Source of the DNA: Flavobacteriales bacterium | GTDB lineage: Bacteria; Bacteroidota; Bacteroidia; UBA10329 | Assembly (NCBI GenBank): GCA_021741155.1 | Contig: JAIOYP010000001.1 | Span: forward strand, 62,001-126,000 | Length of the DNA stretch: 64,000 nt | Reading direction: 5' to 3' | Part shown: positions 1-64,000 of the stretch, in pieces | Numbering within the stretch: position 1 is the stretch's first letter | Layout: every line of letters begins with the position of its first letter | Translations under genes and position numbers: made by a program | The notes under the pieces: model-generated | Told to the model about the DNA's origin: nothing | Databases searched by the model: none | Seen by the model: the letters and a program-made list of their open reading frames with translations, nothing else

Positions 1-111
1 ATCATGTTGGCAATACTCTTCATGAACGTTATGGCTCCGCTCATCGACCATTATGTGGTAGAAGGCAATATCAAGAAGAGATTGAAACGCTCTACAGTTA
101 AAACCGCTTGA
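1..111 (+). CDS. nqrB: NqrB C-terminal end (partial), Na+-translocating NADH:quinone reductase subunit B
   Basis: The open frame runs in from the window edge and stops at TGA 109-111, giving 36 residues that end in a basic tail. The segment [20 protein letters not shown] matches the cytoplasmic C-terminus of NqrB, the membrane subunit that carries covalent FMN and riboflavin in the sodium-pumping NADH dehydrogenase. It lies 9 bases before nqrC, in the usual nqr gene order. The rest of the gene is outside the window. Confidence 0.85.
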
Positions 112-120
112 TTTTAAAAG

Positions 121-933
121 ATGGCTCTCGATATTAATAGCAATAAATACACATTCGGCTTTTCTGCTGTTTTGGTAGTGGTGGTTGCAGTCCTTTTGAC
201 TGTGACGTCTGAAAGTCTGAAGCCGATGCAGAACGCGAACGTTACCCGTGAAAAGATGCAGAACATCCTTTCATCGGTGGGGGTGAAGGTTACTCCTGAA
301 GAAGCGGAAGCCAAATATGGCGAGTTGGTGAAGGAAACTGTTGTGCTTGATTTTGAAGGAAATGTGAAGGCCGAACCGAAGTATGAGGCTTTCGATATTG
401 ACGTTCTTGGTCAGTACAAGGATAAGGCAAAGGCAGATGGAGATAAGGAATTCCCGCTGTTTATCTGCGAGAAAGATGGTAGGAAATCGTATATCGTGCC
501 TATGGTAGGTACTGGATTGTGGGGACCAATATGGGGCTATATGGCCATTGCCAATGATGGAAAGACAGTTGAAGGCGTTTCGTTTGACCACAAGAGTGAG
601 ACACCTGGACTTGGTGCTGAGATAAACCAGTCTTGGTTTCAATCTCCGTTTGTTGGAAAGACGATTTTTGACGAGGCGGGTGAATTTGCCCCGATAAAAG
701 CAGTGAAAGGCGGTGCCGCAGATGACGACCCTCATGGTGTAGATGCCATTTCGGGTGGTACCATAACCAGCAACGGGCTGAGTGCCATGATTGAGAACAC
801 TTTGAAAATCTACACATCTTATTTGAAAGGGGTTCAGACACCACTTGTTTCAGAAATGATTGAACTTCCAGTCGATTCGTTGGCTACGGATAGCCTCAAA
901 GTAGATTCGTTGAACGTTCAAGTGAAGCCATAA
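121..933 (+). CDS. nqrC: Na+-translocating NADH:quinone reductase subunit C
   Basis: NqrC is a membrane-anchored periplasmic flavoprotein of the Na+-NQR complex, with FMN linked to a threonine by a phosphoester bond. The 270-residue product has one N-terminal transmembrane helix (about 12-30) and an FMN-binding domain. The attachment motif reads DAISGGTITS, with the acceptor threonine at about residue 214; the classical motif is SGAT, so one Ala is replaced by Gly. The C-terminus carries an extra Asp/Ser/Leu-rich tail. It sits between nqrB and nqrD with gaps of 9 and 11 bases. An ApbE flavin transferase, the enzyme family that performs this FMN attachment, is encoded at 6615. Confidence 0.95.
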   Translation: MALDINSNKYTFGFSAVLVVVVAVLLTVTSESLKPMQNANVTREKMQNILSSVGVKVTPEEAEAKYGELVKETVVLDFEGNVKAEPKYEAFDIDVLGQYKDKAKADGDKEFPLFICEKDGRKSYIVPMVGTGLWGPIWGYMAIANDGKTVEGVSFDHKSETPGLGAEINQSWFQSPFVGKTIFDEAGEFAPIKAVKGGAADDDPHGVDAISGGTITSNGLSAMIENTLKIYTSYLKGVQTPLVSEMIELPVDSLATDSLKVDSLNVQVKP

Positions 934-944
934 AAGCATAACAG

Positions 945-1625
945 ATGAGCACAGCAGTATCAGAACCAACAGCAAAGGCCAAAGCGCCATCGGAGCCCAT
1001 GTTCTCAAAGAAGACCATGAAGCTTATTTCCGATCCGTTCAATGACACTAACCCTATTACCGTTCAGGTATTGGGAATCTGTTCGGCATTGGCAATTACG
1101 GTACAAGTGAAACAGGCCATTGTAATGGCTCTTTCGGTAACGGTGGTAACAGCAGCATCCAATCTTGTACTTTCCCTTATTCGAAATTACGTTCCGAACC
1201 GTATCCGGATCATCGTGCAATTGGTGATTGTGGCCGCCTTGGTTATTCTAGTGGATCAGACCTTGAAAGCGTTTGTTTATGATGTAAGTAAGGCACTTTC
1301 GGTATTCGTAGGGTTGATTATTACCAACTGTATCGTAATGGGAAGAATTGAGGCATTCGCTCTTGCCAACAAGCCATGGCCATCATTTGTGGATGGAATT
1401 GGAAACGGATTGGGTTATGGTGCCATTTTAGTGGCGGTTGCCGTAGTGCGAGAACTTTTAGGTTCTGGGAAGCTTTTGGGTTTTCAAATCATACCAGATG
1501 CGGTGTATGCTGCTGGTTATGTGAACAATGGCTTGATGATTCTACCTCCAATGGCACTGATTACCGTTGGATGCATTATCTGGATACAAAGAAGTAGGAA
1601 TACCAAACTCATCGAAGCTAAATAA
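945..1625 (+). CDS. nqrD: Na+-translocating NADH:quinone reductase subunit D
   Basis: NqrD is an integral membrane subunit of the sodium pump and a paralogue of NqrE (RnfA/E family). The 226-residue product has a polar N-terminus of about 35 residues, then roughly six hydrophobic helices. The TNCIVMGR segment holds the cysteine that, in solved NqrD/NqrE structures, helps bind an intramembrane iron-sulfur centre. Length and position between nqrC and nqrE are typical. Confidence 0.95.
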
Positions 1626-1634
1626 TCTCCAATC

Positions 1635-2249
1635 ATGGAATACGTTAATACATTCATCAAGGCGATTTTTATTGAGAACATGATTTTCGCCTATTTCTTG
1701 GGCATGTGTTCATACTTGGCCGTTTCAAAAACGGTGAAGACCGCAGTAGGTCTTGGTTTAGCGGTGATTTTCGTTTTGGGATTCACTGTGCCAATCAACT
1801 ACCTATTGGAAAACTATCTTATGAAGGCTGGTGCTTTGTCTTGGATGGGACCTGATTATGCCGCCATCGACCTCAGCTTCCTTAGCTTCATTATGTTCAT
1901 TGCGGTTGTGGCTTCATTTGTTCAACTGGTAGAGATGGCGGTTGAGAAATTTGCACCTGCATTGTATGCATCGCTGGGAATTTTTCTTCCGCTGATTGCG
2001 GTAAACTGTTCCATTCTTGGAGGGGCACTCTTCATGCAAGAGCGTCAATTCAGTAACGTTGGTATGGCCACGGTATTCGCATTTGGATCTGGAGTGGGTT
2101 GGCTCTTGGCCATTGTTGCCTTGGCAGCCATTCGAGAAAAATTGCGCTATTCAAATGTCCCACCTGCCTTGCGCGGTCTCGGCATCACCTTCATCATCAC
2201 GGGACTCATGGGCATGGCGTTCATGAGTTTCATGGGAATTTCACTTTGA
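1635..2249 (+). CDS. nqrE: Na+-translocating NADH:quinone reductase subunit E
   Basis: NqrE is the partner of NqrD; the two inverted membrane subunits enclose an iron centre that passes electrons across the membrane. The 204-residue product has about six hydrophobic segments and the conserved AVNCSILGG motif, matching the TNCIVMG motif of NqrD. It begins 9 bases after nqrD. The ATG and length fit the family. Confidence 0.95.
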   Translation: MEYVNTFIKAIFIENMIFAYFLGMCSYLAVSKTVKTAVGLGLAVIFVLGFTVPINYLLENYLMKAGALSWMGPDYAAIDLSFLSFIMFIAVVASFVQLVEMAVEKFAPALYASLGIFLPLIAVNCSILGGALFMQERQFSNVGMATVFAFGSGVGWLLAIVALAAIREKLRYSNVPPALRGLGITFIITGLMGMAFMSFMGISL

Positions 2250-2271
2250 TCATCTACTACTCGACACGGAT

Positions 2272-3588
2272 ATGACACTATTGAACATTTCCTTTATCAT
2301 CATTGTCAGCGTAGTGGTCTTTATGGCCATTATCGTGGTGCTTGTAAGCCTTCTGCTTTTTGCCAAGGCCAAACTTTCAGCTAGCGGGCCAGTCATGCTG
2401 ACCATCAATGGAGAAAAACCAATGGAGGTTGAAGCAGGCGGGACAATACTCGCCACGCTAGGCAGCAGCAAGATTTTCCTTCCATCTGCTTGCGGTGGCG
2501 GTGGTACTTGCGGTATGTGCAAGTGTCAGGTTTTTGAAGGGGGAGGGGAGATTCTTCCTACAGAAGCGCCTTATTTCTCAAGAAAAGAGATTGGGGATAA
2601 CTGGAGATTGGGTTGTCAGGTGAAAATCAAGCAGGATATGAAGATTGGCATTCCTGAAGAGATTTTTGGTATCAAGGAATTTGAAGCAACCGTGGTTTCC
2701 AACTACAACGTTGCGACTTACATCAAGGAATTCGTAGTTGAGATTCCAGGCGATATGCACTACGAAGCGGGTGGTTATATCCAAATTAAAATTCCTGCGG
2801 GAGTGGTGAAGTTCTCAGATATGGACATTGCAGCACATCCAAAGGATCACCCAGGAGAGCCTAACAAGTTTGAGTCTGATTGGAGCGAAGGGCCATTTGC
2901 TTTGCGCGGATTGGTGATGAAGAGTGACGAAGAAGTTATTCGTGCTTATTCAATGGCTTCATATCCAGCAGAAGGAAGGAATATCATGTTGAATGTTCGT
3001 GTTGCCGCACCACCTTTCGATAGAGCAAACAATAAGTGGGCTGATATTAACCCAGGAATTGCTTCGTCTTATATTTTCAATCTGAAACCAGGGGACAAGG
3101 CCGTTATTTCAGGTCCTTATGGAGAGTTCTTTATTAAGGAAACGGATGCAGAGATGTTGTATGTGGGGGGTGGTGCAGGTATGGCACCAATGCGTTCACA
3201 CATTTATCATTTGTTCAGAACGCTTAAAACAGGAAGAAAAGTTTCTTATTGGTACGGTGGTCGTTCTCGGGCAGAGTTGTTCTATATTCACTACTTCAGA
3301 GACATTGAAGCGCATTTCCCAAACTTCAAATTCTACATGGTTCTTTCGGATGCGAAGCCAGAAGATAATTGGGTAACCAAGAAAAGTGTAGATGATGCTG
3401 AAGGAGATGGATTCGTTGGATTCGTTCATAATCAGGTGATTGAGCAGTATTTGAGCAAACACGATTCACCAGAAGACATTGAGTTCTATTTCTGTGGTCC
3501 TCCAATGATGAACCAAGCAGTTATCAAAATGTGTGATGATTGGGGAGTTCCACCAGAGAACGTTTCGTTTGATGATTTCGGTGGTTAA
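2272..3588 (+). CDS. nqrF: Na+-translocating NADH:quinone reductase subunit F (NADH-oxidising)
   Basis: NqrF is the electron-entry subunit: it oxidises NADH with FAD and passes electrons to a 2Fe-2S centre. The 438-residue protein has an N-terminal membrane helix (about 6-29) and a ferredoxin domain with cluster cysteines in CGGGGTCGMC (74, 80, 83) and GCQV (115). An FAD-binding barrel follows, with the RAYSMASYP motif (family RxYS), then an NAD-binding domain with GGGAGMAPMRSH and FCGPPMM. It ends in the usual aromatic DDFGG. It is the last gene of the operon and is followed by an intrinsic terminator. Confidence 0.96.
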   Translation: MTLLNISFIIIVSVVVFMAIIVVLVSLLLFAKAKLSASGPVMLTINGEKPMEVEAGGTILATLGSSKIFLPSACGGGGTCGMCKCQVFEGGGEILPTEAPYFSRKEIGDNWRLGCQVKIKQDMKIGIPEEIFGIKEFEATVVSNYNVATYIKEFVVEIPGDMHYEAGGYIQIKIPAGVVKFSDMDIAAHPKDHPGEPNKFESDWSEGPFALRGLVMKSDEEVIRAYSMASYPAEGRNIMLNVRVAAPPFDRANNKWADINPGIASSYIFNLKPGDKAVISGPYGEFFIKETDAEMLYVGGGAGMAPMRSHIYHLFRTLKTGRKVSYWYGGRSRAELFYIHYFRDIEAHFPNFKFYMVLSDAKPEDNWVTKKSVDDAEGDGFVGFVHNQVIEQYLSKHDSPEDIEFYFCGPPMMNQAVIKMCDDWGVPPENVSFDDFGG

Positions 3589-3608
3589 TCGTAAAAACTA
3601 AAAATAAG

Positions 3609-3643
3609 AAAGCCTTGATATTCAACTATCAGGGCTTTTTTTT
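3609..3643 (+). terminator. Intrinsic terminator of the nqr operon
   Basis: AAAGCCTTGATA and TATCAGGGCTTT form a stem around a short loop, followed by an uninterrupted T run. It starts about 20 bases after the nqrF stop codon. Confidence 0.85.
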
Positions 3644-3692
3644 GCGAATTTGAATCCTGATTGTCGTAGACAAGTAATCTTGTTTTCAGTCT

Positions 3693-3770
3693 TTAAAACA
3701 CAGAATACACAAACAGAAGAAGTGTGTTTTTTAGTGAACCCTTCTGTACCTTCTATGTTTCTGTAGCTAT
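3693..3770. repeat. Degenerate copy of the CACAGA-type inverted intergenic repeat
   Basis: The left part reads AAACACAGAATACACAAACAG and the right part CTTCTATGTTTCTGTAGCTA. The right end resembles the right end of the clear copy at 44008-44096 (TCTGTGTTTCTGTGGCTAT). The arms are only partly complementary, so this is read as a decayed family member. Confidence 0.4.
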
Positions 3771-3827
3771 TCAATTTTTATGATTGGTAAGAAAGTGGAC
3801 AATCTTTTTACGTTTAAGCAACAACTA

Positions 3828-3835
3828 TACGTTTG
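3828..3835 (+). promoter_or_regulatory. Candidate Bacteroidota -7 box (TACGTTTG)
   Basis: TACGTTTG matches TAnnTTTG and lies 18 bases before the NlpC/P60 ATG. A second match, TAGCTTTG at 3842-3849, is too close to the ATG for anything but a leaderless message. No clear -33 TTG was seen. Confidence 0.4.
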
Positions 3836-3853
3836 TTTGAATAGCTTTGGGTA

Positions 3854-4378
3854 ATGGCAAAATGGATTTTGGTCGTTTTTGTATCCCTTTTCGGAATGCC
3901 CCTTTCTGGTCAGGCACAGGGAACGAGTTCCCTTAAACCAGACGAACTATCGACTATCTATCAAACTGATACGCTCATTGGATTCGCCAAGTCGTTGCTA
4001 GGTGTTCCGTACCGTTATGGCGGTATAACGCCTGAAGGTTTCGATTGTAGTGGGTTCGTAAATTATGTCTATTCCAGCTTCGGATTTAGCGTTCCACGTT
4101 CTTCGGCTGACATGGCCGATTATGGAATGGAAGTACCGTTGGACAGTTGCAAAAAGGGCGACATTATTCTATTTGCAGGTTCGAACGCGCATAAGCGGCC
4201 TGTTGGCCATTCAGGAATCGTGATTAGTGAAATTGACGAGCCAGTGAAATTCATTCATAGTGCCACCAGCAATAAGCGCGGAATTGTGATTACTGCGTTC
4301 GATGCTTTCGACTACTATAAGAGTAGATTTGTGAAGGTTATTCGGGTTTTGAACCCATTGAAAGACGGTTCAGAATAG
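3854..4378 (+). CDS. Secreted C40-family (NlpC/P60) peptidoglycan hydrolase
   Basis: NlpC/P60 enzymes cut D-Glu-diaminopimelate or related bonds in cell-wall peptides. The 174-residue protein has a signal peptide ending near residue 21 (SGQAQ) and one catalytic domain. The nucleophile is Cys65 in FDCSGF, the first His is His119 in GHSGIV, and a further His135 lies in FIHSAT. YRYGG just before the cysteine is also typical. There is no SH3 or LysM domain, so this is a minimal single-domain hydrolase, probably periplasmic. It stands alone, with its own promoter candidate and more than 90 bases to the next gene. Confidence 0.88.
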   Translation: MAKWILVVFVSLFGMPLSGQAQGTSSLKPDELSTIYQTDTLIGFAKSLLGVPYRYGGITPEGFDCSGFVNYVYSSFGFSVPRSSADMADYGMEVPLDSCKKGDIILFAGSNAHKRPVGHSGIVISEIDEPVKFIHSATSNKRGIVITAFDAFDYYKSRFVKVIRVLNPLKDGSE

Positions 4379-4435
4379 CTTCAAAAAAATATTTTCATTG
4401 TCGTGTTAAGAAATGTGAAAGGGATCAATTCTCGG

Positions 4436-4445
4436 TATAATTTTG
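4436..4445 (+). promoter_or_regulatory. Bacteroidota -7 element upstream of small lipoprotein
   Basis: TATAATTTTG contains TAATTTTG (TAnnTTTG) and ends 28 bases before the ATG at 4474, a normal distance for this phylum. A -33 TTG is not obvious. Confidence 0.5.
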
Positions 4446-4473
4446 TGCTCGAATTTTATACTCATAAACGAAA

Positions 4474-4668
4474 ATGAAAAAATCAATCTTGCTTGTGGTT
4501 GCTATTGCAACTATCAGCTTGGTAGCTTGCACAAGCGGAGCTACCGATGCGACTTCTGATGTTGACTCAACTACAGTTGCGCCAGTTGAAACCATTGAAA
4601 CGGAAGTCGTGGAAACGGCAGTCGTTGATACCACAGCAGTGGATTCCGCTGCAGTAGTAGCTCACTAA
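4474..4668 (+). CDS. Small Thr/Val-rich lipoprotein of unknown function
   Basis: The 64-residue product starts with a lipoprotein signal (LVAC, Cys19), followed by a low-complexity tail rich in Thr, Val, Ala, Asp and Glu. No fold or family is recognised. Promoter and terminator candidates on either side suggest an abundant monocistronic message, as for many small surface or periplasmic lipoproteins. Function cannot be inferred. Confidence 0.7.
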   Translation: MKKSILLVVAIATISLVACTSGATDATSDVDSTTVAPVETIETEVVETAVVDTTAVDSAAVVAH

Positions 4669-4687
4669 GATCGGTCAAGACAAAAAC

Positions 4688-4722
4688 AAAGCCCCTCGAT
4701 ACTCAGTATCGAGGGGCTTTCT
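4688..4722 (+). terminator. Strong intrinsic terminator
   Basis: AAAGCCCCTCGATAC and GTATCGAGGGGCTTT are perfect complements separated by TCA, followed by a short mixed T tract. It begins 20 bases after the small lipoprotein gene. The near symmetry would allow it to work on both strands. Confidence 0.85.
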
Positions 4723-4794
4723 GTTTATAGACCTTTTAGTTTTGCGTTGTAACTACGAATTGATATCGTTCGTATGACATCGCTCTAGGACAAT

Positions 4795-4802
4795 TATATT
4801 TG
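4795..4802 (+). promoter_or_regulatory. Bacteroidota -7 box (TATATTTG) for the haloperoxidase-family gene
   Basis: TATATTTG ends 18 bases before the ATG at 4821 and matches TAnnTTTG. A second match, TAGTTTTG at 4737-4744, lies further upstream. No convincing -33 TTG at the right spacing was found. Confidence 0.5.
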
Positions 4803-4820
4803 CTCACCTAACCATCTATT

Positions 4821-6176
4821 ATGAAAAGAATCACACAATTCACTATTGTCGCGTGCGCAGCTGTTCTCACCCTTTTTTCGGGATGTGAGAGGTATGACCG
4901 CGTTACCGATTCAACAGAAACATCGGCCTATTCGGGAGATTTTCTAAGAAAGTATTATGATTTACAGTGCCAGATTACCAAGGAAACTCCTGGGTTTTTC
5001 CCACCTCAGGCAGCACGAGCTTTCTCATACGTTGGCCTCTCTGGGTATGAAGCTGTAGTTCATGGGATTCCCAACGCTAAGAGTTTGGCTGGACAGCTCA
5101 ACGGGCTTTCAGCCAACTCGCTTCCTCAACCAGAGGAAGACAAGGCTTACAATTGGGCAATTGCTGCAAACGCGGCATCTGCAGAAATGATGCGCAAGAT
5201 GTTTGACCTGAATCTGTCGGAAGAGAATCTCCAGAAAATTGACCAATTAGAAGAGTATAATTACAGTCAGTTTTATGCAGCGAATCCGCTTCCAGTAGCT
5301 GAAAGATCTGCCGCTTTCGGAAAGGCAATTGCTGAAGCTATTTATCAGTATTCTATGACAGATGGTGGCCATCAATCGTACATGGATGCTTTTCAGTTAC
5401 CTTATTCTCCACCTGTTGGAGATCATTGCTGGATACCCACCAGTGCCACGGTCCATCCAATAAGTCCTTATTGGGGACAGTGTCGTCCTTTTCTGATTCA
5501 GAATGTAAGCGAAACGCAACCAGCGCCTCATATCCCACATTCGGCAGATGTCAATTCTGACTTTTATGCAGCTGCAATGGAAGTTTACGAGCAAGTGAAT
5601 AATAATACTCCAGAGCAGGTGGAGATTGCAAAGTTTTGGGCAGATGATCCGTTTAAAACCTGTACACCCGCAGGACACACATTTAATCTTCTCTCTCAAC
5701 TTTTGGAAGAGGATGATGCAACTTTAGCCAAGACGGCAGTTAGCTACGCTAAGTTGGCCATTGCTGAAAACGATGCATTCATTTCCTGTTGGAAAAGCAA
5801 GTACGATTTCGTACTCGTTCGTCCATTTACGTATATCCGCCAACACATCGACCCAGACTTTAATACCGTGATAGGAACACCACCATTTCCCGCTTACTCG
5901 TCTGGACATTCCTGTGAAATCGGTGTTGGCGAGATGGTTTTTACTGAATTATTTACCAATGGAGATGGCAATTACGAATTGTCGGATCGTACCGGTCTTC
6001 AGTTCGGTTTTGGTATTCGCCATTTCTCTAGTTTCTCTGAGATGTCAGCAGAATGTGCTAGTTCAAGGTTCTATGGAGGAATCCATTATCAAATGGACAA
6101 TTTGGAAGGATTGGTTACGGGAAGAAAGATTGGTCATAACGTACTTAATCAGATTTCATGGCCAGAGGTAAACTAG
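4821..6176 (+). CDS. Vanadium-dependent haloperoxidase / PAP2 family lipoprotein
   Basis: Proteins of this superfamily bind vanadate (haloperoxidases) or act as acid phosphatases at the same site. The 451-residue product has a lipoprotein signal with LFSGC (Cys22) and an all-helical body. The three binding motifs are intact: KYDFVLVRP (Lys327, Arg334), SSGH (His363, the acid-base residue), and SRFYGGIHYQMD (Arg416, His422), matching KX6RP, PSGH and SRX5HX3D. The spacing and the long N-terminal helical region favour the haloperoxidase branch over small PAP2 phosphatases, but the reaction and halide cannot be told from sequence. The 3' end overlaps the next lipoprotein gene by 19 bases. Confidence 0.85.
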   Translation: MKRITQFTIVACAAVLTLFSGCERYDRVTDSTETSAYSGDFLRKYYDLQCQITKETPGFFPPQAARAFSYVGLSGYEAVVHGIPNAKSLAGQLNGLSANSLPQPEEDKAYNWAIAANAASAEMMRKMFDLNLSEENLQKIDQLEEYNYSQFYAANPLPVAERSAAFGKAIAEAIYQYSMTDGGHQSYMDAFQLPYSPPVGDHCWIPTSATVHPISPYWGQCRPFLIQNVSETQPAPHIPHSADVNSDFYAAAMEVYEQVNNNTPEQVEIAKFWADDPFKTCTPAGHTFNLLSQLLEEDDATLAKTAVSYAKLAIAENDAFISCWKSKYDFVLVRPFTYIRQHIDPDFNTVIGTPPFPAYSSGHSCEIGVGEMVFTELFTNGDGNYELSDRTGLQFGFGIRHFSSFSEMSAECASSRFYGGIHYQMDNLEGLVTGRKIGHNVLNQISWPEVN

Positions 6177-6574
6177 GATTCTTTCTAGTCATTTTGGCGT
6201 TAGCTGCATTGGCTGCATGTGAAAATGAAGCAATGAAAGAAGTTGGAACAGATCCCATTCAACTTATGGCTGATTTACATTGCGAGGCTGTCTCGCTCAG
6301 AAAGGCAAGGTTTGAATTGGCTGATAAGATGCGCTTTATGGAAGATACCCTGATGCAGCCGAGTACTTCTGATAGTGCCAAAGCATTGCTTCAATCTCAG
6401 TTGAATGATTTGGAACCACACAAAGACAGCGTTGTCAATCGAAGTCTTGATCTTGCCGCGGTTATCAAGTCCAAATTGGATTCATTGATTGAACAGGAAT
6501 TCACAGAAGTGGAGCAGCGAAAAGCGTTTGATGCTGATTTAGCCACTGAGTTAGAGAAAAGAGGCTGTCAGTAA
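6158..6574 (+). CDS. Small helical lipoprotein overlapping the haloperoxidase-family gene
   Basis: The 138-residue product has a lipoprotein signal (LAALAAC, Cys21) followed by a charged, helix-prone region likely to form a coiled coil, ending in EKRGCQ. The start ATG lies inside the last codons of the preceding gene in another frame, so the two are probably translationally coupled. No family is recognised. Coupling suggests a partner or chaperone for the haloperoxidase-like lipoprotein, which is inference only. Confidence 0.65.
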   Translation: MARGKLGFFLVILALAALAACENEAMKEVGTDPIQLMADLHCEAVSLRKARFELADKMRFMEDTLMQPSTSDSAKALLQSQLNDLEPHKDSVVNRSLDLAAVIKSKLDSLIEQEFTEVEQRKAFDADLATELEKRGCQ

Positions 6575-6601
6575 GCACCGTTCAGATTCCACGTAGTCCT
6601 T

Positions 6602-6609
6602 TACTTTTG
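6602..6609 (+). promoter_or_regulatory. -7 box (TACTTTTG) almost abutting apbE
   Basis: TACTTTTG matches TAnnTTTG and ends only 5 bases before the ATG at 6615. Transcription would start at or just before the ATG, giving a leaderless or nearly leaderless apbE message. Confidence 0.55.
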
Positions 6610-6614
6610 CGTTG

Positions 6615-7604
6615 ATGAAAAATGCTTGGATTATTGCCGCGCTGCTGTTTTTGGCGGCTTGTTCTAGTGATGTGAGAAAAGAAGCCACAGGCTTCACGCA
6701 GGGAACTACCTACTCGGTCATTTATTACAATAACGGAACAGACCTTCAGTATCAGATTGATAGTCTGTTGCTTGCATTTGATCGTGTGCTTTCTACCTAT
6801 CAAGAAACAAGTTATATCAGTAAATGGAATAGGAATGAGCATGTTCCGTTGGAGCAATCTCACTTATTTAAGGAGGTTGTAAAACGCTCTGAGGAAATTA
6901 ATCAGCTTTCAAATGGAGCATTTGACATAACGGTTTCCCCGTTGATGAAATATTGGTTTGAGAACAATTGGCAGGTTTCACAAATGGATTCTTCGATAGT
7001 AGATAGTCTGATGGCGTTTGTTGGAATGAAGTATGTGGTCTTGGATGGTCAAGATTACGACAAGACCAATCCGCAAACGCAACTCGATGTGAATGCCATT
7101 GCGCAAGGCTATTCCGTTGATATAGTTGCTCGTTATCTAGAAAGCCTCGGGATATTCAATTATTTGGTGGAAATAGGAGGAGAGGTTCGCGCTAGCGGAA
7201 CCAAACCAAATGAAGAAAATTGGAGCGTTGGAATTGATGTTCCGAAAGAAGGAAGTTCAGAAACTCGGGAATTAGCCATGTCTGTTTCTCTGAGTAATCG
7301 ATCCTTGGCAACGTCTGGTAACTACCGAAAGTTTGTTGAAATCAATGGGGTGAAATATGGACATTCGCTCAACCCGCTCTCGGGCTATCCAGCCAAAACG
7401 GATGTGCTCAGCGCAACCATCATTGCAGAGGATTGCATGACTGCTGATGCATTAGCCACAGCATGTATGGTGATGGGGTTTAAACGTGCAAAAGAGCTGA
7501 TAGAAAAGACTGAATCAATTGAAGGTGTTCTCATTTATTCCACTTCATCTAAAGTTGAAACCTGGATTTCAGATGGCGTGAAGGCCAATACGCTTAACCA
7601 GTAA
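6615..7604 (+). CDS. apbE: FAD:protein FMN transferase (ApbE), lipoprotein
   Basis: ApbE transfers FMN from FAD to a Ser/Thr of target proteins such as NqrC and NqrB. With the ATG at 6615 (the track uses TTG three bases earlier) the product is 329 residues with a lipobox LAAC (Cys16), so it acts outside the inner membrane. Family motifs are present: NGAFDITVSPLMKYW, LDVNAIAQGYSVD, EIGGEVRASG, the GHSLNPLSGYP segment, and the metal-binding DCMTADALATA. It is about 3 kb downstream of nqrF but has its own promoter. Its substrate is probably NqrB/NqrC, inferred from function and proximity. Confidence 0.93.
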   Translation: MKNAWIIAALLFLAACSSDVRKEATGFTQGTTYSVIYYNNGTDLQYQIDSLLLAFDRVLSTYQETSYISKWNRNEHVPLEQSHLFKEVVKRSEEINQLSNGAFDITVSPLMKYWFENNWQVSQMDSSIVDSLMAFVGMKYVVLDGQDYDKTNPQTQLDVNAIAQGYSVDIVARYLESLGIFNYLVEIGGEVRASGTKPNEENWSVGIDVPKEGSSETRELAMSVSLSNRSLATSGNYRKFVEINGVKYGHSLNPLSGYPAKTDVLSATIIAEDCMTADALATACMVMGFKRAKELIEKTESIEGVLIYSTSSKVETWISDGVKANTLNQ

Positions 7605-7659
7605 TCGAAGGTGCCTTTGACTATTTAGATTCCTGTTGTTGCAGTTTGACATTGACTGC

Positions 7660-7667
7660 TACTTTTG
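7660..7667 (+). promoter_or_regulatory. -7 box with -33 TTG upstream of the GT39 gene
   Basis: TACTTTTG matches TAnnTTTG, with a TTG at 7639-7641 leaving an 18-base spacer. It lies 62 bases before the proposed TTG start at 7730. Confidence 0.5.
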
Positions 7668-7729
7668 TTCCTTTCGTAACATTTTATTTTCTATCACAAG
7701 TTTCATATTTAGCGTAGCGTGATTTAGAA

Positions 7730-9541
7730 TTGGATTCGCCTCACTTGAAAAATATAATTCTGTTTTTGCTGGTGCTGTTGTCGCTGGCATTTCATTGCTA
7801 TAATCTTGAATATGCTTCTTATGAATTGGACGAAGCAGTTCACGTATGGCACGCTCAAAAGCCTTACGCTGAAGTGGTTGAGCAAGCTTCAAACGATCCC
7901 AATCCCCCAATCTATAATCTAATCATTTCGGCTTGGGTAAAAACCTTTGGAGTTAGCGAGTTCAGTACTCGCTTTTTTAGTGTTTTGATGGGAGTTTTGG
8001 CTGTTGTAGCCATGTTTTTAATGGCAAGTCGAAACTTTGGGCTTACTGTAGGAATTGTAGCGGCCTTGTTTCTTTGTTTCTCTCCAATTCAGTTTCGCTT
8101 TACTCATTTAGCACGACCTTATTCCTTATTGATGCTAACGGTCATTCTCTCTTATGGAGCGATGTTCGAAGCAATGAAAAAGCCAAAGGGTTGGCGTCTT
8201 TTTCTTTACTATTTGTTTAGTACGTTGATGATTTACGTGCACCCGACTTCGGTATTCAATATTCCAGCTCAGGGCCTTATCGCCTTGCGAAACTTCAAGA
8301 AAGATTACAGAGTGATTTTGAAGTTCGCACTGGTGATGCTAGCCGCAGTTGCATCCTTCGGAATCTGGATGATTTCAATTCCTTATTTTGAGCGAGACGA
8401 TACTATGTGGTTTGGTCCGCCTGCTTGGGACCAAATTTATCATGTGATACGAGTGTTTTATGGAGGAATTGGTCTGGTCATACTTCAGTTAGGAGTGTTA
8501 CTTGTTCTTGGTATCACCGCAATTCGTAATCGAAAATCAGGTTCAAACACTCAATGGCTAGATCTTTTGTTGTGGTTGCTCATTCCTGCAATAGCAAGCA
8601 TCGCGTTTTCGTATTTGGTAAAACCCATTTTTCAAGATAAATACATTCTTTCTGTTCAACCAGCGGCAATGCTACTACTCGCAGCCTCCATTTATCAAAC
8701 AGGCAAATGGTTGCGTATCCCCCTTTATATTGCAGCATTCTCTCTCGTGATTTGGTCTATTGATTTGAAGCCGAAAGCAGAAGATGATTGGAAGTCATCG
8801 GTTGAATATGTGATGCCGAAACTGGACAAGAATAGTGCGGTTCTTATCGATCCATGGTATGAGTACAGAACTTTTGCGTTCTACTTTGATCAACATGCTT
8901 ATGAGCTGCCAGATAGCACGTATAAAATCTTAGTAGCCAAACGTGTTTATACAGCTTGGGAGGATGTTTACGATGTCGCTAATAACCGACCAAAAACGGA
9001 TGTGGTATACGTGATGAGTGGCCATGAAGGATTCGTCACCCCAATCGTGTCGTTTTCCACGCTGGATTCTTTAGCAACTCTTACTGGGCTAAAACGTTAC
9101 CCTGGAGTCACTATAAGAACGTATTCGTTCTCAAGTTCGCTAGACACATTAGCGATTAAAAAACTAGATTTTTCGTCTGAGAAAGGAGAAGTTAAACGAA
9201 TTGGGAAAGAAGATGAATTTCCTGCCTCGATTGTTGTTCCGTTGAGCAATGCAAATCCCGAAAGGTTGGCGCAAATAAATGCCTCCGTTGAAATTGTATC
9301 TGGTAAAGACCTTGACGGATTGAATTTTGTCGTAACCGTTGAAAAACCAGACCAACCCTTTCTTGTTTACCTAGTTGTCAACGTGCAAAAGGAATTGGAA
9401 AAGTCGAATAACGGTAAAACAATTTCAGTCTCAACTGCAGTGGACGGCTTTGACCAAGAATGCCTTGTGAAAGTCTATCTCTGGAATTCAGAACGTACAG
9501 AACTAGAGATTGATAATCTCCAAGTAATTATCAAGAACTAG
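7730..9541 (+). CDS. GT39-type membrane glycosyltransferase (ArnT/PMT-like)
   Basis: The 603-residue protein has an N-terminal membrane helix, an extracytoplasmic loop with the acidic pair in YELDEAVHVW, about 10 or more hydrophobic helices to about residue 350, and a soluble C-terminal domain. This layout fits polyprenyl-phosphate-sugar-dependent transferases (GT-C fold, PMT_2/GT39). Substrate and acceptor are unknown; lipid, polysaccharide or protein glycosylation are all possible. The start is TTG at 7730: a TAG at 7715-7717 closes the frame and no ATG lies near the first membrane helix. It ends exactly next to the convergent gene at 9542. Confidence 0.8.
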   Translation: MDSPHLKNIILFLLVLLSLAFHCYNLEYASYELDEAVHVWHAQKPYAEVVEQASNDPNPPIYNLIISAWVKTFGVSEFSTRFFSVLMGVLAVVAMFLMASRNFGLTVGIVAALFLCFSPIQFRFTHLARPYSLLMLTVILSYGAMFEAMKKPKGWRLFLYYLFSTLMIYVHPTSVFNIPAQGLIALRNFKKDYRVILKFALVMLAAVASFGIWMISIPYFERDDTMWFGPPAWDQIYHVIRVFYGGIGLVILQLGVLLVLGITAIRNRKSGSNTQWLDLLLWLLIPAIASIAFSYLVKPIFQDKYILSVQPAAMLLLAASIYQTGKWLRIPLYIAAFSLVIWSIDLKPKAEDDWKSSVEYVMPKLDKNSAVLIDPWYEYRTFAFYFDQHAYELPDSTYKILVAKRVYTAWEDVYDVANNRPKTDVVYVMSGHEGFVTPIVSFSTLDSLATLTGLKRYPGVTIRTYSFSSSLDTLAIKKLDFSSEKGEVKRIGKEDEFPASIVVPLSNANPERLAQINASVEIVSGKDLDGLNFVVTVEKPDQPFLVYLVVNVQKELEKSNNGKTISVSTAVDGFDQECLVKVYLWNSERTELEIDNLQVIIKN

Positions 9542-9742
9542 CTAAGCCGCTTCGTTCGGCTTTTTGCACTGTTCCTCTGGCATCGCACCACAAAAACCAC
9601 AAGCTTCTCCTTCTTTATTCAAGAAAGGGCTGTTGCTGGCACAGGTGCCAGAAAACTCGCCATCCTTTTTCAGAAGAAGTTTGATGGCGATTCCTGCGAA
9701 ACCGATTCCTAGTAATAGTATTGCTGCAATTACAACTGCCAT
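9542..9742 (-). CDS. Small Cys-rich single-span membrane protein
   Basis: The 66-residue protein has one transmembrane helix (about 2-24) and a short soluble tail with three clustered cysteines (GTCASNSPF, GEACGFCG) and a fourth in EEQCKKP. I recall similar small proteins in Flavobacteriia but know no assigned function. It follows purA by 11 bases on the same strand, so it is probably the last gene of the fur-STAS-purA unit. The cysteines suggest metal or redox binding, unproven. Confidence 0.75.
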   Translation of the reverse strand: MAVVIAAILLLGIGFAGIAIKLLLKKDGEFSGTCASNSPFLNKEGEACGFCGAMPEEQCKKPNEAA

Positions 9743-9753
9743 TTCATTTCCGT

Positions 9754-11040
9754 TTAAGCTATTACTGACGTAACGTTTTGAAAAAGAGTTTGTTCTCTAT
9801 CAGGTCCAACAGAAACAACTGAAATAGGAACTCCAGTTTGCTTTTCTATAAAGGCGATGTAATCCTTCAGTTCAGATGGAAGTGGTTCTCCATTAGTAAA
9901 ACCAGTGAGGTCTGTTTTCCATCCTTTCATTTCGATGTAAACTGGCTCAACTGTTTCAGTCAAATCAAATGGCATTTGGTCCGTCAATTTTCCATTCACT
10001 TTGTATTGTGTACAGACTTTGATTGTGTCAAACGAATCAAGTACATCGGTCTTGAGCATGTTCAATTCAGTCACACCATTTATCATTATGGCATAATTCA
10101 ACGCAGGAATATCCAACCATCCACATCTACGTTTTCTGCCTGTAGTTGATCCATATTCATTACCGATTCTACATAAATCTTCGCCTGTTTCATCAAAAAG
10201 TTCTGTAGGAAATGGTCCAGAACCAACGCGTGTGCAATAAGCCTTAAAAATTCCAATAACGTTACCTATTCGATTAGGTGCAACTCCAAGTCCAGTACAA
10301 GCTCCAGCACAAACTGTATTTGAGGACGTAACAAATGGATAAGATCCAAAATCAATATCAAGCAATGAACCCTGAGCACCTTCGGCCAACACAGAATGAC
10401 CAGCTTTCAGCTTATTGTTGATGTATTGCTCACTATCAACTAGTTCAAAGCGCTTTAGGGTTTCCAAACTCTCAAACCATTCATTTTCCACCTCAGCAGA
10501 AACACCTTCTGCTCCGAATTGCTTGAGCATCAGTTCGTGCTTCTCTTTCAGGAAATTATATTTTTCCTTGAATTTAGCGGTGAGGAAATCACCCACACGC
10601 AGACCATTTCGGCCTGTTTTGTCCATGTAGGTAGGGCCGATTCCTTTCAAAGTACTACCAATCTTACTATTGCCTTTTGCAGCTTCAGAAGCTGCGTCTA
10701 ACAAGCGGTGGGTTGGAAGAATGAGATGCGCTTTCTTTGAAATTTTTAATGTGCTCGATGCATCCACATTCAATTTGTCCAATGCGGTTATCTCCTTTTT
10801 GAAGATAATTGGGTCTATGACAACACCATTTCCAACGATATTAATCGCATTCTTGCGAAATATTCCAGAAGGAATTGTATGCAAAACGTGCTTAATGCCT
10901 TCAAATTCCAATGTGTGTCCTGCATTTGGACCGCCTTGAAACCGTGCAATTACATCGTACTTTGGGGTTAGTACATCAACAATTTTCCCCTTTCCCTCGT
11001 CTCCCCATTGGAGTCCTAAGAGTACATCCACTTTCTTCAA
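9754..11040 (-). CDS. purA: Adenylosuccinate synthetase
   Basis: PurA joins IMP and aspartate using GTP, the first committed step from IMP to AMP. The 428-residue product has the N-terminal GLQWGDEGKGK loop with the catalytic Asp, NAGHT (catalytic His), GSTLKGIGPTYMDK, TTGRKRRCGW, and the C-terminal SVGPDREQT guanine-binding motif. The length is standard. It lies 17 bases after the STAS gene and is probably co-transcribed with it. Confidence 0.97.
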   Translation of the reverse strand: MKKVDVLLGLQWGDEGKGKIVDVLTPKYDVIARFQGGPNAGHTLEFEGIKHVLHTIPSGIFRKNAINIVGNGVVIDPIIFKKEITALDKLNVDASSTLKISKKAHLILPTHRLLDAASEAAKGNSKIGSTLKGIGPTYMDKTGRNGLRVGDFLTAKFKEKYNFLKEKHELMLKQFGAEGVSAEVENEWFESLETLKRFELVDSEQYINNKLKAGHSVLAEGAQGSLLDIDFGSYPFVTSSNTVCAGACTGLGVAPNRIGNVIGIFKAYCTRVGSGPFPTELFDETGEDLCRIGNEYGSTTGRKRRCGWLDIPALNYAIMINGVTELNMLKTDVLDSFDTIKVCTQYKVNGKLTDQMPFDLTETVEPVYIEMKGWKTDLTGFTNGEPLPSELKDYIAFIEKQTGVPISVVSVGPDREQTLFQNVTSVIA

Positions 11041-11057
11041 TATAATTCGCTTATGAG

Positions 11058-11393
11058 TTAGAAATTTTCGGCTGCTTCTGCCACCGAATTATAAATTTTA
11101 AAAATTGAATCGAGTTTGGTCATCACCATTAGCTTCTTCACTTTTGGAGAAATACCACCAATTACCAATTCGCCACCTGAATTTCGTGCTGAAGTGAACA
11201 TTCCTATAAGAAGGTTCAGGCCAGAGCTATTTACATATTCCAAGTCTTCCAAGCTCATTAAATAACGGTTTGTTCCGCTTTGAATAAGCGATTCAAATTC
11301 CATTATGAGCCCAGTTGCCTGTGATTTCTCAACCAATCGACCTGATAGCTTTATCAATTTCAGGTTCCCGTGGTCTGTTATGCTGTATTCCAT
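11058..11393 (-). CDS. STAS-domain anti-sigma factor antagonist-like protein
   Basis: The 111-residue product is a single STAS domain of the SpoIIAA type, used in partner-switching control by reversible serine phosphorylation. The conserved loop reads LEYVNSSGLNLL, with Ser56/Ser57 as the likely phosphorylation site. No anti-sigma kinase lies next to it; the only SpoIIE-type phosphatase in the window is at 22774. It sits between the fur-like gene (2 bases) and purA (17 bases), so it is probably an operon member. Confidence 0.85.
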   Translation of the reverse strand: MEYSITDHGNLKLIKLSGRLVEKSQATGLIMEFESLIQSGTNRYLMSLEDLEYVNSSGLNLLIGMFTSARNSGGELVIGGISPKVKKLMVMTKLDSIFKIYNSVAEAAENF

Positions 11394-11395
11394 AA

Positions 11396-11884
11396 TTAGT
11401 CCTTTTTGGTCATGCGGTCACATTTTTCGCCATTGGCTAGTTTTTTACAACTACCATAGAAATTTAAGGAATGATTGGTAATGTTGAAACCGAGGATATC
11501 ACCAGCCATATTTTGAATTTGCTGAATACGTGGATCGCAGAATTCAAACACTTTACCACAATCCTGACAAATCAGATGGTCGTGTTGTGCATACTTATAA
11601 GACCGCTCGAAATGAGCGATGTTCTTTCCAAACTGATGCTTGGTTACAAGTTTGCAATCGAGTAATAACTCAATAGTATTGTAAAGTGTGGCTCGGCTTA
11701 CGCGATAATTCTTCGCTTTCATCTGAACGTAAAGTGATTCAATATCAAAATGACCGTCACTTGAGTACACCTCAGCCAAAATAGCAAAACGCTCAGGCGT
11801 TTTCCTATGACCATGCTCCCCCAAATAGTTGGAGAAGATTTCTTTCACATTCTCGAATATCTCTGTTTCTGGTTCAGAAAGCAT
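11396..11884 (-). CDS. Fur family transcriptional repressor
   Basis: The 162-residue product has an N-terminal winged helix (residues about 15-95, with RKTPERFAILAEVY) and a C-terminal dimerisation and metal-binding domain. Zinc-type CQDC is present, with further cysteines in GSCKKLANGEKC. The HHHFH-type metal site is partly replaced (YAQHDHLIC). The metal (Fe, Zn or peroxide sensing) cannot be decided. It is the first gene of the likely fur-STAS-purA unit. Confidence 0.9.
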   Translation of the reverse strand: MLSEPETEIFENVKEIFSNYLGEHGHRKTPERFAILAEVYSSDGHFDIESLYVQMKAKNYRVSRATLYNTIELLLDCKLVTKHQFGKNIAHFERSYKYAQHDHLICQDCGKVFEFCDPRIQQIQNMAGDILGFNITNHSLNFYGSCKKLANGEKCDRMTKKD

Positions 11885-11927
11885 TACACCGATTAAGGCT
11901 TAAAGTTAGGTATTCAGATGGTTTGAA

Positions 11928-12389
11928 TTACTCGTTCCACTTAACGAATTTGGAGAGTTTTGCAACACCATTGGATTCAACCATAATGATGTAAATCCCT
12001 TGGTCAAAACTATTCATCGGAAGGGTGAGGAACTCTGACTTAACCGACTGTAAGTAACGGTAGTAGTAGATAGTTCCGTTCCTATCGAATATGTACAGAT
12101 TCACATCAGCTTCATACTTTGTAACGATGGTTGTGAACAAATAATCGGTTGTCGGATTGGGGTAAAGAGAAAATGCCACCTGCTCACATGGACCATCAAT
12201 GTATTGAAGAACGGTGGCAAATTCTGCGAAGCATCTGTTCTGATACGTGACACCATCGCAGCCACAGACAGGAATGAAATCCGCATAGCAAGGTGGTTGA
12301 AGGTTTGGAAAATTGAGCGTATCCAAGCACTGTGCGCCAACCAGCGTGGTGGAAAGCGTGAATACAACGATGAAAATCAATTTTCTCAT
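11928..12389 (-). CDS. Secreted Kazal-domain protein with T9SS sorting domain
   Basis: The 153-residue protein has a signal peptide (cleavage near VGA-Q), a Kazal-like domain at about residues 20-68 with PVCGCDGVTYQNRC and later GPC, and a C-terminal type IX secretion sorting domain starting at FSLYPNPTTDYL. Kazal domains often inhibit serine proteases with a surface loop. The T9SS domain predicts export across the outer membrane and surface attachment or release. Target proteases are unknown. It stands alone, 43 bases upstream of the fur-like gene. Confidence 0.82.
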   Translation of the reverse strand: MRKLIFIVVFTLSTTLVGAQCLDTLNFPNLQPPCYADFIPVCGCDGVTYQNRCFAEFATVLQYIDGPCEQVAFSLYPNPTTDYLFTTIVTKYEADVNLYIFDRNGTIYYYRYLQSVKSEFLTLPMNSFDQGIYIIMVESNGVAKLSKFVKWNE

Positions 12390-12495
12390 TGCGATGAAGG
12401 TACTGACTTCAATGTTTCGGTTCGGTTTTAAACTCAGGAATTATTCAAAACGGTTGTCTTTCTACTTTTCTAGTGTGATTTTGTGAACATGCTTT

Positions 12496-12579
12496 TAGCC
12501 ACAGATGCACTGATTCTCACTGATTACTCGGATTGTTTTTTCTGTGAACAATCTGTGGCAATCTGAGCATCTGTGGCTA
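12496..12579. repeat. TAGCCACAGATGC inverted intergenic repeat
   Basis: TAGCCACAGATGC at the left end is the exact complement of GCATCTGTGGCTA at the right end (13 bases each), with further partly paired bases inside. It lies between the Kazal gene and rplT. A related element is at 44008-44096. Confidence 0.75.
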
Positions 12580-12665
12580 TTTCATGTGTTATTAGGGGTG
12601 TCCGTTATAGATTTTTTACGTTAAGGGATGGTCATTTTATCTCTCCTAATTGTTCGTAAAACAGA

Positions 12666-12693
12666 AAGGGCCGCTTCTTTCGAAACAGCCCTT
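12666..12693 (-). terminator. Likely terminator of the thrS-rplT operon
   Basis: Read on the minus strand, AAGGGCTGTTTCG is followed by AAGAAGCGGCCCTT and a T-rich stretch. The stem has some mismatches in the middle. It begins about 20 bases after the rplT stop. Confidence 0.6.
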
Positions 12694-12713
12694 CAATGCA
12701 CTTCAAACGAAGC

Positions 12714-13058
12714 TTATTTTACTTGATTGACAACTGCTTTGAAAGCCTCTGGCTCATTCATCGCAAGGTCAGCAAGAACCTTTCTGTTGATGTCGATTCC
12801 GCTCTTACCAATTTTACCCATGAATACAGAATAAGACATTCCGTACTGACGTGCTCCTGCATTGATACGTTGAATCCACAATTTTCTGAATTCACGTTTA
12901 CGGACACGTCTATCGCGGTATTGGTAAACGAGTGCTTTTTCAACTGCGTTTTTCGCAACTGTCCAAACATTTTTTCTTCTTCCGAAGTAACCTTTGGCCA
13001 GCTTGAGGACCTTTTTTCTTCTTGCCCTTGCGGCAACAGCATTTACTGATCTTGGCAT
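12714..13058 (-). CDS. rplT: 50S ribosomal protein L20
   Basis: L20 binds 23S rRNA early in large-subunit assembly. The 114-residue, very basic product begins [20 protein letters not shown] and contains the typical [15 protein letters not shown] segment. It is the last gene of the thrS-infC-rpmI-rplT cluster, 74 bases after rpmI. Confidence 0.98.
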
Positions 13059-13132
13059 TTTGTTTTGTTTTTTGGTGCTAAGCGTTCCTCATGGAAACTT
13101 GTTGAGCTTAAAACCGGGTTAAACTTTTAAAC

Positions 13133-13327
13133 TTAGATGTTAAGCATGTGCTTTACGTTCTTCATGTCTGCATCACTCACCAAAGTAGCATGCGTCAGAT
13201 TTCTCTTCTGCTTGGTAGTTTTCTTGGTAAGAATGTGACTCTTGAACGCGTGCTTCCGCTTGATTTTTCCAGTTCCCGTAAGTTTGAAACGTTTCTTGGC
13301 GCTGGAATTTGTCTTAACCTTTGGCAT
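13133..13327 (-). CDS. rpmI: 50S ribosomal protein L35
   Basis: The 64-residue basic product begins [20 protein letters not shown] and contains [11 protein letters not shown], the usual L35 sequence. It lies 19 bases after infC and before rplT, the conserved order. Confidence 0.98.
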
Positions 13328-13346
13328 GACGTCTATTATTGATTAA

Positions 13347-13904
13347 CTATTTACTTTTTGAACTCTTTTTTGGAGAGAGGATAATAAACATCTTCTTTCC
13401 TTCCATTTTAGGGAGCATTTCCACTTTTGCAAGTTCCTCCAATTCGCTGGCGAACTTCAAAAGAAGAATTTCTCCTTGATCTTTATATACAATTGACCTT
13501 CCTCTAAAGAATACGAATGCTCTAACCTTGCATCCTTGTTCTAAGAAACCATGAGCATGTTTGAGTTTGAAGTCAAAATCATGATCATCAGTATTCGGTC
13601 CGAATCTAATCTCTTTTACCACAATCTTCGTGGCTTTGGATTTTAGCTCCTTTTGCTTTTTTTTCTGCTCAAACAGAAACTTTTTGTAGTCCAATATCTT
13701 GCAAACGGGCGGTACCGCATCTGGAGATATTTCCACTAGGTCGAGCTCCTGCTCTTCCGCCAATTCCAAGGCTTTTCTGATTGGATATACACCAGGCTCA
13801 ATTCCTTCACCTACCAAACGCACCTCGCGGGCGTCTATCCTATCATTGATCTTATGGGGATCTTCGTGTCTTACGACTCTCCTCGGTTTTGCTGGTCTTC
13901 TAAT
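13347..13904 (-). CDS. infC: Translation initiation factor IF-3 with apparent ATT start
   Basis: IF-3 keeps 30S subunits free and checks the initiator tRNA. The ORF track begins at GTG 13823 (158 residues), but the frame stays open upstream and encodes [20 protein letters not shown], the expected IF-3 N-terminus. A TAG at 13908-13910 closes the frame, leaving AAC, ACC and ATT, so ATT at 13902-13904 is the only plausible start. This gives 185 residues, a normal length. infC of E. coli also uses AUU, for self-limitation by IF-3. The gene starts 21 bases after thrS. Confidence 0.93.
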
Positions 13905-13925
13905 GGTGTTCTATTTAGTTACTGT

Positions 13926-15869
13926 TCAATTTGTTCTCAAATCCACTTCAATTTCATCCTGAATGAGTTTAGCAAATTCTACTAAGCTGAATGTGCCAAG
14001 ATCTCCTTCTCCCTGCTTCCTTACTGATAGTTTACCTGAGTTCACTTCTTGTTCTCCCACTATCAACATATAAGGAACCTTCATCACTTCCGTATCACGG
14101 ATCTTTCTTCCTATTTTCTCATTGCGCTCGTCAACGAGGGCGCGAAGGTCGTAATTCTTAAGCAAACGTGAAAGCTTTTTTGCTTCGTCATTATATTTCT
14201 CCGAAACAGGCAGAATTACAACTTGATCTGGGGTTAACCAAAGTGGAAATTTACCCGCGCAATGCTCCAAAAGCACAGCTACAAAACGCTCCATTGAGCC
14301 AAAAGGCGCGCGATGAATCATCACAGGCGTGTGTTTTGCATTGTCTGAGCCGACATATTCCAGCTCAAATCTTTCAGGAAGGTTGTAATCAACTTGAACG
14401 GTTCCTAATTGCCAACTTCTTCCCAACGCATCCTTAACCATGAAATCCAACTTTGGACCATAGAAAGCTGCTTCGCCATAGGCAGTCACCGTTTTGATGT
14501 CTCTTTCAGCAACCGCTTCAACGATTGCCGCCTCCGCTTTTGCCCAGTTCTCATCGGAACCAATGTATTTCTCCTTATCGTGAGGGTCACGAAGTGAAAT
14601 CTGAGCGGTGTAATCTTCAAAATGAAGTGCTTTCAGTACATATAGTACAAGGTCCATCACTTTAACGAACTCATCTTTCACCTGATCTGGACGGCAGAAG
14701 ATGTGTGCATCATCTTGCGTAAATCCACGAACGCGGGTCAATCCATGAAGTTCTCCACTTTGCTCATAACGATAAACGGTGCCGAACTCAGCCAATCGAA
14801 CAGGTAGATCCTTGTATGAGCGCGGTTTGAACTTGTATATCTCGCAGTGATGCGGGCAGTTCATCGGTTTCAGTAGAAATTCCTCGCCTTCGGCTGGCGT
14901 GTTTATGGGCTGAAAACTGTCCTTTCCGTATTTAGCGTAATGACCAGAAGTCACATACAATTCCTTTGAACCTATATGTGGCGTGATAACCATTTCGTAG
15001 CCAGCTTCAACCTGTTGCTTTTGAAGGAAGTTTTCTAAACGTTTTCTGAGGTCGGCTCCTTTTGGCAACCAAAGCGGAAGGCCTTGTCCTACGCGCTGCG
15101 AGAAGGTGAAAAGCTCCAACTCTTTTCCAAGTTTTCGGTGGTCACGTTTTTTTGCTTCTTCCAACAAAACCAAGTATTCCTTCAACTCTTTGTCTTTTGG
15201 AAAAGAGATGCCGTAAACACGCGTCAGCTGTTTGTTTTTTTCATCACCGCGCCAGTATGCACCAGCCACGTTCATGATTTTTACGGCCTTGATGAATCCC
15301 GTATTTGGTAAGTGACCACCACGGCATAAATCAGTAAAATCTGAATGGTCGCAGAAGGTGATTTCTCCGTCTGTTAAGTTCTCAATTAGCTCAACCTTAA
15401 ATTCATTCCCTGCATCCTTATATAGCTTAAGCGCATCGGATTTAGAAACGGATTTTAGTTTGAATTCGGCCTTTTGACGGGCGAATTCCATGAAAGTGTC
15501 TTCAATCTTTTTGAAGTCTGAATCGGTGATAGAACGGCCTTCTCCCAAATCAACATCATAATAGAAGCCATTCTCGATGGCTGGTCCGATTGTCAATTTG
15601 ATTCCTGGATATAGATGTTCTAGCGCTTGCGCTAATACGTGAGCAGACGAATGCCAAAAAGTTTCTTTTCCAGCTTTGTCGTTCCAAGTATAAAGCACAA
15701 GTTTTGCATCTGAAGTAATCGGAGTGACCGTTTCAACCTTGGTTCCATTTACGCTTGCGGAAATGACATTGCGCGCCAATCCTTCGCTGATGCTCATGGC
15801 CACATCCATTGGTGTGACACCGCTTTCGTACTTCTTCTGTGCTCCGTCTGGTAGCGTTATGGTAATCAT
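13926..15869 (-). CDS. thrS: Threonyl-tRNA synthetase
   Basis: ThrRS charges tRNA-Thr. The 647-residue protein has an N-terminal TGS domain (1-60), the editing domain with [11 protein letters not shown] and the later CRGGHLP, the class II catalytic core with [11 protein letters not shown] (zinc cysteine) and [26 protein letters not shown], and a C-terminal anticodon-binding domain. It is first in the operon with infC, rpmI and rplT. A promoter box lies 30 bases upstream. Confidence 0.98.
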
Positions 15870-15898
15870 GCTTTGTGCTTGAAATTTATTTGGGAGCG

Positions 15899-15906
15899 CA
15901 AAGATA
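15899..15906 (-). promoter_or_regulatory. -7 box (TATCTTTG) for thrS-infC-rpmI-rplT
   Basis: On the minus strand TATCTTTGCGC matches TAnnTTTG about 30 bases before the thrS ATG. Confidence 0.55.
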
Positions 15907-15987
15907 GAATTCGCTTCAGGAGTTGTGAGTTACAAATTGCGAGTTTCGAGAGGGATTGAAGTTTTGTGATTTGTGATGCTCGGAGAA

Positions 15988-16134
15988 CCGCGTGAGTGAC
16001 GGCAGCGGCATCCTTTTTTCCGCTTTCATTGAGCGCAGTCGAAATGAAGGCGGAAAAAAGATATAGCGAACGGCACGACCGCCACGTAACAGGTTTCGAC
16101 TTCGCTCAACCAAGCTTGCATGGCGGGCACGCCC
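15988..16134 (+). repeat. Dispersed GCAGCGGCATCC...CACGCCC structured intergenic element, copy 1
   Basis: The sequence contains GGCAGCGGCATCCTTTTTTCCGC, a complementary GCGGAAAAAAGATATAGCG, then a block ending GGCGGGCACGCCC. The loop of the first stem holds TTGAGCGCAGTCGAAATG, and a similar TTTCGACTTCGCTCAACC lies further right. A second copy with the same order of blocks is at 41690-41785. The gap between thrS and the next gene (15870-16262) holds no convincing gene. Confidence 0.65.
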
Positions 16135-16262
16135 AAATATCATAAGGTCCGTTTGTCGGTAGACTGGAGTTGTTTGTCCGACAAGTGTGTCGTTTGCCGA
16201 TAAATTGAAACGGAAAATTAATTGGTACCGTTAAGCAGACATAACCATTAAAATCAACGGTC

Positions 16263-16748
16263 ATGGAACTTCTCACTCGCTTTATCACTAGAATTTACAC
16301 ACTCGCTTTTGCTTTCCTTCTTGTTTTTGGTTCGGCTACGGCACAGGACTACGGAAAATTAACGGTGCAAGGCGACATTCTTTGCAATAAGAAAGCGAAG
16401 GACGTGATGAGTTCGGTGACGATTTATCGGTACTATCATCAATCTCAAAGTGTGGAATTGATTGAGCAACAGATGGTTCCAAGAAACGGAAATTTTAAGT
16501 TTAATCTGGAATTTGATAAGGATTACATCATTGATGTTGCCTCTAATACTGGAATTCATAAGCGCGTAAATTTGAACACGGAAGTGATGAAAGGCTACAA
16601 ATACGAGAATCAGAAATTTGAGTTTGTGGTGGATGTTGAAAATGGTAACATGGAGAATGGGGAAGAGGTTGCTTGGATTTATTTTGACCCTTCTTTAAAC
16701 GACTTTTCACATACGAACCAAATGCCAGTTGCTTGGCAAAACAAATAA
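16263..16748 (+). CDS. Secreted protein of unknown function
   Basis: The 161-residue product has a signal peptide ending around SATAQ (residue 28). The rest looks all-beta, with a segment (YGKLTVQGDILCNKKAKDV) resembling the start of carboxypeptidase-regulatory-like or transthyretin-like domains. No catalytic motif is visible. It is probably periplasmic or outer-membrane linked. It is monocistronic, followed by a strong terminator. Confidence 0.65.
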   Translation: MELLTRFITRIYTLAFAFLLVFGSATAQDYGKLTVQGDILCNKKAKDVMSSVTIYRYYHQSQSVELIEQQMVPRNGNFKFNLEFDKDYIIDVASNTGIHKRVNLNTEVMKGYKYENQKFEFVVDVENGNMENGEEVAWIYFDPSLNDFSHTNQMPVAWQNK

Positions 16749-16776
16749 AGCGGACCAGGAATCGGCTTAGAACTGA

Positions 16777-16812
16777 AAACCCTTTGCGCCACATGGTGCA
16801 AAGGGTTTTTTT
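16777..16812 (+). terminator. Intrinsic terminator
   Basis: AAACCCTTTGCGCC and GGTGCAAAGGGTTT form a stem with an ACAT loop, followed by a T run. It starts 29 bases after the secreted protein gene. Confidence 0.85.
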
Positions 16813-16887
16813 ATTGCATGAATGGAGAATTCCAATCACGGAATATGTGTGAAAGTTGTAAGGAAGTGCGGTTACTAAAAATCCTAA

Positions 16888-18513
16888 TTAGGTCTGAATA
16901 AGTCCCAGATTGAACTTCTCGACTGGGGCATGTTCCGCAGCTTCGATTCCCATGCTAATCCATTTGCGTGTGTCGCGTGGATCAATGATGGCATCTACCC
17001 ACAAGCGTGCAGCGGCATAGTACGAAGACGTTTGCTCGTCATAGCCTTGCGTGATTTTATCCAGCAACGCTTTTTCTTGCTCTGGTGTAATCTCTTCGCC
17101 CTTAGCCTTCATGGTGCTGGTCTGAATTTGAAGCAAAACTTTTGCTGCTTGAGCACCTCCCATTACGGCAATGTTTGCTGTTGGCCAAGCAACAATCAAA
17201 CGTGGGTCGTAAGCCTTGCCGCACATGGCGTAGTTTCCTGCTCCGTAGCTGTTTCCTATCACGATGCTGAATTTTGGAACCGTGCTATTGGAAACGGCAT
17301 TCACCATTTTGGCTCCATCCTTAATAATTCCGCCATGTTCTGAACGCGAACCGACCATGAATCCAGTTACGTCATGCAAAAAAATCAACGGGATTTTTTT
17401 CTGGTTACAATTCATAATGAATCGGGCGGATTTGTCTGCGCTGTCTGAATAAATAACACCACCGAACTGCATTTCGCCCTTCGCACTCTTCACAATCTTA
17501 CGCTGATTGGCCACAATTCCAACCGCCCAACCGTCAATTCGCGCGTAGCACGTAATGATTGATTTACCGTAATCGGCTTTGTATTCGTCAATTTTCGATT
17601 CATCTACTAATCGGTAGATGATTTCGCGCATATCGTACTCTTTCGTTCTTAACTCAGGAAGGATTCCTATGATTTCTTCTGTTTTTTTCTTCGGGGCTTT
17701 TGGTTCTGTGCGGCTGAATCCTGCTTTTTCGAAAGAACCGAGTTTATCGATAAGACTTCGGATGGTTTTGAGCGCATCTGCATCATCTTTCGCTTTGTAG
17801 TCGGTAACGCCAGAAATGTCGCAATGCGTGTCTGCACCACCAAGTGTTTCATTATCAATATTTTCACCAATTGCGGCTTTTACCAAGTAAGAACCCGCAA
17901 GGAAAATTGTTCCTGTTTTGTCAACGATTAAAGATTCATCGCTCATAATTGGCAGGTAAGCCCCGCCAGCCACGCAGCTTCCCATAATGGCAGAAATCTG
18001 AGGAATTCCCATACTGCTCATCTTGGCATTATTGCGGAAAATTCGTCCGAAATGCTCCTTGTCAGCAAAAATCTCGTTCTGCATTGGAAGGAAAACACCA
18101 GCACTATCAACCAAATAGATGATTGGAAGTCGGTTTTCCATGGCAATCTCTTGTGCACGGAGGCTCTTTTTTCCAGTTATTGGAAACCAAGCACCAGCCT
18201 TAACCGTGGCATCGTTGGCCACAATAATGCATTGTCTTCCGCTCACATATCCAATCACAACTACAACGCCACCGCCAGGACAACCACCCTGTTCTTCATA
18301 CAGGCCGTAGCCCGCAAAGGCGCCTATTTCTATCGTTTCCGATTCTGGATCAATCAATGTGGCCACACGCTCGCGCGCAGTCATTTTGCCTTTTTCGTGC
18401 TCCTTATCAATCCGTTTTCGACCACCTCCAAGATAAATCTGCTCTAACCGACTCTCCATTTTGGAGATTAGCTGCTTCATTACGTCTTCGTTGCGGTTAA
18501 ATTCAATGTTCAT
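16888..18513 (-). CDS. Acyl-CoA carboxylase carboxyltransferase (beta) subunit, methylcrotonyl-CoA type
   Basis: The 541-residue protein is a biotin-dependent carboxyltransferase beta subunit (crotonase fold, two half domains), moving CO2 from carboxybiotin to an acyl-CoA. Seen are RERVATLIDP, MGSCVAGGAYLP, FLHDVTGFMVG, and GNSYGAGNYAM with AMCGKAYDPRL. These and the length match methylcrotonyl-CoA carboxylase beta better than propionyl- or acetyl-CoA carboxylase. No biotin carboxylase subunit lies nearby, so the alpha partner must be encoded elsewhere. Leucine or isoprenoid breakdown is the likely role. Confidence 0.88.
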   Translation of the reverse strand: MNIEFNRNEDVMKQLISKMESRLEQIYLGGGRKRIDKEHEKGKMTARERVATLIDPESETIEIGAFAGYGLYEEQGGCPGGGVVVVIGYVSGRQCIIVANDATVKAGAWFPITGKKSLRAQEIAMENRLPIIYLVDSAGVFLPMQNEIFADKEHFGRIFRNNAKMSSMGIPQISAIMGSCVAGGAYLPIMSDESLIVDKTGTIFLAGSYLVKAAIGENIDNETLGGADTHCDISGVTDYKAKDDADALKTIRSLIDKLGSFEKAGFSRTEPKAPKKKTEEIIGILPELRTKEYDMREIIYRLVDESKIDEYKADYGKSIITCYARIDGWAVGIVANQRKIVKSAKGEMQFGGVIYSDSADKSARFIMNCNQKKIPLIFLHDVTGFMVGSRSEHGGIIKDGAKMVNAVSNSTVPKFSIVIGNSYGAGNYAMCGKAYDPRLIVAWPTANIAVMGGAQAAKVLLQIQTSTMKAKGEEITPEQEKALLDKITQGYDEQTSSYYAAARLWVDAIIDPRDTRKWISMGIEAAEHAPVEKFNLGLIQT

Positions 18514-18564
18514 TTGGCTGTTTTGAGGTTGCGAATATAGGCATGGACTAGGAACGGAATGGAC

Positions 18565-19395
18565 TCAATTTGAATTCAAGAATGTTCGTAAAGTTTCTGC
18601 TACTTCATTTGGTTTTTCAAGTGGAACGATGTGTCCAGTATCAAGAATTTCGATGAAATTTCCTTTTGGATTAGATACCTTCAACTTCTTCCATACACTT
18701 GGAAAAATCGTGTCTGAAGTTTCCCCTTTGAGGACAACGAAAGGTTGTTTCAATCGCTTCATTTCTCTCCACGGATCTGTAATTGTCATGTAGATTTTTG
18801 CTTCCCATTCTTTTGAATAAGTGAGGGAAACACCACCATTTTGATTGGGAGAAATTCCGCTGTTCACATAATCCCAAAGTTCCGCGTCATCAGTATTGGC
18901 AAATAATCGGTTCTTTCTGAATTGTCTGTATGCAGCTTCTCGGTTTGGCCATTTATCAGTTCTGACAAGTGTGTTTTTGACAATGGGGTTTATCTCTCTC
19001 AATAGAAAGTCGGGTGTAAATGGAATGAACAGGTAGTACCATTTCGGAAGTACTACAGGCTCAATAAGAACAAGTTTTTTGAATAAATCGGGGCGTTTGT
19101 TAGCTGCAATCAGGGTGCAAACGGCACCAAAGGAATGTCCCATTCCGATGATGTTTGATAACCCTTGTTCATCCATAAATCGAATCAAATCATCGGCTCC
19201 TTCTCTCCACGATTTGAAATCTTCAAACTTAGAATTAGGCCACAATGGACGTGCTTCCATCCCAATAACGCGATAGTGAGGCGTCAATTTGTCAATCAAC
19301 TTTTGATAAGTCTTGGGCGGAAAACCATTGGCATGCGCTAGATGAATTATCTCACCTTGTCCACCAAAATCCACAAACGGAATTAGTTTGCTCAT
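18565..19395 (-). CDS. Alpha/beta hydrolase
   Basis: The 276-residue product has the alpha/beta hydrolase fold. The nucleophile elbow is GHSFGA (Ser98 or close), the oxyanion region is HANGFPPKTYQ, and the C-terminal DTGHIVPLEKP holds the catalytic His. The acidic residue is probably in the region near DTIFPSVW. The substrate is unknown; such enzymes are esterases, lipases or haloalkane-type hydrolases. The start overlaps the stop of the upstream WbqC gene by ATGA, so the two are coupled. Confidence 0.85.
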   Translation of the reverse strand: MSKLIPFVDFGGQGEIIHLAHANGFPPKTYQKLIDKLTPHYRVIGMEARPLWPNSKFEDFKSWREGADDLIRFMDEQGLSNIIGMGHSFGAVCTLIAANKRPDLFKKLVLIEPVVLPKWYYLFIPFTPDFLLREINPIVKNTLVRTDKWPNREAAYRQFRKNRLFANTDDAELWDYVNSGISPNQNGGVSLTYSKEWEAKIYMTITDPWREMKRLKQPFVVLKGETSDTIFPSVWKKLKVSNPKGNFIEILDTGHIVPLEKPNEVAETLRTFLNSN

Positions 19396-20015
19396 TTGAC
19401 AAATTCTAACGAGCGTAAGTAATCAATCGCTCTAGGACCTTGGCAGAAAAGCAGATCCAGCATGCTCACATCAGGCTCAAATTCATGTCGGTCGCTGAAC
19501 ACTTGAATATATCGAGGGTAAGATTTTATTGGGTTTTGCAAGCTGTAATCTTGTTTGTTCCATACACTTCTCAAATCCAAACCATCAAATTCGGCTTCGT
19601 ATTTTGTGGTGAATTCATGTTTGAATTCAATGCCCAACAATTGAAAAATGATTTGAATAGACTCCAATCCAAGTTGAAAATGATGGGTGTGACCTTTTTT
19701 GAAAAATGGAAGAAGTTCATCTTCATAATATTCGAAGTATGGAGATTTTCGATAGGCAGATTCCAAACTTCGCCAATGCAAGGTCTTCCAATCCTCATCA
19801 TCGTGAACTTTTGCGTGTTCAATGGTCAATCGTAGCTCTGATTTCGTTCTTGGAACAAGAAGATTCAACGGCCCATTGGCGCCCATGATTGTGCATCGAT
19901 TTCGCAACGATTGTTTCACGAAATGTTCGTGCTTTTCAAATGTCACCTCATTTTGAACCAAATAGGCGAAATAACTGATAGGAGGGAAGTAGCCAATTGG
20001 CAACAGGATTTTCAT
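19392..20015 (-). CDS. WbqC family protein
   Basis: WbqC-like proteins are found in polysaccharide loci and broadly in Bacteroidota; the exact reaction is not settled. The domain starts at KILLPIGYFPPISYFA. The track begins at 20081, but residues 1-22 of that ORF look unlike the family and cover the promoter of the divergent gene, so the ATG at 20013-20015 (207 residues) is preferred. Downstream are RNRCTIMGANGPLNL and HWRSLESAYRKSPYFEYYED, both typical of the family. It is coupled to the alpha/beta hydrolase by a 4-base overlap. Confidence 0.82.
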   Translation of the reverse strand: MKILLPIGYFPPISYFAYLVQNEVTFEKHEHFVKQSLRNRCTIMGANGPLNLLVPRTKSELRLTIEHAKVHDDEDWKTLHWRSLESAYRKSPYFEYYEDELLPFFKKGHTHHFQLGLESIQIIFQLLGIEFKHEFTTKYEAEFDGLDLRSVWNKQDYSLQNPIKSYPRYIQVFSDRHEFEPDVSMLDLLFCQGPRAIDYLRSLEFVK

Positions 20016-20062
20016 TGCCGCGAAAATAGCGGTTGAATGACAGAAAGACTGCCTTACGTTTC

Positions 20063-20070
20063 TAAATTTG
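20063..20070 (+). promoter_or_regulatory. -7 box (TAAATTTG) for the secreted deiminase
   Basis: TAAATTTG matches TAnnTTTG and ends 19 bases before the ATG at 20090. It lies within the long version of the divergent WbqC ORF, supporting the shorter start there. Confidence 0.5.
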
Positions 20071-20089
20071 GCATAGAACAACAGACTAG

Positions 20090-21808
20090 ATGAAATATAT
20101 TCTAACCACCTTGATTACTATTTTCTTGTTAGCGAACCATTTCGCTCAAGCGCAATTTCTTCCGCATGGATTGACAGAACAGGAGAAAACCATGGATTAT
20201 CAGCCACCTCAGGCTGTTGGATTTACAACTCCGCCATCGTCTCCTGTGAGAACGCCAGCGGAGTGGGAAGAAATTGATGGATTGTGCGTGCGTTGGGAAG
20301 GAACGTGGTCGCGTTCTGTGCTTCGGAATATTGTGAAGTATGCAAAGGAAGAATGCACGGTCTATATCGTTACAGAAAATGAGAATTCAGTGGTCAGCCA
20401 TCTAAATCAGTACGGAATTGATCAGAACAATATCGTGTTTGTCAATGAGCCATCGAATAGCATTTGGTTTAGAGATTACGGTCAATGGAATGTTTATACG
20501 AATGATGTCGATTCGCTGCTTTGGGTCGATTGGATATACAATCGCCCACGGCCTGAGGATGACGTAATTCCAGTTGCGTTGGCTGATTTGCTGGACATTC
20601 CGCTTTATCAAACACTCACAGCTCCCAATGATTTGGTAAATACTGGAGGGAATTTCATGGTCGATGGTTTTGGAACTGCTTTTGCCTCGGAGCTAATTCT
20701 TGAAGAAAACGATGCAACCAACAATTTTGGAACATCCAACCATTCTGAAATAGAAGTGAATCAAATTATGAACGATTTCATGGGTATTGAGCGTTACATC
20801 AAGATGCCAACCTTACCGTATGATGGCATCCATCATATTGATATGCACATTAAATTGCTGGATGAGGAAACTTTGCTGATTGGCCAATACCCTACAGGAA
20901 CTGCTGATGGTCCTCAGATTGAATCAAACTTGAATTACGTGCTCAATAATTTCAATTCTGTTTTTGGTACACAATACAAGATTATTCGAATTCCTATGCC
21001 GCCAGAAGGAGGTCAGTATCCGAACCAAAATGGAGATTATAGAACGTACACCAACTCGGTATTCGTTAACAAAACAATTCTTATCCCTCTTTATGAGGAG
21101 CAGTGGGACACCACGGCTTTGCGCATTTATCGCGAAGCATTGCCTGGCTATAAAGTGGTTGGGATTGATTGCAATGAGATAATCACAGCTTCAGGAGCCA
21201 TTCATTGTATTACAAAAGCCGTTGGTTCTCACGACCCGCTATTAATTTCTCATCAACCATTGCAAGACCAAATATACTCAGCCAACGATTATGAGATAAA
21301 TGCGTTGGTTCAACATGCCGAGGGAATTTCAAATGCTACGTTATTCTGGACAACGGATACTGCTGTGGGATATGCTTCTGTTGCAATGTCTCTCACAAAT
21401 CCAACTGAGAATACTTGGACAGGATTTATTCCATATCAGCAAGCGGGCCAAGAAGTGTTTTACTACATCCATGGCGAAGCAACAAATGGAAAAGAGCAAG
21501 TGAGACCTATTACGGCTCCTGATGGATATTGGAAGTTTAAAGTCTTGAGTTCTCCTACCGAAATTGAAGAGTTAGAGTTACAGATTGGCGTTTATCCAAA
21601 TCCTTCAACAGGACAATTCAATATCAATTTTGATAGAATGGAAAATGTCGATTACGCCATTTTTGATGTTAGAGGAAAGCAATTGATGAACGGAAACTCT
21701 GGTTCAAAATATTTTGTCGTGAATCTTGAAGACGCTTCTGGCGGACTTTATCTTCTTAAGTTGAGTTGGGAGGGAGGAACTAAAACAATTCGATTGCAGG
21801 TTCTTTAG
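20090..21808 (+). CDS. Secreted agmatine/peptidylarginine deiminase-family protein with T9SS sorting domain
   Basis: The 572-residue protein has a signal peptide (to about residue 21), a PAD_porph/agmatine-deiminase domain (about 50-390), a beta-rich spacer (about 395-490), and a C-terminal T9SS sorting domain beginning IGVYPNPSTGQF. Catalytic positions can be placed: Asp129 in WFRDYGQ, His249-x-Asp251 in GIHHIDMH, Asn322 in TYTNSVF, and nucleophile Cys373 in GAIHCITKA. Cytosolic agmatine deiminases lack the signal and tail, so this secreted form recalls the P. gingivalis peptidylarginine deiminase. Whether it acts on protein arginine, free arginine or agmatine is open. Confidence 0.87.
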   Translation: MKYILTTLITIFLLANHFAQAQFLPHGLTEQEKTMDYQPPQAVGFTTPPSSPVRTPAEWEEIDGLCVRWEGTWSRSVLRNIVKYAKEECTVYIVTENENSVVSHLNQYGIDQNNIVFVNEPSNSIWFRDYGQWNVYTNDVDSLLWVDWIYNRPRPEDDVIPVALADLLDIPLYQTLTAPNDLVNTGGNFMVDGFGTAFASELILEENDATNNFGTSNHSEIEVNQIMNDFMGIERYIKMPTLPYDGIHHIDMHIKLLDEETLLIGQYPTGTADGPQIESNLNYVLNNFNSVFGTQYKIIRIPMPPEGGQYPNQNGDYRTYTNSVFVNKTILIPLYEEQWDTTALRIYREALPGYKVVGIDCNEIITASGAIHCITKAVGSHDPLLISHQPLQDQIYSANDYEINALVQHAEGISNATLFWTTDTAVGYASVAMSLTNPTENTWTGFIPYQQAGQEVFYYIHGEATNGKEQVRPITAPDGYWKFKVLSSPTEIEELELQIGVYPNPSTGQFNINFDRMENVDYAIFDVRGKQLMNGNSGSKYFVVNLEDASGGLYLLKLSWEGGTKTIRLQVL

Positions 21809-22722
21809 AATCCACAGAACTTGTTGCGTTCTTCAATTGCTACTACAAGTCCGAGGTTGGCGGCTTTTATAATATCCGAACAACCATCATCTTTCTTTCC
21901 GATGATGACCTTCTCAATTCCTCGGTTCATATAAGAATCGGCATCCTCAGGGTCAATAGAAATGGCCTTTGAGAAATCGCGAATAGCATCTTGATGTTGA
22001 TCACGCTTGGCATAGGCAATTCCTCTATTATAGAACGCATCAGAATTGTTCGGGTCAATAACAATGGCCTGAGTATAATCGGCAATTGCATATTCAAACT
22101 GATCTTGCATCCTATATACAATCCCTCTATTCACGTATCCGCCAGCGCTTAGCTTATTGTGGCGTATGGCGCTAGAAAAATCTTCAAGGGCTTTATCATA
22201 CTTCTCCAATTTTCGGTAAGAGATACCTCGATTGATATAAACCATATCATTGAATTTACTGCTTTCAAGAACCTTTGTAAAATCAGCTATAGCCCGCTCA
22301 TGTTGTCCTAGATTGGCCAGTGCAATTCCACGGTTCAAAAAGGCATCCATGTTGGTTGGCAATAGTTTCACGGCAGCCTCTAAATTGTCTAAGGCCGCTT
22401 GAGGATTTCCTACATTATTGTACAAGGTTCCCCTTCTTAGGAATGCCTCAGCATGGCTTGGATTGAATTTCGTGGCTTTCCCAAAATCGGAAATGGCTTC
22501 GTTTGTCATGCCAATGGCAGCTTTGGCTAAACCTCGCCAGTAGTAAGCATCTGCATTTTCAGCATCTACGACCAAGCATTTATCAAATTCTGCAATGGCA
22601 CCTTCCATATCTCCCGACTGGGCCTTTGCAATGGCGCTATTGAACAATTTAACGGATTCCTGAGCACTACTTTGGATAGCTACTAGGGTAAAAAGAAGTA
22701 AAAAGAGCGTGATGCGTTTCAT
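21805..22722 (-). CDS. Secreted TPR-repeat protein
   Basis: The product is about 305 residues if started at the ATG 22720-22722 (MKRITLFLLL), which gives a clean signal peptide; the track start at 22761 adds 13 polar residues. It carries about seven to eight tetratricopeptide repeats of 34 residues with the usual A-x-x-x-Y-x-N-R-G-x-A pattern (for example AFLNRGIALANLGQHERAIA). TPRs bind partner proteins. It follows the SpoIIE-type sensor by 51 bases and overlaps the convergent deiminase gene by 4 bases. Confidence 0.85.
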   Translation of the reverse strand: MKRITLFLLLFTLVAIQSSAQESVKLFNSAIAKAQSGDMEGAIAEFDKCLVVDAENADAYYWRGLAKAAIGMTNEAISDFGKATKFNPSHAEAFLRRGTLYNNVGNPQAALDNLEAAVKLLPTNMDAFLNRGIALANLGQHERAIADFTKVLESSKFNDMVYINRGISYRKLEKYDKALEDFSSAIRHNKLSAGGYVNRGIVYRMQDQFEYAIADYTQAIVIDPNNSDAFYNRGIAYAKRDQHQDAIRDFSKAISIDPEDADSYMNRGIEKVIIGKKDDGCSDIIKAANLGLVVAIEERNKFCGF

Positions 22723-22773
22723 TATTGATAAAGACATTGGTTTGCAGTCTACGTGATTCATGTTTTTTTGTTC

Positions 22774-25700
22774 CTAGGAAATTCTCACTCCAATTAATAC
22801 AATGTCATCAATCTGCTCAAGGTCACCAATCCAATTCTCTAGTTGTTCGTTCACTATTTTGAACTGATTTTCAATTGAATAAGATTGGACTTCTTGCAAC
22901 ATCGCCTTGAATCGCCTAACCTTGAATTTCTTTCCTTCAGGCCCACCAAATTGGTCAGAAAATCCATCAGAGAAAATATAAAGCATATCTCCTTTTTTAA
23001 CTTTGATTTCGTGGTTTTTGAAAGAATTTGATTCTTCACCTACAAATCTCCCTACGGGAAAACGGTCTCCACGGTATTCAATTAATTCTCCATCTCGGAA
23101 AAGGTAGAGTGGGTTATAGGCTCCAGCAAATTGCAACGTATTCTTGTTTTTATTCCACGAACATAAGGCAATATCCATGCCGTCCTTAACAGATGATTCT
23201 TCGTACGTCTGATGCAACGTATTGGTCACACCTTGGTTGAGATATTCTAGAATTTCTGAAGGTTTAGTGAGTTTTAGCTGTTTTGTAGCCTGATGAAGCA
23301 GGTTGTTTGCCACAATGGACATAAATCCTCCTGGAACTCCATGACCCGTACAATCAACCGCACAGAAAATGCGTTCGTCACCGATTTTCTCCGCAAAGTA
23401 GAAATCACCACTTACTAAGTCTTTTGATTTAAACAGTACAAAAGATTCCGGAATCACTTTATTAACATCTTCCAGTGTTGGAAAAATGGCATTCTGAATA
23501 CGTTTGGCATATTTGATTGAATCGGTAATGTCCTTAGCGTATTTCGCGATTTCATCTCTACTGCGTTCAATCTCAGATTTCTGTTCTTGAATTTCAATGG
23601 TTCTTTCGGTTACAATTGTTTCCAATTCTTGTTTGTCTATCATCAAACGGTAAACCCTGTATCGAACGAAAGCAAGTATCAAACCACTTATTCCAACCAC
23701 ACAGAACAAATAGAACCACCAAGTTCTCCACCACGGTTTTTCTATTACAAAGCTGTATTCAACAGGTTCTGTAGTCCACTCACCGCCATTTTTTGAAGCT
23801 ATCACTTGAAGCGTGTAATCACCATCCTCTAGTCGTTGAATTTGTATCTCACTTTGGCTGATTTCTTCTGACCAATAATCTGAATAGCCTTCAAGCTTCC
23901 ATTTATATCTGATATTATCGGGATTTCGTAGTGAAATACCAGCAAGATTGAAAGTGACTTTGTACTGTTTATAAGGAAGAATGAGATTTGAAGTAAGTGG
24001 CTGGTTTTGATCAAACAATTTCATTCCTCCAATTGAAAGCTGAGGTAGTGATTTGCTCGACTTGTCAATTGCTGGATTGAATTTAACCACGCCATGCGTT
24101 GATGAAATCCAAATATTACCCTCGTGGTCTTTGAAGAGAAAAGTAACCATCGTATTCTCTACTGGAGAAATGTCTTCATGCCCCACAATTCTCGAAACTT
24201 TAAGTTTTGGCGAGAGTTGCACGATGGACTTTTGGTGGCTTGCCCACACATACCCATCATTATCTAGCACCATTTGGTAACAGTAATCGGACGGGAGCCC
24301 ATTTTCGCTATTCAAATGGGAAGCATTCCCGTTATCAAGAATGTAGATACCTTGCCCTGCTGTTGCAAACCACAATTTACCTGAAGCATCTTGCAGAATA
24401 TGGTTTACATCTACAACATTTTGGCTGTTTCCATTTTCAAGAAATCGGATTTCGTTATTAACCAGCAGTGCCACTCGGTTTCCTTGAGTTGCTATCCAAA
24501 GATGTCCAGCTGTATCTTCAAAACAGTATCTGACATTATTGTGTGGTAGACCGTCAATCGTGCTTAGATATTTAATAATCTTCCCGCTTAAGGAAAGAGT
24601 AAAGAGGCCAGATTTGGTGGCCACATATACTCCATCTTTAGTTGGAGTGATACTGTTAATCGCGTCAGCCAGATTTCCTTTATCAAGTGGAATTTTTTTG
24701 AATTCAGAACTACTGCTCGTTAATTTAAAAATACCAGATGTTGTGGTTCCAACCCAGATATTACCAACCGCATCTTCGGCAATGGCGGAAATTGTATTGC
24801 CGCCAACATGGAAGTACTCAAATTTCGAACGTTTGGAGTATTCTGATGTTTTGAAAATCCCTTTATCAATCCCTAGCCATACGTTGCCTTTGGAGTCTCT
24901 AAACAGTTGTGTTATCGATTGCTGTCTGAGCCAGTTTTCATCAAAAGGTTGATGAAACACGTTCTCTACAATCTGAATAAGACCACCTCCAAAAGTGGCA
25001 ATCCAAATGTTGTTCTCAGCATCTTCAAAAATGTCTCTGATAAGGTATTCAGACTCCACATTGTCTTCAAATGTTTGAGTGATAAAATCATCTTTTCCTT
25101 TTCCAAAATATTCAATCCGTAAGAGCCCATTTCCAAAGGTGCCTAGCCACGTTCTTCCTCGGTGGTCTTCAAAAATAGATTGCACATCATCAATCGAATT
25201 TCCATTGTCCAACGTGAACTTTTCAATTTTTTCTGTAGCTGAGAAAGGTGCATAAACTCGGTACAGCCCATCGTCCTCTGTTCCTGCCCAAATAATGTTG
25301 CTAGAGGCTTCATATTTGATGGCGGTGATTTTGGTTTCTGGCAGCCCTTTAACCTTTTTTAAAACCTGAAAATCATTTCCAGTTTCAAAACGAATGAGCC
25401 AAAGTCCATCATTGCTGCCGATAATAAATTCCCTATCGCGGTAAGGAATGACCGCATTAATAAGCATGTCTCGTTCTGACATGTTGAAATGGCTTGTGTC
25501 TTTGCCATCCGTTCGGAAAACCATTCCTGAGCGCGAAAATGCCCAAATAGCGTTCTTTTCGTCAACATAAATGTGCCTTACTTGACCGTTCATTCCGGTC
25601 GCTATTTCCTTAAGACTTCCGTCTTGATACACTCCAATGTTGCCGTTAAACAAGCCTATCCAGATCTTATCCTTTGAACGATAAAGACAAGTGGCATATT

Positions 25701-25956
25701 CTACCCCGACTGTGTCATCAATTAGATTCAGTTTCTCGAAGATTCGACCATCAAACCTGTCCATTCCACCTTTGCTTGCCACAACAAGATGGCCAGAAAC
25801 GGACTGGCTAATGCCTTCCGTAAAATTGCTGGAAAGGCCATTGGTCTCGTCAAAATGCCGAACCGTGAAGTTCTTTTGAGCAGTTGAGGAGAAATGACCA
25901 ACAAAAAGGAAAACAACAAGAAGGAGGTTTCTGCTCAACATCTTGACTAGCCTCAT
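22774..25956 (-). CDS. Two-component-regulator-propeller sensor with SpoIIE/PP2C phosphatase output
   Basis: The 1060-residue protein starts with a signal peptide (FSSTAQ), then two periplasmic seven-bladed Reg_prop-type propellers (about 30-640, with repeats such as GNIWVGTTTSGI), a Y_Y_Y domain (about 660-735), one membrane helix (about 745-767), a coiled coil (about 780-820), and a C-terminal SpoIIE/PP2C domain. That domain contains DLVSGDFYF, CAVDCTGHGVPGGFMS and MLYIFSDGFSDQFGG, with the metal aspartates. Instead of a histidine kinase, the output is a serine phosphatase, which fits partner switching with STAS proteins. Its start overlaps the upstream gene by ATGA. Confidence 0.9.
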   Translation of the reverse strand: MRLVKMLSRNLLLVVFLFVGHFSSTAQKNFTVRHFDETNGLSSNFTEGISQSVSGHLVVASKGGMDRFDGRIFEKLNLIDDTVGVEYATCLYRSKDKIWIGLFNGNIGVYQDGSLKEIATGMNGQVRHIYVDEKNAIWAFSRSGMVFRTDGKDTSHFNMSERDMLINAVIPYRDREFIIGSNDGLWLIRFETGNDFQVLKKVKGLPETKITAIKYEASSNIIWAGTEDDGLYRVYAPFSATEKIEKFTLDNGNSIDDVQSIFEDHRGRTWLGTFGNGLLRIEYFGKGKDDFITQTFEDNVESEYLIRDIFEDAENNIWIATFGGGLIQIVENVFHQPFDENWLRQQSITQLFRDSKGNVWLGIDKGIFKTSEYSKRSKFEYFHVGGNTISAIAEDAVGNIWVGTTTSGIFKLTSSSSEFKKIPLDKGNLADAINSITPTKDGVYVATKSGLFTLSLSGKIIKYLSTIDGLPHNNVRYCFEDTAGHLWIATQGNRVALLVNNEIRFLENGNSQNVVDVNHILQDASGKLWFATAGQGIYILDNGNASHLNSENGLPSDYCYQMVLDNDGYVWASHQKSIVQLSPKLKVSRIVGHEDISPVENTMVTFLFKDHEGNIWISSTHGVVKFNPAIDKSSKSLPQLSIGGMKLFDQNQPLTSNLILPYKQYKVTFNLAGISLRNPDNIRYKWKLEGYSDYWSEEISQSEIQIQRLEDGDYTLQVIASKNGGEWTTEPVEYSFVIEKPWWRTWWFYLFCVVGISGLILAFVRYRVYRLMIDKQELETIVTERTIEIQEQKSEIERSRDEIAKYAKDITDSIKYAKRIQNAIFPTLEDVNKVIPESFVLFKSKDLVSGDFYFAEKIGDERIFCAVDCTGHGVPGGFMSIVANNLLHQATKQLKLTKPSEILEYLNQGVTNTLHQTYEESSVKDGMDIALCSWNKNKNTLQFAGAYNPLYLFRDGELIEYRGDRFPVGRFVGEESNSFKNHEIKVKKGDMLYIFSDGFSDQFGGPEGKKFKVRRFKAMLQEVQSYSIENQFKIVNEQLENWIGDLEQIDDIVLIGVRIS

Positions 25957-26987
25957 TTACCGAATACCTTGTCTGAATTGAAGCGTTCTCCTTCTCTCAT
26001 TTTGTCAATGAGACCAAGGCTGTATTTGAATTTCTGAACTCCGCCAATTGGAATAGTGTAAAACCGCATGTATTCTCCAAACTGATTTTTAAAACTGAAG
26101 CAGACGTTATTGTTCTGTTTGGCTTTCTCTTTCGTTCTTATGAACTGAATATCAAGTGATGAATTTCGTTCCGTAGGTAGAATTTGATGCGTACTGTTTT
26201 TCCAAGTTGCCTCGTTACTCATTTCTACCCATTCTCCTTTTTTCTCATAGGAAATGATTTTGATGATACCGTCATCATCCCAGTCAAAATTGAACTGCTG
26301 AATGGAAACAACATCATCAGTTATATACGGATAAAGGTGGCAGACAGCATTTTTTTCGGCTGGCATTCTGAAGGTCCATTCGTAACCAAATGCGTTAGCT
26401 CCTTCTATTGCTATGTTAGTATTAGGACTACGGCTAAAGAAGTAGTTGTAAAGGTTGCCGTCATTTCCTTCTATTCCTTCAGCTACAATTTTGAATACAT
26501 AACCGTTGAATTCTTTGATGAACTCACCTTCTTTAGGGTCGAGTGGTCCAAAACTGTACCAAGCGTTATCATATTTGCCTAATCCGTCAAATGTGCGAGA
26601 ATCTAGCAGGGTTCCTGCTTTGTAATTTCCTGTAGGGTCTGTGAGCTGCGCATCAGGTGTGCTCCAAGCTCCTTTGCCTCCGTAAACGCTGAATTTTGTC
26701 TTTGTGTCTGCGCCACTGTAAATTTCATCGTGTTCTCCGCTTACATCTGGATCAAAAACTCGAATATAAAATGGGTCTTTTTCGTTGGCAGGAAGAGACA
26801 GAAAAAACACTTGCGAAAAGTCGTCATCTCCATACGTTTTGCTCGCTTGGTTGCCAAAAGTCACAAGAAAAGCAATGTTGCTATTCGCAGGTGGAACAGG
26901 CTGCGCCACTACGTCAATTGTTTGAAGCAGAAAAAAGGAAATCAAACTGATAATCAGGATTGATTCCTTGCATAGATGTCTCATCAT
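25953..26987 (-). CDS. Secreted beta-rich protein of unknown function, coupled to the propeller sensor
   Basis: The 344-residue protein has a signal peptide ending near VVAQP (about residue 29), then an aromatic, Asp/Gly-rich sequence with beta character. Acidic loops (DPDVSGEHDEIY, FDWDDDGIIKI) could bind calcium. No family is recognised with confidence. The stop overlaps the start of the propeller-phosphatase gene (ATGA at 25953-25956), so the two are translated together and it may supply the periplasmic ligand or a co-sensor. That is inference from order. Confidence 0.7.
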   Translation of the reverse strand: MMRHLCKESILIISLISFFLLQTIDVVAQPVPPANSNIAFLVTFGNQASKTYGDDDFSQVFFLSLPANEKDPFYIRVFDPDVSGEHDEIYSGADTKTKFSVYGGKGAWSTPDAQLTDPTGNYKAGTLLDSRTFDGLGKYDNAWYSFGPLDPKEGEFIKEFNGYVFKIVAEGIEGNDGNLYNYFFSRSPNTNIAIEGANAFGYEWTFRMPAEKNAVCHLYPYITDDVVSIQQFNFDWDDDGIIKIISYEKKGEWVEMSNEATWKNSTHQILPTERNSSLDIQFIRTKEKAKQNNNVCFSFKNQFGEYMRFYTIPIGGVQKFKYSLGLIDKMREGERFNSDKVFGK

Positions 26988-27131
26988 TGTCTGTGGGTGC
27001 TTGTATTTCAGAGAAACTACTTAACGAAGAGGTTCTCGGATTAGTTACAGTCAAAATTGCTTTTCGGAAGGTTTGCAATATCCGTTCCGTTTTCTGCCAT
27101 CCGCTTTATTGATACCTTCGAAAACGCAAAA

Positions 27132-29621
27132 ATGAAGAGGATAAAAGCCGTTTTCGGGATTGTTTTGACTGTTGCTCTTGTCTATTTGGGCAATAGCAAA
27201 CTTGGCATGTTGCCGCCCGTTGCCAAGTTTCTTAATCCGTTCCATGGTTTTTGGAAGAATGCAGAACTGCATAATTCGAATCAAACTGATTCGTTTGAAC
27301 TGAATGGAATTGAAGTTGAATCAAAAGTTGTGTTTGACGAGCGTGGCGTTCCGCACATTTTTGCTGCAAATGACCACGATTTGTATTTCATTCAAGGGTA
27401 TCTCACAGCTAAGGATCGCCTTTGGCAGATGGAGTTTCAGACCCATGCGGCCGCAGGTCGGTTGTGTGAGATAGTTGGAGAAAAGGCGATTGATTTTGAT
27501 TTGGAACAACGCAGAATTGGAATGGTTTGGGCGGCTGAGAAGGCTCTTAAATTGATTGAAAAAGACAGCGAAAGCCTCGCTACTCTTTCAGCATATTCAG
27601 AAGGAGTGAATTATTTTATTTCCAATTTGAAGGAAGATGATCTTCCGTTGGAATATAAACTGCTTGATTACCATCCTGAGGAATGGACGATTCTAAAATC
27701 GGCACTCCTACTGAAGTACATGGCCAAAATGCTGAACGGTAACGAGCGAGACCGACCGAATACCGTGGCATTAAAACTGCTTGGGCCAGAGTTGTTTAAT
27801 CAACTCTTTCCAGAGCAGAATTATTTGACAAATCCTATTGTTCCAAATTTTGCTGCGGATATTACTTTAGGAAAGAAGCTCGATTTGAAAGATGTGGTAA
27901 CTGCTGGCAATTGGGCCATGCCTGATATTCAACCACCTTTTGTGGGAAGTAACAATTGGGCAGTTTCTGGAAGTAGGACTGAAAGTGGTTCTGCCATTCT
28001 ATGTAACGACCCGCACTTAGCTCTTTCGCTTCCATCTATTTGGTATGAGATTCAGTTGAACAGCCCAAATGTGAACTGCTACGGAGTTTCTCTACCAGGG
28101 TCGCCTGGGATTACTGTTGGTTTTAATGACAGCATTGCGTGGGGTGTGACCAATGCTGGAAGAGACGTGAAGGATTATTACGCCATGGATTTTGTGAATT
28201 ATGCTGAAGGAACTTATCGGATGGGCAATGAAGTTCTTCAAGCCGAAAAACGATTGGAGGAAATAAAGATTAGAGGTGGAAAAACGGTTGTTGATACGGT
28301 TTACTACACGGTTCTTGGGCCAGTGGCGTATTCTGAAAAGAAGAAAGGGCAATACCTTGCGTTGCGTTGGTTGGCACATGATGCATCAAATGAATTGCTG
28401 ACCTTTCATAAGCTGAATCGAGCTAAGAATTTTGATGATTATGAGGAAGCCTTGTCGCATTACGATTGTCCGGGGCAGAATTTCGCATACGCAGACACCA
28501 AGAACAATATTGCCATTTGGCAGCAAGGCAAGTTTAAGATTATGCCGAAGGATTATGGCAAGTTTATTCAGGATGGAAGTGATGCCGCGCATACAAACGA
28601 ACGCTTCATTCCGCAGTCAGATAATCCGCACATGTTTAACCCAGAACGTGGGTTTGTGAGTTCGGCCAATCAGGCACCAACAGACACAGCCTATCCTTAC
28701 TATTACTCAGGCGTTTTTGAGGAATTCCGAAATCGCACCATCAACAATTTCTTGAGAAGCGACAGCTCCATTACCATTCAGGAAATGATGGATTTGCAGC
28801 TGAGTAATTACAACCTATTGGCAGCAGAGGCTTTGCCAATCATGTTGAAACTGCTTGATACAACCAAGTTCCAATATCCCGAAAATGAAAGGCGTGCATT
28901 GAGAGAACTGCAGGGGTGGAATTACAGAAATGACCGCGAGTTGATTGCTCCAACCGTATTCGAAATTTGGTGGGACGAACTCAATAATATCCTTTGGGAT
29001 GAATTCAATAGTGCCGATTGGGATCAAGATAAATACTATCGTTATGGTTGGGACGCCATGGTCAATACGGGAAAAGCCCACGTTGATATGCGCGATGAGC
29101 GCTACGTGTATCCAATGGCGAAGGTGACCATTGATTTACTCGAAAATCATCCGAACCATATTGCTTTTGACCATGGTTCTACCAACAATAGCACTGAAAC
29201 GGCTAAGGATGTGGTTTATGATTCGTTCTACTGGACAGCCATGAAATTTGGAGACATCATCGAATACAAATACAATAAACCACATTGGGGTTTCTATCAA
29301 GGAACGCGGGTGAAACATTTGGCGCGATTAGATGCGTTTAGTTCTAAGAAATTGGTGGTAGGAGGAAGCGCTCATGCGCCAAACGCAACCACAGAAACAC
29401 ATGGCCCATCGTGGCGAATGATTGTAGAAATGAACCCAGAAGGCCCCAAAGCTTGGGGTGTTCTTCCAGGCGGTCAATCGGGTAACCCCGGTGGGAAATT
29501 CTACACCACCTCGCTGAATTCGTGGGCGTCAGGACAGTACCACGAATTGAACTTTTTGAAGAATTCTGAAGCTCTCAAAGAAGGCTGGTGCGTACAAACA
29601 TTTAACCCAATCAAGGAATGA
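27132..29621 (+). CDS. Penicillin acylase family (Ntn-hydrolase) protein
   Basis: These enzymes self-cleave and hydrolyse amides such as penicillins or acyl-homoserine lactones. The ATG at 27132 (MKRIKAVFGI) gives an 829-residue precursor with a signal or anchor helix; the track adds 25 residues. The new N-terminal nucleophile is Ser273 in GSNNWAVSGSRT, followed by CNDPHL. The NPGGKFYT segment and other C-terminal motifs fit the beta chain. The substrate is unknown; acyl-homoserine lactone, lipopeptide and beta-lactam are all open. Its stop overlaps the next start by ATGA. Confidence 0.9.
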   Translation: MKRIKAVFGIVLTVALVYLGNSKLGMLPPVAKFLNPFHGFWKNAELHNSNQTDSFELNGIEVESKVVFDERGVPHIFAANDHDLYFIQGYLTAKDRLWQMEFQTHAAAGRLCEIVGEKAIDFDLEQRRIGMVWAAEKALKLIEKDSESLATLSAYSEGVNYFISNLKEDDLPLEYKLLDYHPEEWTILKSALLLKYMAKMLNGNERDRPNTVALKLLGPELFNQLFPEQNYLTNPIVPNFAADITLGKKLDLKDVVTAGNWAMPDIQPPFVGSNNWAVSGSRTESGSAILCNDPHLALSLPSIWYEIQLNSPNVNCYGVSLPGSPGITVGFNDSIAWGVTNAGRDVKDYYAMDFVNYAEGTYRMGNEVLQAEKRLEEIKIRGGKTVVDTVYYTVLGPVAYSEKKKGQYLALRWLAHDASNELLTFHKLNRAKNFDDYEEALSHYDCPGQNFAYADTKNNIAIWQQGKFKIMPKDYGKFIQDGSDAAHTNERFIPQSDNPHMFNPERGFVSSANQAPTDTAYPYYYSGVFEEFRNRTINNFLRSDSSITIQEMMDLQLSNYNLLAAEALPIMLKLLDTTKFQYPENERRALRELQGWNYRNDRELIAPTVFEIWWDELNNILWDEFNSADWDQDKYYRYGWDAMVNTGKAHVDMRDERYVYPMAKVTIDLLENHPNHIAFDHGSTNNSTETAKDVVYDSFYWTAMKFGDIIEYKYNKPHWGFYQGTRVKHLARLDAFSSKKLVVGGSAHAPNATTETHGPSWRMIVEMNPEGPKAWGVLPGGQSGNPGGKFYTTSLNSWASGQYHELNFLKNSEALKEGWCVQTFNPIKE

Positions 29622-29986
29622 ATCTCATCCTTCGAATAGCAATTATCGCTGTTTTGGGTTCCATTGCCCAAACGTATCTGCCGTGGTGGTCTACCGTGGT
29701 AGTTGCACTTTTGGTAGAAGCATTTGTCGGGAAAGCTGACAACACTTCTTTCTTTTCTGGGTTCTATGGAATGGCCATTCCATGGATGGCGCTGGCCGCG
29801 TACATTGATGTAAAAAGCGAATCAATCTTGACAGTCAGAATTTTAGAATTATTCAAATTGCCGCAGTTTAGTTTCGTTTTGATAATTGTAACTGGTTTGA
29901 TTGGTGGCTTGGTAGGAGGCGTTGGCTCCATGACAGGTGGGTGGATAAAAGCAGCATTTTCAAGAACAGATGGAGAAAGGAACTAG
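29618..29986 (+). CDS. Small multi-span membrane protein
   Basis: The 122-residue product has about four hydrophobic segments (near 3-20, 22-38, 44-62 and 84-110) with a Gly-rich end (GLIGGLVGGVGSMTGG). No family is recognised. It overlaps the acylase gene by 4 bases and the patatin gene by 17 bases, so it is part of a coupled run. Confidence 0.7.
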   Translation: MNLILRIAIIAVLGSIAQTYLPWWSTVVVALLVEAFVGKADNTSFFSGFYGMAIPWMALAAYIDVKSESILTVRILELFKLPQFSFVLIIVTGLIGGLVGGVGSMTGGWIKAAFSRTDGERN

Positions 29987-30911
29987 CGTATCGTTGGCGC
30001 TTGGAAGTGGTGGAGCAAGAGGTCTTGCGCACATTGGCGTCATTCAAGTGTTGAAGGAAGAAGGATTTACGATTGGAAACATTGCCGGAACCTCCATGGG
30101 AGCCTGCGTGGGCGGTATTTATTGTGCAGGAAAGTTGGATGTGTTTGAGGATTGGATTACCAAAATCAACAAGCGAGAAACCTTCCGTCTAATGGATTTC
30201 ACCATGTCCACTCAAGGAATGTTGAAAGGGCAGAAGGTGCTTGACCACCTCAAGACAATTCTAGGGGAGATTCGTATTGAGGATTTTGATATTCCGTACA
30301 CGGCCGTTGCCACGGATGTTCGCGCCAAGGAAGAAATTTGGATGCGAACGGGAGACCTTTACACCGTTATTCGCGCATCATCGTCCATTCCTACATTGAT
30401 GATGCCTTCCAAGCTCAACGAGAGATTGTTGATAGATGGAGGTGTGCTTAATCCGCTGCCGTTAGAACCGCTCATGCCCAAAACAACCGATTTGGTTGTA
30501 GCCGTGAATATCAACGCTAACGCAGAAAATCACACACGGCATCGAGAAATTCTCTTGTCTTCTGGCTTAGATAAATTGCAAGAACAAAGTGAGGAGGAAA
30601 CTACTGCATACACTAGTCGAATGGTGAATAGTGTGAAGGGATGGCTGAACATGACGAAATCACCTGAAGGTGATGCCGTTCAGGAATCGACCTTAAATTA
30701 TTTAGGAATGCTGAATAAGACCTACGATTTTATGCAGGATCGTATGTGCGAGCAAAGCATCGAAATTCACAAACCAGACATCGTGATTAACATTCCTCGT
30801 ACAGTTGGCACCACCTTAGAATTTTATCGTGCTAAGGAGATGGTGGAAGAGGGGAAAATAGCAGCCAAGAAGGCAATTGCCAATTGGAAACTGAAACAAT
30901 TGGTACAATGA
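29970..30911 (+). CDS. Patatin-like phospholipase
   Basis: The 313-residue product has the patatin Ser-Asp dyad: oxyanion loop GSGGARGLAH (12-21), nucleophile Ser42 in GTSMG, and Asp156 in DGGVLNPLP. This is the RssA/YchK type, cytoplasmic with no signal, likely cleaving acyl chains from phospholipids. The C-terminal third is helical and charged. It overlaps the membrane protein gene by 17 bases and ends over the ATG of the rhomboid gene. Confidence 0.92.
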   Translation: MEKGTSVSLALGSGGARGLAHIGVIQVLKEEGFTIGNIAGTSMGACVGGIYCAGKLDVFEDWITKINKRETFRLMDFTMSTQGMLKGQKVLDHLKTILGEIRIEDFDIPYTAVATDVRAKEEIWMRTGDLYTVIRASSSIPTLMMPSKLNERLLIDGGVLNPLPLEPLMPKTTDLVVAVNINANAENHTRHREILLSSGLDKLQEQSEEETTAYTSRMVNSVKGWLNMTKSPEGDAVQESTLNYLGMLNKTYDFMQDRMCEQSIEIHKPDIVINIPRTVGTTLEFYRAKEMVEEGKIAAKKAIANWKLKQLVQ

Positions 30912-31525
30912 CACTTATTATCGTCATCATAACAGCATTGGTTTCTTTTGCGGCTTTCCAGAATAGGGAGCTGATGGCGAAGCTGATGTTCAACGCCTAT
31001 TTGGTTAAGCATTCCAATCAATGGTATCGGGTTATTACGCATGCGTTTATTCATGGCGGATGGATGCATTTGGGCGTCAATATGTGGGTGCTTTGGCTCT
31101 TTGGAGGCATTGTAGAAGAGTCGTTTGAAGTCTATAGAGGTAGCCTTGGGGTGGTTATTTACACCGCACTTTATTTGGGAGGAATCCTCTTTTCAACGTT
31201 GCCTTCGTATGCCCGCCATCAAGATAATTTTAGCTACAATTCGTTGGGAGCAAGTGGCGCCACGGCTGCTGTTTTGTTCTCTGCCATTTACTTCAATCCA
31301 ACCATGAACTTGTTTATCATGTTCATCCCCATTCCTATTCCGGCCATCATTTTCGGAATCGTCTATTTGGCGTTTGAATGGTATCAGGATAAAAAGTCGA
31401 ACGACAATATTGCGCACGATTCCCATTTTTGGGGAGCCGCTTTCGGGTTTACCTTTTCTATTCTGATGGCTCCAGATAGAATGCCGCGTTTTATTGAAGA
31501 GATTACCTATCGTTTTCTGGGATGA
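30908..31525 (+). CDS. Rhomboid family intramembrane serine protease
   Basis: Started at ATG 30908 (ATGA overlap with patatin), the product is 205 residues; the track adds eight residues from 30884. It has about six membrane helices. The family signature HAFIHGGWMHLGVNM is followed by the catalytic Ser117 in LGASGA and His173 in SHFWGAAFG. Rhomboids cut membrane-anchored proteins within the bilayer. The stop overlaps the HAD gene by ATGA. Confidence 0.92.
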   Translation: MTLIIVIITALVSFAAFQNRELMAKLMFNAYLVKHSNQWYRVITHAFIHGGWMHLGVNMWVLWLFGGIVEESFEVYRGSLGVVIYTALYLGGILFSTLPSYARHQDNFSYNSLGASGATAAVLFSAIYFNPTMNLFIMFIPIPIPAIIFGIVYLAFEWYQDKKSNDNIAHDSHFWGAAFGFTFSILMAPDRMPRFIEEITYRFLG

Positions 31526-32004
31526 AAAAGGCGTTGTTTCTCGATAGGGATGGCGTTCTGAACCGAGAACGTGGTGATTACACCTACACCGTAGAAGATT
31601 TTGAAGTGCTGCCCGATGTGGCCAATGCGCTCAAATTGGCACGTGAAAAAGGGTATTTGCTCATCATTATTTCTAACCAAGGAGGAATTGCCAAGGGAAT
31701 TTACAATCAAGAGCGGGTAGAGCAATTACACGACTTGATGGCGGATAAGTTGGCGAAATCAGGTGTTCATTTCGATGAAATCTACTACTGCCACCATCAC
31801 AACGAAGTTGGCAAGTGTTTGTGTAGAAAACCTCATTCTTTGATGCTAGAAAAGGCCATAGCTCGTTTTGATATTGATGCCTCCCAATCGGTAATGATTG
31901 GTGATAGTCAGCGAGATATGGATGCGGCAGCCAAGGTTGGCGTTAAAGGTTTTTTGATTGAATCAAATAGTGGAATTTTGCAAATTGTAGAAAGTCTGAA
32001 ATGA
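31522..32004 (+). CDS. HAD-IIIA phosphatase (GmhB/HisB-N type)
   Basis: The 160-residue product is a short HAD phosphatase with LFLDRDGVLN (nucleophile Asp8, Asp10), SNQGGIAKG, a zinc-loop region YCHHHNEVGKCLCRKP, and VMIGDSQRDMDAAA. This is the GmhB/histidinol-phosphatase group. Heptose-bisphosphate phosphatase is the likeliest role, with histidinol phosphate the alternative. No other heptose or histidine genes are nearby. It ends the coupled run that starts with the acylase. Confidence 0.88.
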   Translation: MKKALFLDRDGVLNRERGDYTYTVEDFEVLPDVANALKLAREKGYLLIIISNQGGIAKGIYNQERVEQLHDLMADKLAKSGVHFDEIYYCHHHNEVGKCLCRKPHSLMLEKAIARFDIDASQSVMIGDSQRDMDAAAKVGVKGFLIESNSGILQIVESLK

Positions 32005-32022
32005 GTAGTCATCTGCTCCACT

Positions 32023-32099
32023 CTTGTCATGCTGACGAAGGAAGCATCTTAAAAACAGCATTTCTTTATCAGAGATTCCTCGTTCCTCGGAATGACAAG
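32023..32099. repeat. CTTGTCAT...ATGACAAG inverted intergenic repeat
   Basis: CTTGTCAT at 32023-32030 is the exact complement of ATGACAAG at 32092-32099. Inner blocks GAAGGAAGCATCT and AGATTCCTCGTTCCTC also pair in part. It lies between the HAD gene and the aminotransferase gene. A partial relative is GTGTCATGCTGAACTTGTTTC near 35511. Confidence 0.6.
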
Positions 32100-32122
32100 G
32101 GCTATTTTTGCGGCCAGTTAGT

Positions 32123-32974
32123 ATGAGAACTTACCTACTATTCAATGGAAAATTTTATGAAGATGGAGACGCACTCCTTCAGGTAACCAACCGTGGTTTT
32201 TGCTATGGCGATGGCTTTTTTGAATCTATGCGCGTTTCAAATGGGAAAGTCTCATTTGTAAGAGGCCATTGGAACCGATTGGTGCGCGTGTGCAAATTCC
32301 TGCGGATTCAGATTCCAGAAAAGCTTACCGAGCAGAGTTTTAATGAATATGCCTTGGCGCTGGCACATCGCAATGGATTGAAAAATGCGCGTATTCGTTT
32401 TCAGGGTTATCGGATGGGCGAAGGACGCTATGCACCCGAAAACAACCTTTTGGGCTGGTCTATGGTGTGTCAGGAGTTAGAGACTGCTGCATACACGCTC
32501 AATAAAAACGGGTTGCATGTGGCTTTTTGCAACACGCATTCCATCAATCCTGCTCCACAGAGTTCGTTTAAATCTAGCAATTCGTTGCCTTACGTTATGG
32601 CCAGCATGTTTGTGGCCGATAATAAGTTGGACGATTGTTTTCTTCTCGACCCTAAAGGATATGTGGCCGAAGCAACGGGTTCTAATGTGTTTCTCCTAAG
32701 AGAAAACGAATTAATTACGCCAAATCTTATTCATGGAGGCGTGGCGGGTGTCATGCGTTCGGTGGTTATGAAAGAGGCCGCTGCGCTCGGATGGAAAACA
32801 ACCGAAGCGTTGGTTTCTAAGCAGGATGTGCTGGCTGCTGATGAGTGTTTTCTCACCAATGCTGCCCGCGGCATTCAGTGGGTGGGAGCTATTGAGAAGA
32901 AGCGTTTTTACAAACGAGGAGCGGAAAAACTGACCGCGCATATTAATTCTAAGTACGCTCTAGTTTCTCTTTAG
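32123..32974 (+). CDS. Class IV aminotransferase (BCAT/ADC lyase type)
   Basis: Fold-type IV PLP enzymes include branched-chain aminotransferases, D-amino-acid aminotransferases and aminodeoxychorismate lyase. The ATG at 32123 gives 283 residues; the track start is a TTG 15 bases earlier. Seen are NRGFCYGDGFFESMRV, the PLP lysine in SSFKSSNSLPYV, and the VAEATGSNVFLL and FLTNAARGIQWV segments. The GFCYGDGFFE start fits 4-amino-4-deoxychorismate lyase or a BCAT-like enzyme equally well. Substrate not decided. Confidence 0.88.
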   Translation: MRTYLLFNGKFYEDGDALLQVTNRGFCYGDGFFESMRVSNGKVSFVRGHWNRLVRVCKFLRIQIPEKLTEQSFNEYALALAHRNGLKNARIRFQGYRMGEGRYAPENNLLGWSMVCQELETAAYTLNKNGLHVAFCNTHSINPAPQSSFKSSNSLPYVMASMFVADNKLDDCFLLDPKGYVAEATGSNVFLLRENELITPNLIHGGVAGVMRSVVMKEAAALGWKTTEALVSKQDVLAADECFLTNAARGIQWVGAIEKKRFYKRGAEKLTAHINSKYALVSL

Positions 32975-33225
32975 GGCGATGAATTGCCTTATTTCTTGCT
33001 AATTGAAAGGTCTCGTAAACAGCGGTCTCAAGTTTTTTGCAACGCACAGTTTTTAGGCGCAAGTCAATTCTCGTGATAAAATCGGTGTTGATAGTTGGCA
33101 TGTGATGCAGAATCACATCCGCCAAGGCTTTTATTTAGGTCATGTTAATTACGATGTTCCTCAACATCATGAAATTGAAAAACCTTCTGAAAGCCCCATG
33201 AATAAAGGATTGCTATTTATCCAAA

Positions 33226-33360
33226 TGCTTCTGGAACTCTTCCAGCGGTAGTTTGGAAAATGAAAGTGCTTCTGGAATTCTTCCAGCGGTAGTTTGGAAA
33301 ATAAAAGTGCTTCTAGAACCCTTCCGGCAGCAGTTTGGGAAATAGAATTGCTTCTGGAAT
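33226..33360. repeat. 41-bp tandem repeat, about 3.3 units, each with a hairpin
   Basis: TGCTTCTGGAA recurs at 33226, 33267, 33308 (TGCTTCTAGAA) and 33349, an exact period of 41. Units 1 and 2 are nearly identical and unit 3 is more diverged. Each unit holds CTGGAA(N3)TTCCAG, able to form a small hairpin, plus a second TTGGAA that could pair instead. The period is not a multiple of three and no gene covers it. The gap 32975-33401 contains nothing else that I can support. Confidence 0.85.
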
Positions 33361-33401
33361 GCTAATGAATAAGAGAGCTTCTTTAATCCAAAATAGTGGG
33401 T

Positions 33402-33989
33402 TCAATTCAACCGAGGATCCTCGGGCATATTTACCATAAATGCATAAGGCTCGCCCATTCCTTCTAGGATGGTAGACCACAGCTTTTCTGGTTCTTGTGT
33501 AAAGAGGAGGTCTTTATTTGCGTGGGCAATAATCCAGCTCTTGCTTTCCATTTCGCTGTCTAGTTGACCCTCTGCCCAGCCAGCATAGCCCACAAATAGG
33601 CGGATATCGCCAGGCTTTAGTTCGCCAGCTAGTATGAGGGTTTTTATCACTTCAAAATCGCCACCCCAATACACACCATCCATTACTTCGGTAGAGTTGG
33701 GTATGCGGTTTCCTAATTGGTGGAGGTAGTGCAGGGTTTCTTTTTGCACGGGGCCGCCTAATCCTAGCTTCGAATCAAAGGCTGGAGCATTTTCAATGGC
33801 CTCGTGCAAATACATCGGAATAGGCTTGTTTAGTATCAAACCAAAGGAGCCGCTTTCGCTGTGCTCGGTTAGCAGAACCACCGACCGTTTAAAGTACGGG
33901 TCTTGCATAAACGGCTCAGAAATAAGCAACCTACCTGTCTTTGCTTTTATCCGCTGCGAGGGGAATTTGAATATGTCTGAAATATCCAT
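33402..33989 (-). CDS. YqgE/AlgH family protein
   Basis: The 195-residue product starts at ATG 33987-33989 (MDISDIFKF); the track start is a TTG 18 bases upstream. It has GRLLISEPFMQDPYFKRSV, FGLILNKP, GGPVQ and the WAEGQLDSEM block that define the YqgE/AlgH family. The biochemical function is unknown although the fold is known. It stands alone next to the repeat region. Confidence 0.93.
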   Translation of the reverse strand: MDISDIFKFPSQRIKAKTGRLLISEPFMQDPYFKRSVVLLTEHSESGSFGLILNKPIPMYLHEAIENAPAFDSKLGLGGPVQKETLHYLHQLGNRIPNSTEVMDGVYWGGDFEVIKTLILAGELKPGDIRLFVGYAGWAEGQLDSEMESKSWIIAHANKDLLFTQEPEKLWSTILEGMGEPYAFMVNMPEDPRLN

Positions 33990-34124
33990 TGGTACTAAAT
34001 AACGCAATTTTCAGATCAATTGTTGAGCGACCAACGAGCTTTATGCTGATTTACTGGTTTATGTGCCTGAATTACAATAGAACAGCATCCGACCTGTTTA
34101 TTCTTCCGTGTTTTGGGTCGAAGG

Positions 34125-34292
34125 ACAAGTGACAAGGGGGGCGAAACCGTACTGAAATACGGAACGCAATTGCTCGAAAGGTTGGCTGCCGAGTTTGAGA
34201 ATGAGAAAGGGTTGGATGAAAGGGCTTTATAACACTTTCGTTTGTTCCATAATTTGTGCCATCAAGTAGGTGTGTATTTAACTGAATTGTAA
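34125..34292 (+). pseudogene. Remnant of a DUF1016 (YhcG-like PDDEXK nuclease) gene
   Basis: One frame reads VLKYGTQLLERLAAEFENEK, then GLDERAL, a TAA, and continues HFRLFHNLCHQVGVYLTEL before the next stop. The KYGxxLLxxLAxEF pattern matches the N-terminal helical domain of DUF1016 proteins, where a Tyr would be expected at the TAA (ALYxxRxF). The neighbouring frame encodes FWVEGQ just upstream, suggesting a frameshift too. No nuclease domain remains. The gap 34008-34434 holds this remnant and a palindrome at 34381. Confidence 0.55.
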
Positions 34293-34380
34293 GATTTCGG
34301 GGTCAGCGACCGCGAAAATCAAACACCTCGAAAACCAAATTTGAGGAAAACATCACCTCGAATTGGAAGATTGCGGTAGT

Positions 34381-34398
34381 GGCGTATGGCCATACGCC
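34381..34398. repeat. Perfect 18-bp palindrome GGCGTATGGCCATACGCC
   Basis: The 18 bases are identical to their own reverse complement with no loop. It lies between the DUF1016 remnant and the TumE-like gene, 37 bases beyond the TumE stop codon on its downstream side. It could be a protein-binding site or the scar of a mobile element. Confidence 0.6.
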
Positions 34399-34434
34399 CT
34401 TACAGGCTGCTAAGGTCGCAAATCCGTGAACGTT

Positions 34435-34812
34435 TCAACCCCTTTTGAAATTCAAATTGAATATATCCATAAGAACGGCAGGCAGATTCGGTTCTTCGCT
34501 TTCCAAAACGTCATTTGGAAGATTTTTGTGGTTTGGAAATGTCTTCAAATTAGGAAAATGAGGAGCGTTATCATACCTGAAAATCAATGCGCCATTTTCA
34601 TCCATCAAGTGATAGCGATATTTCATTTTGGATGCTTGTTCAAGGTCAACGACCTCTGCAAACGAAAGTTGATGTCCGTTGGAGAAGACGATTTCACCTC
34701 GAATAAAACCTTTGTTTTTTCCGTAAACTTTCGTGGTTGTGGAATGCGAACTGATTATCGGCAGAAACTCCGAAATGACCCTTTCTAATTCTTCAAAATA
34801 ATCAAGGATTAT
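34435..34812 (-). CDS. TumE-like toxin with a doubtful start codon
   Basis: The protein (about 125 residues from ILDYFEELERVI) carries the TumE/DUF6516 signature: RGEIVFSNGHQLSFAEVVDL, KMKYRYHLMDENG, LIFRYDNAPHFPNL and HKNLPN. TumE toxins pair with an upstream TumA antitoxin, as here. No ATG is available. The track uses TTG 34869, which would overlap the antitoxin by 61 bases and add non-family sequence. At the position where coupled genes usually have ATGA, the sequence is ATAA (34809-34812): the antitoxin stop is kept but the toxin start is ATA. The toxin may be poorly expressed or silent. Confidence 0.75.
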   Translation of the reverse strand: MILDYFEELERVISEFLPIISSHSTTTKVYGKNKGFIRGEIVFSNGHQLSFAEVVDLEQASKMKYRYHLMDENGALIFRYDNAPHFPNLKTFPNHKNLPNDVLESEEPNLPAVLMDIFNLNFKRG

Positions 34813-35111
34813 GCAAGAGCGTCCAGGCGTTCTTTGCTTTTCAGTTGCATTTCGTAGATGCCCGCCCAAATCATATCATCCTCATCATCAGCTCGTTTTC
34901 CTGCTTGAAAATCGGAGTAGAAGTCTTTGGACTTCAGACCTTGTTTTACCTCAAATTTTTTCAGGTCAGAACTTATGTTGAGCAATTCCTTCTTCAACTC
35001 ATTTATCTGATAGTCAATTGCATTTTTGAAAAACGCATCCACATCAGAATGGGCAGCAAGAATTTTCTTTAACCGCTTTTCAGTAGTAGGTGAAAGATTG
35101 AAGTTCAACAT
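34809..35111 (-). CDS. TumA-like antitoxin
   Basis: The 100-residue, mostly helical, highly charged product precedes a TumE-like gene on the same strand, the standard antitoxin-toxin order. It has an N-terminal MLNFNLSPTTEKRLKKIL helix and an acidic tail region (RADDEDDMIWAGIYE). Family assignment rests on context and general character, since there is no catalytic motif. A pair of direct repeats lies just before the start and may be the autoregulatory operator. Confidence 0.7.
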   Translation of the reverse strand: MLNFNLSPTTEKRLKKILAAHSDVDAFFKNAIDYQINELKKELLNISSDLKKFEVKQGLKSKDFYSDFQAGKRADDEDDMIWAGIYEMQLKSKERLDALA

Positions 35112-35112
35112 C

Positions 35113-35149
35113 AGTTCGGAATTAAAATCGTTGGAACAAAGTTCGGAAT
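35113..35149. promoter_or_regulatory. Direct repeats AGTTCGGAAT upstream of the TumA-like gene
   Basis: AGTTCGGAAT occurs exactly at 35113-35122 and 35140-35149, 27 bases apart, in the 56-base gap between the divergent tumA-like and hicB-like genes. The first copy is two bases from the antitoxin ATG. The spacing, close to 2.5 helical turns, and the position suit an operator. Confidence 0.5.
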
Positions 35150-35167
35150 ATATTTTCTTTGTGACTC

Positions 35168-35389
35168 ATGGAGTTGCACAAGTATTTGGTCGTCATTGAA
35201 AAGTCTGAAACAGGTTTCAGCGCATATGTGCCTGATTTGTCTGGATGCATTGCTACAGGAAGTACGCGTAAAGTGGTTGAACGCAACATCTACGAAGCGG
35301 TCAAATTTCATATTGAAGGGCTGAAAGAAGATGGTTTGGAAGTTCCGAAGCCGACTACCGAAAGTGAAATGTTGGTGTTTGCTGCTTAA
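35168..35389 (+). CDS. HicB-family antitoxin-like protein (orphan)
   Basis: The 73-residue product is a HicB-type partial RNase H fold: YLVVIEKSETGFSAYVPDLS, then GCIATGSTRKVVERNIYEAV. It lacks the DNA-binding tail of longer HicB proteins. A HicA toxin (about 60 residues, with a conserved His) normally lies directly before hicB; none is found on either side, so this is an orphan. It is divergent from the TumA-like gene with a shared upstream region. Confidence 0.82.
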   Translation: MELHKYLVVIEKSETGFSAYVPDLSGCIATGSTRKVVERNIYEAVKFHIEGLKEDGLEVPKPTTESEMLVFAA

Positions 35390-35397
35390 AGCAGGAC

Positions 35398-35416
35398 ACG
35401 TTCTCCGTAAGAACGT
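35398..35416. terminator. Hairpin after hicB-like gene
   Basis: ACGTTCT and AGAACGT pair around CCGTA, 8 bases after the stop codon. There is no long T run, so termination is uncertain. Confidence 0.3.
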
Positions 35417-35574
35417 TTAAGATTCTTGGCTGATAGATAGTTCAAAAGGAGATTTCAGATATGAGAATTCGGACGTCAGAATTTTGCGCGAAGGTCGTTA
35501 AATCCTCTGTGTCATGCTGAACTTGTTTCTGTAAGCTAATACAGCATTTGTCAAGCGGTCAATCTTCAAAAGCT

Positions 35575-36591
35575 CTACACAAATAGATGCTTTTTTATTT
35601 GGCGTCTGAAATTCACATATTCCTTCAAAAGATTTCGCACGGCTAAATCAATATCATCTTCTCTTTTTCGACTTCCTTGAATAAACTCCTGGTTATCCCC
35701 ACGAAACCGTTCCTCATCAAGTTTAAGACTGTAGTAAGAATAATCTGTAATTTCTTGTGTTTCAGGATTGACGTCTTTTTTAGATACAAGTCCTGAATAA
35801 GAACCTAGTGTTGCCAACGTATTGTCCAATTCCGCCAATAGCACCTGCCCAGCAGCGTTAATGTCAGGATTCAAAAACTCATTTCCTACCTCATTCAAAA
35901 AGCGCTGCAAACTATTGAGTATATCGAATTCGTTTCGCTCGACAATGCGATTAACACAAATGCTATTTAGAAAAAGTTTGAAGTCTTTTTCGGATATAAT
36001 TTCATTAAATGAGGCAAACTGCTTTTTATCATGAATAATCTCACCTCCCTGATTTTCGTTGGCAATGATGTTATCGTATTTCTGAATAATATTCTTAATC
36101 TCAGAAGCCAGCCAGCTTGATAGACCGTACTTATTTTCTTTCGCAAGTTCTTTCTTGTCGCATTTGAATGACAAGATTCGGTTGTTTCTTATGTCGAAAG
36201 GCAACTTGTCTATCTCCGAAAAAGAACCATTGTTTAGACAAATGATTCTTGCCTTTGAGAGACGGCTAGATGCGTAGCCAAGTTCAAACAATACATTTGG
36301 ATTTGGTGCGTTCCTATGTTTGCAAAACAGGCTTAATTTCGAAGTATTTATCAATGAAACATCAGCAACAAATATGTCACACGAATCGATTTTTGATTTG
36401 ATGATTTCCAAAATATCTGGACTACCGCTCTTCCCTACAGTGTCCTTATCGATGCTAGGAACCACTTGAATAGTATCATCCCTTTTTAATTCACTGATGG
36501 CTTTTTTAAGGCATTTTTCAATGAAGTTCCTATTGTATCTATCATCAGTGTCTGACTGCCAAGAATAGAAGATTGTAAATGTATAGGCCAT
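35575..36591 (-). CDS. TIR-like nucleotide-binding protein, candidate defence effector
   Basis: The N-terminal half (about 1-170) reads FTIFYSWQSDTDDRYNRNF, SIDKDTVGKSGSPDI, CDIFVADVSL, NPNVLFELGYASSRL and LPFDIRNNRI. This is a Rossmann-like domain related to TIR-like and predicted nucleotide-binding (CAP12/PycTIR-type) domains, with the Glu of FELGYA in the position of the conserved catalytic-type Glu. The C-terminal half (about 180-338) is helical with no family recognised, possibly a sensor or oligomerisation region. It follows the membrane YD-repeat-like gene by 30 bases on the same strand. NAD or cyclic-nucleotide activity is inference. Confidence 0.75.
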   Translation of the reverse strand: MAYTFTIFYSWQSDTDDRYNRNFIEKCLKKAISELKRDDTIQVVPSIDKDTVGKSGSPDILEIIKSKIDSCDIFVADVSLINTSKLSLFCKHRNAPNPNVLFELGYASSRLSKARIICLNNGSFSEIDKLPFDIRNNRILSFKCDKKELAKENKYGLSSWLASEIKNIIQKYDNIIANENQGGEIIHDKKQFASFNEIISEKDFKLFLNSICVNRIVERNEFDILNSLQRFLNEVGNEFLNPDINAAGQVLLAELDNTLATLGSYSGLVSKKDVNPETQEITDYSYYSLKLDEERFRGDNQEFIQGSRKREDDIDLAVRNLLKEYVNFRRQIKKHLFV

Positions 36592-36621
36592 TAACAGTTA
36601 AGTTTTAATTGTAAAAAAAAA

Positions 36622-37806
36622 TTAATACCAAGCAGCATCCTCCTTTTCAAACATTCTTGGGTTGGTCTCTTCATACCTGATTTGTTGCTTTGCCTCTCTA
36701 AAAAGGACTCCATCGTAATCTCCACCTACCGTTGCCCATTTTCTTTTAATCCAGTTTTTCTGGTCATCGTACTCATATTCGATTAATTCGGATTTAATCA
36801 ATTGACCTTCATTGTATGTGGCACGGCCTACTAAATTGTTGTTGCTATCATAGGTACATATAACTTCTTCTAGCATAGGCTCATCTTGATTCGGAAAAGA
36901 GTAATGAATCGTACGCCTTTTAATCATGTTGTCGCTTTTGTCATATTGAAAGAATGACTCTGTCTCTAATGCCTCCCGATTTTTCAATGTTTCTATTTGG
37001 ACTGCCAATCGTCCGTTAGAATCATATTTGAAATTAATTTGAATTTCTTCTATTAAAGTCGTTTTAACTTCTTCTATCAGAAAGTTTTCATACCACTCAA
37101 ATGTGTCTTTGGATGTGAAGTCATCCGAAAATAGGGATGTTCGTTTTACTTCAATTTTTCTGCCGTTTTCGTTATAAGTTATTAGTTCTTTATTATGTAT
37201 TTTGCCTTCTCTGAAGTGGTAGATTTCTATCGGAAAGTAACAGTCTTCATAAGCTATTTCATATCGCCCATCGGGCATTTCTTTGTCGACTCTTTGCTTA
37301 GTCGAACTGTACTGTGCAATGGACTCATAGCCTTTAGCATATCTATAATAGATATGCTTGCGGCCCTTAGTGCCTAAAAACCTGTTATAAGTTGAGACAA
37401 ATTCACTTTCTCTTTGGCGAGAATCATCCTCATAAACCCTGTATTCAACAAATCGAAGACTTGAAACGTTTCCTTTTAAATTTTCCTTTTCTAGATCCGA
37501 TTTTTCTCTCCACAGGACGGGCTCTTCTTCTAGCCAATAAGCAGGTTTTTTGTAAACAGGTGGGTCTGGCTTTTTTACCTTAGGAGTCAAGAGTAGTATC
37601 AACACGAATACCAATATCCCTGAACCTGTACCAATCCAAAAGTCCCATTGATAGCACGCAAGAATCCAAGTTATAAAGCCAATGATACTTGCGGTGCCAA
37701 GACCAATATTCTTTTGTACTGAATACCAACTCGCCAATCCTAAAATTAAGATTGCCAATAAGAGAAATGCGAAAACAGATGCCAGTGCAATTAGTAAATC
37801 AATCAT
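36622..37806 (-). CDS. Membrane protein with YD-repeat-like cytoplasmic or surface domain
   Basis: The 394-residue product has three hydrophobic segments (about 3-27, 36-54, 58-75), then a Pro/Lys linker and a long beta-rich domain. That domain carries irregular repeats of the type ITYNENGRKIE, FKYDSNGRLAV, FQYDKSDNMIKR and CTYDSNNNLVGR, like RHS/YD repeats. Such domains form beta-shell or surface-sensing structures. No toxin C-terminus is present. It is first in a two-gene operon with the TIR-like gene and has a good promoter upstream. Confidence 0.72.
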   Translation of the reverse strand: MIDLLIALASVFAFLLLAILILGLASWYSVQKNIGLGTASIIGFITWILACYQWDFWIGTGSGILVFVLILLLTPKVKKPDPPVYKKPAYWLEEEPVLWREKSDLEKENLKGNVSSLRFVEYRVYEDDSRQRESEFVSTYNRFLGTKGRKHIYYRYAKGYESIAQYSSTKQRVDKEMPDGRYEIAYEDCYFPIEIYHFREGKIHNKELITYNENGRKIEVKRTSLFSDDFTSKDTFEWYENFLIEEVKTTLIEEIQINFKYDSNGRLAVQIETLKNREALETESFFQYDKSDNMIKRRTIHYSFPNQDEPMLEEVICTYDSNNNLVGRATYNEGQLIKSELIEYEYDDQKNWIKRKWATVGGDYDGVLFREAKQQIRYEETNPRMFEKEDAAWY

Positions 37807-37823
37807 TCGATTTTAAGTCGAAT
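37805..37823. promoter_or_regulatory. Inverted repeat ATTCGA-N7-TCGAAT at the membrane protein start
   Basis: The repeat covers the start codon (37804-37806) and the space to the -7 box. It could be an operator or an RNA hairpin hiding the start. Confidence 0.45.
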
Positions 37824-37825
37824 AT

Positions 37826-37833
37826 CAAATGTA
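37826..37833 (-). promoter_or_regulatory. -7 box (TACATTTG) with -33 TTG for the YD/TIR-like operon
   Basis: On the minus strand TACATTTG matches TAnnTTTG. A TTG lies 18 bases upstream (TTGCATATTTGCC), which is the expected spacing. The box ends about 19 bases before the ATG. Confidence 0.6.
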
Positions 37834-37922
37834 GCTGAATTGGCAAATATGCAAGAAACTAAGCGCCAAATTCGATTATCAGATTGTAAACAAGAACGCT
37901 GCGAGAACAGTAGTCTTACTTA

Positions 37923-38093
37923 TCACGTCTTTACTACCTTCAAAACCTTCTCCGCAATACTTGCTGCGGTGGCAGAAGCCTCACATTTAGCCAAGTCTTT
38001 GGGAGTTCCTTCAAATACAACAGTTCCACCATCTTTACCGTCTTGGGGCACAAGATTAATGTCGTGGTCGGCACATTTAATAATGTCGGGTGC
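37923..38093 (-). pseudogene. Diverged second copy of the uvrA 3' end
   Basis: The minus strand encodes PDIIKCADHDINLVPQDG, then GTVVFEGTPKDLAKCEASAT and AASIAEKVLKVVK, followed by a stop. This aligns without gaps to the last ~56 codons of the intact UvrA (PDVIKCADHVIDLGPEGG and onward). Most substitutions are conservative and no internal stop is seen. There is no start, and homology ends near 38090. The intact uvrA ends at 38729, so the two copies flank the DUF4258/DUF2283 pair. Confidence 0.88.
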
Positions 38094-38119
38094 TTTAACA
38101 TGAACTACATTTGTTCTGA

Positions 38120-38380
38120 ATGAAAGACAAGGTCGTCAATATTCATCCTCACGCCAGCAAACGCGCCATTGAGCGCGGGGCAACGGAAGATGAGATCATA
38201 GAAACGGTCAATAATGGTGAGGAATTTCCAGCCAAATTCGGAAGAACAGGTTTCAGAAAGAACTTCAGTTTTGACAACGATTGGAACGGAAAACATTATT
38301 CGACCAAACAAATTGAAGCATACTCCGTTGAAGAAGAAGATTCTTGGATAGTGATAACGGTAATTGTTAAGTATTTTTAG
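38120..38380 (+). CDS. DUF4258 domain protein
   Basis: The 86-residue product has HPHASKRAIERGATEDEIIE, the H-x-x-x-R-x-x-x-R-G pattern typical of DUF4258, and a hydrophobic end with ITVIVKYF. The family resembles small RelE/BrnT-like toxin folds and often precedes a DUF2283 gene, as here (3 bases apart). A toxin-antitoxin-like role is suspected but not shown. Confidence 0.8.
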   Translation: MKDKVVNIHPHASKRAIERGATEDEIIETVNNGEEFPAKFGRTGFRKNFSFDNDWNGKHYSTKQIEAYSVEEEDSWIVITVIVKYF

Positions 38381-38383
38381 ACC

Positions 38384-38623
38384 ATGACACTCACGTACGA
38401 CCCACGATACAATATCGCTTATATCAAGTTGCGCGAAAAGACCGCAACCGTCAACTCTGTGAAGGTGAGCGAGGAAGTAGTGATTGACCTTGGTGAAGAC
38501 GGGACTATTTACGGTATTGAACTTCTAAATGCCAAAAAGCAATTGCAAGACAAGAATTCATTGCATTTGTTGTTCATCAACGAAGCCACAGGCGAAGAAA
38601 AGACGATCGAGATAGCAGCCTAA
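38384..38623 (+). CDS. DUF2283 domain protein
   Basis: The 79-residue product has MTLTYDPRYNIAYIKL, VVIDLGEDGTIYGIELLNA and a short C-terminal tail. These are the marks of DUF2283, a small beta-rich family often found after DUF4258 genes. It is the likely partner of the preceding gene, perhaps the antitoxin. Function unproven. Confidence 0.82.
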   Translation: MTLTYDPRYNIAYIKLREKTATVNSVKVSEEVVIDLGEDGTIYGIELLNAKKQLQDKNSLHLLFINEATGEEKTIEIAA

Positions 38624-38728
38624 ACGGGTTCAAGGTTTCACGCTCAAAGTTCAATGTAAAGACCGCCTCGGCAAGATTAAATGGTTTACGAAGACCGAAA
38701 TCTAAAATCGTCATTCGTAAATCTAAAA

Positions 38729-41515
38729 TCAAACTTTAGCCACCTTCAAAACCTTCTCCGCAATACTTGCAGCCGTTGCCGAAGCCTCACATTTAGCCAA
38801 CTCTTCAGGAGTTCCTTCAAAGACAACCGTTCCGCCATTTTTTCCGCCTTCGGGGCCAAGGTCAATCACGTGGTCGGCACATTTGATCACATCTGGGTGA
38901 TGTTCAATGAGGATGATGGAATGGCCGTTGTCTAAAAGTGCGTTGAAGGCTTTTAGCAGTTTGTGAATGTCGTGGAAGTGAAGCCCAGTGGTTGGTTCAT
39001 CAAAGATGAATAGCGTTTTACCCGCATTCTTCCCTTTTGTGAGGAAGGAAGCGAGTTTAATCCGCTGCGCCTCACCACCAGAAAGTGTGCTGCTGCTCTG
39101 TCCGAGTTGGACGTAACCGAGGCCGACTTCCTGTAAGGGGGCAATTTTCCGTGCCACTTTTGGGTCATGTTCTGAGAAGAATTCCATGGCCTCATCCACG
39201 GTCATGCTCAGCACATCGTGAATGGTTTTCTCCTTGAATTTGATTTCTAGTACTTCCTGCTTGAAGCGCTGTCCTTCGCAGCTTTCGCATTTCATGATAA
39301 TGTCGGCCATGAACTGCATTTCAATCTTCACCGTGCCTTCGCCTTCGCAGACTTCGCAGCGACCACCAGCCACGTTGAACGAGAAATGCTTGGGTTTGTA
39401 GCCGCGCAATACTGCGGCTTTTTGGTCTGAGAACAGCGAACGAATCTCATCATACGCCTTTATATAGGTCACAGGATTGGAACGCGTAGAACGCCCAATC
39501 GGGTCTTGATCCACGAATTCTACATCTTCAATACGATTGAGGTCGCCATCTAATCGCTCAAACTGTCCCGTTTTGAGGCCGTAGCCGCCAAAACGTTTTT
39601 TGAGGGCAGGGTAGAGGATGCTTTTCATGAGCGTGCTCTTGCCCGAACCACTTACGCCTGTAATCACCGAAAGACAACCCAACGGAAACGAAACGCTGAC
39701 GTTTTTGAGATTGTGCTGCCGCGCACCAATTACTTCCAGTTTTCCTTTTGGTTTTCTGCGTGTGGAAGGAACAGGAATTTCCAGTTTTCCACTCAAATAA
39801 CCTGTAGTGAGCGTATCGGCAGATTGCATCATGTCGTCCAGCGTTCCTTGGAAAACGACTTCGCCACCGTGCGTTCCTGCTTCTGGGCCGATATCCACAA
39901 TCATATCCGCAGCACGCATAATGTCTTCATCGTGCTCAACCACAATTACCGTGTTTCCAATATCACGAAGTTTCTTGAGGATGGAAATGAGCCGTTCGGT
40001 GTCTTTTGGATGAAGTCCGATACTCGGTTCATCTAATATGTACATGGAACCTACCAAAGAACTTCCCAAAGAACTGGCCAAGTGAATTCGTTGTGCTTCG
40101 CCACCAGAAAGTGTTGCCGATTGACGGTTCAGGTTCAAATAACTGAGCCCGACATCTTTCATGTAGCCCAAACGCGAAGTAATTTCTTTCAGTATTCGCT
40201 TGGAAATTTCGGTTTCCATAGAAGAAAGTTCAAGCTGATCGAAGAAATCGGCCAACTCGCCAAGTGGCAACAGAACGAGGTCCGAAAGGCTTTTGCCACC
40301 AACCTTTACATAGGTTGCATCCTTACGGAGTTTGGTTCCTCTGCATTCTGGACAAGGCGTTTTTCCGCGATAGCGTGAAAGCATGACGCGGTACTGAATT
40401 TTGTAGCTGTTTTCTTCCAACATGCGGAAGAAGGCGTTCAGCCCTTCAAAATATTGGTTGCCATCCCATAGCAGTTGAATTTGCTCTTCGGTGAGTTCGA
40501 AAATGGGGCGATGAATGGGAAAATCGAACTTATTGGCCGAATGCACGAGCTGATCTTTCCATTTGCTCATGCTTTCGCCACGCCAGCAAACAATGCCTTC
40601 TTCGTAAATGCTGAGGCCGCGGTCGGGCATTACTAGGTCTTCGTCAATGCCGATGATATTGCCGAAACCTTCACACTTTTTGCAAGCGCCATACGGATTA
40701 TTGAAGCTGAAAAAGTGAACAGATGGCTCTTCAAACCGCATTCCGTCTGCTTCAAACTCGGTGCTGAATTCGGTGGTTTCTTCTTCGACTTGGATAGAAC
40801 AACGGTTGTTTCCCTCAGCCAAAGCGGTTCTGATTGCTTCGGCAATCCGTGTGTTTTCTTCCTTGGAATTGGTCACGAAGCGGTCGATAAGCACGGAGAG
40901 TTCGTTTCCTTCTTTTAGGAAGGTGCTTTCTTCAATCTTTTCAATTCGTTCTACAACTCCATTAAGCTTGACACGTGTGTAGCCCTGATGACTGAGAATG
41001 GTGAAACGTTTGCTCAAGGCTTCCTTTGGCATTACGCCAAAAGGTGCGAAAACCATCACTTTCTTACCGTCTTCCTGTTTGGTGATGAATTCGGCAATGC
41101 TGTCTACCGTGTGGCGTTTGACTTCGTTTCCCGAAACAGGGGAGAAGGTGTGGCCAATTCGAGCATAAAGCAGTTTGAGGTAATCGTAAATCTCCGTAGT
41201 TGTGCCAACGGTTGAGCGCGGATTGCTTGATTTTACCTGTTGATTGATGGCGATGGCAGGAGCAATTCCCGAAATCGAGTCAACTTCTGGCTTATCGATT
41301 TTACCCAAGAATTGGCGAGCGTAGGCTGAAAGGCTTTCGATGTAGCGTCTTTGTCCTTCGGCATAAAGTGTATCAAATGCTAAGGTTGATTTGCCCGAAC
41401 CTGAAAGCCCTGTAATGACGATGAGCTTTTTGTGCGGCAATACAAGGTCGATGTTCTTGAGGTTGTGAAGCCGCGCACCTTTAATAATGATGTTGTGTTT
41501 TGGGTCGGGCGTCAT
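38729..41515 (-). CDS. uvrA: UvrABC excinuclease subunit A
   Basis: UvrA finds bulky DNA lesions and loads UvrB. The 928-residue protein has two ABC ATPase modules: Walker A GLSGSGKSTLAFDTL and GVSGSGKSTLMKSIL, signatures LSGGEAQRI (twice), Walker B YILDEPSIGLH and IFDEPTTGLH, and zinc-finger cysteines (CKKCEGFG, CPECRGTK, CEVCEGEG, CESCEGQRF). The length is normal. Its 3' end has a diverged duplicate at 37923-38093. Confidence 0.97.
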   Translation of the reverse strand: MTPDPKHNIIIKGARLHNLKNIDLVLPHKKLIVITGLSGSGKSTLAFDTLYAEGQRRYIESLSAYARQFLGKIDKPEVDSISGIAPAIAINQQVKSSNPRSTVGTTTEIYDYLKLLYARIGHTFSPVSGNEVKRHTVDSIAEFITKQEDGKKVMVFAPFGVMPKEALSKRFTILSHQGYTRVKLNGVVERIEKIEESTFLKEGNELSVLIDRFVTNSKEENTRIAEAIRTALAEGNNRCSIQVEEETTEFSTEFEADGMRFEEPSVHFFSFNNPYGACKKCEGFGNIIGIDEDLVMPDRGLSIYEEGIVCWRGESMSKWKDQLVHSANKFDFPIHRPIFELTEEQIQLLWDGNQYFEGLNAFFRMLEENSYKIQYRVMLSRYRGKTPCPECRGTKLRKDATYVKVGGKSLSDLVLLPLGELADFFDQLELSSMETEISKRILKEITSRLGYMKDVGLSYLNLNRQSATLSGGEAQRIHLASSLGSSLVGSMYILDEPSIGLHPKDTERLISILKKLRDIGNTVIVVEHDEDIMRAADMIVDIGPEAGTHGGEVVFQGTLDDMMQSADTLTTGYLSGKLEIPVPSTRRKPKGKLEVIGARQHNLKNVSVSFPLGCLSVITGVSGSGKSTLMKSILYPALKKRFGGYGLKTGQFERLDGDLNRIEDVEFVDQDPIGRSTRSNPVTYIKAYDEIRSLFSDQKAAVLRGYKPKHFSFNVAGGRCEVCEGEGTVKIEMQFMADIIMKCESCEGQRFKQEVLEIKFKEKTIHDVLSMTVDEAMEFFSEHDPKVARKIAPLQEVGLGYVQLGQSSSTLSGGEAQRIKLASFLTKGKNAGKTLFIFDEPTTGLHFHDIHKLLKAFNALLDNGHSIILIEHHPDVIKCADHVIDLGPEGGKNGGTVVFEGTPEELAKCEASATAASIAEKVLKVAKV

Positions 41516-41689
41516 GGCTGATACGAATTAGGAATGGTGTACGAATACATAAATCCCCCGCCTCGTTCCTCAGCACCCCCTTTGAAAGGGGGATGGGGAT
41601 TGTGCGAACTTGTTTGATTGGAGGAGGTAGGAGGTGTTTGAATTAGATTGCCACACTCGTTCCTCGTTCGCAATGACGTTTGTAGGTGG

Positions 41690-41785
41690 CGTGCGTTAGG
41701 GATTGCAGCGGCATCCTTTTCTGAGGAACGAAGAAAAGATAGAGCGGAAAGCCCGACCCCTTTGCGTAGCATTGGGGTAACGCCC
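41690..41785 (+). repeat. Dispersed GCAGCGGCATCC...ACGCCC structured intergenic element, copy 2
   Basis: The order of blocks matches copy 1 at 15988: GCGTGCGTTAGGGATTGCAGCGGCATCCTTTT, a short loop, AAAAGATAGAGCGGAAAGC, CCGACC, GCGTAGCATTGGGG and ACGCCC. It lies in the 5' leader side of uvrA, on the opposite strand to it. The 41516-42094 gap also holds CACCCCCTTTGAAAGGGGGATG (41573-41594, a palindrome) and TTCGTTCCTCGTTCGCAATGACG-type sequence, but no convincing gene. Confidence 0.65.
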
Positions 41786-41885
41786 TTCAACAAAATCAGG
41801 ACAGGCTCCAAACAAACTTCCTTAAAGTTGGTAGGTGTTTGTGCTTGAATTCGGGGCATTGTTGCAATAATTGTTAAAAGGGTTG

Positions 41886-41893
41886 CAAATTTA
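41886..41893 (-). promoter_or_regulatory. -7 box (TAAATTTG) pointing at uvrA
   Basis: TAAATTTG on the minus strand matches TAnnTTTG, about 370 bases before the uvrA ATG. If used, the uvrA message has a long leader that includes the antisense of the dispersed element. Confidence 0.4.
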
Positions 41894-42094
41894 TCATTCG
41901 TCAACGCGGGTTCGGATTAATCTTCCAATATTTGTCTCAGTCAACAGCAAAAAAATATTTTAGTTGTTGCACAATAAATAAAAACAGAGGCCGTTAACTA
42001 CTGTAACTGCCCAAGGCATTAACTAAAACGAAGCGCATAGCAAACACTCTACTCTTATAAGATTTTACTAAGTCTAACCTAAAAGAGAGAAGCT

Positions 42095-42679
42095 ATGCGA
42101 GTATCTGCCCTAAGTGATCAGGAACTGATCCGTCTATACGTTCAAGGAGAAGAAATTTGTTTTGAAGAATTGGTTAACCGCCATAAGGATAGGTTATTTA
42201 CCTACTTGGTCCTGCTGTTGAAGGATCGGAATCTTGCCCACGATTTTTTTCAAGATACCTTGGTTAAGGTGATTCAAACCTTGAAGTCTGGTAAATATTT
42301 GGAGGAAGGAAAATTCCGTCCATGGATGTTGAAAATTGCGCACAATCTGGTTGTGGATCATTTCCGCAGGGAGAAGAAGATGCGGATGCAACACTCTACC
42401 GATGAGTTTGATGTGTTTTCGGTAATCGGAAGCGAAGATTTGAACCGCGAGGAAATCTACATTCAGGAGACGATTCATTCTGACTTACGTAAGTTGGTGG
42501 CCATGTTGCCTGAAGATCAGAAAGAAGTTTTGTTGATGCGCGTTTATGCTAAAATGCCGTTCAAGGAAATTGCTTGGGTGACTGAAGTGAGCATTAATAC
42601 TTCGTTGGGTAGAATGCGTTATGCGCTTATTAGCCTACGCCAATTGATGGAAAAACACAACGTGAAGCTGGCGGCTTAA
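42095..42679 (+). CDS. ECF-type RNA polymerase sigma-70 factor
   Basis: The 194-residue product has region 2 (FEELVNRHKDRLFTYLVLLL, ARDFFQDTL-like AHDFFQDTLVKV, KIAHNLVVDHFRREKK) and region 4 (LPEDQKEVLLMRVYAKMPFK, then EIAWVTEVSINTSLGRMRYAL). No anti-sigma gene is adjacent. Such factors direct RNA polymerase to a small regulon; the signal is unknown. It is monocistronic with its own terminator. Confidence 0.93.
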   Translation: MRVSALSDQELIRLYVQGEEICFEELVNRHKDRLFTYLVLLLKDRNLAHDFFQDTLVKVIQTLKSGKYLEEGKFRPWMLKIAHNLVVDHFRREKKMRMQHSTDEFDVFSVIGSEDLNREEIYIQETIHSDLRKLVAMLPEDQKEVLLMRVYAKMPFKEIAWVTEVSINTSLGRMRYALISLRQLMEKHNVKLAA

Positions 42680-42704
42680 TCCGACAGAAATAGAGCACAG
42701 CGAT

Positions 42705-42737
42705 GAAGCGCCCCGAGAGATTGGGGTGCTTTTTTTT
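42705..42737 (+). terminator. Terminator of the sigma factor gene
   Basis: AGCGCCCCGA and TTGGGGTGCT pair around a short loop and are followed by a run of seven or more T. Confidence 0.85.
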
Positions 42738-42968
42738 ATGTATGAAATGTTGAGCTCGCTTGATGGATTCTTTGTAAAGGAACACAGGTTCTCGTGTGGC
42801 TCGAATGCGCTGATGAAACGGATTTACAATGACTCGTAGAGCGGAGAGAGGTAAAGAGGAAATACAACGTGAAGCGCTCCAATATATTCTGGCATTTTGA
42901 GGTATCGCAGCAACTTTTTTTTGTATTCAATTCATCCCCAACTCCTATAAATCGGAGCTGCGGGTGAG

Positions 42969-43958
42969 TTAAACTCCCAACCTCACAATAAGGTCAGCCA
43001 TTCTATTCGAATATCCAGCCTCGTTGTCGTACCACCCTACCACTTTCACCATCTTGCCGATAACTGAAGTGAGTTCCGAATCGAAAATACAGCTATGAGG
43101 ATTGCTGATGATATCGCACGAAACGATGGGTTCATCGGTGTATTCGAGAATGCCTTTCATGGGGCCATCTGCGGCAGCTTTAAAGAGGGCATTTACGCCT
43201 GCCTCGTCAATATCTGAACGCACAATGCAGGTTAGGTCTGTAAGCGAACCGTTGAGCACAGGGACGCGAATACCGGCACCGCCCAAATGTCCTTCTAAGT
43301 GTGGGAATATTCTACCCAATGCCTTGGCAGCACCTGTTGATGTTGGGATGATGGAATTTGCTGCTGCACGCGCTCTTCTCAAATCGGAGTGTGGCGAATC
43401 GTGCAAGCGCTGGTCGCCTGTATAAGAATGAACCGTAGAAACGAAAATGCTTTCTACATGCACCGCGTCTTCCAGCACCTTTACCATTGGCCCTGCACAA
43501 TTGGTGGTACAAGATGCGTTGCTGATGATTTCCGATTTCAAGTCAATCACATCATCATTCACCCCAAGTACTACCGAAGGAATGTCTTTATCCTTTGCTG
43601 GTGCAGAAATAACTACCTGCTTAGCTCCTGCTCTCAAATGCGCAGATGCAGAAGCTCTATCTCTAAAAAGGCCAGTTGATTCTATCACCACATCCACTTT
43701 CAGTTCTTTCCATGGTAGCTTGGATGGGTCTCGTTCTGCAAAAACCTGCACATCTTTTCCGTTGAAACGGATGGCGTTGGTCTTCGGCTCCACTGTTCCA
43801 TCAAACTGACGGTGAACCGAGTCATACTTAAAGAGATGTGCCAATGTTTTTACATCTGTAAGGTCGTTAATGGCCACCACCTCCACTCCTTGCTTCTTTA
43901 GCAAGGCACGCATGGTTATTCTTCCAATTCTTCCAAAACCGTTTATCGCTACTCTCAT
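42969..43958 (-). CDS. gapA: Glyceraldehyde-3-phosphate dehydrogenase
   Basis: GAPDH oxidises glyceraldehyde-3-phosphate to 1,3-bisphosphoglycerate with NAD. The 329-residue product has NGFGRIGR (NAD loop), the catalytic Cys150 in SNASCTTNC, the HSYTGDQRLHDSPH segment and the C-terminal WYDNEAGYSNR. The 42680-42968 gap before it holds only the sigma factor terminator. It is monocistronic. Confidence 0.96.
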   Translation of the reverse strand: MRVAINGFGRIGRITMRALLKKQGVEVVAINDLTDVKTLAHLFKYDSVHRQFDGTVEPKTNAIRFNGKDVQVFAERDPSKLPWKELKVDVVIESTGLFRDRASASAHLRAGAKQVVISAPAKDKDIPSVVLGVNDDVIDLKSEIISNASCTTNCAGPMVKVLEDAVHVESIFVSTVHSYTGDQRLHDSPHSDLRRARAAANSIIPTSTGAAKALGRIFPHLEGHLGGAGIRVPVLNGSLTDLTCIVRSDIDEAGVNALFKAAADGPMKGILEYTDEPIVSCDIISNPHSCIFDSELTSVIGKMVKVVGWYDNEAGYSNRMADLIVRLGV

Positions 43959-44007
43959 TTCATCATAATTTTAGATTCAAAATACGTCTATCTATTCTAA
44001 ACATGGA

Positions 44008-44096
44008 ATAGCCACAGAAACACAGAAAGCACAGAAGTTTTCACAGAGCAAAAAGTCTTTTCCTTTCTCTGTGAAAATCTGTGTTTCTGTGGCTAT
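44008..44096. repeat. ATAGCCACAGAAACACAGA inverted intergenic repeat
   Basis: ATAGCCACAGAAACACAGA at the left pairs exactly with TCTGTGTTTCTGTGGCTAT at the right (19 bases). Inside are further paired blocks TTTTCACAGAG and CTCTGTGAAAA. This is the cleanest copy of the family seen at 12496 and 3693. Confidence 0.85.
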
Positions 44097-44140
44097 AAGA
44101 TGTTCGTTTAAACTGAGACTCATGCGCAAAAAAGCAGGTT

Positions 44141-44173
44141 AAAAAAAAGCCTCCCGAAATATCGGGAGGCTTA
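44141..44173 (-). terminator. Terminator of the M43 metalloprotease gene
   Basis: On the minus strand AGCCTCCCGATATTTCGGGAGGCT is followed by eight T. It starts about 23 bases after the stop codon at 44196. Confidence 0.9.
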
Positions 44174-44195
44174 GCAATTCGATTGCAAACTATTA

Positions 44196-47045
44196 TCAGT
44201 TCTTAACGATTTTCTTCATAATCATGTCGTTATCAACTAAAATACGGAGGTAATAAACACCTACGCTGTAGTTAGACATGTCAACATCAAATCGGTGTGT
44301 ACCGTTGCTCATGTTTCTTGAGAACAATGGGTTTACATTTTTTCCAAGTACATCAATCACTTCCATCGTTACGTTAGCATCGTCTAGCAACGTCATGCTT
44401 ACCGTTGTAAGTCCAGCAGTTGGGTTTGGCGCAACATTTAGGTCGATAATGCTCTCCAATTCTTCCATTCCCAGTGGGCTATTAGAAATAGTGATGTCAT
44501 CGATATAGAAGTTGTTGCTAGGTTCTGCACCAGAAATCCAACGAAACTTAACACGCACGTTTGGTTTGTTTGCGAATGTGCCTAGAGCAGCACTAGTGTC
44601 TGTCCAAGTACTAGTGGCGTTAGGTACGTAGCTGCCACTAGCAAAACCAGCATTGGTAAGGTCGAACTTTGAAAGAGTCAATTTTTTCTGCCAAGATTCA
44701 CCACAATCATCAGAAAACATAACTCTTAACTCGTCCTGAGGATTGCTGTTGGAAGCAGCTCCTGAATAACGGAATTTCAAGGTTGGACTGTCGATAGTAC
44801 TTAAATCGTATGATGGAGAAATCAATTCATCAATCTCTTCTCCCCAATTATACAAATTGTTCATTCTTACAGATTCCCATCCAGTACTTCCAGCGTTTGG
44901 TCCTTTATACCATTCCCACTTGTTATCTGTACCATCCTGATTGAAAACAACATAATCGTCTAAGAAATCCTGCTCAGACCAGAAGCTTTCTACGTAACCC
45001 CATGAGCTTTGGAACTGTGCTGTAGATGAGCTTACGATAATCATATCATTTGCAGTTCTTGTGTTTGAACCAATACCATTGCTTACCTGCAACGACACAT
45101 CATATACTCCTGGAGTGTTATAGCTGATGTTGGTTGGATTTGCATTGGTAGAAGACCCTGGGTTTCCTCCTTCAAATGTCCAAGCGTAAGCATCAACCGA
45201 ACCGTTGTAAGCACTTTCCTCAAAATCAACACTTTCATTCACACAAATCATTTTTTGTGTAGCAAAATCGCCAGATTGATCGAAGTAGAATCCTGCGATT
45301 GGAGCACATTCTGGAACGGTGTATGGATCGGCTGTTCCTGTGTTTTCCAAATTTTCTTGAGAAATCATATAAGAACGGTATCCCGGACCTGTTGCATCAC
45401 CATGCAGCGTAAAGTCCATTCTCGCCTTTTGACCTCTTGTAAAGATATTCATGCAGAAATCTGATGAATAATCCATGTAGTTGTCGAACATCTCTCCATC
45501 TGGGTTATTCGGATCACATACGTGAAGTTTGTGTGGTTGCGTGTGAAGTGGAGAACCCACGTTGCCGCAGATATTGAAATTCGGAGCTTGGGCAGTAGGC
45601 GTATCAAATACGTTATCTGAACCACATTCCGAGTCTCCCCAAATATGGATAAGGCTCAACCAGTGACCAACTTCGTGCGTTGCTGTTCTACCACCACTGC
45701 TAGCTGTGTTGATATTACTGGAAAGAACTGCGATTCCGTCTGTCGACAACAAACCTGTTCCTGGGAATTGAGCATAACCCAAAATTACTCCTCCTACAGC
45801 ACTCTCCATGGCGATGTTACCCACCGACCAGATATTCAAATAGCTATAAGCATTCCAATAGCTTTCAGCTTTAAAACCTGTTCCGTCATTGGCATCACGT
45901 GTCTTTGATGTGAACTTTCGAACAACACCATCGGTACAATTTCCAAGTGGGTCTTTGGTAGCCAATCTGAACTCAATATTACAATCTGCAGGTACATAGC
46001 TTCCTTGCTGATCGATGGTAGAAGTTACTGGCCATAAACCACCAACAAGCACATCTCCTGTGTATCCAAGACCATCTGTTTTCACATTCACACGATGGTT
46101 GCCATAAACAATTGTAACCTGCGTAAACTGCAATGTCAACGAACCCTCAGCAACAAAGCTTTCGGTACTTACCACGTTGCCGCTTCCATCAAACACATCA
46201 TACATCAAATCAGCATCAAATACTTGCAATGTGTCTGTTGGAACCAATGGAAATTGAGCATTCCCAAAAAGAACCAACGTGAGTTCAGCAGACCATGTGG
46301 TGTCTGTATCTACTCCATTCCAGCTAGTTGTGAAAGTAGGTTCTGATGTGTAGTTCAATGATGGAACGGTTGCTCCATTAACTGTAAAGTTTGGTGCCTG
46401 AGCGAATACGGATTGATTCACGTATTGGGCACTCAATCCATTCTGTGCATTAACGGCCTGCCGAAAAGCCATGGCTATATCTGTTGTATCAGCATTGTTT
46501 GAAATGTTCACCTCAATTACGTTATCGAAATTCGGAACAAGTGTATCTGCCAATCCTCCCGATCCATTGTTAAAATGGAAGGCGAAGCTTTCTCCATATC
46601 TGTTATACAACTTAACGTATGCCGAATCGTCTACATACGAAGCAATGTCATCAGAATTGAATACAAAATGTGTGTATTCAGTATCTCCATAAAAACGCTG
46701 TGGTGTATTTACTGTATCTGAGTTCAAACGTCTGTAATCCGCATTCAGCACATCCATTTGTTGCTGCACTTTCGTTAAGCTAATATTCTCTGGCCCTCCG
46801 TCATGAAGAATGTGGAATACAACTGGAATGATTCGCACGCCATTTTCATCTCTGTTTACCGCAACCTTTGGATCAGCCGTATAGCGCTGAATGGCCTCCT
46901 GAAAGTCTTCATACTTAGCTTTTACTTTCGGGTCTTCTAATTGTTGTTTTAGAATAATGTCGGCAGCACATTTATCGTAATTCTGTGCAAATGCCCCAAA
47001 AGCTGTAAATAAAGCAACTGTTGCGAGTAGATATTTTTTCATCAT
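44196..47045 (-). CDS. Secreted M43-type metalloprotease with PKD and T9SS domains
   Basis: The track ORF (989 residues) starts upstream of the promoter; the ATGs at 47045/47042 (MMKKYLLATVALF) give about 949 residues with a signal peptide. The metzincin zinc site is HEVGHWLSLIH with the following GDSECGSD, as in M43 (pappalysin/cytophagalysin) peptidases, preceded by an N-terminal region PVVFHILHDGG. A PKD domain with GVYDVSLQVSNG, a beta-sandwich with YSGAASNSNP, and a C-terminal sorting domain (LNVAPNPTAGLTTV) follow. An additional stretch of about 170 residues is inserted before the zinc site. It is probably surface or secreted. Confidence 0.9.
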   Translation of the reverse strand: MMKKYLLATVALFTAFGAFAQNYDKCAADIILKQQLEDPKVKAKYEDFQEAIQRYTADPKVAVNRDENGVRIIPVVFHILHDGGPENISLTKVQQQMDVLNADYRRLNSDTVNTPQRFYGDTEYTHFVFNSDDIASYVDDSAYVKLYNRYGESFAFHFNNGSGGLADTLVPNFDNVIEVNISNNADTTDIAMAFRQAVNAQNGLSAQYVNQSVFAQAPNFTVNGATVPSLNYTSEPTFTTSWNGVDTDTTWSAELTLVLFGNAQFPLVPTDTLQVFDADLMYDVFDGSGNVVSTESFVAEGSLTLQFTQVTIVYGNHRVNVKTDGLGYTGDVLVGGLWPVTSTIDQQGSYVPADCNIEFRLATKDPLGNCTDGVVRKFTSKTRDANDGTGFKAESYWNAYSYLNIWSVGNIAMESAVGGVILGYAQFPGTGLLSTDGIAVLSSNINTASSGGRTATHEVGHWLSLIHIWGDSECGSDNVFDTPTAQAPNFNICGNVGSPLHTQPHKLHVCDPNNPDGEMFDNYMDYSSDFCMNIFTRGQKARMDFTLHGDATGPGYRSYMISQENLENTGTADPYTVPECAPIAGFYFDQSGDFATQKMICVNESVDFEESAYNGSVDAYAWTFEGGNPGSSTNANPTNISYNTPGVYDVSLQVSNGIGSNTRTANDMIIVSSSTAQFQSSWGYVESFWSEQDFLDDYVVFNQDGTDNKWEWYKGPNAGSTGWESVRMNNLYNWGEEIDELISPSYDLSTIDSPTLKFRYSGAASNSNPQDELRVMFSDDCGESWQKKLTLSKFDLTNAGFASGSYVPNATSTWTDTSAALGTFANKPNVRVKFRWISGAEPSNNFYIDDITISNSPLGMEELESIIDLNVAPNPTAGLTTVSMTLLDDANVTMEVIDVLGKNVNPLFSRNMSNGTHRFDVDMSNYSVGVYYLRILVDNDMIMKKIVKN

Positions 47046-47101
47046 AGTCTGTATTCTGAATATCGTATTACGGTTAAGGTTAAATGAAAACCGTTGAAGG
47101 G

Positions 47102-47109
47102 CAAATATA
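47102..47109 (-). promoter_or_regulatory. -7 box (TATATTTG) for the M43 metalloprotease
   Basis: TATATTTG on the minus strand matches TAnnTTTG. It is about 57 bases before the ATG at 47045 and lies inside the long ORF, supporting the shorter start. Confidence 0.6.
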
Positions 47110-47205
47110 GAAAAAGAAGTAGGGGCTGAAGTGTCTTTTCGGTGCTTATTCGCTCCAAAAAACATCCAATAATTACACTTCTAACGCCTTGATCTTCAAT
47201 GAATT

Positions 47206-48078
47206 TCAGAAAAGATGCTTTTCTGCATGGTAGGATGAACGTACCAATGGGCCGCTAGAAACGAACTTAAAGCCCATTTCGAGGCCTTGTATCTCGTACT
47301 TTTTGAACTGCTCTGGAGTAACAAATTCCGCAACAGGAAGATGATTCTTGGTTGGCTGCAAGTATTGCCCTAATGTTAAGATGTCAACTCCTACACTTCG
47401 GAGGTCTTCCATGGTCTCAAACACCTCGTCTTCTGTCTCTCCAAGACCAAGCATCACTCCTGATTTGGTCTTCATTCCAGCATCTTTCAAGCGCTTCAGA
47501 ACCTCCAAGCTTCTGTCGTATTTCGCTTGAATTCGAACTTGTTTTGTCAGTCTTCTTACCGTTTCGAGATTATGCGAAACAATCTCCGGTGCCACATCAA
47601 TAACCCGTTGAAGATTCTCCCATTTACCTGCAAAATCAGGAATCAAGGTTTCTAAAGTCGTACCCGGACTGTGCTTTCTCACCGCACGAATGGTTGCGGC
47701 CCAAACCTCCGAACCGCCATCGGCCAAATCGTCTCTATCAACAGAAGTGATAACGGCATGCTTCACTTCCATCAACTTGATGCTCTGCGCCACATTATAA
47801 GGTTCAGAAATATCCACTTGCTCTGGCCTACCTGTACTCACCGCACAGAATCCGCAAGAACGGGTGCACACATTTCCAAGAATCATAAAGGTGGCCGTTC
47901 CAGCACCCCAGCATTCGCCCATATTCGGGCAATTTCCGCTTTGGCAAATGGTGTGAAGCTTATGCTCATCCACCAATCCACGTACTTTTTGAAACTCCTT
48001 ACCAGTTGGCAGTTTTACTCGTAGCCATTTCGGTTTCGGGACCCTTTGCTCTGCCTCTTCCAACTTAATTTCACTCAT
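47206..48078 (-). CDS. lipA: Lipoyl synthase
   Basis: LipA is a radical SAM enzyme that inserts two sulfurs into octanoyl groups on lipoyl domains. The 290-residue product has the auxiliary-cluster cysteines [12 protein letters not shown] and the SAM-cluster motif CTRSCGFC. The C-terminal [10 protein letters not shown] contains the conserved RSSYxA serine. It starts inside the stop of the upstream gene (TAATG), so the two are coupled. Confidence 0.97.
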
Positions 48079-48914
48079 TATCTATACCACTTTACACCAA
48101 AATTGACCGCCATATAAAACGTCAAATAGTATGGATCATTCTTAATCTTAGCCATCATAGGCACGTCTCTTACATAATAGTCTATGATGATTCCAGCTTC
48201 TAAGCTTCTTACCGCCTTTTGCTTTCTTCCGTACTCAAAACTGAACCCAAACTTCCCGTACATACCTGGATAGAATCCCATTTTATCGATTCCCTTGAAA
48301 ACAGATGCGCGACCATAAATGCTTTCCTGTGTATGTGCCAGATTTCCTTGTTCATCTCTTTTTTCTGGGTCGTACCTTTCTGTAGTGACATATTCATACG
48401 GAACAGACGGATGTCCAATTTCTAGATATATTGGTTTAGCCCAAGCCATGGAAAAACCACCGATATACAAGTACCTTATTTCAACACCTTTATCAAATTT
48501 GGCATACAGAACGTTGTGTCTTCCGTAACCAAATCGCGTGACTACGACCTGATTTAACTCACCATACTTGTAGCTGTTTGAATTCTCGTAATACGGATTA
48601 ACCGAACGAATTTCCTTTGGATGTTCCATGCTCACAGCTTCCACCTCAAAAACACGTTTTCGCAAGAAGGTTTTGTTCTTGGATCTACGTAAAAGCAGTC
48701 CCCAGCCTCGTGTATGAAGCATAGCTCCACCCGTAAATTCCTGCTTCATCAACACTTGCGTGTCATCGAAGGAGCGGTCCTTAATTTTATCGGCAACAGA
48801 ACCTTTCGGAACAGGAGGAAGCTGCATTTCATCATCGTCTTGAGCTACGGCAAACTGAACCGAGCCCAATGCGAATGAGAAAATCAATACTGCGTAAACA
48901 AGCTTCCAGTACAT
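48078..48914 (-). CDS. Conserved outer-membrane-like protein of unknown function
   Basis: Started at ATG 48912-48914 ([10 protein letters not shown]), the product is 278 residues with a signal peptide to about FAVAQ. The rest is rich in aromatic and beta segments ([26 protein letters not shown]) and ends in an aromatic-Arg terminus (VKWYR), as in small beta-barrels. The track start at 48944 lies upstream of the -7 box, so the shorter start is preferred. It is directly before lipA with one-base overlap. Function is unknown. Confidence 0.75.
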
Positions 48915-48919
48915 TCGTG

Positions 48920-48927
48920 CAAAGTTA
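48920..48927 (-). promoter_or_regulatory. -7 box (TAACTTTG) almost abutting the outer-membrane-like gene
   Basis: TAACTTTG on the minus strand matches TAnnTTTG, 5 bases before the ATG. A leaderless or very short leader is implied for the outer-membrane-like/lipA message. Confidence 0.55.
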
Positions 48928-48954
48928 CAATAACTCATCGCCACAACTTACATC

Positions 48955-49365
48955 ATGGCCACATCTCATGTCATATATCTTGGAGAACTGAGTATCGAGG
49001 CAACTCACCTCCAAAGTTCATCCACGATAAAAACCGATGCTCCAACAGATAACAATGGTTTAGGAAGAACGTTCTCTCCAACCGATTTATTGGCCACATC
49101 GTTAGCCACGTGCATGCTTACCATTATGGGAATTCGAGCAAACGAATCCTCGTTAAACATCGAAGGAACAAACGCCACCGTGACCAAAATAATGGATTCT
49201 AACCCAAGAAGGGTTGCAGAAGTACAAGTGGAATTTGAAATTGTTGACCGAGGACTAACTCAAGTTCAGAAAACCGTGTTAGAAAAGGCGGCACTGACGT
49301 GCCCAGTCGCACTCAGCCTAAGCGAATCGCTCAAACAGACCGTTTCCTTCCGTTATCGGAAGTGA
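48955..49365 (+). CDS. OsmC family peroxiredoxin-like protein
   Basis: OsmC/Ohr proteins reduce organic or fatty-acid peroxides with two cysteines. The 136-residue product has both: LATCMLTIMGIRA and ALTCPVALSLS. The N-terminal beta region has GRTFSPTDLLATSLA. It is divergent from the outer-membrane-like gene. Thiol donor unknown. Confidence 0.9.
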   Translation: MATSHVIYLGELSIEATHLQSSSTIKTDAPTDNNGLGRTFSPTDLLATSLATCMLTIMGIRANESSLNIEGTNATVTKIMDSNPRRVAEVQVEFEIVDRGLTQVQKTVLEKAALTCPVALSLSESLKQTVSFRYRK

Positions 49366-49370
49366 AGTCA

Positions 49371-49502
49371 TTAGCTGTTAACGCCCTGCTCAACAGGAAC
49401 GTCTGCCTTTCCGTAAGCTGGGCAGCTTTCTGTCGTTCTGCATGAAGAGAAAATCATTGCAATAACAGTAAGAGCTGCAAAGAAGATGGCTGACTTTTTC
49501 AA
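49371..49502 (-). CDS. Small lipoprotein (43 residues) missed by the ORF track
   Basis: A TTG-start frame (TTG AAA AAG TCA GCC) encodes MKKSAIFFAALTVIAMIFSS, then CRTTESCPAYGKADVPVEQG and a short end. It has a full lipoprotein signal with lipobox FSSC (Cys21) and a second Cys in ESCPAYGKA. I recall very similar tiny lipoproteins with a CPAY motif in Flavobacteriia. It fills most of the otherwise empty gap 49366-49667. No ATG precedes the lipobox except an internal one at residue 16, too late for a signal. Confidence 0.7.
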   Translation of the reverse strand: MKKSAIFFAALTVIAMIFSSCRTTESCPAYGKADVPVEQGVNS

Positions 49503-49667
49503 AATTGTGGTGGTTTATTTGTTGATATGAGCTTAAAACGACTTCAAGATACTGTTTGTTGCCAAAAGTGCTGCAAATTTATCCTTTGAATTCCAGTTAC
49601 GCGATTTACTTAATAAGGTTTGCGTATAGTTTTCAACATGAGTTATGGAAAAACAGACATTTGAGAG

Positions 49668-50357
49668 ATGACAGAAGTGAAACCTAAAATAGAAGCTAGT
49701 TGGCAGAAGCTTCTTTCTACCGAATTTGAAGCTGATTACTTTTCCACACTTCGCAATTTTCTCGTGGAAGAAAAGAAAACGGAAACCGTTTATCCGCCAG
49801 GCTCATTAATTTTCAATGCCTTTGACCATACTCCAGTGGAGAATGTAAAAGCTGTGATTTTAGGGCAAGATCCTTATCATGGACCCAATCAAGCCCATGG
49901 ACTTTGCTTTTCTGTGAATGATGGAATTGTTCCTCCTCCGTCTTTGAAAAACATATTCAAAGAGTTGAAAACTGACATAGGAATGGATGCACCCGCATCT
50001 GGCAACCTGACTAAATGGGCCGACCAAGGTGTTCTTCTTATGAATGCAACTTTGACGGTTCGTGCTCACAATGCCGGTTCGCATCAAGGAAAAGGCTGGG
50101 AACAGTTTACCGATGCCGCCATCCAAAAGCTATCGAACGAGCGAAAGAATCTCGTATTTCTACTTTGGGGGAAATTTGCGCAAAACAAATCTTCGCTCAT
50201 CAATACCGAAAACGGACATTTGATTTTGAAAGCGCCTCACCCCTCGCCTTTTTCGGCACATACGGGTTTTTTGGGCTGCAAGCATTTTTCAAAAACCAAC
50301 AATTTCCTGAAAGAAAGGGGAATTACTCCAATTGACTGGAACCTAAATACACAATGA
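49668..50357 (+). CDS. ung: Uracil-DNA glycosylase
   Basis: Ung removes uracil from DNA. The 229-residue product has the catalytic motif GQDPYHGPNQAHGLCFSV (Asp and the water-activating region) and HPSPFSAHTGFLGCKHF (catalytic His and DNA intercalation loop). Length and motifs match family 1. Stands alone. Confidence 0.97.
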   Translation: MTEVKPKIEASWQKLLSTEFEADYFSTLRNFLVEEKKTETVYPPGSLIFNAFDHTPVENVKAVILGQDPYHGPNQAHGLCFSVNDGIVPPPSLKNIFKELKTDIGMDAPASGNLTKWADQGVLLMNATLTVRAHNAGSHQGKGWEQFTDAAIQKLSNERKNLVFLLWGKFAQNKSSLINTENGHLILKAPHPSPFSAHTGFLGCKHFSKTNNFLKERGITPIDWNLNTQ

Positions 50358-50385
50358 TCTGTCATAAATACGTTCTGATTTATTG

Positions 50386-52140
50386 ATGCGATTTCGCCAC
50401 ATACTTACATTGATTGTGCTGCTTTTAGCTGTGCAGTTTTCATTTGGGCAAAAACGTGTGCGACTAATAGTTAAGCAGCAGAACGAGGTAATTGCCCCTA
50501 AGAAATTGAACCGCATTGGGCGGCTTAAGGAATTCTACCCCGATTCGATGGCCGCGCTGAAAGCCATGAATGAACTGCTCATTCTACTACGCGAACGAGG
50601 TTTCTCTGCCGCAGGAATCGACCACCAAACGTGGAAAAAGGATACGGCAGTTGCCCAGCTTCACATTGGCAATCAGTACAGATTTAAGCAAATTGATGCT
50701 GGCAATGTTCCGAAGGAGGTGATGCGAAGAATTGGCTTCAAGGAACAGCAGTTTGAGGAAAGCAGCATGAGCGGAAAGCGCTTTTCGAACCTAAAAAAAC
50801 GAATCGTCCGCTTTTATGAAAACCGCGGATATCCCTTTGCACAAGTTGGATTAGATAGTATATCGCTCAAGAACGAATTACTTTTTGCAAGGCTTAAACT
50901 GGAGAAGAATCGCGAGTTTAAGATTGATAGCGTCATCATTAAAGGAACCGCTCGTATCCAACCAAAATACCTCCAAAACTATCTTGGAATTAAAAGGAAA
51001 TCGCTTTACAACGAAAGTCGCATTAAGCCGATTTCCACCAGAGTAAAGGAGATTGCTTTTGTGTCGGAAGTCAAGCCGCCAGAAGTGGTTTTCAGAGAAG
51101 GCAAGGCAGACCTTTATGTTTATCTAGATAAGAAACGCGCCAGTCAGTTTGATGGAATTCTGGGTGTACTTCCAAGCAGCGAAAGCCCGGGAAAGGTGCT
51201 GGTAACTGGAGAGTTGAGCCTTAAGCTATTGAGTGCATTCAGACGCGGGGAATTGATTGACCTTTCTTGGCGAAAGATGCAGGCTAGGACGCAAAACCTG
51301 AATATTCATCTCGCTTATCCCTTCCTTTTCAATACCAGCTTTGGTTTAGATGGAACGTTTGAATTGTACAAACGCGATACGCTGTATCTCAATCTTCGTG
51401 GAATTATCGGCATTCAATATCACCTGATCGGCAACGACCACATCAAAATTTTTGCTGACATCCGGTCCACGAATGTGTTGGCGACATCTACTCTTTCTTC
51501 TACAGCTACCATCAACCCGAATAATGTGGATTCGCGCACGCAACTTTATGGTTTCGGCTACAAAATGCAGCGACTGGATTATCGTTTGAATCCAAGAAAA
51601 GGCTTTGATCTGTATGCCGAAGCCAGCGCAGGAACCAAGAAAATTTTGCCCGATGCCTCCATCGAAGTAGATAGATATGCTGGACTCAAACTAAATTCTT
51701 TTCAGCTGAATGCAGTACTGCAAGCATCCTATTTCATTCCCATTCCTAATAGAAGTACCATTATGATTAGAGGAAATGGCGGCTACATGCGTAGCGATAA
51801 TCTCTTTGAAAGTGAGGCATTCCGAATTGGAGGACTCAAAACGCTTCGAGGTTTTGACGAAGAATCAATCTATGCCACACTTTTCGGAATCGGTACGATT
51901 GAATACCGTTTTCTCCTCGACCCAAACAGTTACCTCTTTGCCTTTTTTGATGGAGCCTATTATGAAAACCGAGCCACCAACAAACGTATTACCGACCGTC
52001 CTTTCGGCTTCGGATTGGGGATTTCGTTCTTCACAAAAATTGGAGTGTTCTCTCTCAACTATGCTTTAGGAAAGCAGTTCAACAACCCTATTGATTTCCG
52101 CGCAGGAAAAATTCACTTCGGAGTTGTGAGTTATTTCTGA
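50386..52140 (+). CDS. Omp85/BamA-TamA-like outer membrane protein
   Basis: The 584-residue product starts at ATG 50386 (track uses a TTG before it) with a signal peptide ending at FSFGQ. One or more POTRA-like segments follow (about 30-240, for example FKIDSVIIKGTARIQPKYLQNYL), then a C-terminal Omp85 barrel. The barrel contains GGLKTLRGFDEESIYAT (the RGF-type loop motif) and ends in an aromatic SYF. It is shorter than BamA, so TamA/FhaC-like or a Bacteroidota-specific Omp85. The cargo is unknown. Confidence 0.87.
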   Translation: MRFRHILTLIVLLLAVQFSFGQKRVRLIVKQQNEVIAPKKLNRIGRLKEFYPDSMAALKAMNELLILLRERGFSAAGIDHQTWKKDTAVAQLHIGNQYRFKQIDAGNVPKEVMRRIGFKEQQFEESSMSGKRFSNLKKRIVRFYENRGYPFAQVGLDSISLKNELLFARLKLEKNREFKIDSVIIKGTARIQPKYLQNYLGIKRKSLYNESRIKPISTRVKEIAFVSEVKPPEVVFREGKADLYVYLDKKRASQFDGILGVLPSSESPGKVLVTGELSLKLLSAFRRGELIDLSWRKMQARTQNLNIHLAYPFLFNTSFGLDGTFELYKRDTLYLNLRGIIGIQYHLIGNDHIKIFADIRSTNVLATSTLSSTATINPNNVDSRTQLYGFGYKMQRLDYRLNPRKGFDLYAEASAGTKKILPDASIEVDRYAGLKLNSFQLNAVLQASYFIPIPNRSTIMIRGNGGYMRSDNLFESEAFRIGGLKTLRGFDEESIYATLFGIGTIEYRFLLDPNSYLFAFFDGAYYENRATNKRITDRPFGFGLGISFFTKIGVFSLNYALGKQFNNPIDFRAGKIHFGVVSYF

Positions 52141-52197
52141 GAAGTGGAAACTTGATTCTTACGAGAAACCTCTATTGCGAAAGAATCAGTTTACGGC

Positions 52198-52494
52198 TTA
52201 CAATTTTCTCAACTTCTCTGGGTCACCTTTTGTTGGAAAGACATTCATTATCCAGACAATTCCTACTTCAATCTTATAGAGAACTTTGTACTGACGAACA
52301 ATGATTCTTCGGTATTTCGAATTGACATCATCGACCTGAAACTGTTTGAAGAAAATGATTGAATCTGCTTCTTCAATAATCTCATTCACAATCTTAAAAG
52401 CGGATTCTTCGGAATACTCCGAATGAAATTCATAAACCTTCCGGAGTTTGGCTTTAGCAGTATCTGTCCACTCGACCGTTAAGACTTTCTCCAT
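52198..52494 (-). CDS. ParE/RelE-type toxin
   Basis: The 98-residue product has the ParE/RelE fold pattern: VEWTDTAKAKLRKVYEFH, SAFKIVNEIIEEADSI, YRRIIVRQYKVLYKIEVG, and a short C-terminal VFPTKGDPEKL. This arrangement fits gyrase-targeting ParE more than ribosome-dependent RelE. It overlaps the antitoxin gene by 16 bases. Confidence 0.85.
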   Translation of the reverse strand: MEKVLTVEWTDTAKAKLRKVYEFHSEYSEESAFKIVNEIIEEADSIIFFKQFQVDDVNSKYRRIIVRQYKVLYKIEVGIVWIMNVFPTKGDPEKLRKL

Positions 52495-52727
52495 TGTCTG
52501 ACCTCTTCTTTCAAAGTAGCCGAATCGGTGGTTCGCCCTGCTTTAATATCATTCTCCGCATCGTTCAAAGAAGCGTTGTATTCTTCCACGGAAAGAGGTT
52601 TTCCGTCAATCGTATAAGCGGTTACAACCTGATTATCAAGAATCGATTTTATCTCCATCAGAACAGACTCTTCCTCCACATTCAAGAGTTGCTTTGCAAG
52701 GTTTATTTTAATGATTTCTAAACTCAT
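52479..52727 (-). CDS. Antitoxin of the ParE/RelE-type pair
   Basis: Started at ATG 52725-52727 (MSLEIIKINLAKQLLN), the product is 82 residues; the track start lies in the -7 box. The protein is acidic and helical with KPLSVEEYNASLNDAENDIK, a type common in Bacteroidota antitoxins paired with ParE/RelE. It precedes and overlaps the toxin gene. Confidence 0.8.
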   Translation of the reverse strand: MSLEIIKINLAKQLLNVEEESVLMEIKSILDNQVVTAYTIDGKPLSVEEYNASLNDAENDIKAGRTTDSATLKEEVRQWRKS

Positions 52728-52748
52728 AACTGCGATTTTCGAACTTAT

Positions 52749-52756
52749 CAAAGATA
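52749..52756 (-). promoter_or_regulatory. -7 box (TATCTTTG) for the TA pair
   Basis: TATCTTTG on the minus strand matches TAnnTTTG and lies about 22 bases before the antitoxin ATG. Confidence 0.55.
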
Positions 52757-52865
52757 AACATTCTTGAAACAGGGATTTTCCTTACTGGAAAATTCACTTA
52801 GGACCTCTAAGTTATTTCCGATTCCTGTTCGCCACTCAACACCTAATCCCTAACTTCATCGCCCA

Positions 52866-54185
52866 ATGGAATTTGCATTTTTAATTGTAGGTATTTTGGT
52901 TGGCGCTGCCGTGGGTTTCCTTTTAGGAAAACGTGGTGCTGCAACCGTTTCGGATGATGGCGAACTGGAGAAGTTGAAGCTAGAAAACGCCACATTGGCT
53001 GAAGGCGAAAGACGCGTTTCAGAAGAACGGGACATTCTGAAGGCCGATTTGAGAGAATCACAAGACAAGCTTTCTGAAGCCGAGAAGAATCTTGCTTCAG
53101 CACGAACACACTTTAAAGACCAAGAAGCTCGGCAGGCTGATCAGAAAAAAGAGTTTGAAGAACTAAACAAGCGTTTCAACACGGAATTCGAGAACCTCGC
53201 CAACAAAATTCTTGATGAGAAATCTAAGAAATTCACCGATCAGAACAAGGAAAATCTTGAGTTGATTCTCACGCCTTTACGAGATCGCATCAAGGATTTT
53301 GAAAAGAAAGTGGATGAGAAATACGACAACGAGCAGAAGGAACGTGCTTCGCTGAAAGGTGAAATCAAAGTATTGCACGACCTGAACAAACAAATCAGTC
53401 AGGAGGCGCACAACCTTACAACAGCATTAAAAGGAGATAGCAAAAAGCAAGGAAATTGGGGTGAATTAATCTTGGAACGAATTCTTGAAAACTCGGGTCT
53501 CATAAAAGGCGAAGAATACTTCACGCAGCAAACGACCTACAACGAAACAGGCGACAGACTTTTCCCTGATGTGGTAATCCAACTTCCAGACGATAAGCAA
53601 ATCATTATTGACAGCAAGGTTTCGTTGGTGGCTTACGAACGATTTGTAAACGCGGATGATGACGATGAGCGAGATAAATGGATTAAGGCACATGTCACTT
53701 CGGTGAAAGCACATATCAAAGGACTTTCTGATAAAAATTACCACACAAGTAAGGGAATGGATACTCCCGAATTTGTATTGATGTTTATGCCTATTGAAAG
53801 CAGTTTCAGTGCATCAATTAGAGCGGATGACGAGCTATTCAACTTTGCGTGGGACAAGCGCATTGTAATTGTAAGTCCTTCTACCCTACTCGCCACGTTG
53901 CGCACGGTTTCATCCATTTGGAAACAAGATCGCCAGACCAAAAACGCCATTGAAATAGCTCAAAAAAGTGGCGACATGTATAACAAGTTTGTCGGTTTTG
54001 TAGAGGATATGCAGAAGATTGGTTCTCGCTTGAATTCCACCCAAACCGCTTACAATGATGGCATGAAAAAACTATCCGAGGGAACGGGAAATCTTGTAAA
54101 GCGTGCTGAGGAATTGAGAAATATGGGAGCGAAAGCCACAAAGCAACTTCCCAGCGAAATGTTAGGTTTGGAGGATGAAGATTAG
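52866..54185 (+). CDS. rmuC: DNA recombination protein RmuC
   Basis: RmuC limits inversions and is thought to be a nuclease-like factor. The 439-residue product has an N-terminal membrane helix (about 4-22), a long coiled coil (about 35-175), and the RmuC domain with KQGNWGELILERILENSGL, LPDDKQIIIDSKVSLVAYE, MFMPIESSFSASI and LLATLRTVSSIWKQ. The acidic/basic core residues fit the PD-(D/E)XK-like fold. The next gene starts 11 bases inside it. Confidence 0.94.
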   Translation: MEFAFLIVGILVGAAVGFLLGKRGAATVSDDGELEKLKLENATLAEGERRVSEERDILKADLRESQDKLSEAEKNLASARTHFKDQEARQADQKKEFEELNKRFNTEFENLANKILDEKSKKFTDQNKENLELILTPLRDRIKDFEKKVDEKYDNEQKERASLKGEIKVLHDLNKQISQEAHNLTTALKGDSKKQGNWGELILERILENSGLIKGEEYFTQQTTYNETGDRLFPDVVIQLPDDKQIIIDSKVSLVAYERFVNADDDDERDKWIKAHVTSVKAHIKGLSDKNYHTSKGMDTPEFVLMFMPIESSFSASIRADDELFNFAWDKRIVIVSPSTLLATLRTVSSIWKQDRQTKNAIEIAQKSGDMYNKFVGFVEDMQKIGSRLNSTQTAYNDGMKKLSEGTGNLVKRAEELRNMGAKATKQLPSEMLGLEDED

Positions 54186-55434
54186 TTCGATTCTCATCCT
54201 TCTTAGCCTTGTTCTGATGGCAGCTTCCGGCTGCCTCACAGAGCGGATTTCCAATCAAAACCTCTCTTATTTGTATGATAGAGATGCTTCTTTCATGCAT
54301 CCTGAATTCAACGTTCTACACAAGAATGATTCGGTAACGGAGCTTCATTTTCGCATCAATTCCAACGAGTTATTGTATTTGCACAACCCAGAAAGCAATT
54401 TCTATTCTGCGTTTTTCCGCATCCGTTACGAGGTTTACACACAGCTAGAAAGCAAACTGCTGATTGATAGTTCGGTGGTGATTTTTGCTGATAGTTCGCT
54501 GCTTATGCAAGGCAAAACAATCAGCGGCATCTTGGAGCTGAAACCAAGCAAGGTGAAGCAATCACTTCTAAAAATAGACTTGGTTGATTTGCGAAGAAAT
54601 TCACGTGTTAAACGCTACTTCGAAATAGACAGGCGCAACCCAAATTGCAGACAGTTTTTCACACTACAACTGACAAATTCAAATCACGCTTTATCGCGGA
54701 ATTACATCAAAGCAGACGAGCAGTTCACCTTAGATCACGTAAGCGGAAAAGATCGTGCGATTGTTCGGTACTACAATCGGGAATTTCCGTTGCCGAAGCC
54801 GCCATTTTCGGTAGAAACACCAAAGGTTTTCGACTATGAGGCTGACAGCATTTTTGAGCTTCCGTTAGGCCAACCTATTACACTTCCGAAAGAAGGATTT
54901 TATCATTTTCAGGTTTCGGACAGCACCAAAGATGGCTTTACACTTTATAGGTTTGATGAGACTTTTCCAGCGGTAAAAGACGTAAACGATTTGATTGAGC
55001 CGCTTCGTTTCATCAACAGCAATACCGAATACAAGACCATTAAAGAATCTGATTTTCCGAAGGCTGAAGTAGATCGTTTTTGGCTGAAGTTGGCGGGGAA
55101 TCAAGATCGCGCCAGAGTACTCATTCAGAAATATTACTCTCGTGTTGAGAATTCGAACGAGTTCTTTACAAGCTATACCGAAGGTTGGAAAAGCGATCGC
55201 GGCCTCATTTATCTCATTTTCGGACAACCAAACATCATTTACAAAAACTCAAACTCCGAACATTGGATTTATGGCGAAGAAGAAAATCCTGCTTCGCTCG
55301 GAATGACGTTCTACAAGGTCGAGAATCCGTTCTCCGATAATGATTTTCGTTTAGACCGTTCGCCCATTTACAAAAGCAGTTGGTACAGCGCGGTGGACAT
55401 GTGGCGTCAGGGTCGGGTTTACACAGATAACTAA
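54175..55434 (+). CDS. GWxTD-domain lipoprotein
   Basis: The 419-residue product has a lipoprotein signal (AASGC, Cys20) and a C-terminal GWxTD domain. The signature reads EGWKSDRGLIYLIFGQP, so the Thr is a Ser. The preceding region contains VDRFWLKLAGNQDRARVLI, and EHWIYGEE follows. Function is unknown; the domain is common in Bacteroidota lipoproteins. It overlaps rmuC by 11 bases and is coupled to it. Confidence 0.87.
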   Translation: MKISSILILLSLVLMAASGCLTERISNQNLSYLYDRDASFMHPEFNVLHKNDSVTELHFRINSNELLYLHNPESNFYSAFFRIRYEVYTQLESKLLIDSSVVIFADSSLLMQGKTISGILELKPSKVKQSLLKIDLVDLRRNSRVKRYFEIDRRNPNCRQFFTLQLTNSNHALSRNYIKADEQFTLDHVSGKDRAIVRYYNREFPLPKPPFSVETPKVFDYEADSIFELPLGQPITLPKEGFYHFQVSDSTKDGFTLYRFDETFPAVKDVNDLIEPLRFINSNTEYKTIKESDFPKAEVDRFWLKLAGNQDRARVLIQKYYSRVENSNEFFTSYTEGWKSDRGLIYLIFGQPNIIYKNSNSEHWIYGEEENPASLGMTFYKVENPFSDNDFRLDRSPIYKSSWYSAVDMWRQGRVYTDN

Positions 55435-55456
55435 AAGAAACTCGAAGCACGAAATA

Positions 55457-55494
55457 AAAAATCCGAAACCAGCGATTAGCCAGTTTCGGATTTT
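55457..55494. terminator. Bidirectional terminator
   Basis: AAAATCCGAAACC(TGG-like) and CAGTTTCGGATTTT pair, with A runs before and T runs after. It lies between the convergent GWxTD and PKD genes. Confidence 0.8.
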
Positions 55495-55522
55495 ATAATT
55501 TAGAATTTGGTGCTTAGAACAA

Positions 55523-57397
55523 CTATTGTTTCAATACTCTCACAGTCCTCACCAGATCTTTGTCTGAAATTCGCATCAGGTAAAGCCCAGTTTTCAATCC
55601 AGAGAGATTAATCGAGCTAACAGCAGAAACCTGCTTGGTCACAACCATTCGTCCTTGAACGTCCAGAATCTGAAGTGTTCCGCTTATCGGTTCGTTGAAT
55701 CGAACCACATCTTCAAATGGATTTGGATAAACTGCCAGAGATGATTCTGTAGACAACTCATTCACGCCCACTGCCAGAGAAACATAGAAGTAGTACGAAG
55801 GCAAATACACCATTTGACAAATTTCAGCAGAACAACCATCGCCATTCTCTATATGCAGACAAACCTGAAACGCTCCAGTATAGGAGTAGTGGTGAGTGAG
55901 TTCTTGGTCGTGCGAGAAGGTATCGTCTCCAAAATGCCATGTGTAGCTGGTAGGATTTCCTGTTGAAAGATTTTCGAAGTGAACGCCTCCATGTTCCAAA
56001 TCAACGACCCAAGTAAAGTCTGCTTCAAAATTTTCGCAAGGATCTGGTGTAACGTCTACTGCTATTGTGTGGCAATATTCGCTATGACAACCTTCGTTGT
56101 TATCAGCTGAAATACAAACTTCATACATGCCAGATTGATTGTATTCGTGCACTGGATTTTCAGCGTCTGAGGTTGATCCATCGCCAAAATGCCAAGTGAT
56201 GCTCTGCGCATTTCCAGAATAAAGTCCATCAAATTCGATGCGATGATTATTATTTACACCTGCCGACCAATTGAATGAAACCTCAAATCCAGCACAAGGA
56301 TTGAAATCCTCGACACACACGCTGCGGCAATATTCGCTTCGGCATCCGTCATTGTTCTCAACTACCAAACAGACCTGATACACGCCTGGATGAGCATATT
56401 CGTGGTAAGGGTCTTGGTCATGCGAGGTACTTCCATCGCCAAAATGCCAGATGTAAACGCCAGCATTTCCTTGACTGATGTTCTCAAACTGAATTCCAAG
56501 GCTGTCGATGTGCTCATTCCAAACAAAGTCAGCAAGGAAATCGTTGCATGGATTTGGAGTAGTCTCTACAGGCACCTCATAGCACAATTCGCTTCGGCAG
56601 CCATCGTTGCTTTCAATCACCACACATACTTGATAGATTCCTGGATGGGGAAATATGTGGTCTGGACTGTTCAGGTTTGATGTGGTCCCATCACCGTAAT
56701 TCCAAACGATGAAATCCCAATCGCCTTCCGATTGATTCTGAAATTCGATTCGGTTGGCTGTTTGGGTTGAGAAATAATTGAAATTGGCCTCAAAACCATC
56801 GCAGCAATTGGCTGCCGTTGGTGGTTCAGGGGCTGGGGCCGTTACACAAACTTCTCGGCAATATTCACTTCGGCAATCTCCCGATTCCAAAACGAGACAT
56901 ACCTGATACATTCCGCCCTCACTATATTCGTGATAAGGCTCTTGATTATCGGAGCTTGAGCCATCGCCAAAATGCCAGATATAATGATTGGATGGTGATG
57001 GACTAATATTGTCAAACTGAACACCAAGGCTGTTGCTCGGATTCACGCTCCACAGATAATCCGCGAGGAAATCATTGCAAGGATTGGCCGTTTCAACCGC
57101 CACTTCGTAACACAATTCGCTACGGCAATCGTTGTTCTCAATAACTACACAAACCTGGTAAATGCCGGGCTCGGAATAGGTGTGATCGGGATTTGCACCG
57201 TTGGAGGTTGTTCCATCACCAAAATTCCAAACGATGAAAGTCGAGTTTCCTGACGACAGGTTCTGAAATTCAATTCGATGTGGGGTTTGGGTGGAATGGT
57301 AGGTGAAATTCGCCTCAAAACCGTTGCAACAGTCCTGTGCGTTAGCGATAAACGTTCCTGCAAAAAGGAACATAAAAATGAGGGAAAGACGTTTCAT
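55523..57397 (-). CDS. Secreted multi-PKD adhesin-like protein with T9SS sorting domain
   Basis: The 624-residue product has a signal peptide (FIANAQ), six PKD domains of about 85-95 residues with patterns such as WNFGDGTTS and HTYSEPGIYQVCVV, and a T9SS sorting domain beginning SLAVYPNPFEDVV. Each domain has extra paired cysteines, often CRSE(L/Y)C, predicting disulfides. Domains 1-2 and 3-4 form a duplicated pair (FEANFTYHSTQTPH/FEANFNYFSTQTAN and NPCNDFLAD twice). It probably acts as an adhesin or carbohydrate-binding surface protein; no enzyme domain is present. Confidence 0.88.
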   Translation of the reverse strand: MKRLSLIFMFLFAGTFIANAQDCCNGFEANFTYHSTQTPHRIEFQNLSSGNSTFIVWNFGDGTTSNGANPDHTYSEPGIYQVCVVIENNDCRSELCYEVAVETANPCNDFLADYLWSVNPSNSLGVQFDNISPSPSNHYIWHFGDGSSSDNQEPYHEYSEGGMYQVCLVLESGDCRSEYCREVCVTAPAPEPPTAANCCDGFEANFNYFSTQTANRIEFQNQSEGDWDFIVWNYGDGTTSNLNSPDHIFPHPGIYQVCVVIESNDGCRSELCYEVPVETTPNPCNDFLADFVWNEHIDSLGIQFENISQGNAGVYIWHFGDGSTSHDQDPYHEYAHPGVYQVCLVVENNDGCRSEYCRSVCVEDFNPCAGFEVSFNWSAGVNNNHRIEFDGLYSGNAQSITWHFGDGSTSDAENPVHEYNQSGMYEVCISADNNEGCHSEYCHTIAVDVTPDPCENFEADFTWVVDLEHGGVHFENLSTGNPTSYTWHFGDDTFSHDQELTHHYSYTGAFQVCLHIENGDGCSAEICQMVYLPSYYFYVSLAVGVNELSTESSLAVYPNPFEDVVRFNEPISGTLQILDVQGRMVVTKQVSAVSSINLSGLKTGLYLMRISDKDLVRTVRVLKQ

Positions 57398-57474
57398 TTG
57401 AGAATCTGATTAGATTGTTTGGATAACGCTGTATCAGACGCTAAGGCCTACTCTCAGTTGCTACAGCGCTAAAC

Positions 57475-57506
57475 AAAAAAAAGCGGACCACCTTTCGGTA
57501 ATCCGC
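57475..57506 (-). terminator. Terminator of the 79-residue gene
   Basis: On the minus strand GCGGATTACC-GAAA-GGTGGTCCGC is followed by eight T, about 27 bases after the stop codon. The stem has two G-T pairs and a GAAA loop. Confidence 0.85.
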
Positions 57507-57532
57507 CTTCGGAACTGCGTCCTAATTTGTAT

Positions 57533-57772
57533 TTAATTCATCACAATCTGATGTCCATCAATCATGGTAGACGATTGCTTTACTTCTACCGCCTTGCTGT
57601 AAGCAAGAATGCTATCAACAACACGTTGATCTGGAGAGAAAGAAGCCTCTTCAAGTTCCTCACTGAGAAAATCCATCAGCTTGTTTTGATACAGCAATTC
57701 GCAAGGCTCTTGCTCCGTAAGTGCCTTAGTTGCGGTTAGTAAATCTGTTGGAAGAGTAAATGTTTTTGTCAT
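57533..57772 (-). CDS. Small acidic protein of unknown function
   Basis: The 79-residue product is helical and acidic (LPTDLLTATKALTEQEPCEL, LSEELEEASFSPDQRVVDSI) with no signal peptide or membrane segment. No family is recognised. It has a strong terminator, and codon use looks native. A cytoplasmic accessory protein is all that can be said. Confidence 0.7.
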   Translation of the reverse strand: MTKTFTLPTDLLTATKALTEQEPCELLYQNKLMDFLSEELEEASFSPDQRVVDSILAYSKAVEVKQSSTMIDGHQIVMN

Positions 57773-57993
57773 GTCTTTTTGTTTGGTATATCGCTTATAC
57801 GCAAGTGTTTTGAATATATTGTATAGACATAAAAAAAGAGCTGGGTGTATTCTAAAAAGTGTATCAACACTCCCAGCTTACAGTGTTCTCGTTTTTAGTC
57901 AAGTTGAGTACGGTTTATTGGAGATGGAGAAATTTTGTGATGCATTCAGCGTTCTTTTTCTTCAAACCCAAACACTCCCGTTACCTTCGCCCC

Positions 57994-58788
57994 ATGCGAT
58001 TGCTTCTCTTTTTTCTTCTCCTTTCAACCACAACCATGGCACAGCATATTCAGGTAACAGCCCATCGTGGAACATCGGGCTATGCACCCGAAAACACACT
58101 TTCATCGGTTAGAAAAGCCTTAGAAATAGGCGTAGATAGAGTGGAGATTGATGTGCAGCAAACAGCAGATGGCATGGTGGTTCTTTTGCACGATAAGACC
58201 CTAGATAGAACCACAAACTCCAAAGGAAAAATAGGCGCAATGACCTATGCTGAACTAAAAGAAGTAAAAGCAAACGGCAATTTTGAGGCTGAATTCCCGA
58301 ACGAGCCCATTCCAACCTTAGAGCAAGTTTTTGAATTACTCGATGGCACCACCGAGTTAGTCATTGAGATAAAAGCAGGCAACAAGACCTATCCCGGCAT
58401 TGAGGATAATGTGGCGGTACTCATCAAAAAATACAAGGCAGAAAAATGGGCATTGGTGCATAGCTTCAACGACCAAGTGCTGAAGCACCTGCACAAGCAT
58501 CATCCAGAAATCAGACTTCAGAAACTGTTCGTTTCCTATTCGGCAGGAGTCATGCTCGATTTCAAACTCCATGCAGTCAAGCTTTCTAAGTACGATTATG
58601 TAGAAGGGTTTGGAGTAAGTAAGAGCGCAGTAAACGCCAAACTGGTAGAGAAAATTCATGGCTTAGGAAAGCTTATCCATGTTTGGACGGTGAATAAGGA
58701 AGAAGATTTGGCTGAAATGATTGGCCTCGGTGTGGATGGGCTTATCAGTAACTATCCCGATAAGGCGAAGGCTATCTTGAAGAAATGA
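57994..58788 (+). CDS. Glycerophosphodiester phosphodiesterase
   Basis: GDPDs hydrolyse glycerophosphodiesters to glycerol-3-phosphate and an alcohol. The true start is ATG 57994 (MRLLLFFLLLSTTTMAQ), giving 264 residues with a signal peptide; the track adds 45 residues of non-family sequence. Seen are TAHRGTSGYAPENTL (catalytic His), VEIDVQQTADGMVVLLHD (metal and second His) and VHSFNDQVL. It is periplasmic by signal. A near-consensus TACCTTCG lies just before the ATG. Confidence 0.92.
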   Translation: MRLLLFFLLLSTTTMAQHIQVTAHRGTSGYAPENTLSSVRKALEIGVDRVEIDVQQTADGMVVLLHDKTLDRTTNSKGKIGAMTYAELKEVKANGNFEAEFPNEPIPTLEQVFELLDGTTELVIEIKAGNKTYPGIEDNVAVLIKKYKAEKWALVHSFNDQVLKHLHKHHPEIRLQKLFVSYSAGVMLDFKLHAVKLSKYDYVEGFGVSKSAVNAKLVEKIHGLGKLIHVWTVNKEEDLAEMIGLGVDGLISNYPDKAKAILKK

Positions 58789-58883
58789 ATCTAGTGATGT
58801 GAGTACAGCGTTTGTTACGGATGCTTTCTCTTGTTCCAAATAAAACCAGATTACACTAGTTCGGCAGTTCCCTTAAAAGACAG

Positions 58884-58891
58884 TAGTTTTG
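58884..58891 (+). promoter_or_regulatory. -7 box (TAGTTTTG) for the FKBP pair
   Basis: TAGTTTTG matches TAnnTTTG and lies 54 bases before the ATG at 58946. Confidence 0.45.
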
Positions 58892-58945
58892 CAGCCTCTA
58901 AAAAATGAACCGAAACGAGTTCGGTTCCGAACAAAAAGAAAGAGA

Positions 58946-59542
58946 ATGACATCAGAAAAAGAGCGTTTGGGTTACGCGCTGGGGCTAAACATTGCCAAGA
59001 ACCTACAAGAAACAGGATTTGAAGCTTTCGATTACAGCGCGTTTAGCGCTGCATTAGAAGACCATTATGCAAAGAACGAATTGAAGCTTTCGGTTGATGA
59101 AGTGAACGAAACCTTGAGAAATGCCATGGCAAAGATTCAAGCAGAAAAGCACGGGTCAGTGATGGAAGAAGGTTTGAAATTCTTGGAAGAGAACGCTAAG
59201 CGCGAAGAAGTAATCATCACTCCAAGTGGGTTGCAGTACCGTGTCATGAAGTCAGGTTCTGGAAAATCTCCATCGTCAACTGATAAAGTAACCACGCATT
59301 ATCACGGAAAATTGATTGATGGAACTGTGTTTGACAGTTCGGTTAATCGTAATTCGCCTGCAACCTTCCCGGTAAATGGCGTTATTCAAGGCTGGCAAGA
59401 AGCCCTACCCTTGATGAAAGAAGGCGATAAATGGGAACTTTTTATCCCATATACACTTGCTTATGGCGAGAATGGCGCAGGAGGTAGTATTCCTCCGTTT
59501 GCAACACTTATTTTTGAGGTCGAATTAATAACCGTTAACTAA
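58946..59542 (+). CDS. FKBP-type peptidyl-prolyl isomerase (cytoplasmic, Mip-like)
   Basis: The product is 198 residues from ATG 58946 (MTSEKERLGYALG); the track starts at an upstream TTG. It has an N-terminal helical dimerisation region of the Mip/FkpA type (about 1-90) and a C-terminal FKBP domain with HYHGKLIDGTVFDSSVNR, GVIQGWQEALPLM and IPYTLAYGENGAGG. No signal peptide is present, unlike the next gene. The two genes are 2 bases apart and probably co-expressed. Confidence 0.92.
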   Translation: MTSEKERLGYALGLNIAKNLQETGFEAFDYSAFSAALEDHYAKNELKLSVDEVNETLRNAMAKIQAEKHGSVMEEGLKFLEENAKREEVIITPSGLQYRVMKSGSGKSPSSTDKVTTHYHGKLIDGTVFDSSVNRNSPATFPVNGVIQGWQEALPLMKEGDKWELFIPYTLAYGENGAGGSIPPFATLIFEVELITVN

Positions 59543-59544
59543 AT

Positions 59545-60258
59545 ATGAAAAAGATTCTTTTTACCATGATGGCTGCTGCTACGTTTGCGGCCTGTAATAC
59601 CAACTCCTCTAAGGATGTTGAATTGACCACTTTCGCAGATTCTGCTAGCTATGCTGTGGGAATTTCGATTGGGTCTAACCTTGCTGCCGATTTCAAGACA
59701 CAAGGCGTTGATAGTTCTTTCAATTCAGATATTCTACTTGCAGGTCTAACGGCTGCTCTTGCTAGCGATACTGCCAATTCTAAATTGACACAAGAAAAAG
59801 CACAAGAAATTGTTGGTCGTTTCTTCGAGAATCTGAATACAGAGCGTGCGAATAAGAATGTTGAAAAAGGCAATGCTTTTCTTAAGGAGAACGGAGCCAA
59901 AGCTGGCGTTGTAACTACCGCAAGCGGATTGCAATACATCGTTTTGAGCGAAGGAACAGGCGCAACGCCAACTCCTGCTGATCAAGTACGTGTGCACTAC
60001 ACAGGAAAATTGATGAACGGAGACGTGTTCGATAGCTCTATTGAGCGAAATGAGCCAGTTGAGTTCTACGTAAGAAGCGTAATTCCAGGTTGGACAGAAG
60101 CGTTGCAATTGATGAAAGAAGGAGCGGAATACAAGCTTTTCATTCCTGGCAACTTGGCTTATGGCGAGCAAGGAAACCCAAGAGGTGGAATTGGTCCAAA
60201 CGAAGTGTTAATCTTCGATGTGAAGTTGATCAATGTGATCAAAGAAGAGGCTAAATAA
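59545..60258 (+). CDS. FKBP-type peptidyl-prolyl isomerase lipoprotein
   Basis: The 237-residue product has a lipoprotein signal (FAAC, Cys17), a helical FkpA-type N-domain (about 25-125) and an FKBP domain with VHYTGKLMNGDVFDSSIER, VIPGWTEALQLMKEG and LAYGEQGNPRGGIGP. It assists folding in the periplasm. It is a paralogue of the preceding gene. Its last 8 bases overlap the convergent gene. Confidence 0.94.
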   Translation: MKKILFTMMAAATFAACNTNSSKDVELTTFADSASYAVGISIGSNLAADFKTQGVDSSFNSDILLAGLTAALASDTANSKLTQEKAQEIVGRFFENLNTERANKNVEKGNAFLKENGAKAGVVTTASGLQYIVLSEGTGATPTPADQVRVHYTGKLMNGDVFDSSIERNEPVEFYVRSVIPGWTEALQLMKEGAEYKLFIPGNLAYGEQGNPRGGIGPNEVLIFDVKLINVIKEEAK

Positions 60259-61363
60259 GACCTCGTTTCAATACCATATTTTCAATCAGTAAGGCCCTAT
60301 TTAGGGCCTTACTTGTATAACGGAGGTGGAAGAAAGGGTGGTTTGCCAGTTTCTGTGCCACGCCAATCTCAAAGGCCGTTATCATTCCAGCATGGAAAAA
60401 GAAGAAAGAATCGTCATTCAGTACTTCTGATGAGGCTACTTCGGTTGAGTCAATTTCCAAATTGAGTTTCAAAGCTGCGTTCTCCAACATCACTTTTGTC
60501 ATACCAGAGGAGTGCTTCAATTGCGACTGAATATCAGCTTTGATTTTAGCTTCAATCTTGGTTTTATATTCAAGTGGAAGAAGCGGAATCAAACGCGAAA
60601 CGTGATAGAGGATAAGTTCTGTCGTAGGATAATTCGGGGCAGAGTAGAAGGGAAGGGAAGTGTGCTCATCATTCAAGACGCACTCCGTAATGAATGTGAG
60701 CGTATCACGGTCATATTCGTTCAGTTCATCCTTAAAATGAGGAAGAATGACGCGCATGAGATTGCTCAAAACACAGATGTCAAATTCAATGTACATCTTC
60801 TCCCCGAAAAACGTGGAATAGCATTTCAAATCGCGGTATTTCTCCAGCGGATTGAACGCCCGTTTGTAAGCCAGATTGGCGTGCTTTTTTAGCTTCTCTC
60901 GAAGCAAACCAACACGTTCTTTCGAAGCATTCTCAGTCAAAAAAACCAAAGCAGTATCATCCACATCATCCGGAATCTGAAAATGCTTGAAACGGTGCAT
61001 AAACTTTCCGTTCGGGAAATGCCTGCTCGGTTTTGTCTGCCAAAAATTGTAGGTGTCCAGTCCGTCTTTGTTCTGAAACAAGCAGTAACTTGATTTGGCT
61101 TCAGCCATCATTTCATCAACCAGAACCTTTTCTGATGGTGAGTACTGCACATTCATTCCTTGCAGGATATGAATCACCGAAGCGGTAAAAAATAGATTGT
61201 CGTCTTCCCGTTTGTATGGAAGAAAAGAATGGTAACGTTGAGATGGAAAAACTCCCTTCGGATAGATAGAATCACTTTTTGATTGAAGCTGTTTTAGCTC
61301 CAAAAGTAACACCTCAACTGAAGAAAAACCGTTCTGTATATCTACTTGCGACATCGGCTGCAA
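60251..61363 (-). CDS. Helical protein with a DVDDTA motif, possible alpha/alpha-toroid or terpene-cyclase-like
   Basis: The 370-residue product is strongly helical with no signal peptide. The key motif is FQIPDDVDDTALVFL at about residue 129. DxDDTA is the catalytic acid motif of class II terpene cyclases (squalene-hopene and diterpene cyclases), and similar sequences occur in other alpha/alpha-toroid proteins. QW repeats of squalene-hopene cyclases are absent, and the protein is half their length. FFHAGMITAFEIGVAQKL is near the C-terminus. I cannot assign the function; a single-barrel cyclase-like protein is the most specific hypothesis. Confidence 0.6.
   Translation of the reverse strand: MQPMSQVDIQNGFSSVEVLLLELKQLQSKSDSIYPKGVFPSQRYHSFLPYKREDDNLFFTASVIHILQGMNVQYSPSEKVLVDEMMAEAKSSYCLFQNKDGLDTYNFWQTKPSRHFPNGKFMHRFKHFQIPDDVDDTALVFLTENASKERVGLLREKLKKHANLAYKRAFNPLEKYRDLKCYSTFFGEKMYIEFDICVLSNLMRVILPHFKDELNEYDRDTLTFITECVLNDEHTSLPFYSAPNYPTTELILYHVSRLIPLLPLEYKTKIEAKIKADIQSQLKHSSGMTKVMLENAALKLNLEIDSTEVASSEVLNDDSFFFFHAGMITAFEIGVAQKLANHPFFHLRYTSKALNRALLIENMVLKRGLI
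60289..60312. repeat. GTAAGGCCCTA/TAGGGCCTTAC inverted repeat within the 3' coding end
   Basis: Eleven perfect base pairs with a two-base loop, 31 bases beyond the FKBP stop on the plus strand and inside the last codons of the minus gene. It may act as a transcription stop for the FKBP operon, although there is no T run. Confidence 0.5.
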
Positions 61364-61436
61364 GGTAATATGAAGGTCGCGACTTCAGTTTCGCATTTCA
61401 GGTTTCACCTTTCACCTTTCCTATTTCAGCTTTCCC

Positions 61437-62507
61437 TCACTTAATATACCTGAAATCGTGCCCGCTCTTCAACTGAATAAGTGTATCGTAAATAAGCTTG
61501 ATAACGTTGTCAACGTCATCCTTATGAACGGATTCAACCGTGGTGTGCATGTATTTCAACGGAAGCGAGATAAGCGCAGAAGCCACACCTTCGCCAGAAT
61601 AAGCAAATGCATCTGTATCCGTTCCCGTAGCACGTGTTGCAGCCGCACGTTGGAATGGGATTTTATTCTTCTCAGCCGTTTCCACAATCATGTCTAGAAG
61701 ATTGTTCTGAACGGCTGGTCCGTAGGTGAGAACGGGGCCTTTACCCGCAGTCAAATCACCCTGTGTTTTTTTCTCGTACATCGGAGTCTGCGTATCGTGA
61801 CACACATCCGTAATAATGGCAACATCCGGCTTAATGCGTCTCGAAATCATCTCAGCGCCACGTAAGCCAATTTCTTCCTGTACCGCATTCACGATGTACA
61901 GTCCGAACGGAAGTTTCTTCTTTTTCTCTTTTAGGATTCGCGCTACTTCGGCAATCATAAACCCGCCTATTCGGTTGTCCAAAGCACGACCAACCACATA
62001 GCGATCGTTCAGAATAATCATTTCGTCTTCAAACGTGATGACCGAACCTACATGAATTCCCTTCGCTTCAACTTCATCCTTGGTATTGCAACCCGTATCA
62101 ATGAAAAGGTTTTTCAAGCTTGGAGATTCTTCCTTTGCTGCATCTCGTACGTGAATAGCTGGCCATCCGAATACACCTTTTACAATTCCTTTCTTCGTGT
62201 GGATGTTCACACGCATGGATGGTGCAATCTGATGATCCGAACCACCGTTTCGCTTCACGTAAATCAGTCCTTCGGCTGAAATGTAATTGACAAACCACGA
62301 AATCTCATCGGCATGCGCCTCAATTACAACCTTATATTTTGCCTCAGGATTGATAATGGCAACAGCAGAACCATAAACATCGGTGTAATACTCATCGATA
62401 TATGGCTTGACGTAGTCCAACCAAAGCTGCTGTCCAGACGACTCAAAGCCGGTGGGTGATGCATTATTTAAATACGTTCTGAGGAAATCAAGGCTTTCGC
62501 TACGCAT
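61437..62507 (-). CDS. M42 family aminopeptidase/endoglucanase-like metallopeptidase
   Basis: M42 enzymes are cytosolic dinuclear-metal aminopeptidases. The 356-residue product has the pattern of the family: IEAHADEISWFV (metal His and catalytic Asp), GRALDNRIGGFMIAEV (bridging Asp), VQEEIGLRGAEM (catalytic Glu and metal Glu), ITDVCHDT (metal Asp) and MHTTVESVHKDDV (metal His). It has a promoter 30 bases upstream. Peptide turnover is the likely role. Confidence 0.93.
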   Translation of the reverse strand: MRSESLDFLRTYLNNASPTGFESSGQQLWLDYVKPYIDEYYTDVYGSAVAIINPEAKYKVVIEAHADEISWFVNYISAEGLIYVKRNGGSDHQIAPSMRVNIHTKKGIVKGVFGWPAIHVRDAAKEESPSLKNLFIDTGCNTKDEVEAKGIHVGSVITFEDEMIILNDRYVVGRALDNRIGGFMIAEVARILKEKKKKLPFGLYIVNAVQEEIGLRGAEMISRRIKPDVAIITDVCHDTQTPMYEKKTQGDLTAGKGPVLTYGPAVQNNLLDMIVETAEKNKIPFQRAAATRATGTDTDAFAYSGEGVASALISLPLKYMHTTVESVHKDDVDNVIKLIYDTLIQLKSGHDFRYIK

Positions 62508-62536
62508 ATCTGTTAGTTTTTTATACTGAATTCGCG

Positions 62537-62544
62537 CAAATATA
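62537..62544 (-). promoter_or_regulatory. -7 box (TATATTTG) for the M42 peptidase
   Basis: TATATTTG on the minus strand matches TAnnTTTG, about 30 bases before the ATG at 62507 and just downstream of the tRNA terminator. Confidence 0.55.
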
Positions 62545-62562
62545 AGATTGGTTGTTAGAATA

Positions 62563-62592
62563 AAAAAAGCCTTCTCGATTGAGAAGGCTTTT
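62563..62592 (-). terminator. Terminator of tRNA-Lys
   Basis: AAAAAGCCTTCTC and GAGAAGGCTTTTT pair around GATT, with a T run on the minus strand. It starts directly after the tRNA CCA end. Confidence 0.9.
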
Positions 62593-62668
62593 TGGTGACC
62601 CGACTGGGATTCGAACCCAGGACCCTAACATTAAAAGTGTTATGCTCTACCAGCTGAGCTATCGAGTC
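62593..62668 (-). tRNA. tRNA-Lys, anticodon TTT
   Basis: The minus strand folds into a full cloverleaf. The acceptor stem is GACTCGA with TCGGGTC (one T-G pair), the D arm GCTCAGCTGGTAGAGC, the anticodon arm TAACA-CTTTTAA-TGTTA with anticodon TTT, variable GGGTC, and the T arm CTGGGTTCGAATCCCAG. The discriminator is A and CCA is encoded. Total 76 bases including CCA. Confidence 0.97.
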
Positions 62669-62688
62669 GTGCTTTTTAAAAGCGGTTG

Positions 62689-62696
62689 CAAATATA
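62689..62696 (-). promoter_or_regulatory. -7 box (TATATTTG) with -33 TTG for tRNA-Lys
   Basis: TATATTTG on the minus strand matches TAnnTTTG and lies about 20 bases before the mature 5' end. A TTG lies 20 bases upstream of the box. Confidence 0.6.
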
Positions 62697-62776
62697 TACC
62701 CTTGGTTTTGGAATCGCAACCCTGATTTTGAATTTAAATCAAATGTTTTGTATCCCTTTATTTATGGGCTTTTCAG

Positions 62777-64000
62777 CTATTTTTCCACCTTAATTGAATG
62801 CCCCATTTTATCTCTTTTTGTCTGAAGATAAAAGCGATTATGGTCGTTAGCAGCGATTTCTATCGGTACGTTATCCACTATTTGAATACCGTAACCTATG
62901 AGTCCTGTCCTTTTCTTTGGGTTGTTACTCATCAAGCGCATCTTCTTTACGCCTAGGTCGCGGAGTATCTGAGCTCCAATTCCGTAGTCCCGCTGGTCCA
63001 TGTCAAAACCAAGAGCAAGGTTGGCTTCAACCGTATCCATTCCTTTCTCTTGTAGTTCGTAGGCTTTAAGCTTGTTTAGAAGCCCAATTCCACGTCCTTC
63101 TTGATTCATGTATACCACAACTCCTTTTCCTTCCTTTTCTACCATTTCCATGGCAGCATGGAGTTGAGGTCCGCAATCGCAACGACACGATCCGAAAATA
63201 TCACCTGTTACACACGAAGAGTGAACACGAACTAAGATTTCTTCATCATCACTCCATGTCCCTTTCACCAAAGCTAGATGCGTTTGGTCGTTCGTAGTTT
63301 GCTTGTATGCCACCAGTTTGAAATCGCCCCATTCGGTTGGCATATTCACCCGAACCTGTTTTTCAATTAACGATTCGTGCTTAACGCGATAAGCGATAAG
63401 ATCTTTTATTGAAACCAGTTTAAGGTTAAACTTCTTGGCAATTTCCACTAGATGTGGAAGACGTGCCATCGTGCCGTCCTCGTTCATAATCTCAACGATA
63501 ACGCCAGCGGCTTCAAAACCAGCCAAACGCGCAAGGTCAATCGATGCTTCGGTGTGACCAGCTCTTCTAAGAACACCACCTTTTTTCGCTTTCAGCGGAA
63601 AAATGTGCCCAGGTTTTCCAAGTTCTTCTGGCTTTGTATCAGGATTAATGAGTGCTTGGATGGTTTTAGCCCTATCACTGACTGAAATTCCTGTAGTGCA
63701 ACCGTGTCCCATTAAATCAACAGAAACGGTGAATGGCGTTTCGTACGCGGCATTGTTGTTCTGAACCATCAAGTCCAAACCAAGCTCAACGCAACGGTCT
63801 TCCACAAGTGGAGCGCAGATGAGACCGCGTCCGTGAGTTGCCATAAAATTTATCATTTCGGGAGTGACCGAACGTGCTGCGGCTACAAAATCTCCTTCGT
63901 TTTCGCGGTCAGCATCGTCAACAACAATGACGATTTTTCCGTCTTTAATGTCCTGAATAGCCGATTCAATGCTATCCAGTTTTATCTCTTCTTCAGCCAT
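62777..64000 (-). CDS. ribBA: Bifunctional 3,4-dihydroxy-2-butanone-4-phosphate synthase / GTP cyclohydrolase II
   Basis: RibBA makes both precursors of riboflavin. The 407-residue product has an N-terminal RibB domain (about 1-205: [39 protein letters not shown]) and a C-terminal RibA domain (about 206-400: [20 protein letters not shown] with zinc cysteines, [24 protein letters not shown]). The start codon is the last three bases of the window, so the promoter and any FMN riboswitch lie outside. Riboflavin supply feeds FAD/FMN for the Nqr and ApbE proteins. Confidence 0.96.

Follow-up and report, generated by a model that had tools for sequence, protein, structure and literature searches.

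Two neighbouring genes of a Flavobacteriales bacterium, one for a membrane protein with a YD-repeat-like domain and one for a protein with a TIR-like domain, raise the question whether they form a two-gene defence system or whether the TIR gene is a defence gene in its own right with a companion at its side. An earlier reading of the letters alone (hereafter the sequence-only reading) had proposed the former, with the membrane protein as sensor of damage or phage and the TIR-like protein as effector. The window, i.e., the whole stretch of DNA analysed, comprises 64,000 nucleotides, and its features of interest are collected in Table 1.

The gene pair and its insertion site

Both minus-strand open reading frames were confirmed at the coordinates first given, with the TIR gene starting 30 bp downstream of the YD gene on the same strand. 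The promoter claimed for the pair was upheld in part: the motif TTG-N18-TACATTTG is present 20-48 bp upstream of the YD-gene start codon, but with 4 occurrences on both strands of the window its frequency equals the chance rate and its position is the sole argument in its favour. The inverted repeat described over the first start codon did not hold up, as this region folds like its shuffles (z=0.10), and a start-codon hairpin was accordingly rejected as a regulatory element. A sigma-70 scan returned sites more rarely than in shuffled sequence, and Rfam gave no match between positions 33000 and 39000.

Table 1. Features of the locus, in positions of the window
Feature	Position	Strand	Basis
TIR protein gene, 338 aa	35575..36591	-	ORF list, PF10137, AF2, Foldseek
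Membrane YD-like protein gene, 394 aa	36622..37806	-	ORF list, RHS_repeat, hydropathy, low-confidence model
Putative Bacteroidota-type promoter, TTG-N18-TACATTTG	37826..37854	-	pattern and position
Insertion, content limited to promoter, YD and TIR genes	~35505..37921 (approximate)	.	empty site in genus-mates G002, G004, G006
uvrA 3'-end remnant copy; 155 nt, 84% identity with the intact uvrA end	37936..38090	-	
ABC-F 5'-region remnant; 115 bp, 91% identity with the intact contig-C62 copy	35385..35499	-	
DUF4258 and DUF2283 gene pair, between uvrA and remnant	38120..38623	+	Pfam; block also in genus-mate G003
Intact uvrA, hotspot anchor gene	38729..41515	-	
HicB-like antitoxin ORF abutting the ABC-F remnant	35168..35389	+	PF15919 E=1e-10
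TumE toxin (34435-34869) and overlapping small upstream gene (34809-35111)	34435..35111	-	PF20126 E=7e-21

The surroundings of the pair were compared with those in genus-mates. In three of them (G002, G004 and G006), uvrA is directly followed by the ABC-F gene. The order in the window is the DUF4258-DUF2283 pair, a copy of the uvrA 3' end, promoter, YD and TIR gene, the 115 bp ABC-F 5' remnant and the HicB-like gene, while G003 features DUF4258-DUF2283, a second uvrA 3' copy, a ParE-type toxin gene and ABC-F, and G008 a Fic gene, a uvrA 3' copy and ABC-F. By this comparison, a single insertion of ~2.4 kb brought exactly the pair into a hotspot which collects toxin-antitoxin (TA) and defence-type genes. 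The co-insertion is the best evidence for the two genes belonging together, and it is a single case. The TA genes and gene remnants which the sequence-only reading had noticed around the pair were found again as DUF4258, DUF2283, TumE and HicB-like genes and as the uvrA 3' and ABC-F 5' remnants.

Copies of the last ~56-66 uvrA codons stand behind uvrA in 3 of 9 genomes of the genus (the window, Table 1; G008:C49:45998-46195; G003:C210:3503-3670). Each copy brackets an inserted TA-type or Fic gene, and the inserts carry no integrase; the site is a recurrent insertion hotspot which duplicates the uvrA 3' end. As an intact ABC-F gene is found on another contig (G000:C62:18799-20649) and a 115-bp remnant of its 5' region near uvrA, either the genome was rearranged here or the hotspot segment was received from a relative. 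Besides, a 41-nt tandem repeat (three overlapping 59-nt copies spaced 41 nt, window positions 33223-33363) lies next to the AlgH-like gene.

The membrane YD protein and its absence from related loci

The three membrane helices read from the first gene are seen in hydropathy (hydrophobic segments at about residues 1-32, 33-53 and 54-78) as well as in a low-confidence model (pLDDT 52; helices 2-32, 36-53 and 56-73), in which repeated short beta strands follow. These strands agree with the claimed YD-repeat-like domain, placed at ~residues 105-360, but the RHS_repeat match is weak (E=0.0011) and with 19.7 bits stays below the Pfam cut-off of 22. Positive charges after the third helix (KVKK...YKK) suggest that the YD-like domain would face the cytoplasm. 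PADLOC gave no match to this gene. Close relatives of the YD protein were found neither in 197 relatives nor in 396 genomes of the phylum, where only weak YD proteins occur; those inspected are mostly of the secreted type and lack the membrane bundle. Secreted YD/RHS-repeat-like proteins of Bacteroidota (about 300 aa) share with the window protein a DLEK..LKG..SL..V.Y start and YD-like strands at 21-26% identity, but, unlike the window protein with its three TM helices and its linker, they feature signal-peptide-like starts and no TM bundle.

Relatives of the TIR protein were found at 78 loci, 54 in GTDB genomes and 24 in IMG/VR contigs, and further in 68 plasmid records. Among the 67 related TIR loci with neighbours, no membrane YD protein stands beside the TIR gene, and no conserved partner gene of the family emerged. 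The only other locus with a YD-like gene near the TIR gene, 222 bp downstream, is that of an uncultured Aquimarina (L051). This sequence (L051:1-8416) is an integron array of at least eight cassettes, including one TIR, one YD-repeat and one flavodoxin-like cassette. Its attC-like intergenic elements of ~200 nt are repeated through the locus, eight cassettes open with GTT-9-mers whose exact reverse complement begins their own attC-like element, and bottom strands form more stable folds than shuffled ones (z -3.3, -2.7). Since the TIR gene (4965-6224) and the YD gene (6225-7307) occupy separate cassettes, their adjacency there is not an operon. By the terms of the sequence-only reading, the two-gene system would be refuted if the genes were never neighbours in other genomes; in the loci compared they essentially never are, the separate cassettes of L051 being the sole exception. 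An integron-cassette origin of the insertion in the window was also considered and rejected, as complementary ends are missing and no integron integrase scored above the cut-off in the genome.

In a two-gene system, the YD protein would sense envelope damage or phage entry and cluster the TIR protein, or the membrane protein would open in response to a nucleotide signal from the TIR protein, the mode proposed for the TIR and TM proteins of the P2-like phage AC1 (PMC9122126). We regard such a system as doubtful. The shared strand, the 30-bp gap and the one promoter-like site are consistent with it, as are the position of the pair as sole cargo between the uvrA and ABC-F remnants, the published anti-phage activity of a TIR plus transmembrane protein system (PMC9122126) and the positive-inside reading, by which the YD domain would share the cytoplasm with the TIR protein. 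Against it stand the 67 related TIR genes without a membrane YD neighbour, the absence of close YD-protein relatives from the 197 relatives and 396 phylum genomes, and the separate cassette of the lone YD neighbour. The AC1 system is the closest published combination of TIR and membrane genes and resembles the pair in adjacency and as mobile cargo, a likeness of gene organisation: AC1 has three genes, whereas here a single three-helix protein with a YD-like domain was found whose pairing with the TIR protein is not conserved. It is unlikely that the membrane YD protein, facing the cytoplasm, provides a platform on which a Cap12-type TIR NADase is activated or restrained, both having moved into the uvrA hotspot as a two-gene defence module not known elsewhere. 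Of the proposed sensor-effector pair, the co-insertion as sole cargo stands at this site; elsewhere the proposal found no support. The YD gene is best read as a lineage-specific companion and not as a conserved system part, and the pair as a one-genome association.

Domain, fold and active site of the TIR protein

The second protein is predicted to be a true TIR protein of the Cap12/Pycsar type, in line with the first assignment. It passes the curated cut-off of PF10137 (Cap12/Pycsar TIR) with 26.9 against 24.7 bits, and this family matches 40 of 40 family members at E<=0.01. PADLOC returned its 'Effector' TIR models, one of them at E 1.5e-5, and PDC-S35. In the AlphaFold (AF2) model, built from a 40-sequence alignment (mean pLDDT 92.3), residues 1 to ~165 adopt the alternating strand-helix TIR fold and residues ~170-338 form a long-helix domain with a beta hairpin. 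The TIR domains of SfSTING (E 5e-5) and SPARTA (E 9e-5) rank first among solved structures in Foldseek, and the best match among viral models is a Cap12/Pycsar TIR (E 1e-11); whole-chain TM-scores are low (~0.3), as the match is confined to the TIR half. A lack of TIR/Rossmann structure, named beforehand as the result that would speak against the assignment, was not what AF2 and Foldseek returned, and the motifs FYSWQSD and FELGYA lie inside this TIR domain. A TIR-STING-like C-terminus was rejected, as the whole-chain Foldseek alignments have an rmsd of ~20 at TM ~0.3 and the TIR half alone counts. Likewise, a sequence search against solved structures gave nothing credible; its weak haemagglutinin and helical-bundle matches resemble C-terminal coiled-coil noise.

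The residues S10, N97, N99, E103 and D133 are invariant in 40 aligned sequences. By motif spacing and Pfam alignment, they follow the SfSTING active site, i.e., S10, R78, N80, the catalytic E84 and, roughly, D110 (PMC9402430), with two departures, Asn97 in place of R78 and a last interval of 30 instead of 26 residues.

The TIR fold might also cut another N-glycosidic bond, so that a nucleotide or nucleoside N-glycosidase or deoxyribosyltransferase of the MilB/DNPH1/NDT type would drain nucleotides during infection instead of NAD+. With E of about 1e-3 to 1e-2, Foldseek indeed also matches NDT and the nucleotide N-glycosidases MilB and DNPH1 (the latter two near 1e-3), and PF05014 (nucleoside deoxyribosyltransferase) gives a weak match (E 0.014; 2 of 40 members at E<=0.01). 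Still, PF05014 fails its cut-off (15.9 against 28.8 bits) where PF10137 passes, and the match lists of both structure libraries are headed by TIR effectors or a TIR-annotated protein, which makes such an activity improbable.

One TIR domain with many C-termini in defence surroundings

Members throughout the family share the N-terminal ~170 residues with the pattern FYSWQSD ... NPNVxxELG ... LPFD. Clustering of their C-terminal parts gave nine singletons and eight clusters with more than one member each, the clusters being without mutual similarity. One TIR domain is joined to at least eight unrelated C-terminal families, which appear interchangeable. The window-type C-terminus has nine members, including Chitinophagales, Runella, Flavobacterium, Aquimarina and Phocaeicola, and what had been called an unassigned helical C-terminus turns out to be a helical domain common to 8 relatives. 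Compared with the 'HLYD' type of other relatives, it reached 18.8% probability in a profile comparison. No STING or cyclic-nucleotide sensor domain was matched in the C-terminus by sequence (Pfam; window protein and 40 members). A tblastn search of a phage collection gave no match at E<=10, which was not counted as absence because the IMG/VR contigs contain 24 relatives. At L094:5007-8888, a family TIR domain forms the N-terminus of a 1294-aa protein with no Pfam match at E<=0.01.

The neighbours of the relatives, given here as a plain listing and not as an enrichment, agree with the defence context first proposed: restriction, NACHT, OLD and caspase genes, prophages and an integron. Among loci with the window-type C-terminus, the TIR gene is overlapped by a type IIG R-M enzyme gene (L042), adjoined by type III Res and GmrSD (L044), a NACHT-SNaCT9 NTPase (L043), a Z1 gene (L034), a trypsin-like protease (L064) or a HigBA-like pair (L045), or placed within the integron array (L051). 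Elsewhere, it adjoins OLD-type ATPases (L077, L093), a caspase gene (L085), a phage portal gene (L020) or a KAP NTPase (L060), and integrase-like genes lie near it in L030 and L032; the integrase-like genes and the HigBA-like pair were named from sequence only. UvrD and HipA genes also occur among the neighbours of other C-terminal types. Outside close relatives, OLD-type ATPases and integrase-like genes (three loci each) are the only neighbour families in more than two loci.

Further arrangements were observed in single lineages. In two Alphaproteobacteria (L067, L071), family TIR genes are located inside phage tail clusters, right before a tape-measure-like gene, and are prophage moron cargo. 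In four cyanobacteria (L086, L087, L089, L090), a related TIR gene occupies one conserved site by HicAB-like genes and chorismate synthase. A homologous secreted trypsin-like protease adjoins the TIR gene in two Bacteroidota loci whose TIR proteins differ in their C-termini (L056:6988-8571 and L064:1341-2516).

Very improbable is the absence of any defence role, with the TIR gene as a toxin-like addiction gene, neutralised by the YD protein, or as neutral cargo of a TA-rich hotspot: TA-type or Fic genes of genus-mates in the same hotspot and the HicAB-like genes next to cyanobacterial relatives would fit, but TIR relatives persist without a YD neighbour, and many defence genes and phage hotspots are among their neighbours.

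Comparison with known systems and proposed mechanism

SpbK of Bacillus subtilis is a single-gene TIR protein activated by the phage portal (PMC12847820), and Swarozyc (DUF4062) is a single-gene TIR-like NADase activated by phage portal proteins (PMC13174449). Both represent the closest published organisation, i.e., one defence-associated protein which combines a TIR-fold effector with an unrelated sensing domain, and the likeness is one of organisation only. In the family collected here, too, the TIR domain comes with an extra domain of its own, as in the eight C-terminal families, and no neighbouring gene is conserved; the TIR gene of L051 is a lone cassette. In contrast to SpbK and Swarozyc, the window TIR is of the PF10137 type and N-terminal, no DUF4062 was found, and the C-terminal domains are different and many.

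With TIR-STING (Cap12, CBASS) and PCTIR (Pycsar), the protein shares the Pfam TIR type, the active-site pattern and SfSTING as closest fold match, but its C-terminus is helical with a beta hairpin, and no CD-NTase or cyclase adjoins. The flanking genes are TumE, HicB-like, DUF4258, DUF2283, AlgH-like (Pfam) and intact uvrA, which does not place the locus in CBASS or Pycsar. Neither does it belong to Thoeris, as no PADLOC Thoeris model matched and no SIR2 or macro gene was detected among the flanking genes scanned. SPARTA TIR-APAZ has the TIR fold in common (structural E 9e-5), whereas the window TIR features neither an adjoining Argonaute gene nor an APAZ match.

It is thus fairly probable that the TIR gene encodes a single-protein sensor-effector, similar to SpbK or Swarozyc, of NAD-depleting abortive infection, of which the YD gene is not a conserved part. 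The N-terminal Cap12/Pycsar-type TIR domain with its NADase active-site pattern would be the effector, and the helical C-terminus would recognise an infection cue, e.g., a phage structural protein or a ligand. The TIR domains would then cluster, in an activation driven by oligomerisation like that of SfSTING and SpbK (PMC9402430, PMC12847820), and a shared active site would be completed between them. The clustered domains would hydrolyse NAD+, so that the infected cell halts before phage release. The YD membrane protein was brought in by the same ~2.4-kb insertion; in this lineage it may serve to tether the TIR protein or to tune it.

Significance

The description of single-gene TIR defences with their own sensing domain, such as SpbK and Swarozyc, is only beginning. 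The TIR protein of the window belongs, as sequence comparison and model indicate, to a widespread, little-described TIR family and is likely an NAD-destroying anti-phage suicide enzyme. This family puts one Cap12-type TIR domain on at least eight seemingly unrelated C-termini and is spread over several phyla as well as prophages, plasmids and an integron. Moreover, the uvrA hotspot, with its empty sites in sister species, shows gain and loss of such genes. If the C-termini are sensors, the family would offer a ready set to ask which phage component each of them recognises, and a family of interchangeable C-termini is worth testing.
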